Origin: Tupaia tana
Taxonomy: Eukaryota > Chordata > Mammalia > Scandentia > Tupaiidae
Assembly: GCA_026018925.1 (NCBI GenBank)
Contig: JAKSZU010000016.1
Location: 1,612,001 to 1,676,000, forward strand
Direction of reading: 5' to 3'
Length of the DNA stretch: 64,000 nt
The stretch's first letter is position 1. Every line of letters begins with the position of its first letter. The position numbers were made by a program, and so were the translations under genes. Positions 1 through 64,000 of the stretch are shown here, piece by piece. The notes below the pieces were generated by a model. That model saw nothing but the letters and a program-made list of their open reading frames with translations. It was not told where the DNA came from and searched no databases.

Positions 1-104
1 TGATGGGGAGATCTGGGCCGCGTACTGTTGTGAGGGAGTTGTCAGAAGCCACGCCCGGTCCTCAGTGAGGCACGCCCGGGCACAGAACAGGCCAGCCCTT
101 GAGC

Positions 105-370
105 TTATGGCCTGTTGTCAAGCGTAATGGCTATGTCGCTGGACTCCCAGGTAGCCAACCACGGTTCGAGTCCCGGACCCGGTGGTTTAAACTCACGCCA
201 GGCATATGTGTGTGTTTGTGTGCCCAAGATCCTGAGAGGAGAATGGAGGAAAAGGGATTGCGGTGTGGCCATCCCCCCAGGGGGTGATTTCTCACTTTCT
301 GTCTCCGTCTCTCTCTGTCTTTCTGGCAAGTGCACACAACCTATATAGCAAAAACCTCTCCAAAAAAAAA
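105..370 (+). mobile_element. tRNA-derived SINE, long type (SINE-A)
   Basis: Type description for SINE-A (names are mine). The ~70-bp tRNA-like head has an A-box-like TAATGGCTATGTCGCTGG stretch and a B box GGTTCGAGTCC. The ~150-bp body carries GGAGAATGGAGGA and a GGCCATCCCCC run. It ends in TCTC-rich sequence, CTATAGCAAAAACCTCTCC and an A tail. In this copy the first bases of the head are altered. Confidence 0.85.
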
Positions 371-390
371 ATTTTTTTTTTTTTGCTGGG

Positions 391-556
391 GCTTGGGGCC
401 AGCAGGTGGCGTGGTGGTTAAGGGCACGGGACTCCCACATGGCGGACCACAGTTTGAGTACTGGACCTGGTGCCTTGCTTTCTCGCTTTCCCTTTCTCTC
501 TCTCGCTCTGTCCTTCTCTGGCCAAATTAAAATAAGCAAACAAATACATAGAATTA
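391..556 (+). mobile_element. tRNA-derived SINE, short type (SINE-B)
   Basis: Type description for SINE-B. The head is GGGGCCAGCAGGTGGCGTGG with GTGGTTAAGG, followed by a B box and then directly by GGCTTGCTTTCTCACTTTCC and a TCTC tract. The end is CAAATTAAAATAA plus an A/T-rich tail. It lacks the long body of SINE-A. This is the first of four SINEs in a row. Confidence 0.85.
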
Positions 557-580
557 AATATTTCTTTTAAAAAAATTTGC

Positions 581-731
581 TGGTGCTGGCAGGTGGCATG
601 GTGGTTGAGGCACTGGACTCCCACATGGCTGACTGCGATTTGAGGCCTGGGCCTAGTGGAGTGCTTATCACCTTCCCTCCTCTCTCTCTCTCTCTGTGTC
701 TCTCTCTGATCAAATTAAAGTAATAATAATG
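581..731 (+). mobile_element. SINE-B
   Basis: Head TGGTGCTGGCAGGTGGCATG, TCTC tract, and end TGATCAAATTAAAGTAATAA. Confidence 0.8.
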
Positions 732-897
732 GGGTCCAGCAGGTGGCATGGTGGCTAAGGCGCTGGACACTCCCATGTGGCTGGCCACGGTTTGAGTCCT
801 GGACCTGGTGGCTTGCTTTCTCACTTCCGCTCTCTCTCCTTTTCTCTTACTAGCTCTGTCCCTCTCTGATCAAATTTTAAAAATAATAAAGTTAAAG
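732..897 (+). mobile_element. SINE-B
   Basis: Inserted directly at the tail of the preceding copy. The tail ends ATCAAATTTTAAAAATAATA. Confidence 0.8.
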
Positions 898-1164
898 GGA
901 ACCAGCAGTTAGCATAATGGCTATGTCGCTGGACTCCAACATAGTCGACCGCGGTTCGCGTCCTGGACCCGGTGGCTTAAAACTCACGCCGGGCGCGTGT
1001 GCGTGCGTGCCCAAGATCCCGAGAGGAGAATGGAGGAGAAGGGATTGTGGCGTGACCATCCCCCCGGGGGGTGATTTCTCGCTTTCTATCTCTCTGTCTC
1101 TCTCTGTCTGTCTGGCGAGCGCACGCGCCCTATAGTGAAAAATCTCTCCAAAAAAAAAAAAAAA
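898..1164 (+). mobile_element. SINE-A, near full length
   Basis: Head GGGAACCAGCAGTTAGCATA through CTATAGTGAAAAATCTCTCC and A14. It is inserted in the tail of the preceding copy. Confidence 0.9.
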
Positions 1165-1227
1165 GAAAAATAATAAAGTTAAATAAAATAATTTAAAAAA
1201 AAAATGGATAAAATTAAATAAATAATT

Positions 1228-1434
1228 TGCCATAGGTGGAGGGGGAGGGGAGAGAGAGTAAACTCAGCCCCTGGGGGATGGCCACCCTGCACTTCCTTCT
1301 CTCGGGAGAAGGCCATAAACACGCACACGCACACACACACACACACGTGTCTGGTGTGTTTTCCAAGCCACCCGGTCCATGTTGTCGGCCATGTGGGGTC
1401 CAGCTGTTTAATCACCAGGCCACTGGCTGGCCCT
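1228..1434 (-). mobile_element. SINE with B-type head and A-type body (SINE-C), includes (CA)n
   Basis: SINE-C describes copies whose head resembles SINE-B (GGTGGCGTGGTGGTTAAG) and whose body resembles SINE-A. Read on the minus strand. The internal CGTGTGTG stretch has expanded to a (CA) microsatellite at about 1319-1346. Confidence 0.75.
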
Positions 1435-1458
1435 TTGTGGTAAGTTTTTTTTTTTCTT

Positions 1459-1622
1459 CTTAAATAATTTATTTCATTTAACTTTATTGATTTATTTGAA
1501 TTTGACCAGAGAGGGACAGGGAGAGAGCGTGAGAGAGAGGGAAAGTGAGAAAGCAAGTTGCCAGGTCCGGGACTCAAACCGTGGTCGACCATGTGGGAGT
1601 CCTGCACGCCACCTGCCAGCCC
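1459..1622 (-). mobile_element. SINE-B
   Basis: Starts with AT-rich tail remnants and TTTGACCAGAGAGGGACAGG; the head ends GCCACCTGCCAGCCCC. Confidence 0.85.
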
Positions 1623-2086
1623 CACCTTTGTGGGAGGTTACACCACAGACACCAGCACATGCCCCAGCGTCCCACCACGTGTGGGATGTGGGCCAGCAGG
1701 GGGCGCACCGTGTCGGTCTGTCCTGTGCCCACTGACATGCCCAATGTAGTCAGTGAGGCCAGCCAGGCGCTGCTGTGGCGTCCCCTGCCCCCACCGCGGT
1801 CGCGAACAGTGCAGCCGGGAGGTGCTCTGAGTAAACATCTGGGGCAGCCAGCCGAGGTGGCGCAGAGGGAGGCGAAGCACTGGCCAGGCCCTGGGTTCGA
1901 GTCCTGGGGCTTCCCTTTACCTGCAGGTGTGTGTTCAGGCGTGCCCAGGCCCTAGCTGGCTGAGGCCACGGCAGGCTGTGCAGTGAAGACCCTGTCAGGT
2001 GACTCTGTCTCGCGCTCGTGGAAGAAGTTAAATTTAACAAAAAAGAGAGAGAAAAATGTTTTCTCTCCTTATAAAGATCTTGGTGT
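1623..2086. other. Intergenic sequence with a diverged tRNA-like SINE
   Basis: No gene seen. Around 1840-2045 a weak + strand SINE-like stretch can be made out (GGTGGCGCAGAGGGAGG, then GGGTTCGAGTCCTGGGG), too diverged to assign to the types used here. Confidence 0.4.
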
Positions 2087-2315
2087 CGGGGCCGGCAGAT
2101 GGTGTAATGGCTACGTCACTGGACTCCCACTTGACTGACTGTGGTTCGAGTCCTGGACACAGGGTGCATGAGCGTGTGTGCCCAGAATCCCGAGAGGAGG
2201 ATGGAAAGAAGGGATCGCAGCGTTATCCCGTGGGGGGTGATTTCTGGCTTTCTGTCTCTCTGTCTCTCCAGCGAGCACACATGCCCTATAGCAAAAATCT
2301 CTCTCTAAAACAAAC
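2087..2315 (+). mobile_element. SINE-A
   Basis: GGGGCCGGCAGATGGTGTAA head; ends CTATAGCAAAAATCTCTCTC. Confidence 0.85.
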
Positions 2316-2318
2316 AAT

Positions 2319-2546
2319 CTTGGTGTGGTGTTTAAGGCTTTGGTTAACTCCATGGTTTGAACCCCAGACCCGATGGCTTGAAAAACACGCCGGGCACATG
2401 TGGGTGCATGCTCAAAGGTCCAAGAGGAGAATGGAGAAGGGATTGCACGTGGCCACCCCGGGGGTGATTCCTTACTTCTCCCTTCTCTCTGTCTCTCTCC
2501 AGCAAGCACACGTGCCTTATGGCAAAAATCTAAAAAAAAAAAAAAG
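2319..2546 (+). mobile_element. SINE-C
   Basis: Head shortened at the 5' end; body and CTTATGGCAAAAATC plus an A tail are intact. Confidence 0.8.
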
Positions 2547-2640
2547 TCTTATTCTGCATCAAAACTTTACCTGTTAGTTTGGACACCCATTGGTTTTTGT
2601 CGGAATCTACCGTTATTATGACGGTTACTGTTCCAGTCTG

Positions 2641-2871
2641 TTTTTTTTTTTAAGAGAGAGGTTTTGGGTGTGTGTGCTCTCCGGAGAGACAGAGAGTGAG
2701 TAGTCACCTCCCAGGGGATAGCCACAATCCCTTCTCCTCCATTCTCCTCTTGGGATTGGGCATGCACGCACACATGCCTGGCGTGAGTTTTAAGTCACCG
2801 AGTCGGGGACGCGAACTGCGGTCGACTGTGTGGGAGCCCAATGCCGTAGCCATTGTGCCATCTGCTGGCCC
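2641..2871 (-). mobile_element. SINE-A
   Basis: Starts with a T tract and ends CCATCTGCTGGCCCC. Confidence 0.85.
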
Positions 2872-3518
2872 CACTGTTTCTGTCCTTTATTACCCCGTAT
2901 CAGATTATGCGGAGACTGTGACCAAACAAACAGTAAAGTTGGTCATCTCTGGCCCGCCTGTGGCCAGATCCCCCGACCGTGGTTTGAATCCCGGCTGCAG
3001 TGGCTTGAGGAACATGGGTGTGAGTTTGCGCAAGCCCCAGACCCCGACAGGTGGAGACCCTGGGGCTCCAGAAATGATCCCTGACACCCCAAAGGAAAGA
3101 AATCGCCTCAAAACCGAGGACTCCCGATCTCCCCTCGCCCCTCCCCGGCCCTGCATTTCTCTGGGAGCTCGGACAGGACCAGGCGGGCTTTCCTCTGAAG
3201 CTCCCTTACCAGCAGGACGGCTGGGTCTGCTGGAGAGCACAACCGCGTCCAGTCTGCTCGCTGCAGTTTCATTAACCACATCGAACTCATAACCAGGGGG
3301 GGACCGGAACCAGACAGCTCCCTGCGAGCCTGGCCGGACTTTGCCCCAGGCCAGGGTGCGTCCCCAGGCCCATTCCTCTCTCCTAAAAATCATTTACCGT
3401 CCCCGCGCAAGTGCCCCCAGCCCCGCTCCTGTGAGGAGGCATCCCCTGTGGGGCACGTGAGTGACTCCCGGGCTTACGCGTGTCACCAAATCCGTGGTTT
3501 CTCCTATGAATCTATTTT
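2872..3518. other. Mostly unassigned intergenic sequence
   Basis: No gene recognised. A weak SINE-like head fragment (+) is possible at about 2950-3060. The rest is unique-looking sequence with open frames that match nothing I know. Confidence 0.4.
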
Positions 3519-3780
3519 CTTTTCTTTTCGAGAGGTTTTTGCTATAGGGCGCGTGTGCTCGCCAGAGAGACAGAGAGAGACACAGAGACAGAAAGCGAGA
3601 AATCACCCCGCAGGGGGGGATGGCCACACCGCAATCCCCTCTCCTCCATTCTCCTCTCGAGATCCTGGGCACACACACACACGTGCCTGGTGTGAGTTTA
3701 AGCCACCGGGTCCGGGACTCGAACCGCAGTCAACTACATGGGAGTCCAGCGACATAGCCATTACGCTAACTGCTGGTCCC
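3519..3780 (-). mobile_element. SINE-A
   Basis: GAGAGGTTTTTGCTATAGGG start and CTAACTGCTGGTCCC end, close to consensus. Confidence 0.9.
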
Positions 3781-3799
3781 TAGTCCATCTATTTTCTTT

Positions 3800-3832
3800 C
3801 CTTTCTTTAGTTTTCGCCCTGGCAAAGGCACT

Positions 3833-3876
<44 letters not shown>

Positions 3877-4041
3877 CTCCCCCGGGGGATGGCGATGGCC
3901 ACGCAGCACTCCTCTCCATTCTCTGGGATGTGGGGCACACACGTACGTTCGAGTGTGAATTTTCAAGCCGCTGAGTCCAGGACTTGAACCGTGAGTCGGC
4001 CATCAGGATCCAGCGCCTCAACCACACATCATCTGGCCCAG
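3800..4041 (-). mobile_element. SINE-C with (GA)n expansion
   Basis: The TCTC tract has expanded to a long (GA) run at about 3835-3873. Confidence 0.8.
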
Positions 4042-4519
4042 TCTGTTTTCAATTCAGCCGACTTGGACTCAGACTTCAGAGCAGGGGAAGAAATTGGTCC
4101 CTACACTGCCGTGGCAGTGCGGCTGGCGGCCTGGAATCTACAATCCGTTTTCAGCTTCACGCACACGAGTCCAGATCCCACGGAAAGCCCTTGAGCCGTC
4201 TCCTGAAGTCCCCAGTGTGTGAGCACTCCCTGACTTTGCCACACAGTACCTAGAATAGGTTCTGGCAGCGTGGTGTGCAGTGGTGACGCACTGCTGGGGC
4301 AGTACCGGATCTGCACGGGAGGCCACAGGTTCAATTCCCTGGTGGACCTGTCCGGGCCAGGCATGTGCCGGAGCCTGGCTGGCGGGGCAGGCAGCGGAGG
4401 GGCGGTGAGGGATGGCTGCTGAGACTGTGTCGAGTGACTGTGTTGTTTGTCTTTCTCTCTGTCTCTCACTCTCATGAAAGAAAGAAGTAAGCGTACGAGA
4501 GCGTTCTAGGTTCATTTTA
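4042..4519. other. Intergenic sequence with a diverged SINE-like stretch
   Basis: A + strand tRNA-like remnant seems present at about 4270-4480 (CACAGGTTCAATTCCCTGG as a decayed B box, then a TCTC-like tract). No gene seen. Confidence 0.35.
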
Positions 4520-4747
4520 AAAAAATTGTGTTGCTGAAGGGCATGTGCGTTTGCCACAGAGACAGAGACAGAGACAACGAGTGAGCACGGACTCTCCCCG
4601 GGTGGTCATCGCAGCACCCTCCTCCACCCTCCTCTCGGTTTTGGGAACGCGCACCAGGTATATTTTTCAAGCCTCCGGTTTTGGTACTCCACTCCACAGT
4701 GGCTGCGTGGAGTCCGGCCCCTTGCCCACCACACCACCAGCCGGCCC
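4520..4747 (-). mobile_element. SINE-C
   Basis: Ends CACCACCAGCCGGCCCC; body diverged. Confidence 0.7.
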
Positions 4748-4884
4748 CGAGGGCGCCTCTGATGGCCTCCGCGAGCGCGGCCGCTCAGGGGAAGCCCCGA
4801 TCTCGGCTCCAGGCACGCCCGCTGCTTCTGCGCATGGGTACACGCCCGACACAGTGCTGTGTGCTAGCGAGGGACGCGCGGGCC

Positions 4885-5015
4885 TAAGGTGGCATGTTGA
4901 CTAAGGTGCTGGACTCCCACGTGATCGACTCCCGGACCTGGCAGCTTGCTGTCTCATTTTATCTCTCTGTCTCCGGTGAGTGCACGTGTCCTATGGCAAA
5001 TAAATAAATAAATAA
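4885..5015 (+). mobile_element. Short SINE with (AAAT)n tail
   Basis: Head AAGGTGGCATGTTGACTAAG, short body, TCCTATGGCAAATAAATAAA tail. Confidence 0.75.
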
Positions 5016-5387
5016 GTCTTTAAAGAAATACATTTAAACACACACACACGCATTTATATCTTCTTACGGATGTGTCTACGAACACCTGAAACCCGAGAGT
5101 CTGCACCCAGACCCCGCTGCGGTCCACTGCCGGCTGTGCCTTCCTGTTTGCTGACTCCGCCTTCAGCCCTCACTGCTGGCCCTGGGCTCCGCCCCCACAG
5201 TGGGGCAAAGGGAGGGGCACGGAAGGGAAGAGCAAAAGGTTCGGACAAAGAAGACAAAACCACGGAGCTGGAGCATAGACCCGGCTCCCCGGGCTCCAGG
5301 CTCACGGTTCATCCGCGGAAGCTTCCCACTCATGGACGGTGTGCGTTAGAGTCTCCATTCTTGTTTAAGAAGGCTCTTTTTTGGGGA
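5016..5387. other. Unassigned GC-rich intergenic sequence
   Basis: Nothing recognised. It includes a stretch at about 5100-5240 rich in CCCGCC and GGGAGG-like boxes, but no supported exon. Confidence 0.4.
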
Positions 5388-5670
5388 CCAGCAGTTGGCG
5401 TAATGGCTATGTCGCTGGACTCCCACGTAGTCGACCGCGGTTCGAGTCCCGGACCCGGCGGCTTAAACTCACGCCGGGCGCGTGTGTGTGCGTGCCCAAG
5501 ATCCCGAGAGGAGAATGGAGGAGAGGGGATTGCGGCGTGGCCATCCCCCCTGGGGGGTGATTTCCTGCTTTCTATCTCTCTGTCTCTCTCTGTCTGTCTG
5601 GCGAGCGCACGCGCCCTATAGCAAAAACCTCTCCAAAAAAAAGAAAAAAAAAGAAAAAAAAAGAAAAAAA
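5388..5670 (+). mobile_element. SINE-A, near-consensus, with target-site duplication
   Basis: Close to consensus and rich in intact CpGs. The direct repeat AAGAAGGCTCTTTTTTG lies on both sides (about 5370-5386 and 5671-5687). A third copy of the same site (AAGAAGGCTCTTTGAAT) follows the next two SINEs at about 6158. Confidence 0.95.
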
Positions 5671-5724
5671 AGAAGGCTCTTTTTTGAAAAAATTAAAAAA
5701 AAAATCTGATTGAACTTTACTTAC

Positions 5725-5978
5725 TTTTTTTTGAGAGGTTTTTACTATAGGGCGTGTGCACTCGCCAGAAAAACAAAGACAGAGAGAGACAGAAAGCGAG
5801 AAATCACCCCCCAGGGGGGATGGCCACGCCGCCATCCCTTCTCCTCCATTCTCCTCTCGGGATCTTGGGCACGCACGCACACGCGCCTGGCATGTTTAAG
5901 CCACCAGGTCCGGGACTCGAACCGCAGTTGACTACATGAGAGTCCACTGACATAGCCATTATGCCATCTGCTGGTCCC
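5725..5978 (-). mobile_element. SINE-A
   Basis: Minus-strand copy, complete from T tract to TGCTGGTCCC, slightly shortened around its CGTGTG stretch. Confidence 0.9.
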
Positions 5979-6014
5979 ATTTATTTATTTTAATTTTACC
6001 AGAGATGGGGGGGG

Positions 6015-6058
<44 letters not shown>

Positions 6059-6157
6059 GCAAAAAGCAAGAAAACAAGCCACCAGGTCCAGGACTCGAAC
6101 CACAGTCAGTCATGTGGGAGTCCACTGTCCTTAACCACCACGCCACATGCTGGTCCC
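5979..6157 (-). mobile_element. SINE-B with (G)n(GA)n
   Basis: Adjacent to the previous copy. Contains a G10 run followed by (GA)n at about 6007-6052. Confidence 0.85.
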
Positions 6158-6624
6158 AAGAAGGCTCTTTGAATATATATGTGTAAGCCTCAGGGCCTCA
6201 CGTCCGGTCTGTCCCTGTGGATCAGCTATTCATGCAGAATGGGGACCAGGAGGGAGTTGGGGATGAACAGGCCTGCCCACGGGGTCAGGGTCACAGGCCC
6301 TCAGCTGGAGGGCATCCTGGAGGGCACCTCAGACAGCATGTCCCTCCTCCCAGAAGAGCTGCCCGAGACTTCCTCAGAAAGCCGTCCCTGCTTACTTCCC
6401 TTCCTTAAATGCCTGCATGCGCACACGTGAGAGAGAGAGAACCCCCAACAGGACCTGGTCACGTGTGATCTTCTTCCCTCCAATTCCCCATCCCATCATC
6501 CTACACTCGTGTGTGTCTGTGTGCCTGCGTGTGCCACTTGTGAAGCTGGGGGACAGGCTCCCATCCTGGTCACCCAGGGGGCTCTGGTTCCTCTGTGTAG
6601 CAACTAACCACTCTGCCCGCAGTT
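6158..6624. other. Unassigned intergenic sequence
   Basis: No gene or recognisable repeat. Confidence 0.4.
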
Positions 6625-6843
6625 TCTGCTGTAGGGCACTCACGCTCACCAGAGAGATACAGAGACAGAGAGGGACCGTGAGAAATCACCTGCCGTACCA
6701 CAATCCCCTCTCCTCCATTCTCCCCTTGAGATTTTGGGCATGCACACGTGCCTGGGTGATTTTCAAGCTGTCCAGTCTGGGACTGGAACCGTGGTGGGGC
6801 ATGTGGGAGTCCAGCCTTAACCACTACACCACCTGCCGGTCCT
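6625..6843 (-). mobile_element. SINE-C
   Basis: GTTTCTGCTGTAGGGCACTC start, ends CACCTGCCGGTCCTGCCC. Confidence 0.8.
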
Positions 6844-6850
6844 GCCCGTA

Positions 6851-7109
6851 TAATTTTTTTTTTTTTTGAGAGAGATTTTTGGTATAGGGCATGTGCATTC
6901 TCCAGAGAGACAAAGAGAGACAGAAAGTGAGAAATCACCCCTTGGGGGGATGGCCACCCACAACCCTTTCTCCTCCATTCTCCTCTTGAGATTTTGGGCA
7001 CACACGCGCATGTGCCTGGCGTGAGTTTTAAACTGCCAAGTCGGGGACTCGAACCACGTTGACTTCATGGGAGTCCAGCGATGTAACAGTTGCGCCACCT
7101 GCTGGTCCC
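6851..7109 (-). mobile_element. SINE-A
   Basis: T14 start; GAGAGAGATTTTTGGTATAG; end CACCTGCTGGTCCCC. Confidence 0.85.
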
Positions 7110-7368
7110 CCAGGCCAGGATTTTGAATGACTGGTGTGATCCTCGGCAGAAGAATCCCTCCCGAGAGCGGGCCAGGGAGGTGGTCCCTGAGCAGTTTGGG
7201 TCCAGGACTCTCGGCTTGAGAAACGCACCAGGCATGCATGGGCCAAACGGAGAAGAGCAGGGGACTGCAGAGGGACCCACCGGTGGGGTTTCTGTCTGTC
7301 TCAGGGAGCATGTGTACACAAAACCCACCACTCATAAATTCGTTGTATTTACATAAAGGCAGACTGGG

Positions 7369-7573
7369 CTAGCCCCTGGCCTAGCGGTTAAGGCAGCTGG
7401 ATGCCACACGGCCGACCACACAGTTCAAGTCCCAGACCCAGCAGCTTGAGAGGGTGCCCCAAATCCTGAAAGGAGGGCGAGAGGGAGAGGGGACTGAGGA
7501 AACCACACCCCGTTGCCGGTGCTCTCTCCTCTGTCCCTCTCCAGAGAGCCGCACCCTCTAACAAAGGAACAAA
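7369..7573 (+). mobile_element. SINE-C, diverged
   Basis: Head GGCCTAGCGGTTAAGGCAGC with a decayed B box (AGTTCAAGTCCCAG); the body is shortened. Confidence 0.65.
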
Positions 7574-7589
7574 CGAGCAGATCAAAATG

Positions 7590-8400
7590 AACACGCTGGG
7601 GTGGGACGGATTTCACGCGGGCGCTCCTGCAGGTGGAGCCTCAGGGACTCCCTGGCCGCCCGTCCCGGCGGGTTCCGCTTCCCCGAGCCCAGGGAGAGCG
7701 CGGCGGCCAGCCCCACGCCGCCGGCCCCCACTGTCCCCGGGTCCCTCTGCCGGGGTGCCGGGGTGCAGAGGTGAAGGGGTGCCGGGGCGCCGGGATGCTG
7801 AGATTCGCAGGCTGTCCGAGTGGGGCGGGCCGGCTCTTCCCGCCGGACCCCTGTTACGGTGACCGAGGGCGTGGCCCCCCACGGTGGCCCTGCGGTGACG
7901 GCGGCCCTCCCGTTCCCGCCTGCAGCCCCACGGCAGCTGCAGCGTCTCCGGCCGCTCCGGTTTCGGAAGCCCCGCGGGGCAGGACGGTCCCCCGCCCGGA
8001 GAGCTGTCGCCGCCCCGGGAGCTGCGGGGACACGGGCCCCCCGCGCCGCCCGCAGCCCGAGCCCTGCCTTTGTCCGGCCCGCGCGGCCTGCGAGCTCGCC
8101 TGCACCGCCTCCACCCCTCGCCGGCCGGCCGCAGCTGTGCCTGGGGCTCCGGGGCTGCCTTCTAGGGGACGTGGCCCGAGCCCGAGCTTGTGCAGAACCG
8201 TGAGCGACCTCGGCCGGGACGGCCTCGCCGCGGCCTCTCGGGTCACCGGTGGGGGCGGCGGGCGGTGGGCCCCTGGCGGCCGCGCGAGGCACTGCAGGCC
8301 GCTCGGCGGCTCCGGAAGGGTGCCCTCTGCTGGCGCCACCGGTCACTGCAGCGAGTAGCTCTAAAGGGTATCCTGGACCCCGACACGTGCTGTGGCGGCT
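7590..8400. promoter_or_regulatory. Orphan CpG-island-like block
   Basis: About 800 bp of very GC-rich sequence with dense intact CpG and no SINE inside it. Open frames run through it on both strands, but with this composition that is expected by chance, and none resembles a protein I know. It could be a CpG-island promoter of an unseen transcript, an intergenic enhancer or island, or an exapted GC-rich repeat. No TATA box or splice pattern lets me choose. Confidence 0.45.
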
Positions 8401-8429
8401 GCGCTGTGAAACTCCAAACGCTGTCCGAG

Positions 8430-8580
8430 AGCCCGCAGGTGCCCTGGCGGTTGAGGGCGCTGCGCTCCCACGGGGTTACCCACGGTTCGAGTACCGGACC
8501 TGGCGGCTTGCTTTCTCACGTTCCCTCTCTTCAAGTTAAAATAAATAAAGCTAAATTTTTCTTAAAAAAAAAAAAAAAAA
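8430..8580 (+). mobile_element. SINE-B
   Basis: TGCCCTGGCGGTTGAGGGCG head; A18 tail. Confidence 0.8.
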
Positions 8581-8809
8581 GGAAGCGTAACAGGAAACCA
8601 GTCCCACGTAACAACCCCCCCAGTACTCTGGCTAGTTCCCTTTCTACAGGTGGCCATGCCATGTCCTCAGGGTCCCCTCCCCGCGGCATTCCTTCTGCTA
8701 CTGCTGGACTTGGTGCCGCTCCTGGGAAGGACGCAGCCCAGGACGGCAGAGTCATGCCATGGAACTGTCCTGTTTTATTACTGAAAATGGAGTAGTGTAC
8801 AATCTTTCT

Positions 8810-9044
8810 TTTTTTTTCTTTTTCTTTTTTTTTTTTTTGAGAACGTTTTGCTATAGACAGAAAGAAAGAAATCACGCCCCGGGGGCCGAGCTACACCGCA
8901 GTCCCTCCTCCTCCATTCTCCTCTTGGGACTTTGGGCATGCACACACACGTGCCTGGCATGAGTTCAAGCCACCAGGTCCTGGACTCAAGCCGCAGGCAA
9001 CTATGTGGTCCAATGATGTAGGCATCACGCCATCTGCTGGCCCC
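8810..9044 (-). mobile_element. SINE-A, internal deletion
   Basis: The segment between TGCTATAG and ACAGAAAG is deleted. Confidence 0.8.
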
Positions 9045-9256
9045 TATTCAATCAAGTTTAAAAACCCAGCGAGTGAAAACACACCGGAAGTCTGGGCCAC
9101 CTGGCCTGTCTCCAGCCCTCCCAGCTCCCCCGAGAGTTTCCTGACGCAAGACAAACAAGTGCAAATGCGTGTTTCTCTCAGTCTGATGTAAAGGCAGTGT
9201 ATTACCCACACTGTTCTGAGCTCCGTTCCATTTATTTCGTTTTAATTTTACTTTAA

Positions 9257-9500
9257 AATTTTTTGTTGAGATTTTGCTGTAGGGTGTGTGTACTTGCCAG
9301 AGACAAAGAAACAGTGAGAGAGAAAGTGAGAAATGCCCCCGAGTTGGCTGCCACAAGCCCTTCTCGTGCAGTGTCCTCCTGGGAGTTTGGGAACAGGAGC
9401 ACACGTGCCTGGCGTGATTTTCAAGCCACCAGGTCCAGGACTCGAACCGTGGTCAGCCACTGGGGGTCCGACTGCTGCCTTAACCATCATGTCCCCTACT
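9257..9500 (-). mobile_element. SINE-C
   Basis: GAGATTTTGCTGTAGGGTGT start; head end is degraded (CATGTCCCCTACTGAGCTCC). Confidence 0.75.
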
Positions 9501-9562
9501 GAGCTCCCGGTTATTTATTTGAAGCGAGAGAAAGAGCCTGAGAGTGCAGAAAGGACAGGGTT

Positions 9563-9760
9563 TGTTGTTGTTGAGGTTTTTGTCTTAGGGTGCCTGGGCT
9601 CACTGGAGAGAGAGAAGGAAAGTGAGAAATCACGTGTGCGGGGAGGGATGGCCACGCCACGGTCCCTTCTCTGGTTTCCTGCGGGATCTTGGGCAGTACA
9701 AGTGTGATTTTCAAGCCCCCAGTTCGGCGGCGACGTAACCACTCCGCCCCCTGCTGGCCC
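9563..9760 (-). mobile_element. SINE-C
   Basis: The head lacks part of the B-box region; ends CCCCCTGCTGGCCCC. Confidence 0.75.
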
Positions 9761-9990
9761 CAGGACGAGTGTCTCTGAGGGGCCCTGCAAAGGCTTCCTG
9801 CCCTTGTCTCCCGGGCCCTTCCTGTACCAGTGGGCCTGGCCTGCTCTTGGTGGGGGACCTGCGCAGGCCGGGCTAGGCCGCCGGCTCTCCCGTTTTTGTA
9901 TGTGTCTCCTTTTTTTATTTTCTCCCAAAGTAAACTCATATCTTTTTTTTAAGAATGACTTTATTTGCTCTTTGCTGCACTACTGTGAGG

Positions 9991-10760
9991 ATGAAGACCT
10001 TCTCAGCAACCAGACTGTGAGGGGCCCCAGAGGAACCCTGCGGAGGGGCCTCAATCACACCAATGCCCAGCTCAGGCTCCTGGAAAGAGGAAGGAGAGGC
10101 TGCGGGCTGATGAATGGTGGGGAGGCAGGAAGGAGCTGGCTCCGCTGTCTGCAGTCACTCCAGAACACCATCCAGGGTGGGGCACCGGCCTTCCGCTACA
10201 ACATGAGGCCTGTGAGCGTCATTTCCCCATCAACGCCGTTATTCAGGATGGGTCTCCTGTTGGAATCCGAAATTTCCTGGGTGAAAAATACATCCAGAGT
10301 GGGAACCAGCAGTTAGCGTAATGGCTATGTCACTGGACTCCCACGTAGTCCACCACAGTTCGCGTCCTGGATCCGGTGGCTTAAACTCACGCCGGGCACA
10401 TGTGCGTGCGTGCCCAAGATCCCGAGAGGAGAATGGAGGAGAAGGGATTGCGGTGTGGCCATCCCCCCTGGGGGGTGATTTCTCGCTTTCTGTCTCTCTG
10501 TCTCTGTCTGTCTGTCTGGCAAGCGCATGTGCCCTATAGCAAAAAAAAAAAAAAAAAAAAAAACTTCTCCAAAAAAAAATACATCCAGAGGGTTCGAATG
10601 GTGCTTGTTCAGTATCTCAAGCCCAGAAAGATGATCCTTGAAGGCAATGATATTGAACCTGTTTTGAATTCAGCTGCTTTGACACAGCGAGCCACGGCAG
10701 AATAAGGGTATCAGGAAATTGTTGGCTGGCATCTATGTCTCTGAGCAGGCCGATGAGTGA
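9991..10760 (+). pseudogene. RPL9: Processed pseudogene of ribosomal protein L9, split by a SINE
   Basis: An intronless copy of the 60S ribosomal protein L9 mRNA. The sequence begins with a 5'UTR-like stretch before ATGAAGACCTTCTCAGCAAC at 9991. It then shows RPL9-like peptides such as VRGPRGTLRRGLNH, and resumes after the SINE with SQAQKDD-like coding sequence and GIYVSEQADE before TGA at 10758-10760. Breaks include an internal deletion of about 45-50 bases after the first ten codons, several frameshifts, a deletion near the C-terminus and a SINE-A insertion at 10300-10574. RPL9 is among the genes that commonly give retrocopies in mammals. I see no intact frame, so it is not expected to make a protein. 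Confidence 0.92.
10300..10574 (+). mobile_element. SINE-A inserted in the RPL9 pseudogene
   Basis: The 16-bp target-site duplication AAAAATACATCCAGAG occurs at 10284-10299 and again at 10575-10590. Both copies belong to the RPL9-derived sequence, so the SINE is younger than the pseudogene. A long A run interrupts the tail before CTTCTCC. Confidence 0.97.
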
Positions 10761-10958
10761 GACCTAAGAGTTCTCCAGCTCCAGTAACAAGCCGGATAAT
10801 TTCTAAGGCCTTCCTATGACATTTTAGAGATGATAATAAGAGACAGCAGTTGATTTGAAACTTTCTTAAACTGATTATCCTTTTCCAACTACTTGGCAAG
10901 TAAGTGATGGAAGAGTAAAAAATTACTCCCAGTAATAGGAGTATGCTAAGAACAATAG

Positions 10959-10960
<2 letters not shown>

Positions 10961-10989
<29 letters not shown>

Positions 10990-11330
10990 GGTAGTTGTTT
11001 TCTTCGCAGGAACAAGTGGCTTAAATCTGGTGTTTGAAGGAATAGCAAGGATATTTCAGGCAAGAGAAATACAGTACCGGGATGTGGCCGTTCGTGGATG
11101 CAGAGGTTGAGGGAGACCCTGAGGCCAATTTTACCGTGGCATCAATGTTAATTTGGTACAGATGCATCCTGGTCACTGGGAAAGACGCACCTGAGAAGCG
11201 GAACCGAGTGAAACCTTCCTGTGAGCTAGATGTACTCTGTGTCATGATGACGTAATTTTGCCATCTGAAGTCTCAGTAATCTGCCCTACTTCAGCCGTGC
11301 ACCCAAGACTTTGTGTATTGTTTAAAAATT
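10961..11330 (-). other. Possible minus-strand retrocopy with a 30-base poly(A) (unidentified)
   Basis: A run of about 30 T at 10961-10990 is a poly(A) on the minus strand. Upstream of it on that strand is an open frame of about 74 codons (11245 to 11021). I do not recognise the peptide. It could be a retrocopy of an unknown mRNA or an A-tailed repeat. Confidence 0.35.
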
Positions 11331-11358
11331 GAATAATCCTACCATAATCTCTCTCTCT

Positions 11359-11627
11359 TTTTTTTTTCTTTTTTGGAGAAGTTTTGTGTGTGTGTATGTG
11401 TGTGTGTGTGTGTGTGTTTTGCTATCGGGCACGTATGCTCTCCAGAAAGAGACAGAGAGCGAGAAATCACCCCCCACCTCAATCCCTTCTCCTCCATTCT
11501 CCTCTCGGGATCTTGGGCACACAGGCACATGCACCCTCGTGAGTTTAAGCCACCGGGTCCGGGACTCAAACCGCAGTCGACCACATGGGAGTCCAGCGAC
11601 ATAGCCATTACGCCAACTGCTGGTCCC
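11359..11627 (-). mobile_element. SINE-A with (GT)n
   Basis: A GTGTGT microsatellite at about 11385-11418 sits inside the 3' part; ends CCAACTGCTGGTCCCC. Confidence 0.9.
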
Positions 11628-12245
11628 CATGAATGTCATTTTTAAGGAAAATAAATCCGCTGGCCTCTGTAATAGCCTGACTTCCCCCAGCAGGTAAGGG
11701 ACAGCGACAGCGGCTGCTGGGGGGGCTGGCGGCTGAGCGCTGCTTCTGCCTTCAATCCTCCCACTCCGTGGCCTCCCTGGTGCCTGGAGCTGCATCTAGG
11801 GCCCCAGACCCTTCCAGAAAATCCTGCCCTTCCTCACGGCCCCCAGGGCAAACCCCGAACCCGGGAGGAAGGCGGCTGCGCCTTGTGCCCTGCACCGGTG
11901 GGATGGCACCAGGGCCTGGGGCCCCGCAGGAGCCGACCGGGCGGTCCGTGGCAGAGCTGGCTGACCCGGGGTGGCCGGTGTGCGCCCTTCCCCAGGGCCC
12001 GCGCCCTCCCCAGGTGCTGGGGCCAGCCTCGGCCCTTGGCTCCTGCAGGCTGTTCACGAGATCCGTGGGAGAAACCGTGGCTGGGGGAGGCCGCAGCCTC
12101 CGGTGGGGACGAGGCAGCAGGCACCCCCACCCCTACCCCTGCAGGGATGAGCAGAGGGCTCCCCCTCCCCCATGCTCCAGGCGTCACGTGGCCCACTGCT
12201 CTCTCCTGCTATGTGATCGCCATTTCCTTAGAAATACGATCCTGA
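11628..12245. other. GC-rich intergenic sequence, unassigned
   Basis: High GC with moderate CpG from about 11690 to 12200. No exon, repeat family or conserved peptide recognised. Confidence 0.4.
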
Positions 12246-12396
12246 GAGCCAGCGGGTGGCATGGTGGTTGAGGTGCTAAACTCCCACTTGGCCAACTATG
12301 GTTCGAGTACCGGACCTGGTGGCTTGAGTAGCATGCACGCATGTGCACGCCCACAATTCTGAGAGAATGGAGGAGGATTGTGGAGTAGCCATCCCT

Positions 12397-12442
<46 letters not shown>

Positions 12443-12482
12443 TTTCTCACTTCCTCTCTCTTCTGCGACTGTGGCAAAAACC
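12246..12482 (+). mobile_element. SINE-C with (GT)n
   Basis: The body segment before GATTTCTCACTTCC is replaced by a perfect (GT) run at about 12398-12441. Confidence 0.85.
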
Positions 12483-12637
12483 TGAACGGAAAAATGGAAC
12501 CCATGTGTCTCAGTGGGCACATGGCTGCCTGGAATGAAGACCCCACGTCCCAGCTCCCCTGCAGCTGCGTAGCCATGGCAACTTCTGGCCAAGTACATGG
12601 AGAAGTATATGCAGCACTTTCAGGAAGAGTCCCTTTT

Positions 12638-12786
12638 AAAATTATTAAGTTTTTGCTATAGGGCATGTGAGTTCACCAGAGAAAGACAGAGGGAAAGTGA
12701 GAAAGCAAGCCACCAGGTCCAGGTCTCAAACCATGGTCGGCCAAGTGGGAGCCCAGCGCCTTAACCACCATGCCACCGGCTGAACC
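12638..12786 (-). mobile_element. SINE-B
   Basis: Starts AAGTTTTTGCTATAGGGCAT, so this short copy keeps the GCTATAGGG box seen in longer types. Confidence 0.8.
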
Positions 12787-13004
12787 TAGGAAGTGTCTTT
12801 GAAGGGGTAGACCCTTTCCTGTTTCTTTTGCCTTGTTAGCTCAAACATGGATGTGATGGTTGGAGCCTAGGTGGCCATTTTGGGCCATGAGGTAGATGCC
12901 TGTTGAAAACGTGTGGAAGGAGCCTGATCCTGACACTGCGGATACCATGCCACCCTCAGGCTTCGTTCACGTAAATGAAACTTTCACCTCATTGAAGTTG
13001 TTAT

Positions 13005-13238
13005 TTTTTAATTTGCCAGAGGGCATGTGTACTCACCAAAGACAGACAGAATGAGAGGGAGAAAACAGCCCCCAGTGGGGTGAGGTCAGTCCCTTCTCCA
13101 TCTCTCCCTCCCTTTGAGATTTGGACACGCATGTGCACACGCCCCATGCTTCCTCCAGCTTCGGTTACTGGACTTGAAGCACATGACCCACCATGTGGAA
13201 TTCAGCCACCCTAACCAGCACCCCACCGGCCTGCCCCT
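13005..13238 (-). mobile_element. SINE-C
   Basis: Diverged; ends CACCCCACCGGCCTGCCCC. Confidence 0.7.
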
Positions 13239-13242
13239 TTTC

Positions 13243-13384
13243 CTTACGCAATTGCTATAGGGTGTGTGTGCTCACCAGGCAGGGGGCAGGAGATCGAGAT
13301 GCACCCTCTGGGCGGGTAATTATACCACAGTCCTTCCTCCTCTTGGGCTTTCGAGTGTGCACATATGCGATTGGTGTGTTCCAC
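13243..13384 (-). mobile_element. SINE-C, 3' part, split by the provirus
   Basis: The tail and body lie here (CAATTGCTATAGGGTGTGTG onwards). The head resumes at 19248-19322 on the far side of the provirus. Confidence 0.75.
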
Positions 13385-13821
13385 TGTTAGGGCGCCGGCC
13401 GCCTGGCTTGGCGCGCTTTCTGTCCAGAGGATACGCGACCCCCAATCAACCAGAAGAGTCGGTTCTTGATGCAAAATGCAAGAGGTTTTATTTTTCCAGC
13501 CGGCTGGGGTCCAAGCAAACACCTGACGCAGCAGGCCTGAGCGAGGACCCCCGTTTTTAGGGTTATAGGTCTTTTCATAAGCAGGAGAAGGTATGCGGAA
13601 GTTTAACGGGTAGTTCATTTCTAGGGGGAAGAGTGGCAGTCTTGTGACACACGTGCATGGGTTGTCTTTCTAGTTCCTTGTCCACATTCCATTTGCTCCG
13701 TTTCTGGAGGTTTGCATAATTAAGTCTGTTGGGGCAGTTTATCACAAGGGTGTCCGGCAAAAGCAAAGGTTAAATTTTATCTCTACAGAGCAAAAAGGCA
13801 TAATTTAAAATTATTCTTACA
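13385..13821 (-). repeat. 3' LTR of the provirus
   Basis: 437 bp. On the coding strand it runs from TGTAAGAATAATTTT to GGCGCCCTAACA. An AATAAA signal lies at about 13487-13492 (minus strand), and a TATAAC-like box lies upstream of it. Confidence 0.95.
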
Positions 13822-13833
13822 TTCCCCCATTTT
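13822..13833 (-). other. Polypurine tract
   Basis: On the minus strand AAAATGGGGGAA immediately precedes the 3' LTR, where a retroviral plus-strand primer belongs. Confidence 0.9.
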
Positions 13834-14079
13834 GCGTTTTTTGGGAGAAGTTTTAATCATAAAACTTATGGACCCACAAGAGCATCGGAATAATTTTCTG
13901 ACTGTTGGAGGGTCTGATGTTGTCGGAGCATGAGTACTTGAACTGCGCTTACTCGGTCACGTACGAAAGTGACTAGGCGGTTTAAAATTCAGGGTCCGAA
14001 GGTTAAGATGAGAAGGAGTATAATTAGGGGACCGAGCAAACTAGAGACCTTTGCAAGCATCCCAGGTGTTAGGTCCTCA
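13834..14079 (-). pseudogene. env: Env transmembrane subunit remnant
   Basis: Only the C-terminal part of the transmembrane subunit remains. A hydrophobic membrane anchor (GPLIILLLILTFGP) is followed by a premature stop where more sequence would be expected, then by cytoplasmic-tail-like residues (RDRVSAVQVL). The fusion peptide, immunosuppressive-region heptads and disulfide motif are absent because a deletion joins the N-terminal SU fragment to this anchor near 14075. Confidence 0.85.
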
Positions 14080-14610
14080 CCAGGGCCCTCTAGTAACAGT
14101 TATCAGAGGGTCTGGGTGTGGCGGAGTCCAAGAAATGTAGCTGGTGGACACACAATCCCAATCATAACAGAAGAAATGTGCAGGGCCCCCACATTTGTAA
14201 GAGTTGCTACCAGGGCAGACATAAAAGTAATGATCGTAGCTGCCTGATTTAGTGCCCGGACCCGCGCATCCATACTGCAGCCTGAAGGGATCCTGGATGG
14301 ACTTAGTCCACAAGTCACCCACGAGGTCACAGAGATCAAATTCTAGGGTGGGAAACCAAGTCCCCAATGGGGCCGTGCGAGTGGTGATGTTAACAACGTG
14401 GTTATCACCCACACAGGAGATTACCCAAGAAAGGGACAGGGGCTTATGGGGGTTGGCACTACTTATCGCAGGCAGAGGCATGAGGAGGAGCAAGACTGCC
14501 GCGGCGAATGCGGAGCTTGAGTGGGTGATCCAGTTTTTCCACCTTCTAAGTGGGGTCTGGCAGAGACGCTGGTTTAGCATGGGAGGCGTGGATCCAAGAA
14601 GCGATGCCAT
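14080..14610 (-). pseudogene. env: Env surface subunit, N-terminal fragment
   Basis: An open frame from 14610 covers the signal peptide (hydrophobic AFAAAVLLLLMPLPAISS at about residues 33-50) and roughly 120 residues of the cysteine-bearing N-terminal surface domain, then stops. About two thirds of a normal Env, including the rest of SU and most of TM, is missing. The start overlaps the end of the integrase frame, as usual in gammaretroviruses. Confidence 0.88.
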
Positions 14611-14611
14611 T

Positions 14612-14840
14612 AACCTTTATCGTCGTTGGAGTGGTCAGCAGTACCAGGTATGGTCCCTTTCACCAAGGTTCGAGGGTGGCCACTCTGTGTCGTTGGATGA
14701 ACACTGAATCTCCAACCTGGAACTGGTGAGGCACCTGGGAGTCTCCTGGCTTGTAGGCCTCTGCAAGTTGAGCCCAAGTTTCTTTTTGGACAAATTTAAG
14801 GGCTTTTAGTCTAGCATAAAGAGATTGAAAAGCTTCTATG
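14612..14840 (-). pseudogene. pol: Integrase C-terminal fragment
   Basis: After a deletion junction near 14840 the pol frame resumes in the integrase C-terminal domain ([11 protein letters not shown], an SH3-like DNA-binding region). It meets TGA at 14660 directly after a Trp codon. The zinc-binding HHCC domain and the D,D,E catalytic core are absent. Confidence 0.85.
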
Positions 14841-15417
14841 ATGTAGCTGCTTCCGTCAGTGAACCAGGTCAGCTGGGCATTTGGTAGCAGCTGATCTTGG
14901 AGATCCCGTCGGGTTCCGGTTTCTTCCGCCCAGACTTCTTGGCAGGTATGGAAGACAGCCCCCTTGGCGGAGGTCTCGGGCAGCAGCGTGGCAGGGTTGA
15001 GAGTGACCGGGGGTCCAAACTGGACCCTGTCCTTGTCTAATAAGAGACTCTGGTAATGAGTCATACGAGCATTGGACAGCCATCGGTTGGGGGGCTGCCG
15101 GATGATGCTCTCTAAAGCGTGGGGGGCAATGGCTAGTAATTTTTGTCCCATAGTCAATTTGTCAGAATTTTTTTACCAATGTCACCACAGCCGCTATCAA
15201 TCTCAGGCAAGCCGGCCATCCCCCAGCCACTGGGTCCAGTTTTTTTTTGAAAGATAGGCCACAGATCTTTTCCAAGGCCTTAAGGGTTGCGTGAGTACCC
15301 CTCGGGCCACCCCCCCCCTTTTTTTTTTTTTCATCTACATATAGAGTGAAAGGTTTTGTCACATCAGGCTGGGTCAAAGTCGGGGCTGATAGTAAGTCAT
15401 CAAAAGCCTGTTGTTGG
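14841..15417 (-). pseudogene. pol: Reverse transcriptase connection and start of RNase H
   Basis: Two frames cover this part. The first (15377-15162) is disturbed around a T12 tract and looks shortened. The second (from 15157) runs through a region containing [15 protein letters not shown] to the first RNase H catalytic motif (TDGSS), then ends at the deletion. I estimate about 1.3 kb of pol is missing compared with complete gammaretroviruses. Confidence 0.85.
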
Positions 15418-16338
15418 TCAATGCCCCACTCGAAGGGGGGCTCCCTCTTTAGTCAGTGGGTAAAGAGGAGCAGCCATAGCGGCGAACCCCGGTATCCATA
15501 GGTGGCAGAATCCCGCTGTCCCCAAGAATTCTCGCACTTGCCGGGGCGTGCGAGGAACGGGGATCTGGGTTACAGTCCATTTTCTGGCTTTGGTGAGCCA
15601 CCTCTTTCCACCCCTTAAAGTATAGCCCAAATATGTTACCTCTTGTTGACAGATTTGGGCCTTTTTAGCAGAGGTGCGATACCCCAGGCGGGCCAGTTCT
15701 TCTAGCAGCAGTCCAGTGCCCTGCTGACATGTTTCTTCGGTTGCTCCTGCGAGCAACAAGTCGTCTACATACTGTAGTAGGGTCACCTCAGGGTGGCTGG
15801 CGCGGAAGTGTGCGAGGTCCTGATGGAGGGCTTCATCAAAAATAGTAGGCGAGTGTTGGAAACCCTGAGAAAGCCAGGTTTGACTTAATTGTCCCGTGAT
15901 CCCAGTGTCTGGGTCCCTCCATTCAAAGGCAAATGTATTCTGGCTGGAGGGGTGCAGTCGCAGGCAGAAGAAAGCATCCTTTAAGTCTAAGACAGTATAC
16001 CAGTCCCGTTCTGGAGGTAGAGAACTTAGCAGGTTATATGGATTAGGTACTGTGGGATGGATGTCCTGTACCCGCTTATTGACCTCCCGCAAGTCTTGCA
16101 CAGGGCGATAGTCACTTGAGCCGGGTGTTTTTACGGGCAGCAAGGGGGTATTCCAAGGTGACTGGCATTTTTTTAAAAGAATACCCAGGTGTAGGAGGCG
16201 TTGTATGTGAGGCCTGATACCTTCTCGGGCTTCTTTAGTCATAGGGTATTGGCGTAGTGCCACAGGGGTAGCTGTAGCTTTTAGTTCTATTAGTATTGGG
16301 GGCCTGTTGGTGGCTAACCCCATTCCAGCTGTCTCGGC
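15418..16338 (-). pseudogene. pol: Reverse transcriptase, fingers and palm
   Basis: An open frame of 301 codons from 16323 carries the polymerase core. [10 protein letters not shown] has the first catalytic Asp and [10 protein letters not shown] the YVDD pair, followed by thumb-region sequence. It is entered after an in-frame TGA at 16339-16341 that separates it from the protease. It leaves frame near a G6 tract at about 15436. Both catalytic motifs are intact here, but no continuous Gag-Pol frame exists. Confidence 0.93.
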
Positions 16339-16800
16339 TCAAGCTTTAGGATATTTTTGCAGCCAAGCATGAAGGGGGCCAGTGTTACTGTCTTGACTTT
16401 CGAAAAGCCGGTGTTCATCTTGTAGGTGTACAGCTAGGACTAATGTCTTCCCATCCGGAGTAACCTTTGGACCCCGTGGGGTAAAATTAATCTGTGCCCC
16501 CATTTTGGTAAGTAAGTCTCTCCCAAGGAGGGGCGCCGGACATTCAGGAATGACCAAGAAGGAGTGGGTCACTAGGCCTCTTCCGAGGTCAACTGTTCTA
16601 TTGGTGGTCCATGGATACTGCTGGTGCCCGGTTGCCCTATAACCCAAGATTTTTTCTTGGAAAGTGGCCCTGATGGTGCCAGTAACACTGAGTGTTGGGC
16701 CCCAGTGTCGACTAAAAAATTAATTGGCTTCCCCTCCACTTTTAGAGTTACCCTAGGCTCGGGGAGGGGCTCCGAGCCCCGTCCCCCCCTAGTCTGAGTC
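16339..16800 (-). pseudogene. pro: Retroviral protease
   Basis: The aspartyl-protease motif is visible as FLVDTGAQHSVL. The frame breaks after it near a T6 tract at about 16650, and the C-terminal part (PAPLLGRDLL, with the conserved G-R-D) continues in another frame to TGA at 16339. Confidence 0.9.
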
Positions 16801-17064
16801 CTTGTGCAGGGCAAGTACTTCGGCCGGAGGGGGCGGCTGCACTTTGTTTTTCTTGGCCCTTTTAGGACAGTCTTTTGCCCAATGTCCTTTTTTTCTTTAC
16901 AATAAGCACACTGGTCCTTGTCTAGTGGGATACGACCAGGCTTTGGTCCCTTGTTGGGGCCCCGTTCTTGTCCCCCTTCCCGCACTACAGTGGCCAGGAT
17001 CTGAGCTAGGTTTTTTTTTTCTTGTCTTTTTTTCTTTTTACTCTCTCTTTCCTCCTTTTCTTTT
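16801..17064 (-). pseudogene. gag: Gag nucleocapsid with broken zinc knuckle
   Basis: A Lys/Glu-rich linker is followed by a single knuckle starting CAYCKEK. The frame shifts in the T7 tract at about 16886-16892 (A7 on the coding strand), so the His and last Cys of the CCHC motif are lost from that frame. Confidence 0.85.
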
Positions 17065-17928
17065 TCACTCCTCTGTTCTCTCTTTTTTTATTTCTCTTTT
17101 ATAATATACTTTTACTGCTTCTTTAACTAAGTCCTGTAAAGAGAGACCCTGCAACTCATCGAGTCTCTGAAGTTTTTTCTTAATATCTAATGCTGATTGT
17201 CCAATGAAGGCCATAGCTACGGAGGCTCTCTGTCCCTCAGAAGCAGGGTCAAAAGGGGTAAACCGCCTGAATGCCTCCATGAGACGCTCAAGAAACACTG
17301 ACGGGGGTTCTGTAGCCCCCTGCATAACCTCTCTTACCTTAGCCAAATTAGTGGGGCGCCTGGCAGCCCCACGGAGGCCAGCCACTAGAGCCTGGCGATA
17401 GACTGTCAGTCGCTCCCTACCTTCTGCCGAATTGTAGTCCCAGTTGGGTCGAGAGAGAGGAAAAGCAGTCTCGATAAGGTTAGGAAGCTGAGTGGGACGT
17501 CCGTCTGCCCCCGGGATATTTTTTCTTGCTTCGAGTAAGATCCTCTCTCTCTCTTTGGTGGTGAAGAGAGTCTGCAGGAGCTGCTGGCAATCGTCCCATG
17601 TTGGCTGATGAGAGAACATTAGGGACTCTACCAGGCTGGTTAGGGGCTGGGGGTCCTTGGAGAAAGGGGGGTGGTTAGTTTTCCAGTTGTAAAGGTCAGA
17701 GGAAGAAAAGGGCCAATATTGGAGAGGCTGTAGGGGAGGTAGCCCCTCGTTGGTATGCGGAGGTGGGGGCCCATAGGCCCGTAAGGGCAGTGCCACAGTG
17801 GTATCAGGAGACGGGAGTGCGCGACGTTGACTCCTAGTGCCCTGAGCAGGCCCTAGAAGGGCACCCTCAGAGGGGGCGAAAGGACCAAGTCTAACGTTAG
17901 GTGACACTCGGGGTCTCTGCGCCTTTCT
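17065..17928 (-). pseudogene. gag: Gag capsid
   Basis: A 280-codon frame holds the capsid. It includes a stretch resembling the gammaretroviral capsid N-terminus ([19 protein letters not shown]) and the major homology region ([20 protein letters not shown]). It is out of frame with the matrix part, and the switch coincides with a G10 homopolymer at 17947-17956. Confidence 0.92.
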
Positions 17929-18399
17929 TCATCTAGCGGAAGGGACGGGGGGGGGGTATGGGGGAGGGGTGTCTAGGAGAAGGAGGTCTCGGGTCTCTGG
18001 ATAGATTCGCTTAGGACGTTTGGTAAGGTCTGTACCCTCTGGAGGGTTGGGGGACTGGGCCACCAGGACCTGAGGGGGGTTTGGACGGGGCCTGGGCAAC
18101 CATGGTTGAACCCATGAAGGTGGGTTTTGGATCAGATCTTGCCAAACGATGAGGTACGGTTGCTGGTCCGGATGACTTCCTGGTCCCTTCTGAAAGACAA
18201 TGTCTTTGACGGAAAGGATAGCGTTAAGGTCAAACGTGCCTTCGGGTGGCCACCCGACACCAAAGGTGGGCCACTCAGAGGCACAAAACGTCTGCCAGAG
18301 TCCCTTTTTAATTTCTACAGACAGGTCGCGACCTCTTCCCTTCACTTCAGTCCAGTGTCTGAGAGTCAAATTTAAAGGAGTCACCACAGTCTGTCCCAT
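17929..18399 (-). pseudogene. gag: Gag matrix and PPPY region
   Basis: The ATG at 18399 starts MGQTVVTPL, a typical N-myristoylation start. A further ATG two codons upstream is in frame and less likely. The frame carries the PPPY late-domain motif near its end and stops just after the G10 tract. Confidence 0.92.
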
Positions 18400-18789
18400 C
18401 GTCAATGGTTAGGTTAAGAGTACAGACAACAGAACAAAGAACAGGACAAGACAAACAGAAAGTAACTACCGATTTTTGTTTTCCACAATCTTAGGACAGA
18501 TTCAGACGGGCGCAGGCCAAAATATGTACCGGATCTGCGCCCTTACCGTAGGAGACGATCAGGCGTCCCTAATCCTCCTCCACCCTTAGGGCGTCCCCCA
18601 GGGCTGCAGCCTGTGGTTCTCCGGGCACGTCTACCAACCACAGTTCGGCTATTTTACAATAGGCCGAACGGCTGCGAAACCTGAAACAGACTATTGGGTA
18701 CCACACCGAAACAAACAAGAAAGTCGACAAACAGGGGTTTTTTAGACTTACCTCCAAGGCCGACGTTGTAGATGATGGGTAGCCACGAT

Positions 18790-18807
18790 ATCCCGGACGA
18801 GCCCCCA
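18790..18807 (-). other. Primer-binding site, tRNA-Pro type
   Basis: The coding strand reads TGGGGGCTCGTCCGGGAT, complementary to the 3' end of tRNA-Pro, three bases after the 5' LTR. This is the classical gammaretroviral primer. Confidence 0.97.
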
Positions 18808-18810
18808 AAA

Positions 18811-19247
18811 TGTTAGGGCGCCGGCCGCCTGGCTCAGCGCGCTTTCTGTCCAGAGGATACGCGACCCCCAATCAACCACAAGAGTCGGTTCTTGATGCAA
18901 AATGCAAGAGGTTTTATTTTTCCAGCTGGCTGGGGTCCAAGCAAACACCTGACGCAGCAGGCCTGAGCGAGGACCCCGTTTTTTAGGGTTATAGGTCTTT
19001 TCATAAGCAGGAGAAGGTATGTGGAAGTTTAACGGGTAGTTCATTTCTAGGGGGAAGAGTGGCAGTCTTGTGACACACGTGCATGGGTTGTCTTTCTAGT
19101 TCCTTGTCCACATTCCATTTGCTCCGTTTCTGGAGGTTTGCATAATTAAGTCTGTCGGGGCAGTTTATCACAAGGGCGTCCGGCAAAAGCAAAGGTTAAA
19201 TTTTATCTCTACAGAGCAAAAAGGCATAATTTAAAATTATTCTTACA
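18811..19247 (-). repeat. 5' LTR of the provirus
   Basis: 437 bp, same ends as the other LTR. AATAAA at about 18913-18918 (minus strand). Confidence 0.95.
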
Positions 19248-19322
19248 CCGCAAGCCTTTGGGCGCGTCGCTTGGCACAATCAGCCATGTGGACCCAGCTG
19301 CTTAACCACCAGGTGGCTGGAT
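19248..19322 (-). mobile_element. SINE-C head, split by the provirus
   Basis: Continues the copy at 13243-13384; ends TTAACCACCAGGTGGCTGG. Confidence 0.7.
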
Positions 19323-19626
19323 GCCACACGGCTGACTGTGTGCTCAAGGCCAGGACCCGGTGGCTTTTTTTCTTAATTGCCTCTGGTCCTGAGTCCCAGG
19401 CCGTCTTTCCTACACCCAGGTGGGAGGAAGTGAGCAGCTCCCCCTCCGTGTGAGCGGGTAGCAGCAAGCGCAATGGGACGTGACCGTGAGGAGTGTACGG
19501 GGAAGGCCGGGAGCCAGCAGGCTGGGAGGGCTCAGCTTTGGCCGCCAGGCCTTTCAGAGTGTGAAGCCCAAAACGCAGAAACTAGGAATTCTTTTCAAAA
19601 AATGTCTTGTTCTTTATTCACGATAG

Positions 19627-20001
19627 TGTGACTGCTCTGTCTGGCGGTGACCCGAAGCACAGGAAGCCCTGCTCAGACCTCGGGGTCAGAGGGAGAGGGA
19701 GGCCCCAGGGTGCTCCTGGCCAGCCCGCCCCCACCTCCTATTCACTGGGCAAAGGGGAAGGAAAGTTCATTTTACAGACAGCTGCGTCTTGGAGGGTCAG
19801 GACGATAAGGCCATTGCTGGGGCAGGGTGGTGGCAGTATGGTAAGGAGGACCCAAGGCGGACAGCATGCCCCGGAGCCTGGAGATTCGTCCGCGCACACA
19901 CCCACCCAGGGGCCTCCTGCCGTCCGGCAGGTGCACAGGAGGGCGCTGTCGCCGTTTGCCGCCTTGGCAGCCGTCCGTTCAGAGCTCATAAACCCACGGC
20001 C
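19627..20001. repeat. Dispersed direct repeat, copy 1
   Basis: About 375 bp matching 31005-31403 in the same orientation, with small indels. Both copies start TGTGACTGCTCTGTCTGGCG and end near AAACCCACGGCC. It may be an LTR of an old ERV or a segmental duplicate. On the minus strand the unit would end in CA. Confidence 0.7.
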
Positions 20002-20263
20002 TGACGTTTCCCCTTCTGATTTGACGAAGCCGGAGGGCGGTCAGCAGGAAGAGCCCGGGTGCGCCAGGGCAGGCTCGCGGTCCCCAGGTCGTGCAGAGGC
20101 GGCCGCGCTGGGAAAGCTAGGACTAAACAGACACGTGTCCAGTGCCCGCGCCGTGAAGGAGCACATGAGGCGGGCAGAGGGGCTTAGCCATGAAACTGTC
20201 CCGAACTGTCTGCAAGGTGGACGTTTGAGTCTCCTTTTGTGTATCATCCTTTGGGTATGGAAA
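20002..20263. other. Unassigned sequence
   Basis: Continues from the direct repeat; nothing recognised. Confidence 0.35.
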
Positions 20264-20527
20264 TTTTTTTTTTTTTTTTTTGAGAGGTTTTTGCTATAGG
20301 GCGCATGCGCTTGCCAGAAAGACAGAGACAGAGAGACAGAAAGCGAGAAATCACCCTCCAGGGAGGATGGCCACGCCGCAATCCCTTCTCCTCCATTCTC
20401 CTCTTGGGATCTTGGGCACACACGCACACGCGCCCGGTGTGAGTTTAAGCCACCGGGTCTGGGACTCGAACCGTGGTCGACTACATGGGAGTCCAGCAAC
20501 ATAGCCATTTACACTAACTGCTGGTCC
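20264..20527 (-). mobile_element. SINE-A
   Basis: Flanked by GGAAATTTT on both sides; near consensus. Confidence 0.92.
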
Positions 20528-20616
20528 GGGGCACGGAAATTTTACAATATGAATTGATTCAGTAATACTAGGTAGCTCTGATCCAATAAGGAAAACAGGG
20601 ACGAGAAGTAAAAACC

Positions 20617-20785
20617 AGGGGTGTGCAGGTGGCACAGTGGTTAAGGGCACTGGACTCCCACATGGCTGACTATGGTTTGAGTTCCGGACCTGGTGGCTTG
20701 CTTTCTCACTTTCACTCTCTCTCTCCCTCTCTGGTCTAAATAAATAAATAATAATGTTAAATAAAATAATTCTAAAAAAAAAAAG
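20617..20785 (+). mobile_element. SINE-B
   Basis: GTGCAGGTGGCACAGTGGTT head; ends in an A11 tail. Confidence 0.85.
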
Positions 20786-21751
20786 AAACCATGGCAGAAC
20801 TTCCAGCATTATTAATAAGATCAGTGGTCTGGAAGGAACGGTCGAGCTGATAATGCCCATGAGAGAGAATGCCATGGAAACACGGCAAGGCTGAACCAGA
20901 GTTGGGAACGGACAGGGCTGTTCTGAGTAGGGCCGATAATGTGTACGATGGGCGCAGAGAGTCCGTGTTCAGACCATGGAAGGGTCGTATTGGTGGGGCG
21001 CCCGAAGGGAAGTCGCTGTCCCCAAGGATAAGGTTTCTATGAAGTTCCCATCAAGAAGAGTTCCCCTGGTGAGAGGCGAAGCCTTCCTGGGTGCAGGGTT
21101 GCCATGCACGTTTCCCTAGGGAGTCAGACCCCCCAGTCCAGGCCTGCCGTGGGAGAGGAGGGTCAGCCACCCCGGAAAGGGAGGGCTAGTGGTGTGTGCC
21201 CAGCGCTGGGGGGTGTACAGGGGAAGACAGAGCAACAGGGTTACCTTCTGACTATTTTGAGAGATCACGCTGAGGTAGGCGAGAAATCGATTTTCTGGGG
21301 TGACAGGCATGCCCACGTTTTGAAGAACGGCCTCCGCTTGTTGCTCTAGCTTTTTCAGCTGGCTCCAGGTGACTCCCGCGGCTTGCTGAGTACTAGGCAG
21401 TGGCTTCTGCTTGTCCAGGCTGGTGTTCTGGGGTCCAGGCTGACGTCTGGGGTCCATGATGAAGCGGGATCCTTTTCAGTGATACCCACTGGCTTCCTGT
21501 AGGTGAAGACACATGCAGACCCTCTGGCCTGGGCACACAGGGGGCAGGGTCCTTCCCATTGTGAGTTTGGGCCCCAACCCCAGATATTGGCCTGTAATGG
21601 GGGAACAGGTTGATATTAGGGTAATTGCCAATGTCTTTGATAGACTGTAGTATTTTGTTTATCAAGATTTAAAAAAAACAATAATATATAAAGGTCTGGA
21701 GAGCCTTTCTCGAGGGAATTCCCCTGGGGTAGAGGGATGCCCCCGTCCCTT
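20786..21751 (-). mobile_element. Degraded class II-like ERV, pol end and env start
   Basis: A minus-strand frame (21457 to 21116) contains TWSQLKKLEQQAEAVLQN. This resembles the leader region of betaretrovirus-like (HERV-K/HML-type) Env. Just upstream on the same strand (about 21665-21470) are pieces in two frames resembling a retroviral integrase C-terminus (a G.AC.F-like strand). Frameshifts separate them. The resemblance is by motif memory only and the class assignment is tentative. Confidence 0.5.
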
Positions 21752-22013
21752 TTTTTGAGAAAGAGATTTTTGTTATAGGGCACGTGCACTTGCCGGGGAG
21801 AGAGAAAGAGAGGGAGAGAGAGGGAGAGAGAGATAGAAAGTGAGAAATCACCTCCTGGGGGGATGGCCACACCACAATCCCTTCTCCTCCACTCTCCCCT
21901 CAGGATCTTGGGCACGCACACACACATGCCTGGCGTGAGTTTTAGGTCACTGGGTCTCGAACTGCAGTGGACTACGTGGGAGTCCAGCGATGTAACCATT
22001 ACATCATATGCTG
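21752..22013 (-). mobile_element. SINE-A
   Basis: GAGAAAGAGATTTTTGTTAT start; ends CATATGCTGG, immediately before the duplication of the composite element. Confidence 0.88.
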
Positions 22014-22027
22014 GTCCTCTCTTGTTT

Positions 22028-22030
<3 letters not shown>

Positions 22031-22058
<28 letters not shown>

Positions 22059-22262
22059 TTATCTATTTTTTATTACATTGAATTACATGTAACTTTACAG
22101 TGTATTACATTGCTTTTTCAAAAGGGAATGCCATGCATGTCAGTCAGTACAGAGACATTAATCTCCCCGCTTCAACATTCAATATCTTTCCTATGTTTCC
22201 CCCAATCATTATTATTATTATTCTAATTATTTTTTATGATAAACATGATTTTTTTTCCAATT
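22031..22262 (-). repeat. AT-rich 3' end and (TAAA)n tail of composite element 1
   Basis: On the minus strand this reads through GACTGACATGCATGG and TGTAATACACTGTAAAG to a (TAAA)n tail. The second element has the matching GACTGACATGCATAG. It may be the 3'UTR of the resident L1 family. Confidence 0.7.
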
Positions 22263-22429
22263 ATCAGATCATAAAGTTCCCAACAATAGGAAACGTAGAC
22301 TGCACTCAGGGCTGGACCAAGGGTGGATCTCGTGCAGCCCCGCAAATGTAGGTGAATCTCCATGGAACACAGTTTCAGGAACGCGGCTCAGGAAAGCAGA
22401 GACGGCCATCAGCGGTTGGGGCACGCGGG
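22263..22429 (-). repeat. Shared 3' module of the composite elements
   Basis: About 165 bp that is roughly 90% identical by eye to 53808-53975. It includes ACTGTGTTCCATGGAGA and GGTCCAGCCCTGAGTG on the minus strand. Origin unknown. Confidence 0.8.
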
Positions 22430-23990
22430 GCAGAACCCGGCCACGGCACGCGGGGGCAGACCCCGGCCACGGCACGCGGTGCAGACCCCGGCCACGGCAC
22501 GCGGGACAGGGCCCCGGCCATGGCACGCGGGACAGAGTCCCGGCCACGGCACGCGGGGGCAGGCCCCGGCCACGGCACGCGGGGCAGGGCCCCGGCCACG
22601 GCACGCGGGGCAGGCCCCGGCCACGGCACGCGGGGTCAGACCCCGGCCACGGCACGCGGGGTCAGACCCCGGCCACGGCACGCGGGACAGGGCCCCGGCC
22701 ACGGCACACGGGGGCAGGCCCCGGCCACGGCACGCGGGGCAGGCCCCGGCCACGGCACGCGGCGGCAGACCCCGGCCACGGCACGCGGCGGCAGACCCCG
22801 GCCACGGCACGCGGGACAGGGCCCCGGCCACGGCACGCGGGGGGCAGGCCCCGGCCACGGCACGCGGGGCAGAGTCCCGGCCACGGCACGCGGGGCAGAA
22901 CCCGGCCACGGCACGCGGGGGCAGACCCCGGCCACGGCACGCGGGGCAGGCCCCGGCCATGGCACGCGGGGCAGAACCCGGGCACGGCACGCAGGGGCAG
23001 ACCCCGGCCACGGCACACGGGACAGGGCCCCGGCCACGGCACGCGGGGCAGAGTCCCGGCCACGGCACGCGGGGGCAGAACCCGGCCACGGCACGCGGGG
23101 CAGAACCCGGGCACGGCACGCGGGGGCAGACCCTGGCCACGGCACACGGGACAGGGCCCCGGCCACAGCACGCGGGGCAGAGTCCAGGCCACGGCACGCG
23201 GGGCAGAGTCCAGGCCACGGCACGCGGGGCAGAACCCGGCCACGGCACGCAGGGGCAGACCCCGGCCACGGCACACGGGACAGGGCCCCGGCCACGGCAC
23301 GCGGGGCAGAGTCCCGGCCACGGCACGCGGGGGCAGAACCCGGCCACGGCACGCGGGGCAGAACCCGGGCACGGCACGCGGGGGCAGACCCTGGCCACGG
23401 CACACGGGACAGGGCCCCGGCCACAGCACACGGGGCAGAGTCCAGGCCACGGCATGCGGGGCAGAGTCCCGGCCACGGCACGCGGGGCAGAACCCGGCCA
23501 CGGCACGCGGGGCAGAGTCCCGGCCACGGCACGCGGGGCAGAACCCGGCCACGGCACGTGGGGTCAGAGCCCCGGCCACGGCACACGGGACAGGGCCCCG
23601 GCCACAGCACACGGGGCAGAGTCCAGGCCACGGCATGCGGGGCAGAGTCCCGGCCACGGCACGCGGGGCAGAACCCGGCCACGGCACGCGGGGCAGAGTC
23701 CCGGCCACGGCACGCGGGGCAGAACCCGGCCACGGCACGTGGGGTCAGAGCCCCGGCCACGGCACACGGGACAGAGCCCCGGCCACGGCACACGGGACAG
23801 ACACTGGCCAAGGCACGCGGGGTCAGAGCCCCGGCCACGGCACATGGGGCAGAGCCCCGGCCACGGCACGCGGGACAGACCCCGGCCAAGGCACGCGGGG
23901 CAGACCCCGGCCACGGCACGCGGGGCAGACCCCGGCCACGGCACACAGGACAGAGCCCTGGCCACGGCACGCGGGGCAGAGCCCGTCGGG
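22430..23990 (-). repeat. GC-rich VNTR, ~25-bp unit, about 60 copies
   Basis: On the + strand the unit is CCCCGGCCACGGCACGCGGG plus GCAGA-like joints of varying length (24-26 bp). CpG is almost entirely preserved. Frames up to nearly 600 codons run through it on both strands, but they are low-complexity by-products. A 181-bp higher-order block of seven units is repeated at about 23441 and 23622. Confidence 0.95.
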
Positions 23991-24134
23991 CGGACCTCCA
24001 GACAGGGCACGTGGAGCGGAGCCCCCGCACCCTGATCCCGCACCCCAGCACGTGGATTGGAGCCCCCGCGCCCGCCTTCCCACCCCCGCGCGCCGGCCCG
24101 CGGAGCGGAGCCCCCGCCTGCCGCCCCTGGACGT

Positions 24135-24623
24135 TTAATTGTGTCTAGTACTTCTTGCATATTATTCTCAAAGTTTTGGGCCATTTTCTCAGTCTTTTAT
24201 GGTGGACCTTTCTAGGTCAGCCATTTTCTCTTCTACATTAGAGATTCCATTTTCTGAATGATCTAGACTGCTTTTAATACTTTCAAGGAAGATTTTGACT
24301 TCTTCTATTATATCCTTCATCTCTAACAGCTCCATCTGATTCTTTTGTAAAGTGTGAAACTCCTCTTTTAGATCTTGCATGAATTTCCTCACCTCCTAGA
24401 ACTCTTCAACTCCTTTCTCCTTCCCCTTCAGCAGTTCCTTGTCTCTCTTCTCTTCGATCTCTGTTAGCTTTGCCATTATGAATGATCTGAATTGTTTATC
24501 AGACATTTCCATGAATTCCCTTGAACTGTGTGTGGATGAAGAGGAGCTATCCATTTCAATTGGAGGAGGGGCATTTTCCTGCTTCTCCATATTTCTTGTG
24601 GTCCTGCAGCGATTTCTAGTCAT
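24135..24623 (-). pseudogene. L1 ORF1 N-terminal fragment
   Basis: The minus-strand frame shows an N-terminal tail (MEKQENAPPP, then a poly-Ser stretch) and a long Lys/Glu/Leu-rich coiled coil (VRKFMQDLKEEFHTLQKNQM and NGISNVEEKMADLERSTIKD), as in mammalian L1 ORF1p. It is interrupted by TAG at 24396-24398 and TGA at 24189-24191, with a probable one-base shift. It is cut off at about 24134 where the GC-rich linker begins, so the RRM and C-terminal domains are absent. ORF1p is the RNA-binding chaperone of L1; this fragment cannot act as one. Confidence 0.85.
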
Positions 24624-24759
24624 CTGGTGGATGGTCGGTTTCTTCCCAAACTTTTGAAGTTTAATATAAAGGTTGGGAAGTGTGCAGAAAAGGAAGCAGA
24701 GAGAGGGAACAATACCACCAACAACAAAAAAAACAGACAAGAAACAGAGAAAAAGAAGA

Positions 24760-25324
24760 GAAAAGCTTTGGAATTCATCTAAAAAAGAAAAATTAATATT
24801 AAAAAAATTTCAATAAAAATCAAAAATTAGAAAACCGCGCTAGCGCGCCGCGCGAAATGTCTAGATCTCAGGAGCCATTGAGCAGACTGTCTCTTGAAGA
24901 AGGGCTGTTCTGGGAGGAGCAGAGGGGATTATTAACAAAACAAAGGCCTAGGAGGGAGGGGCCAAAGGGCCCTGTAAGAAGCCTCACCTTAAAAAATTCT
25001 AAAAAGCAAAAATTAAAAAAAAAGACAGACAGACAGACAGAGAGAGAGAGAGAGAGTGAGAGGTAGAGAGAGACAAAGATTGATTCAGAGACAGGAGATA
25101 TGAAAGGGGTTTTCCTACCACGTGGGTTTTGTATGCTGGAGGCCCAGTTAGGAGTGGGACATCTTCATTTCTCCCAGCATGTCTAGATCTCAGGAGCCAT
25201 TGAGCAGACTGTCTCTTGAAGAAGGGCTGTTCACGTGGGTTTTGTATGCTGGAGGCCCAGTTAGGAGTGGGACATCTTCATTTCTCCCAGCATGTCTATA
25301 TCTCAGGAGCCATTGAGCAGACTT
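24760..25324 (-). promoter_or_regulatory. L1-type 5'UTR with tandem monomers
   Basis: The segment TCTCAGGAGCCATTGAGCAG occurs three times (about 24865, 25189 and 25300). An ACGTGGGTTTTGTATGCTGG segment occurs twice (about 25119 and 25230), giving a ~111-bp tandem period. Monomeric 5'UTRs that act as promoters are known from mouse L1. A CpG palindrome, GCGCTAGCGC, lies at about 24836-24845. Confidence 0.7.
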
Positions 25325-25364
25325 GTCCTCTCTTGTTTTTAAAAATAAGCCTTAAGAGTACAGT

Positions 25365-25519
25365 GTGGGGGCAGGCAGGTGGCGTGGTGGTTAAGGGCGC
25401 TGGACTCCCACATGGTCGACCGTGGTTCAAGTTCTGGACCTGGTAGCTTACTTTCTCTCTCTCTCTCTCTGTATGTCTGATCAAACTGAAAAATAATAAT
25501 AAAGTTAAATACAATAATT
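25365..25519 (+). mobile_element. SINE-B
   Basis: GGGGGCAGGCAGGTGGCGTG head; tail carries TACAATAATTCTT, which the next SINE duplicated. Confidence 0.85.
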
Positions 25520-25793
25520 CTTTTTTTTTTTTTTTTTTTTTTTTTGAGAGGTTTTTGCCATGGGATGTGTGCACTTGCCAGACAGAGAGAGAGACAGAGA
25601 GACAGAAAGTGAGAAATCACCCCCCAGGTGGAATGGCCACGCTGCAGTCCCTTCTCCTCCATTCTCCTCTCGGGATCTTGGGCACGCACACATACACGCC
25701 CGGTGTGAGTTTAAGCCACCGGGTCCGGGACGCGAACCGTGGTCGACTACATGGGAGTCCAGTGACAGAGCCATTATGCTAACTGCTGGTCTC
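25520..25793 (-). mobile_element. SINE-A in a SINE-B tail
   Basis: Direct repeat TACAATAATTCTT on both sides (about 25510 and 25797). The T28 run is the poly(A). Confidence 0.92.
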
Positions 25794-26907
25794 TTCCTAC
25801 AATAATTCTTAAAACAAAACAAAACAAAACAAAAAAGAATATGGTGTGCTTGTTCTATAAGAGACTGGCCAATAGGATTATGGGAATTCCAGTAATAGTC
25901 GTATTTGGAAATCTTGGAAAATCCGAGTGAACCTGAGACTGGTAGAGTAGGGGCCATCGTCTGTTTTTAACTGTTTGGGACAGCCCTCATGGCATCGCGT
26001 TCAAGGTGAGACCGAGCAGGAGCCGTTTTCTCCGGATGAAGGGGCGGCAGGGATTCCGTTACAGGAAGTCAGTAGTTACACAGACACCTCTAAGTTGACC
26101 AAAGCAAGGCCCGCGGGCAGCACGTCTGCCGGGCAGGGTTGCAGTGAGAGTGAGGCTCTCCGGGCCACCGCCCCGAGGCGGGCTGACGTGAGCTGCCCAG
26201 AGGGACGCGGTCAGTTCGGGCTTACCCAGCGGCATGGAGCGTGACAGGCGCCGGAGCGTCCTGGTGGTGGAGACGGAGATCGGAGATCAGGGAGATCGCT
26301 GCGCCTGGTTAGGGCAGGAGAGAGGGCGGCAGAGCTCCGTCCCTGCGACGGCCTGGGGGCAGGTCAGGGAGACGGGCACTACGAACTCGGGATGTGTGCG
26401 ATCGTCTAGAAGGGGCCGTGAGTTCGAAATGGTCGTCATAATCTTTACTGGCAGTACTTTCATGTGAGCATGTTCACTGTGAACCCTCTGAACACGGAAA
26501 TGGGGATCAGATACGACGTGAAGAGGCGGGGAGGGAAGTGCAAGGCCGAGGCACGGCCCTCTCCCGGCTTGCTGGGGCTCAGGAAACCGAGGGAGAGCCG
26601 CTCTGTGAGTTCTCCCTGAGCCCACGGCAAGGCGGTCAGTGTGGGGACGGTGCTCAGGGGTCCCTGCAGGGCTGGGGGGCTAAGGCTTTGAGGAAGGGCG
26701 AGGACATAGACAGGGCTAGTGAAGTCTGCTGAACAGTAGATTTAATAATTGATTGGTAGCTAGTCTCAAAATGGGATGAATCCAATTTATATTTCCAAGT
26801 AATTGTTGTAAGGATTGAGGATAAGTTTATTTGGAATATATAATGTTAATTTTTGAGGCCTAATAGTGTTTTAACTGTACGCCCGAGGTATAGTCAAGGA
26901 CTTTTTC
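25794..26907. other. Unassigned sequence, possibly ERV-derived
   Basis: About 1.1 kb without a SINE. GC-rich to 26700, then AT-rich. No conserved motif recognised. It lies between the direct repeats at 19.6 and 31.0 kb, so it could be internal sequence of the same old ERV. Confidence 0.3.
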
Positions 26908-27075
26908 TTTACTGAGAAATCACCCAGGGGTCATGGCCACACTGAATCCCTTCTCCTCCTGGGATGCATGCGCACAAGCCCCGTGTGATTTTCAAGCTAC
27001 CAGGTCTGGTGTTTGAACCACAGTTGGCCATGCAGGAGTCCGGCACCTTAACCACCACGCCACCGGCTGGCCCCT
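26908..27075 (-). mobile_element. SINE-C, 3' truncated
   Basis: Flanked by CAAGGACTTTTT on both sides; lacks the GCTATAGGG part. Confidence 0.85.
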
Positions 27076-27340
27076 GCCAAGGACTTTTTAAGGGGGGCCG
27101 ACTTGCGACTAATGGCATTACATCATACAACTTTATAATATTAATAAAAACCTTAATTTTATTACTCTTTTAACTCTTTCTTAGACTCTTTAAACATAAC
27201 TCAAACCTTCAACAATATGCGTTAGACCTTTTAGTTTTTGTCCCTTCTATTCAGATATAGTCTAGTCATTTTATGTTTTTTTTAAAAATAATTATTTTAT
27301 TTAACTGTATTCATTTACTTATTTATTTATTTATTAGATT
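27076..27340. other. AT-rich sequence, unassigned
   Basis: T-rich with repeated CTTTTAACTCTTT-like words, as also seen at 28307-28400; no gene. Confidence 0.35.
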
Positions 27341-27611
27341 TTTTTTTTTTTTTTTTGGACAGGTTTTTTGCTATAGGGTGGGTGTACTCGCCAGACAGAC
27401 AGAGAGAGACAGAGAGACAGAAAGCGAGAAATCACCCCCCAGGGAGGATGGTCACGCTGCAATCCCTTCTTCTCCATTCTCCTCTCGGGATCTTGGGCAC
27501 ACATGCACACGCCCCCTGGCGTGAGTTTTAAGCCACTGGGTCCGGGCCGCGAACCGTGGTCGACTACGTGGGAGTCCAGCAACATAGCCATTACGCTAAC
27601 TGCTGGTTCCC
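27341..27611 (-). mobile_element. SINE-A
   Basis: First of three SINEs stacked at a TCTAGTCATTTTAT-like site (near 27262, 27776 and 28004). Confidence 0.9.
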
Positions 27612-27648
27612 TTTTTCTAAATTTGACCAGGGAGGAACAGAGTGTTGT

Positions 27649-27688
<40 letters not shown>

Positions 27689-27772
27689 CAAACCGCAAGG
27701 TTTGGGACTCAAACCATGGTCAGCCATGTGGGAGTCCAGTGCACTTAACCACCATGCTACCTGCCAGCCCCA
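27612..27772 (-). mobile_element. SINE-B with (GA)n
   Basis: AAATTTGACCAGGGAGGAAC start; long GA run at 27650-27690. Confidence 0.85.
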
Positions 27773-27790
27773 ATCTAGCCACTTTATCTT

Positions 27791-27820
27791 TTTTTTTTTA
27801 AAGCATTATTTTATTTGGCT

Positions 27821-27851
<31 letters not shown>

Positions 27852-28004
27852 TTTTAATTTGACCAGAGAGGGACAGAGTGAGAGAGAGAGAAAGAGAGAA
27901 AGAAAGGGCAAGTGAGAAAGCAAACCACCAGGTCTGGGTTTCGAACCGTGGTTGGCATATGGGAGTCCATCGCCGTTAATCACCATGCCACCTGCTGGCC
28001 CCTA
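27791..28004 (-). mobile_element. SINE-B with (TTTA)n tail
   Basis: Ends CCACCTGCTGGCCCC; third insertion at the same site. Confidence 0.87.
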
Positions 28005-28052
28005 GCCATTTTATCTTAAAACAAAAACTTTTACCATACACAGTTCTGTCTT

Positions 28053-28306
28053 TTTTTCTTTTTTGAGAGAGATTTTTGCTATAGGGCACGTGCACTCACT
28101 GGAGAGACAGAGACAGGAAGTGAGAAATCACCTCCGGGGGGATGGCCACGCTGCAGTCTCTTCTCCTCCAGTCTTCCTTTGGAACCTTGGGCACGCACAC
28201 ACACGCGCCTGGCGTGAGTTTTTTAAGCTACTGGGTCCGGGACTTGAACAGTGGTCAAGTATGTTGGAATCCAGTGACGTAACCATTACGCTGTCTGGTG
28301 GTCCCA
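28053..28306 (-). mobile_element. SINE-A
   Basis: GAGAGAGATTTTTGCTATAG start; ends TGTCTGGTGGTCCC. Confidence 0.87.
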
Positions 28307-28460
28307 TCATACAAAATTCTTTCTATACCAAAACCTTCCCTTTTAACCTTTTTTTTCTTCCCTTTTAACTCTTTTATTTTTCTTTTACCAGAAACACATC
28401 TTTATAGCTATAACCTTCCATTCATTTTTAAAAATTATTTTCTTTGCTTTTCTCTCTCTT

Positions 28461-28609
28461 TTTTTATTTTTTAAGAGAGAGTTTTGCTCTAGGGCACCTG
28501 TATTTGGTGGTGATACAGAAAATGAGAAATCACCCCCCTGGGGCAGGGATGGCCAGGCCTCAATCCCACTTCATGGGAGTCCAGAGACTTAACGCCATCT
28601 GCTTGTCCT
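28461..28609 (-). mobile_element. SINE-A, internally deleted
   Basis: Flanked by TGCTTTTCT-like repeats (about 28445 and 28610). About 100 bp of body and head is missing. Confidence 0.75.
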
Positions 28610-28612
28610 GCT

Positions 28613-29049
28613 TTTCTTTTTTCATAAGTTTATTATTAGAAATTAACCTCTGATCTAGATGAAAATTCGTATCTTAAAGGACATGTTTTTATCTGTCACT
28701 TTGAGGTTTACCTGAGGCTAGTCCAGTGAGATTTCTAGGGTGTAGGGAAGCCGCAGGGGTTTCGAGCCGTTAACCCTCAATCTCAGAGCCCGGCATGGAT
28801 TTAGAATCCTGGGCTCCCTTCGGGCTGCAGGGCATTTCTGTCTCTAGTGACAATGTGGCGTTGCCTCACTGGGGACAAGGCCCCAGGGCGCAGGAGCGGT
28901 CAGTTATGGGTGCTGGGCAGTGCCAGGCCCCCCAGGCTGGAGGCATTCAGTCCCTTCCCAGGCAGAGGCTCTGATCTGGGCTTTCCCAGATCCTGCCCTT
29001 GGGAGGGAGTCAGCTTACTTGTCAAAGTTTTTAATTAATTTGAGTGTTC
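28613..29049. other. Unassigned sequence
   Basis: No gene or repeat recognised. Confidence 0.35.
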
Positions 29050-29249
29050 TTTTTTTTTTTTTTTCTTTTTTAAAGAATTATTTATTTATTTATTTATTTT
29101 CATTCATTTTATTTTAAAATTTGACCAGAAAGACACAGAAAGAGAGAAAGTGAGAAAAGGAAAGTGAGAAAGAAAGTCAACAGGTCCGAGACTTGAACCA
29201 TGGTTGGCCATGTGGGAGTCCAGCACTCTTATCCACCATGCCGGCCCCT
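29050..29249 (-). mobile_element. SINE-B
   Basis: Direct repeat TTGAGTGTTCTTTT at about 29039 and 29249. Confidence 0.9.
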
Positions 29250-29277
29250 TGAGTGTTCTTTTAAAAAATTGAATTGA

Positions 29278-29540
29278 GGGACCAGTAGTTAGCATAATGG
29301 CTATGTCACTGAACTCCCATCTAGCCGACCGCAGTTCAAGTCCCAGATCTGGTGGCTTAAACTCATGCCAGGTGCGTGTGCATGTGTGCCCAAGATCCCG
29401 AGAGGATAATGGAGGAGAAGGGATTGCGGTGTGGCCATCCCCCGGGGGGTGTGATTTCTTGCTTTCTGTCTCTCTGTCTTTCTGGCAAACACACATGCCC
29501 TGTAGCGAAAACCTCTCAAAAAAAAAAAAAAAAAAAAAAA
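29278..29540 (+). mobile_element. SINE-A
   Basis: Flanked by a GAATTGA-containing duplication (about 29268 and 29541); A20 tail. Confidence 0.92.
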
Positions 29541-30390
29541 ATCGAATTGAAAGGCCTTTCTTAAGGCCTTTTACCACACAGACACACAACATATAGCACA
29601 TGATAACACGTATGCATCCATACACACGGACACATGCGAACAAAAGCACTCATGTTTTCTGAAAAGTTTTGTCTCCTTTTTTAAAACTGAGGTGCTTAGA
29701 TGTTGAGATCCTTAGGTGCTAATCTTCTAGGCTTTGCTAAAAGTGTGAATACTCTCAGTGATATTGCTGTCAGCTCCTGCAGAGCTGAGAGTTTTCCATT
29801 GTAGCCCTCGGTTTCTCCAGCGAGTCAACCATGACCACAGAAGTTTCTAATTAGCATAAAGGCTAGAAAGTTTAACAGGACAGATTATAATATAGTTAGA
29901 AAAACGGTTTGTCATGGTGTGCCCTAGAATTTTTAGAGTTTTATTTACTTGGTCATTTTTAGACCAGGTTCCCCTTGTTTTCCATTTTTTATCAGGGCCA
30001 AGCCTATTGCAAAGGAAAATGAGCCTCCTCCTCTTTTAACAGTTCGAGGGCCAAACATTCCGGGTGAGAGAGGATGCCCCAGTGGGGAGGCTTGGAATTG
30101 AAGGATTTTCCCGTCTAGAAGGAGGGAAAGATAGATCATTTTTGGGTTCAAATTTAATGGAAGTGGCCATATTATCCGATGGAGATTCTCGGGACGGGGA
30201 GTCATGGGGCATGTGTTCTAACGAAGCTCCAGGACGAAAGGGCGGGGATGGGAATAGGCTCCCTGACCATAGCTTCTCTTTAGTGCCCGCCCTACCCGTG
30301 CCCAAACCTCGCGGTCTAACGTTCTCACTCAGGAGACCAGGGACGGTATGGCTGTCTGTTAGCAGTAGGAGACATAAAGCTTTAGGTTTT
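29541..30390. other. Unassigned; minus-strand frames possibly gag-like
   Basis: Two overlapping minus-strand frames of 86-89 codons occur at 30305-29945. They are Pro/Ser-rich and not recognised. Position between the two direct repeats is compatible with a degraded retroviral gag, but I see no diagnostic motif. Confidence 0.25.
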
Positions 30391-30564
30391 TTAAAAATTA
30401 ATTTATTTAATTCCGTTTGTTATTATTATTTTTAATTTGATCAGAGAGAGGCAGAGAGAGAGAGAAACGGAAAGCGAGAAAGCAAGCTCCCAGGTCCAGG
30501 ACTCAAATGTGGTCGGCCATGTGGGAATCCAGCACCTCTAACCACCGTGTGACCTGCTGGCCCC
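30391..30564 (-). mobile_element. SINE-B
   Basis: Direct repeat TAAAGCTTTAG on both sides (30374 and 30567). Confidence 0.9.
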
Positions 30565-30595
30565 AATAAAGCTTTAGTTTATTTTTTCCCTTCTC

Positions 30596-30760
30596 TTTTA
30601 AAAAATAATTATTTATTTAATTTATTCATTATTTTATTTTAATTTGACCAGAGAGCGAGAAGGAAAGTGAGAAAGCAAGCCACCATGTCCAGGACTCGAA
30701 CCGTGGTTAGCCACATGGGAGTGTCTAGCGCCTTAACCACCACACCACCTGCTGGTCCCC
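30596..30760 (-). mobile_element. SINE-B
   Basis: Inserted at the duplicated AGCTTTAGTTT site left by the previous copy. Confidence 0.9.
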
Positions 30761-31004
30761 AGCTTTAGTTTCTAAAGAGCATTGAGCAGTTGTAAGAAGC
30801 TGCTGTAAGGTTTTTAAAGAAAGCTTTTGGGGCCTGGTTAGTTTTTGCCCGGTGTTAGAAACCCCTCTCTGAAGCTACGAACGTCGGTCCTTTCCTCAAA
30901 GACCGAGTAGGGACTGTCCCTTACCTGGTGTAGTTCCCCAAGCAGATGGGCCCACGATGCTCTCTGGGTGTTCAGATTCCGTGGTGTCACGTCAGGTCAC
31001 CTCT
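30761..31004. other. Possible retroviral leader next to direct repeat copy 2
   Basis: On the minus strand a splice-donor-like CAGGTAAGGGA lies about 75 bases downstream of the repeat edge. No clear primer-binding site is seen. Confidence 0.25.
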
Positions 31005-31403
31005 TGTGACTGCTCTGTCTGGCGGTGACCTGAAGCAACAGGGAGCCCTGCTCAGACCTCGGGGTCAGAGGGAGAGGGAGGCCCCAAGGTGCTCCTGGCC
31101 AGCCCGCCCCCACCTCCTATTCACTGGGCAAAGGGGAAGTTCATTTTACAGACAGCTGCGTCTTGGAGGGTCAGGACGATAAGGCCATTCCTGGAGCAGG
31201 GTGGTGGCAGTAGATAAGGGGGGTGTGGCTGGGGACCCGAGGCGGGCAGCGCGCCCTGGAGCCTGGAGGCGCGTTCGTCAGCGCACACGCCCATGAGCCC
31301 ATGCCGTGGCCTCCCGACGATCCTGCAGGAGGGCAGGAGGGCAGGAGGGCGCGCATTCGCCGCTCCCGGCCGTCGTTCGTTCAGAGCTCGTAAACCCACG
31401 GCC
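31005..31403. repeat. Dispersed direct repeat, copy 2
   Basis: Matches 19627-20001; see that entry. The 11.4-kb spacing is close to a full ERV plus the insertions found between the copies. Confidence 0.7.
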
Positions 31404-31618
31404 CTCCGCTGCTCCCGGACAACAGAGCCCGCGCTCCGCAGGGCGGCCAGGCCACGACCCCTCCCCCGTCCACCAGGTCCCGGGCTCTTCACTTGTCCCC
31501 GGCTTGCTTCAGGCTGACCGGGCAGGAACTCGAACCACGTCGACCTGTGCACCCCGTCCTGGTGAGCAGCACAGTATCGCTGCGCCTCTGAGCTGGCCCC
31601 CGCAACTGGGAATTCTTT

Positions 31619-31867
31619 GGGGTTTTTTTGAGAGATTTTTGCTTTTGGGTGCCTGTTCTTTCCAGAGAGCCAGAGAGAGAGAAAGTGAGAAATTGCCCCC
31701 CAGGAAGGGACGGCCACACTGCAATCCCTCCTCCATTCACTGCTTGGGATCTTGGGCACACACGTTCACATGCGTGGTTTGAGTGTCAAGCTGTTGGGCC
31801 AGGACTTGAACCGCAGGCAGCCATGTGCGAGTCCAGTACCTTAACCACTACGCCACCTGCTGGCCCC
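31619..31867 (-). mobile_element. SINE-C
   Basis: Target duplication AACTGGGAATTCTT (31605) against AACTGGAAATTCTT (31868). Confidence 0.9.
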
Positions 31868-32617
31868 AACTGGAAATTCTTGAGGGAGCCCTCGTTGCTC
31901 TGTCTAACCCAGGAGGTTGGGGGAAGGTTCCAGATAGTGGCTCTCCAAGGGGGTGGTTTTGCCCTGCCCCACCCCCATGGCATGTCCGGAGACATCTCTG
32001 GCTGAGTCTGCGGTGTGCACGCGTGTGGGTGTTTACCAGAAATGCTGGCAAACCGCCTCCAATGCGCAGGGTAGCTCCCCACCAGTAAGAACAACCCGCT
32101 CCAAATTCAACAGTGGGAACCCCCACTCTCCTCCCCAGAAGGCCCGGCCAGAGCAGCCATGGGGACCCACCTGGGGGCCAGGAGGACCAGCCGTGGTGTC
32201 TGCAGCCTAGGAGGGAGCTGTGAGGGCCAGGCTGGCTTTGCTCGTAGGGCCCTGGCCGGCTGCTCCCAAGGCCAGTGGCAGGAGAGTGTCGGGCCAAGTT
32301 GAGGTGACCCTGTCCCCTGGGCTGTGGAGGAGAGGCCACAGGCGGGGCCCTGGTGGGATGTGGGGATCTGGCACTGCCCGGACTGGAAGAGCAGCCAGCC
32401 TGAGGCTGTCCAGGAGGGCAGGAACTGGCGTCCAGGGACGGGGCTCCGGCAAGTATCCGGGCAGCCAAGAGCCCACTGAGGGGCACACCAACATCACGTC
32501 CTTCCACAACACGTGGAATTCTCGCTGCGGCTTCCTTCTTCCCTCTTCATTGCTCCGCTAGGTCTAAACATGATTATTTAATGTAATTTATTATTATTGT
32601 TATGTTTTTAAAATTTG
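31868..32617. other. Unassigned sequence
   Basis: GC-rich, SINE-free. No exon recognised. Confidence 0.35.
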
Positions 32618-32838
32618 CGGGACCAGCAGATAGCGTCATGGTTTTGTCGCTGGACTCTGGGTCAAGTCCTGGACCTGGCAGCCTAAAACTCACACTGCGT
32701 GCGGGTGCGTGCCCAAAATCCCGAGAGGAGAAGAGAAGGGCTGCAGGGTGGCCATCCCTCCTGGGGGGTGATTTCTCACTTTCTGTCTCTCTCTCCAGTA
32801 AGTACATGCACCCTATAGCAAAAATCTCTCTCTAAAAA
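32618..32838 (+). mobile_element. SINE-A
   Basis: Short deletion in the head; ends CTATAGCAAAAATCTCTCTC. Confidence 0.87.
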
Positions 32839-34334
32839 GACTGAAAAGAAACTCCGTGTTTATTTTCCATCAGTTATTTCCAGTTGGCATGGAGCAGGGA
32901 CTGCAGCTGGCCGGGGTCCAGGGCTGCAGGGATCCCTGGGGCCCCACACGTGCCATCAGCTCAGCCTGTGGACCTCGGGTCGGCCGGGCAGCCGAGGAGC
33001 TGGGAGTCCTTCACCCACCGGCTCCCAGGCACAGTCCCCCCCCTCCTCCCCCCCCCCGCCACCGCACAGCCTTCCTAATACCAGTGCGGCCACCTGCCTG
33101 CCGCCCAGGGTCTCCGGGAGCAGCCAGCTCGCAGACTGTCCGTCTCACTGCCAGGCCGCCATTGCCTCTCCCCGGCGTCCCCCACACCGCACCCGGGCGA
33201 GCTCCCCGTTGTTTCACGGGTGGCAGCCCATATACCACAGAGTCTGCGTCGCACGGAGTGGTGGCAGACCTCTGTGAGAGGCTGTCGGTCGCCCTGGGGC
33301 CTGTGAGCACTGGCAGGGGCAGCTCCGGGGCCATGGGGATCTGCTGGGTGACGTTTGCAGGAGTGACCGGCAGCAGTAGGGCAGTGGACGTGGCCCTGCA
33401 GTGGGCAGGGCTGAGCGATCGGAGCCACGCCGAAGCCCCCTCAGGGCCTGTGTGCATTTGTGGTGTCCTGCTGTCCCACTGAGTCCCGGGTCAGGTGCCC
33501 CACCTCCTGCTGCAGGAACCCGACGTGCTCCTGCGCTTGCGGACCCCAGGGCTCGGACCCCTCAGGCTATTCCCTACATTCCCACGGGAGCCCTGCACAC
33601 CTCCGAGCCTCCCTGCAGCGGAACCCCTTCCTGCTGGAGTCTGCCAGTGGGGACACGGGGGTGGAGCTGCAGGCCCGGCAAGCAGCCAGTGGGGAGGGCC
33701 AGCGGGCAGCAACCCCTGTCACCTGGACTCAGGGCTGCCACCCAGCAAGCCCTCCCAGGGCCTGGCTCTCTGGGCTGTGCCTGGAGAGCGGGAAGGGAGA
33801 GGGGACAGGAAGGGAACAGGGGGACAACGTGGCTAGCGGGGAAAGGCCTGGCAGCTGCAGAGGCCATGCTGAGCAGAGTGAGGCAGAGGGCCTCAGGGTG
33901 GCCACATCCAGCCGGCTGTGGTCCAGCACGATGGGGCTGTCGGCGGTCACCCTCCTCCCGCACCTCACTCCTGCAGTCAGGGGGCGTGTGGGGGGCAGGG
34001 GTGTGTGTGTGTGTGTGAGGAGGAGTGTGGGGGGCAGGAGGAGTGGCAGCTCGGTGTCTCTGAGAGTGGGTGGGCTTTAGCCTGGGAAGTCCTAATGTTT
34101 TCCATAAAGGTCACCTGGCTGAGTCAGGGTGGCACAGTCAGCCTAGGCGGGGCCACCATCCCGGCTCACCTTCTGGAACCCCTAGCCCCAGCCCAACACC
34201 CAGGAAATCTGTCACCTCCTTTTCCAGACCCCTGGGCGCAGCCATCCCAGAGATCCCGAGGCACTGTAGGAATCAAAATCATGCAACCAGTCTGCCCAGA
34301 ATTCTCACGGCACATTCCTAGCCTGATGCTCTGA
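32839..34334. other. 1.5 kb of SINE-free GC-rich sequence
   Basis: The longest SINE-free stretch upstream of HDHD5 apart from the proviruses. Contains a C-rich tract at about 33030-33060 and a (GT) run at about 34000. Open frames on both strands match nothing known to me. Low SINE density may mark a functional element, or chance. Confidence 0.35.
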
Positions 34335-34512
34335 AAATAATTACTTATTTAATTTACCATTATTACTTTAAAATTTGTTATAGGACATGTGTGCTCACCA
34401 GACAGAGAGAGAGAGAGAAAGTGAAAAAGTAAGCTGTCAGGTCCAGGAGTCAAACTGTAGTCATCCACGTGGGAGTCCAGTGCCCTAACCACCACGTTAC
34501 CTGTTGGCCCCT
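34335..34512 (-). mobile_element. SINE-B
   Basis: Keeps a GTTATAGGACATGTG box; ends TTACCTGTTGGCCCC. Confidence 0.8.
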
Positions 34513-34537
34513 GACATTTTTTTTAAAAGAATTATTT

Positions 34538-34675
34538 GTGGGGCTGGCAGGTGGCGTGGTGGTTAAAGGCGCTGGACTCCTACATGGCTGACCGTGGTTT
34601 GAGTCCCAGACCTGGTGGCTTGCTCTGTCTGTCAAAATTGAAAAGTAATTATAATAAATAAATAATTTTTAAAAG
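34538..34675 (+). mobile_element. SINE-B
   Basis: GGGGCTGGCAGGTGGCGTGG head; TC tract almost lost. Confidence 0.85.
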
Positions 34676-34825
34676 AATTGTTTCACTTTATTATTATTAT
34701 TATTTAATTTGACCAGAGAGAGACAAAGAGAGAAAGAGAGAGGGAAAGTGAGAAAGCAAGCTGCCAGGTTTGGGACTCGAACCACATGGAGTCCAACACC
34801 TCAACCACCACACCACCTGCTTCCC
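34676..34825 (-). mobile_element. SINE-B
   Basis: Abuts the previous copy tail to tail; ends CACCTGCTTCCC. Confidence 0.85.
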
Positions 34826-34877
34826 TGACTTCTTTTTTTCTTATCTAAGCTTCTTTCTTTCATGAGCGAGAGAAACA

Positions 34878-34889
34878 TAGACACACACA

Positions 34890-34922
<33 letters not shown>

Positions 34923-34948
34923 GGCCCCCGACAGGGTTCCTACACAGA

Positions 34949-34985
<37 letters not shown>

Positions 34986-35010
34986 CCCCCGACAGGGTTC
35001 CTACACAGAG

Positions 35011-35050
<40 letters not shown>

Positions 35051-35076
35051 CCCCCGACAGGGTTCCTACACTCCGT
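34878..35076. repeat. Compound (CA)n minisatellite, three units
   Basis: Long (CA) runs are separated by CGGCCCCCGACAGGGTTCCT followed by ACAC. The ~62-bp block is present three times, almost identical. Confidence 0.95.
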
Positions 35077-35371
35077 CTATCTACCTCACCATCAGCCGGT
35101 CTGGATGCACGGCACACATGTGCTGGTGTACTAAGGACAGACACACACCCAGAGCTTTCCCATGTGGGCCGGCCCTGAAGAAGACGGTTTCACTGCTGCC
35201 TCGCTGCTGCCTCGCCCCTGCCGCGTGCCCACCCCCAGGCCTGCCTTGTGCTCAGCAGGGAAGGCAGAGGGCCTGAGAGCGCCAGGACCTGCGCTGGGAA
35301 CCGGTGAGGTGCGAGGTCGGGCACTGGCGCCCCCTGGCTTTCTCCCTCCTCCCCACCTGCAATGCGCTTTC

Positions 35372-35607
35372 TGCATGGCGTAGGAGTTACATTGCTGGGC
35401 TTCCACGTGGCTGATTGTGGCTTGAGTCCTGGACCTGGCGGCTTGAAAATCATGCGAGGCGTGTGTGCGTGCATGCCCACACCCTGGGAGGAGAATGGAG
35501 AAGGGATTGTGGGGTGGCCATCCCACTCGGGGGTGATTTCTCACTTTCTCTCTCACTGTCTGTCTCTCAGGTGGGCACATGCACCTAAGGCATAAAGCTC
35601 TCAAATA
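35372..35607 (+). mobile_element. SINE-A/C, diverged head
   Basis: GCGTAGGAGTTACATTGCTG head; ends TAAGGCATAAAGCTCTC. Confidence 0.8.
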
Positions 35608-35782
35608 CAGAGGAGTTGCTCATTTATCCCCTGGAGCGAGCTATTTCTGCATCGGAGTCCTGATCTCCCTGCGTCTCTTTGCCTCCAGGGCTCTGGCTGT
35701 CCCAGAGGAAAGTTTCTGGAGGTGACGACAGAGGTGGCCTAGTATGGGACTTTAAGCACAGATCAATAAATAGTGCCCCTCA

Positions 35783-36016
35783 GGGCCAGCAGGTGGTGTG
35801 GTGGTCAGGGTGCCGGATCCCATGTGGTTCACTGCACAGGTCAAGCCCTGGCCCTGGTGACTTGAGTGACACTGGGTGTGTGTGCACGCACGCCCAGAAT
35901 CCCGAGAGGAACATGGAGGAGAAGGGATTGCGGCGAGGCCATCCCCTTGGGGGGCGAGTTCAAGCCTCCCCACCCCCACGTGAGTGATGTACTCTACAGC
36001 AAATAAATAAATAAAG
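35783..36016 (+). mobile_element. SINE-C
   Basis: GGGCCAGCAGGTGGTGTGGT head; tail CTACAGCAAATAAATAAATA. Confidence 0.87.
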
Positions 36017-36470
36017 CCCTTCGCTTTCCTGCTTACATCTAAATCATTGAAAGACAGACACGGGAAGATGGAGACGAACACGCTGGCTTTATTACCATGA
36101 AGGACACGGTGAGCATGGCTTTTCTGGGAGACGGAAAGGGCTTGTGGACGCCCCGAGTGCTGCTTAGTGCCCAGGGGACTCCGGCACCGGTGTGAGCCTC
36201 CTCTCCGGCAGCGCATGCAGGGCGGGCAGGACACACGTCCCACCGAGGGCCGGCTCCCAGAGGGCCTGGGCTGGGCTGTGCGCTGCTCTCCCTGCGGAGC
36301 TCCCGCCCCAAGCCCCAGGGAGCCATCTCTCTTGCTCAGGGGGAGTCGGACCAGGAGCACTGCAGACAGCTCCCTTTCCAAGGGACCGAGTAAGAAGTGC
36401 GTGCTCCTGCAGAGATCAGTTTCACCTCCCAGAGTGCTCGCTTGGCCACACTAGTGGGATCTGGAGAAAG
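36017..36470. other. Unassigned sequence with minus-strand AATAAA
   Basis: SINE-free. A minus-strand AATAAA at 36088-36093 is followed by a GTGTTCGTCTCC-like downstream element. No exon recognised. Confidence 0.35.
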
Positions 36471-36501
<31 letters not shown>

Positions 36502-36506
36502 CACAC

Positions 36507-36548
<42 letters not shown>
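36471..36548. repeat. (GT)n(GA)n microsatellite
   Basis: A (GT) run of about 25 bases, a short break, then about 38 bases of (GA). Confidence 0.95.
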
Positions 36549-36551
<3 letters not shown>

Positions 36552-36640
36552 TCCGACAGTTCCTTCAGTTACCTCCAGCCAGGCCAGGCCCACCCCCCTC
36601 CCTGTTGCCTATTACCCATTTTCCACACTCTTTGTTTTTT

Positions 36641-36906
36641 TTTTTTTCCTTTTTTTGGAGAGGTTTTTGCTATAGGGTGCGTGCGCTCACCAGGAAGACA
36701 GAGAGAGACAGAGAGACAGAAAGCGAGAAATCACCCCCCAGGGGGGATGGCCACACCGCAATCCCTTCTCCTCCACTCTCCTCTCGGGATCTTGGGCACG
36801 CATGCACATGTGCCCAGTGTGAGTTTAAGCCACCGGGTCCAGGACTTGAACCATGGTCAACTACACGGGAGCCCAGCGACACAGCCATTACGCCAAGTGC
36901 TGGCCC
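36641..36906 (-). mobile_element. SINE-A
   Basis: Near consensus; ends CCAAGTGCTGGCCCCAA. Confidence 0.92.
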
Positions 36907-36907
36907 C

Positions 36908-37144
36908 AATTTTATTTTATTTTAAATTTGCTACAAGGAGTGTGTGCTTGACAGAGAGACAGAGGGACAGTGAGAAAGCACCCCGGGGACGGCTGTGTTG
37001 CAATCCCTTCTCCATCCTCCCTTTGGGGTTTTGGGCACATGTGTACACGTGCCTAGTATTTTTCAAGCCCCTTAGTACGGATTTGAACTGCACAGTTGGC
37101 ACGCGGGATCCAGCTGCCTTAGTCAACATGCACCAGCTGGCCCG
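36908..37144 (-). mobile_element. SINE-C
   Basis: AAATTTGCTACAAGGAGTGT start; ends GCACCAGCTGGCCCGGG. Confidence 0.82.
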
Positions 37145-37246
37145 GGCCTTTCACTCTGATCTGCCTCCTATGGGTACGAGTCAGGGAGTGCCAACTTCCT
37201 CCTGATATCTTTCCTTTCTTTTTTCAGTGATAGAGAGAGGTAGTTT

Positions 37247-37490
37247 TTTCTTTTTTTAAGTTTTTTGCCATAGGGTGTGTGCACTCACCATAGAGCAACA
37301 GAGAGAGGAAAAGTGAGAAATCACCCCCGGGGGTACGGCCATGCCACAGTTCCTACTCCATTCTTTTCTTGGGATTTTGGGCATACACACATGCAACGTG
37401 TCCGGCATGGATTTCAAGCCACCAGGTCCAGGACTCGAACCGTCATCGGCCATGTGGGAGACCAGTGCCTTAACCACCACCTGCTGGCCC
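37247..37490 (-). mobile_element. SINE-C
   Basis: GTTTTTTGCCATAGGGTGTG start; part of the head is lost before CACCTGCTGGCCC. Confidence 0.87.
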
Positions 37491-37587
37491 TGAGACAGGT
37501 ATTTTTGACAGGGTCTTGCACATGGCAATCCCTCTGCCCTAGTCTTACCGTTAGCTAGGACCACAGGCAGTGTGCATGGTGGCTCTT

Positions 37588-37832
37588 TTTTTATTATTTT
37601 TTTTGAGAGGTTTTTGCTATAGGGTACGTGCACTAGCCAGAAAGATAGAGAGAGACAGAGAGAAATCACCCCCAAAGGGGATGGCCATGCCGCAATCCCT
37701 TCTCCTCCATTCTCCTCTAGGGATCTTGGGCACACGTGCCCAGCATGAGTTTAAGCCACCAGGTCCAGGACTCGAACTGCAGTTGACTGCATGTGAGTCC
37801 AGCAATGTAGCCATTACACCATCTGCTGGTCC
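37588..37832 (-). mobile_element. SINE-A
   Basis: GAGAGGTTTTTGCTATAGGG start; small deletions in the body; ends CATCTGCTGGTCCC. Confidence 0.9.
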
Positions 37833-37876
37833 CTTCTCAGCTCACTTCTGATTCTTGCCAGGAATGGTTGCTTTCT

Positions 37877-38140
37877 TTTCTTTTTTTTTAGAGAGGTTTT
37901 TGCTATAGGGCACGTGTGCTCGTCAGAAAGACAGGGAGAGACAGAGAGACAGAAAGTGAGAAATCACCCCCCAGGGGCGATGGCCACGCTGCAATCCCTT
38001 CTCCTCCGTTCTCCTCTCAAGATCTTGGGCACGCACGCACATGTGTCTGGCGTGAGTTTAAGCCACCAGGTCCGGGACTTGAACTGCGGTCGACTACATG
38101 GGAGTTTAGCTACATAGCCATTACTCTAACTGCCGGTCCC
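37877..38140 (-). mobile_element. SINE-A
   Basis: Direct repeat GAATGGTTGCTTTCT against GAAATGGCTGCTTTCT (37862 and 38142). Confidence 0.92.
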
Positions 38141-38582
38141 AGAAATGGCTGCTTTCTAGAGAGGACGGAAAACAAGGTGGGTCCAGGAGAGAAATATGGA
38201 CAACTCCAGATAATGGGGCCCACACTGCGGCCTCAGGACCCCAGTGGAGCTGGCCATGTGGGTGTGGCTGGGAGGCTGGGAGCGAAGAGCTGGGAGCATC
38301 CTGCTCCGGGACGGGTGGGCTTGGGCGTCAGCACCGACGGCTCCAGAGTCTGCTCTGACCCTACGGTGGGCACCCCCAAGTGCAAAAGCGGCCTCCGCAG
38401 GACCTGGGACTGAGCACAACTGCACGCTGGAACCCGGGGCGGGCCCCTCCAGTCCTCCAGTGTCTCCGACCTGTGCTTAAGTCTGAGACCCCCAACTAGA
38501 GACCTTGCCCTCTGAACCAGACGGGAGGTAGGAGCCAGCGCGCAGGAAGCTGCAGGGGCGAGTAAGTTTGGGAAAAAAATTA
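38141..38582. other. Unassigned sequence
   Basis: No gene or repeat recognised. Confidence 0.35.
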
Positions 38583-38757
38583 TTTTTAAAGATTTATTTT
38601 TAAATTTTTATTTATTATCATTATTCTTCAATTTTTGATCAGGGAGAGACAGATAGAAAGGGAGAGGGAGAAAGCAAGCCGCCAGGTTCGGGACTTGAAC
38701 CACGGTTGGCCATGTGGGAGTCCAGTGCCTCAACCACCATGCCACCTGCCGGCCCCT
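38583..38757 (-). mobile_element. SINE-B
   Basis: GGAAAAAAATT occurs on both sides (38570 and 38758). Confidence 0.9.
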
Positions 38758-38982
38758 GGAAAAAAAATTTTTTAAAAAATGTCAGCATGAACAAGCCCAC
38801 AAGTATCATGTGATTGCCAGCCCCTCCTAGTTAGTCGGCACACACAGGCCATTTCACAAGAGCAGAGGGCACAGACAGCAGGGCTGAACGCCGAGAGCTG
38901 CTGGCGTAACAGCTGGGGGACAGCCACGTTCGCCCAAGGGAACAGAGCAAATTGCGTGAACCTGAGTATAAGAGTACATCCT

Positions 38983-39214
38983 TTTTTTTTTTTTTTTTTT
39001 TTTTTTAAGAGAGATTTTTGCTATGGGAGGCATGTGCTCACTAGAGAGACAGAAAGCGAGAAATCACCCCCCAGTGGGGACGGCCACACTGCAATCCCTT
39101 CTCCTCCATTCTCCTCTTGGGCATGCACGTACACATGCCCTGTGTGAGTTTCAAGTCACCAGGTCTGGGATTCGAACCATGGTTGACGTAAGCCTTATGC
39201 CATCTGCTGGTTCC
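38983..39214 (-). mobile_element. SINE-A
   Basis: T26 tract; flanked by AAGAGTACATC and AAAAGAACATC. Confidence 0.88.
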
Positions 39215-39445
39215 TGTAAAAGAACATCTTAACCCAAGAGTGCTCTCACGTGGCTGGCAGACATACTCCAGATGTGCGGCGACAGGGCAGGGTCTGTCTC
39301 TAACTTAGACCAGAGAGCCGGAACGTGTAGTGCTCATTCAGGACCAGCCCAGGAAGCGCGTTTGTGGAGTCCATGCTCAGGGCAGATGGCAACGGAGAGG
39401 CCACACAAAGCAACGTGAGTATCCACGTTCCTGCAGGTTTCATTT

Positions 39446-39687
39446 CTTTTTTGAGAGTCTTTTGCTATAGGGTGCGTGTGTTTGCCTGAGAGACAGAGAG
39501 ATAGGAAGTGAGAAATCACCCCTGGGGGCGGGGAGGATGGCCATGCTGCAATCCTGTCTCCTCTCAGGGTTTTGGGCACACTTGCACATGCGCCTGGCAT
39601 GATTTTAAGCTGCCGGGTCTGGGACTTGAACCATGGATGACTGCATGGGAGTCCAGCAACACAACCATGATGCCATCTGCTGGCCCC
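39446..39687 (-). mobile_element. SINE-A
   Basis: GAGAGTCTTTTGCTATAGGG start; ends CATCTGCTGGCCCC. Confidence 0.9.
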
Positions 39688-39714
39688 AAATTTAATTTCT
39701 TTAAGTGAGAAGGA

Positions 39715-39807
39715 CTGGGCTGGTCTGTGGCCTAGTAGTTAAGGGTGTTGGATCCCAAATGACTGTGGTTCAGTCCTAGTCCTGATGGCTGAAAATCACA
39801 GCAAGGT
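39715..39807 (+). mobile_element. SINE head fragment
   Basis: GGTCTGTGGCCTAGTAGTTA then a decayed B box; cut by the next insertion. Confidence 0.65.
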
Positions 39808-39972
39808 GCCGGTAGGTGGCGTGGTGGTTAAGGCGCTGGACTCCAAAATGGTCGATCATGGTTTGAGTCCCGGACCTGGCAGCTTGCTTTCTCACTTTCC
39901 CTCTCCTCCTCTCTCTCTGTCTCTCTCTGGTGAGCACGTGTGCTCTATAGCAAATTAAAATAAAAAAAAAAC
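39808..39972 (+). mobile_element. SINE-B with CTATAGCAAATTAAAA tail
   Basis: Combines a B-type head with the CTATAGCAAA box of the long type, an intermediate form. Confidence 0.85.
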
Positions 39973-40029
39973 TTTAAAAATTATTTAATTTTATGTGTTA
40001 TTATTTAATTTTATTTTAAAAATTTGACT

Positions 40030-40060
<31 letters not shown>

Positions 40061-40158
40061 AAGGAAAGTGAGAAAGCAAGCTGCCAGGTCTGGGATGTGA
40101 ACCACAGTTGGCCACATGGTAGTCCAATGCCTCAACCACCACACCATCTGCTGGCTCC
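39973..40158 (-). mobile_element. SINE-B
   Basis: AATTTGACTAGAGAGAGAGA start; ends CATCTGCTGGCTCC. Confidence 0.85.
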
Positions 40159-40504
40159 AAAAAATAATCTTAAAAACAAGGAAAAAAAAGAAAAGAAAAG
40201 AACAGCAGGTGCGTATACCTCAGAGGATGGCAGAATGGAGAAGCTCTGCATCTCTAGTGAGAGCACATGTCCTCGGGATTAAAGAAAGTGGAAAGGACTA
40301 GCCATTAGATTTCTTCTCAGAGGACAGTCCTTACCCTTTCCTGGTTTAAGAACCCAAGAGCCCATGAAGACTCCCCAGTGCACCCGCACATACACACAGA
40401 GGACTTGCTATGGCACTCAGGTTGGAACATCCTGGCTGCACCTTCCCGTCACCTCTCCTGAAAACCAACCAGTCAACCAACAAGCAAAACGTCCAGCCAT
40501 TTCT

Positions 40505-40751
40505 TCCTTTTTTAGGTGTTTGCCATAGGGCATGTGTGCTCGCCAGAGAGAGACAGAGAGGGAAAGTGAGAAAGCACCCCCAGGGGGGATGGCCACACCA
40601 CAATCTCGTCTTCCATTTTCCTTCTGTGATTTTGGGCACACACGCACACATGCACCCTGGGTGATTTTCAAGCCTCTGGGTCTGGAACTCAAACCACAGT
40701 CAGCCAGGTGGGAATCCAGTGCCTCAGCCAACACGCCACCTGCTGGCCCCA
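40505..40751 (-). mobile_element. SINE-C
   Basis: Flanked by CAGCCATTTCTT and AGCCCATTTCTT. Confidence 0.88.
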
Positions 40752-40899
40752 GCCCATTTCTTATTCCTGCATAGATGGCTGCTGTTTCATGGTATTCAGT
40801 GCAAGGCAGACTCAGGTAGGACACACACCTGACCGAGGCTGCAAACCCTTGAAGATGGAACCGTACCAAGCACGATGCAGTCCTGATTACCAAGTGTAG

Positions 40900-41560
40900 T
40901 AGTTATCTTTGCCATGTAACAAAGTACCCCAAACTTAACAGCTTTTCTTAGATTTCATTATTAAAGAATTATTTAACTTCATTTATTTGTTTTGACTGGA
41001 GAGGGACAGAGAGAGAGAAAGTGAGAAAGCAAGCCACCAGGTCTGGGACTCGAACTGCAGTCAGCCATGTGGGAGTCTGGTGCCCTTAACTATCATGCCA
41101 CCTGTCAGCCCCAGAGTTTAACAGATTAAAACAGCAATTTCTCATTACCTTCCAGTTTTGGAGAGTTGGGAATTCAGGAGTAATTTAGCTGAGTGATCTG
41201 TCTCAGAGCATTCCTGCAGCTTCGGTCAAGGTGTCTGCCGGAGCTGGAAGTCTGTGTGAGATGGCTCTTCCCACTGGTGCAGAGCCTCAGACCCTCACCA
41301 CCTGGGCTTTCTATAGCGTTGCCTGAGTGTCCTCACGTGACATTTGGCTTTCTTAGAAGGAGGAGTTCAAATGAGGGCAAGGTGGAAGGTATACTCTTTC
41401 ATGAGCAAGCTTTGGAAATCACATACTGTCACTCTGCCCCATTCTATTTATTAAAAGGGAGTTAAGTTCAGTTCACAATGGGAGGGGAATTAGACTCCAC
41501 CTTTTGGGGAGAGGATTGTCAAAGAAATTGTGGATGTATTTTAAAACTACCACACCAAGA
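40900..41560. mobile_element. Old interspersed repeat, interrupted by a SINE-B
   Basis: Sequence such as TGCCATGTAACAAAGTACCC and AGAGGATTGTCAAAGAAATTG recalls an ancient mammal-wide interspersed repeat. I cannot name the family with confidence. The SINE at 40950-41113 splits it. Confidence 0.45.
40950..41113 (-). mobile_element. SINE-B
   Basis: TTTGACTGGAGAGGGACAGA start; ends CCACCTGTCAGCCCC. Flanks resemble TTAACAG on both sides. Confidence 0.87.
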
Positions 41561-41570
41561 AACGTTTGAA

Positions 41571-41741
41571 TTATTATTATTATTTTAATTTGATTCATTA
41601 CTATCATTTTTCAGTTTGATCAGAGAGACACAGAGAGAGAGAAAGAGAGCAGAGAGAAAGCCAGCTACTAGGCCCAGGATTTGAACCACAGTCGGTCACG
41701 TAGGAGTTCAGCACCTCAATCACCACACTACCTGCCTGCCC
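41571..41741 (-). mobile_element. SINE-B
   Basis: AGTTTGATCAGAGAGACACA start; ends CTACCTGCCTGCCC. Confidence 0.82.
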
Positions 41742-42274
41742 TGAAATATTTTAAGTCAGTTTCTAGGTAGTTGGAGAGCAGGAAAAGAGATTAAAAACAT
41801 CCAGTCCTGGAAAGCTCTGTCCCTTGGCAGGGAATACGTACTGGGCTACCGTGAGTTTGGCTAATGTGAGTCAGTTCTCTAGGTCCCGATCAGCTGTGGT
41901 TCAAAGCTGAGGACTAAAGGCTAATGTCTGAGCTGTGACTCCTTGTGCGACCCTGCCGCCCCCCCTTACTTCCTAATGGTAAATATAATAGGCTCGCCCA
42001 TTCTTAGAGCAAGTCAGGAACAGGTGAGGGGGGCATCCTCCACATTTTAAGTGGTAGGAATTGAGACTTGCCACAGAATCCTGCATTCTGACCAGGGATT
42101 GCCAGACCAGACTGCTCAGAGCCTCCAAGGAAGTACGATCTTCTCAACTCTCTACCCAAACCCACTCCTTCCTACCCCGGGTCTACCCCAGAGCGTGCAG
42201 AGCACACGCAGTGCAGAGCACAGAGTCTCCACGGTGTTTGCGGAATTAGCTGTCTGGCTCTTTCTCCAGTTATT
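41742..42274. other. Unassigned sequence
   Basis: No gene or repeat recognised. Confidence 0.35.
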
Positions 42275-42304
42275 TTCTTTTTTGCTATAGAACATGTGCA
42301 CTCC

Positions 42305-42354
<50 letters not shown>

Positions 42355-42497
42355 CCTCCCACAGGGGATGGACATGCCACAATCCCCTCTTCTCTTCTCA
42401 GGATTCTGGGCACGTTGGGGCCAGGCCTGCCTCTCAAGCCTCCAGGTCTGGATCTCGAACTGGGAGCCAGCTACCCTAACCACCACGCCACTGGGTG
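42275..42497 (-). mobile_element. SINE-C with (GA)n
   Basis: TTTTTTGCTATAGAACATGT start; (GA) run at about 42306-42350. Confidence 0.85.
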
Positions 42498-42979
42498 GTG
42501 GTTTTTGTACCTTGTACTGTAGTCCTTAGTCTAGATTCATGGCGAGGAGAAATACGAGAGTATGTGACAGTATTTGCACAGTGACTGGCCTACGGTTAAG
42601 TCCTCTCGTTGTATACGTTTGGGGGATTATTCTCGTATTCTCCCCTGGCTTAGCACAGCGAATACTTACTCAGAGGGGAAACCATTAATAACTGGCACCC
42701 AACGGGTATTCCTTGATTGCCTGGGGCTGAGGACTTGAACAGCCGGAGAAAGGCGTGCTTGGCAACTTCCCCTTGCCATCAAGGTTAAGTTACTCCCTAC
42801 TCCCTCCTCAGGTCGCCGAGGGCTGAGCGGGCAGGGACTTCGGCCTGCGGCTCACAGTCCGGGAAGTCGCAGGTACAGAGACAGCACAGGTGCCTGCCAC
42901 CTGGGCCGTGGCCCTGCGCACAGCGGCCTGCAGACCCCAAGTCTCGGCCCACCAAGCAGCGGGAGTCTGTACCTCTTCG

Positions 42980-61021
<18,042 letters not shown>

Positions 61022-61042
61022 GTAAAAGCCCTTCCTGTCCTT

Positions 61043-61284
61043 TCTCTTTAGTGTTCAGGGAGTGTATGCCCTTTCCAGCGAGAGAGACAGAGAAAGGGAG
61101 AGAAAGCACCCTCATGGGGCACGGTCAGACTGTAACCCTGTCTCTGTCTTCCTCCTTTTGGGATTTTGGGCATGCATGCACACGCACCTGGCGTGCTGCT
61201 CAGGCTGCTGGGTCCCGGGCTCAAATCACACGGTCAGCTGTGTGGGATCCAGCTGCCTTAACCACCAGGCCGTGGGCTGGCCCC
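61043..61284 (-). mobile_element. SINE-C
   Basis: Begins about 20 bases after exon 5; ends GGCCGTGGGCTGGCCCCC. Confidence 0.78.
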
Positions 61285-61299
61285 CAAAGAAAGTCTTTT

Positions 61300-61460
61300 C
61301 TTGTGTGGATGAGGGCATGCCCCAAATCTTGACCGGGTGGGAAATGGAGGAGAAGGGACTGGCCTGACCGTCCTTCGTCGAGGGGTGCTTTCTCCTCTCC
61401 ACCCCACTTCCTGCCCTGTCTCTAGCAAATGCATGTGCACTCTGGCAATTAAAAAAAAAT
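61300..61460 (+). mobile_element. SINE fragment, head missing
   Basis: ATGGAGGAGAAGGGACTGGC body; ends TCTGGCAATTAAAAAAAA. Confidence 0.68.
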
Positions 61461-61556
61461 AACATAACTTTCCTTTACACACACATTAAAAATTAATTAG
61501 TTCAGTACGAAGGCCTGACTGTAATAGGGGAAAATAAAAGGAAAAGTATTTAGTAA

Positions 61557-61752
61557 TGGGACCTGCAGGTGGCATAGTGGTTAAGGGCACTGGACTCCTA
61601 CATGGCTGACTGCGGTTCGAGTCCCGGACCTGGTGGCTTGCTTTCTTTCTTTTTCTCCCTCTTACTCTCATTCTGTCCCTTTCTGGTCAAATCAAAACAA
61701 ACAAACAAACAAACAAACAAATAAATAAAATAAAGTTAAAGAAAATAATTCT
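61557..61752 (+). mobile_element. SINE-B
   Basis: GGGACCTGCAGGTGGCATAG head; (AAAC)n tail. Confidence 0.88.
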
Positions 61753-61913
61753 TTGTAAAAAAAATTTAGTAAGAAAATAGCAATATCTTTAAATACATAG
61801 TAACTATCCAAGCTGTAAAATGACTGCAGTAAACATAGACTCACCATGAGTATTACAACTACAAATGCAGATTCATGGGTATTACAGGTGCGATGGAGGT
61901 GTGCGTGTGTGTG

Positions 61914-62146
61914 TATTTTTAGTGCCAGAGGGCATGTGTGTTCACCAGGAAGAGAAAGAAAGCACCCCCTACCGGGGCATTTCACATCACAATCTGTTTC
62001 CTCCATTCCTCCATCCTGTCAGGATTTGGGACACACACACCCCCAGCGTGCTTTTCAAGCAGCCAGAGCTGGGATTCGAACTATAGCGGGCTGTGTGGGA
62101 TCCAGCCCCTGTGCGCAGAGCTCGACGGCTGGGCTATGGGGCTGGC
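61914..62146 (-). mobile_element. SINE-C, diverged
   Basis: GTGCCAGAGGGCATGTGTGT start; ends GGGCTATGGGGCTGGCAC. Confidence 0.72.
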
Positions 62147-62178
62147 ACATAGGTGTGACTCAGAAGTTAGGGGCAGAT

Positions 62179-62430
62179 GGGACCAGCAGTCAGTGCGATG
62201 GCTATGTCACTGACTCCCGTGTAGTTGACCACAGTTCAAGTCCCAGACCCGGTGGATTAAACTCACGCCGGGCGCGTGTGCATGCGTACCCGAGATCCTG
62301 AGAGGAGAATGGAGAAGGGATTGCGGCCTGGCCATACTCCCTGTGGGGGTGACTTCTCGCTTTCTGTCTCTCTCTGTCTTCCTGGTGAGCGCATGTGCCC
62401 TATAGCAAAAACCTCTCCAAAAAAAAAAGA
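62179..62430 (+). mobile_element. SINE-A
   Basis: Direct repeat AGAAGTTAGGGGCAGA at 62162 and 62431. Confidence 0.95.
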
Positions 62431-62715
62431 AGAAGTTAGGGGCAGAAATGGAGAGATCTCAAAGTATGATAGTAGAGTGGTTAAGTGTATTTACCAGAGA
62501 CTGGAAGGGAGGAGGGTGGGGGTGAGGTGCAAAGGGAAGAAACACAGTATAATGTAAAGTTCTCTTTTGGAAAAAAAAAAAAAGTATTGTATATGTGATG
62601 ATGGGGACTTGATGGAAAATGTGAAATTATTCGGAAAATTTAAGGAAAGTATTTTTTGAAATAAAATGAAAACAGTAGATTCATTGGGGAAAAAAAGAAA
62701 TTAAGATAGAAATTA

Positions 62716-62930
62716 GGGGAACCAGAATTTTGCGTAATGGCTATGTTGCTGAACTCCCATGTAGTTGACCGCGGTTTGAGTCCCAGACACGGTGGCTTAG
62801 ACTCACGCTGGGTGTGTGTGCGTGCGTGCCCAAGATCCCGAGAGGAGAACGGAGGAGAAGGGATTGCAGCGTGGCCATCCCCCCTGGGGGTGATTTCTTG
62901 CTTTCTCTCTCTCTATTAAAAAAAAAAAAA
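62716..62930 (+). mobile_element. SINE-A, internally shortened tail
   Basis: Direct repeat AAGATAGAAATTAGG at 62704 and 62929; the CTATAGCAAAAACC part is absent. Confidence 0.93.
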
Positions 62931-63079
62931 GATAGAAATTAGGATGGTAAAGTAATTTTCCAAAATAGGGAACGATTCTTACTAAGATTTTGAACAAAAG
63001 AATAGCTTTCTCTCTACTAACATGATAGTTGTAGTTTTAGAAAAGTAAGTGCTTATTAGAACTGTATAAAAATATTACT

Positions 63080-63291
63080 GGGGGACCAGCAGGTGGCATG
63101 GTGGTTAAGGTGCTGGACACTCCCATATGGCTGACCATGGTTCAAGTCCTGGACCTGGTAGCTTGCTTTGTCACTTTCCTTCTCTCTCTCTCTCTCTCTG
63201 TGTGTGTCTCTCTCTCTCTGATCAAATGAAAATAAATGAATGAATAAATAAAATAAAATAAAAAAGAAATGAAGTTAAATAATTCTTTAAA
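63080..63291 (+). mobile_element. SINE-B
   Basis: Flanked by AAATATTACTG at 63069 and 63293; (AATA)n tail. Confidence 0.92.
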
Positions 63292-63306
63292 AAAATATTA
63301 CTGTTT

Positions 63307-63436
63307 GGGGGCCAGTAGGTGGTATAATGGTTAAGGTACTGGATTCTCACATCACTGACCTTGGTTCAGGTCCTGGACCTGGTGGCTTGAGAATCACAGC
63401 AAACAGATCAATAAATGAATGAATGTTAAAAAAAAT
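63307..63436 (+). mobile_element. SINE-B/C, short
   Basis: GGGGGCCAGTAGGTGGTATA head; ends ATCAATAAATGAATGAATG. Confidence 0.85.
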
Positions 63437-63507
63437 TACTTATGTAGAATGCATACAGAGGTTGTTCAGCTAAGTGAGCGTCATGTGGGACATTCGGAAG
63501 TAAGTCA

Positions 63508-63615
63508 CTAGGGAATCTGGCCTGGTGGCATGTGCCCAGCTACTGTGATGGCTGACTGTGGGTTCGAGGTTGGCTTGGGCAGCCTCGTAAGACCCTGTCA
63601 CAAAGAGAGAGAAGG
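63508..63615 (+). mobile_element. 7SL-RNA-like SINE fragment
   Basis: GCCTGGTGGCATGTGCCCAG with CTACT, then GGGTTCGAGGTTGGCTTGGG and AAGACCCTGTCAC before an A/GA-rich end. This follows the order of 7SL-derived SINEs (Alu/B1-type). Diverged and short. Confidence 0.5.
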
Positions 63616-64000
63616 ATGTGGGACAGAGGTGCTGGCTGTGCAGGACTGCCCGAGGCTGTCACTGCCGCTCCGCCCACAGCCTCCCCCGCCCCTGTGTCAG
63701 TCACTGACCGTCAGCCAATCTTCTAGTGTCTGCGACCTTGCAGTGAGAGTGGGTCAGTCCTAGGTACCAGCAGCAGCTGTGTGGGGCAGAGCTGCCTGGC
63801 CGCCGGATCACGTGTTTACCTAGCATGTGATTTCTATCCCTTAACCCTGAGTCGGTGTGGTACACGGCTGCAGAAACCGAGGCGCATGGGAGCTGTGCAG
63901 GGACTCAGGGCTGCATCGGCCTGAGGTGGCCCTGGCTCCTGGGGCTCAGAGGGCAGGGACAGGGAGGCAGCCCTTGCCGAGGGCCTCCACAGCAGGAAGT
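63616..64000. other. Intron 5 sequence, possible MIR remnant
   Basis: CTGCAGAAACCGAGGCGCATGG at about 63868 resembles an old MIR stretch. No HDHD5 exon 6 is visible. Confidence 0.35.

Follow-up and report, generated by a model that had tools for sequence, protein, structure and literature searches.

The element at positions 22031-25324 of a 64-kb stretch of Tupaia tana DNA (hereafter the window) very probably belongs to a young, non-autonomous family of non-LTR retrotransposons with a common layout, designated type I. Read 5' to 3', this layout consists of an L1 5'UTR promoter, a dead ORF1 fragment, a GC-rich VNTR, a 3' module and an A tail. The best reading of the sequence data is that of a VNTR-composite family that would be moved in trans by L1 and is convergent with SVA and LAVA. 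Two related kinds of element are present in the window (Table 1), and only type I has the L1 promoter and ORF1. Genome-wide searches were made on the species' own assembly (2.95 Gb).

Table 1. Features of copy 1 (type I) and copy 2 (type II) in the window
Feature	Positions	Strand	Remarks
Target-site duplication of copy 1, 3' side	22014-22030		exact, 17 bp
A-rich tail of copy 1	22031-22060	-	minus strand reads AATAAATAAATA...
3' module B of copy 1	22061-22245	-	97-99% in 20/20 type I copies
3' module A of copy 1	22246-22424	-	170-bp module of the original prediction; 96-99% in 20/20 type I copies
VNTR of copy 1	22425-23984	-	~60 units, 25-27 bp, like GTGCCGTGGCCGGGGCTCTGCCCCGC
GC-rich lead-in of copy 1	23985-24127	-	homologous to copy 2 lead-in
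L1 ORF1 fragment of copy 1	24128-24623	-	codons 1 to ~165, end ...DTIKRP
L1 5'UTR of copy 1	24624-25324	-	113-bp monomers
Target-site duplication of copy 1, 5' side	25325-25341		matches 22014-22030
Target-site duplication of copy 2, 3' side	53305-53321		exact, 17 bp
Tail and 3' end of copy 2	53322-53792	-	polypurine stretch, weak likeness to L1 3'UTR
3' module A of copy 2	53793-53968	-	91% to copy 1 module A
Post-VNTR GC-rich part and extra 3' module of copy 2	53971-54550	-
VNTR of copy 2	54551-55802	-	units more varied than in copy 1
GC-rich lead-in of copy 2	55803-56121	-	same 5' end in locus L052
Target-site duplication of copy 2, 5' side	56122-56138

Copy 1 lies 5' to 3' on the minus strand, with its 5' end at 25324 and its tail at 22031. 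The parts named in the original prediction were all recovered, with the strand now assigned and ORF1 recognized as a dead fragment common to the copies. The 5'UTR contains one full 113-bp monomer, one partial monomer of 92 bp and a 54-bp piece. The GC-rich repeat, earlier put at about 25 bp, was detected as an array at 22420-23985 with a period of 26 (60.8 copies), and a unit count gave 60 units of 25-27 bp. Comparison with copy 2 and with P0002, a protein that bears PF02994 and PF17490 and matches L1 ORF1 copies from the same genome at 98% identity, placed the boundary between ORF1 and VNTR at about 24128/24127, in agreement with the predicted junction near 24134.

The 17-bp duplication said to bracket copy 1 (GTCCTCTCTTGTTTTTA) is repeated exactly at its two ends and occurs nowhere else in the 64 kb. 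Exact 17-mers recurring 1-6 kb apart are not rare in the window (44 rows), with 11 of these rows in provirus LTRs and most others apparently pieces of SINEs. The pair at copy 1 is positioned precisely at both ends of the element, and among 20,000 random 40-bp pairs at the same spacing, 42 shared even a 12-mer. It includes GTCC, the end of the adjoining SINE head, which is repeated without the remainder of the SINE. On the plus strand, the duplications of copy 1 and copy 2 both show TTTT/A, matching the preference of the L1 endonuclease.

The expectation that the parts moved as one unit, and that many copies would share the junction while having separate duplications, is borne out across the genome. 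The sequence joining ORF1 to the VNTR (CAATTAAACGTCCAGGGGCGGCAGG) was found at 591 sites with up to two mismatches (control, 0). It is present in all 30 of the best-scoring type I copies, which were picked by likeness to copy 1 and include it, with VNTR units next in each. At 20 of 20 loci taken at 8 kb, the 5'UTR, ORF1, lead-in and modules A and B occur in the same order, with the VNTR alone between lead-in and module A. Across these 20 copies the VNTR ranges from 17 to 96 units (453-2,487 bp) at 79-83% GC, and the mean likeness of type I copies is 98.0%. Duplications scoring at least 11 flank 13 of the 20 copies, all of them different and 10 exact (displaced controls, 0/200); two of the 13 are A-rich with one or two mismatches, and the remaining seven copies are unclear (none found in six, a weak one in the other). 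A 23-base pattern from module A was found at 2,723 genome sites. Type I has the general features of VNTR composites, namely several unrelated modules, a variable GC-rich VNTR, an A tail and L1-type target sites.

That the junction occurs in only one of the two window copies might favor a chimaeric insertion that happened once, or copies that arose by segmental duplication, but the 591 sites and the 13 different duplications leave this next to no probability, and they exclude the single chimaeric event that the original prediction had set against a family. A single template-switch chimaera, suggested by copy 2 continuing for 180 bp beyond the junction with no ORF1, is excluded by the same sites and by the presence of the junction in 30/30 copies. 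Searches of viral contigs gave no result for the module A pattern, the VNTR pattern, alignment A1, ORF1 or P0002, nor did those of genome contigs for the VNTR pattern or alignment A1. The provirus in the window showed no match to the 3' modules, including the 3' part of copy 2.

ORF1 of copy 1 is 76% identical to P0002 over 131 aa. A TAG at codon 76 is present in all 30 type I copies (one, L019, has an additional earlier stop), and an early stop common to all of them indicates that the founder was non-autonomous. Copy 1 is also frameshifted; the frameshift is absent from the majority of copies, and their frame, codon 76 aside, has no further stop in the part compared. The layout, with this stop and a VNTR-only interior in 20/20 copies, suggests that type I has no reverse transcriptase of its own. 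The ORF1 pieces gave chance coiled-coil matches only in Pfam and no result in the PDB; when joined, they retrieved ten PDB chains (E 0.13-9.8), mostly coiled coils, with the coiled coil of human ORF1p as the third match (E 0.61). One frame of copy 1 stays open from ORF1 into the VNTR. A coding fusion was rejected, since several other frames of the array are open too and the early stop is present in all 30 copies. Of the 6,105 candidates that a search with the ORF1-VNTR translation retrieved from 5.8 billion proteins, none reached E ≤ 0.001.

The earlier description of a single element stands for copy 1, and is extended by the second kind. Copy 2 (53322-56121) has its own exact duplication and consists of a VNTR, in which some units are 39-46 bp, and a longer 3' part. 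The lead-ins of the two copies align with a score of 113 (maximum of 300 shuffles, 51), and 22249-22424 of copy 1 is 91% identical over 176 bp to module A of copy 2. Copy 2 and locus L052 have the same 5' end, one peculiar to type II; the type I lead-in begins about 180 bp inside this end, and about 580 bp following the VNTR in type II are missing from type I (none of the 20 type I copies read matches 53971-54550). Joins to module A were found at 160 genome sites for the type II pattern versus 834 for type I, counts that do not show type II to be the older, larger stock; as many as 1,729 of the 2,723 sites with the module A pattern may fit neither of the two joins.

An L1 or ORF1-only half-L1 lineage that carried a VNTR in its own 3'UTR and underwent an internal deletion would account for type I with no composite. 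The 3' end of copy 2 scored 65 against the 3'UTR of an ORF1-only L1 (maximum of 200 shuffles, 61), and such an L1 is present in the genome (L051). This origin is nevertheless improbable: the L051 3'UTR has no VNTR, four other 3' pieces, including modules A and B of copy 1, scored within shuffles against it, and in type II the VNTR and 3' parts occur behind a separate 5' end, with L1 ORF1 absent.

For type I as a VNTR composite, transcription would start at the L1 monomer promoter, polyadenylation would take place at the 3' module, and the RNA would be copied in trans by ORF2p of putatively intact L1s in the same genome. Many RVT_1 matches have stop-free frames of 1,290-1,343 aa, a length close to that of L1 ORF2, and these frames are putatively assigned to L1 by RVT_1 and length. 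The L1 promoter was probably gained by a 5'-truncated VNTR element entering L1 ORF1 at AATT/AAAC. Less certainly, a promoterless, type II-like element (compare 53322-56121) would have landed in ORF1 at AATT/AAACGTCCA, and read-through RNA from the L1 promoter would then carry the ORF1 part and the VNTR element together. There is a TTAAA 9 nt ahead of the junction, and 17 of 478 ORF1 positions are equally suitable; the junction reads TTAAAC, the full TTAAAA motif is absent, and a loose set of endonuclease motifs fits 66 of the 478. In another L1 of the same genome a SINE tail abuts exactly this ORF1 position, which suggests that it is probably a usable target. Genome-wide patterns for the founder locus, an A-run with ACGTCCAAAT, were found at chance level (10 versus 12 in the control, 1 versus 1, and 8 versus 13), and the one match examined is this SINE, read on its 3' side.

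The founder may instead have been a chimaera formed at the RNA level, for which we see a substantial chance, though below even. ORF2p would have copied VNTR RNA, left the GC-rich lead-in and switched to L1 RNA within ORF1, or the RNAs would have been ligated or trans-spliced, and the resulting copy would have gone on to serve as a source element. Consistent with this, the lead-in is 5'-truncated relative to type II, the join is clean with both parts in the same orientation, its TCCA/GGGG can be read as ..CAG/G.., by eye compatible with splicing, and the genome pattern searches found no founder DNA locus. PMC13174262 describes chimaeras of L1 with many RNAs, formed by template switching, ligation or trans-splicing. 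An RNA chimaera does not, however, predict the endonuclease-like site 9 nt before the join (17/478 by chance), and intact relatives have Asn after KRP, where, judging from the protein, there is no GT donor. Returning to convergence, the balance tips modestly towards VNTR composites having arisen outside apes, in a genome that keeps both generations, the promoterless, GC-rich type II and its descendant type I, which would have gained its L1 promoter by insertion into an L1 ORF1.

VNTR composites are stated to be specific to hominoid primates in PMC4432496 and PMC7353768. None outside primates appeared in the titles and abstract starts of matching open-licence papers, and the accessible part of PMC5857283 mentions LAVA in its references only. 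A second independent origin, if true, would make it testable which RNA features matter for L1: an Alu-like part would not be needed in general, GC-rich tandem repeats would recur, and such an array would be a solution reached repeatedly by elements that use L1 in trans and not an accident of ape history. The type II/type I pair would provide a before-and-after view of promoter gain by a non-autonomous element, set in a young family of hundreds of copies.

Type I works like SVA and LAVA but is not a member of either, since no CT-hexamer array and no Alu-like part was found. The longest CT run is one hexamer in both window copies, and an Alu consensus gave 0 matches (E ≤ 1e-5) in the 64-kb window; SINE matches there are many and non-Alu, which speaks against a hominoid genome. 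The SINE sequence had no match in open-licence papers, a search for Rhin-1 SINE papers in the same literature found none, and a tRNA scan of the window returned none. The lack of both SVA/LAVA parts and the published hominoid restriction favor the independently evolved composite that had been proposed.

HAL1 (half-L1) elements are ORF1-only derivatives of L1 with the L1 5' end. They resemble type I in having ORF1 without ORF2 behind an L1 5' end, L051 being a present-day example in this genome, and differ from it in that type I has a broken ORF1, with its stop at codon 76 and its end at about codon 165, and a VNTR core. SVA2, from which the VNTR composites of hominoids are said to descend (PMC4432496), would have its counterpart in type II, where a VNTR and 3' sequence are present and the 5' module acquired later is missing; SVA2 belongs to another lineage, has a unit of 39-40 bp, and is likened to type II by its description. 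The LAVA, PVA and FVA elements of gibbons are of the same class as type I and have a common CT/Alu-like 5' part, none of which was found in the window copies. In LAVA the L1-derived sequence stands at the 3' end (PMC4432496), whereas type I has the L1 promoter and ORF1 at its 5' end. SVA (SINE-R-VNTR-Alu) of hominoids has a 3' end of HERV-K-derived SINE-R and, like type I, is non-autonomous and composite, with a GC-rich VNTR core, an A tail and duplications at L1 sites; its VNTR unit is 30-50 bp versus 25-27 bp, and type I differs further in its 5' end of L1 5'UTR and dead ORF1 and in its apparently non-primate genome. Variants of SVA that captured a 5' sequence are known, SVA_F1 with MAST2 and pt_SVA_D6 with STK40 (PMC6139936).

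The ORF1/VNTR junction of copy 1, the minus-strand element at 22031-25324, is shared by many copies of a family, type I, in which an L1 5'UTR and an ORF1 fragment precede the VNTR. Its pattern (up to 2 mismatches) occurs at 591 genome sites, as against 0 for the backwards control, and the junction is present, in a few cases with one-base differences, in all 30 loci cut (the window's own included) from a search with 5,307 candidates, 40 of them scored, that gave 77 matches; many copies with a common junction had been named as what would establish a family, and these were found. Judged from copy 2 alone (a second, type II element, whose VNTR is preceded by neither L1 5'UTR nor ORF1), the junction had looked like a private event, a reading ruled out by the 591 sites. 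The join between VNTR and 3' module was found at 834 sites for type I and at 160 for the copy 2 kind, and module A, one of the two pieces of the 3' module (A and B), at 2,723, each with a control of 0; up to 1,729 of the module A sites fit neither join. For contig C111 of the same genome, 12 exact junction sites are listed; with 10 of these the listing also gives an exact module A, 683-2,090 bp further downstream in the same orientation, and an eleventh has the VNTR/3' join.

In 20 of 20 further loci (8 kb each, the window's excluded), 5'UTR, ORF1, lead-in (the GC-rich stretch between ORF1 and VNTR), module A and module B follow in this order, which upholds the one-unit layout proposed for the parts between the flanking 17-bp duplications. 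In these loci the stretch from lead-in to module A comprises 17-96 VNTR units (453-2,487 bp), with gaps between unit marks of at most 69 bp. The separate target duplications asked of a family were also recovered: 13 of the 20 loci reached a score of at least 11 (displaced controls, 0 of 200), all with different sequences, 10 being exact and three having 1-2 mismatches, two of the latter A-rich. Six of the remaining seven gave no duplication and one a weak match. In this window, rich in SINEs, it is not unusual for an exact 17-mer to recur 1-6 kb away (44 rows, of which 11 lie within provirus LTRs); the copy 1 pair lies exactly at both element ends and contains four bases of the adjacent SINE head, and random pairs at its spacing had a 12-mer or longer in common in 42 of 20,000 cases. 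Its target is TTTTT/AAAAA, of the type preferred by the L1 endonuclease. The SINEs are dense across the window and, by eye, tRNA-derived (59 and 55 matches of at least 70 bp for two queries, possibly overlapping); an ARAGORN scan of the window gave no tRNA.

Coordinates of copy 1, copy 2 and other features of the window
Feature	Position	Strand	Remarks
Copy 1 target duplication	22014-22030 and 25325-25341	plus	17 bp, identical; no further occurrence in window
Copy 1 L1 5'UTR	25324-24624	minus	113-bp monomers
Copy 1 ORF1 fragment	24623-24128	minus	
Copy 1 lead-in	24127-23985	minus	GC-rich
Copy 1 VNTR	23984-22425	minus	about 60 units of 25-27 bp
Copy 1 3' module	22424-22061	minus	followed by A-rich tail
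Copy 2	53322-56121	minus	own exact 17-bp duplication, 53305-53321 / 56122-56138
Gammaretrovirus-like provirus	13385-19248	minus	Gag_p30 and RVT_1 matches; LTRs 97.9% alike over 437 bp
Minisatellite	60043-60889		33-bp unit, 25.7 copies, 95% matches

Pieces of the copy 1 ORF1 gave no firm match in Pfam or PDB. A protein search returned four relatives, one of which, P0002, bears L1 ORF1 Pfam domains, is 76% identical to copy 1 ORF1 over 131 aa, and continues as ...TIKRPNIRIIG where copy 1 breaks off at ...TIKRP. P0002 is filed under Streptomyces narbonensis though 98% identical to the L1 ORF1 copies of this mammal-size genome, and presumably entered a public bacterial assembly as foreign DNA; all 132 scored of its matches here (86,177 first-look candidates) lack stops, mostly in 340-aa frames. 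In 28 of 30 copies the type I ORF1 is 75 codons long up to its stop; L027 uses this stop too, with the frame counted from an ATG further upstream, and in L019 the frame closes three codons earlier. TAG occupies codon 76 in all 30 (29 by motif, and L013 with one neighbouring base changed), so the family's founder was already non-autonomous. Since the majority frame is otherwise open through the end of the compared part, the frameshift of copy 1 is no founder trait. These 30 copies, as the best matches to copy 1 under-representing older ones, have a mean likeness of 98.0% (96.5-99.7%) and diverge from the majority at non-CpG sites by 1.06% (0.34-2.06%). At 20 loci, monomer number differs among copies and 5' ends fall within monomers, as in other mammals whose L1 promoters are of the monomer type.

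Copy 2 has the same kind of VNTR as copy 1 and a module A 91% identical over 176 bp, and gave no match to L1 5'UTR or ORF1. The two lead-ins are homologous (score 113, against at most 51 in 300 shuffles), that of copy 2 being longer by about 180 bp on its 5' side. Between VNTR and module A, copy 2 has an extra 580 bp absent from copy 1; this part (53971-54550) was full-length in all 40 scored matches (2,030 candidates), the window and 39 others at 94-97%, and the post-VNTR part and next 249 bp had no match in any of 20 type I loci (8 kb each). Copy 2 and L052, the two type II loci read, start alike (GCGCGCGTGCGCCGG), so type II seems to possess a 5' end of its own that contains no L1. L052 adjoins an intermediate-filament exon (Filament, E 6.7e-11). 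At 52847-56138, three consecutive retroelements, namely copy 2 and two SINEs, have one target sequence in common: CAGGAATCTGTATTTT is present at 52847, 53305 and 56122, and a version of it differing by 2 mismatches at 53026. The pattern suggests repeated insertion at one target, with every duplication restoring the site.

In the simplest, unrooted history, type II would have come first and given rise to type I by the gain of a promoter. A 5'-truncated VNTR element would have landed in an L1 ORF1 with AAACGTCCA as its duplication, and the endonuclease site would then be at the TTAAA found 9 nt before the L1/VNTR join, where the final L1 bases are AATT AAACGTCCA. Among 478 ORF1 positions, 17 fit such a site by chance, and 66 do when loose motifs are allowed; the join lacks the full TTAAAA motif. 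At L053 (C1197:74850300-74850700), a SINE A tail adjoins AAACGTCCAAATATCC of another L1's ORF1 at the exact point where type I leaves L1, so that, from this one side of the SINE, the position is probably a usable target. Genome pattern searches found no founder locus (an L1 ORF1 with a VNTR element), counts being at control level, and joining of L1 and VNTR by ORF2p template switching, ligation or splicing is a serious rival to insertion into ORF1. The 580-bp difference between the types sits, by eye, at a GTGCC motif common to both ends, and resembles the changes at microhomologies that PMC4432496 describes in the VNTRs of SVA and LAVA.

RVT_1 matches with stop-free open frames of 1,290-1,343 aa are plentiful in the genome (150 scored of 24,721 candidates), with more than 30 rows at exactly 1,290 aa and a few with one stop. 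By RVT_1 match and frame length this fits many intact L1 ORF2 genes, which would be the likely machine for type I. In L051, a present-day L1 relative, monomers and an intact ORF1 of 340 aa are present, ORF2 is missing, and the 3'UTR contains a G-rich polypurine stretch; this locus is half-L1-like, with a TTGCCAGAGGG-type duplication by eye. If most of the 132 scored ORF1 matches likewise had no ORF2, they would form a very young ORF1-only family, of which L051 alone was read. The L051 ORF1 is 85% identical in DNA to that of type I, so type I stems from another or older L1 branch. Since the copy 2 3' end scored only slightly above shuffles against the end of the L051 3'UTR (65, shuffles 61) and four other 3' pieces did not exceed shuffles, an L1-derived 3' end is no more than possible.

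SVA, LAVA, PVA and FVA, which PMC4432496 calls hominoid-specific, all combine a VNTR with CT hexamers and an Alu-like part. PMC13174262 cites SVA among composites that arose by recombination, and its available part holds no mention of a VNTR composite outside hominids. The Tupaia tana family is like these four in being composite, with a VNTR, an A tail and duplications but, judged from its layout, no RT; it differs in having no hexamer arrays in the two window copies, no Alu found in the 64-kb window with an Alu consensus as query, and, in copy 1, a VNTR unit of 25-27 bp rather than 30-50 bp. It is therefore treated here as a separate, possibly already named, family that would work like SVA, LAVA, PVA and FVA.
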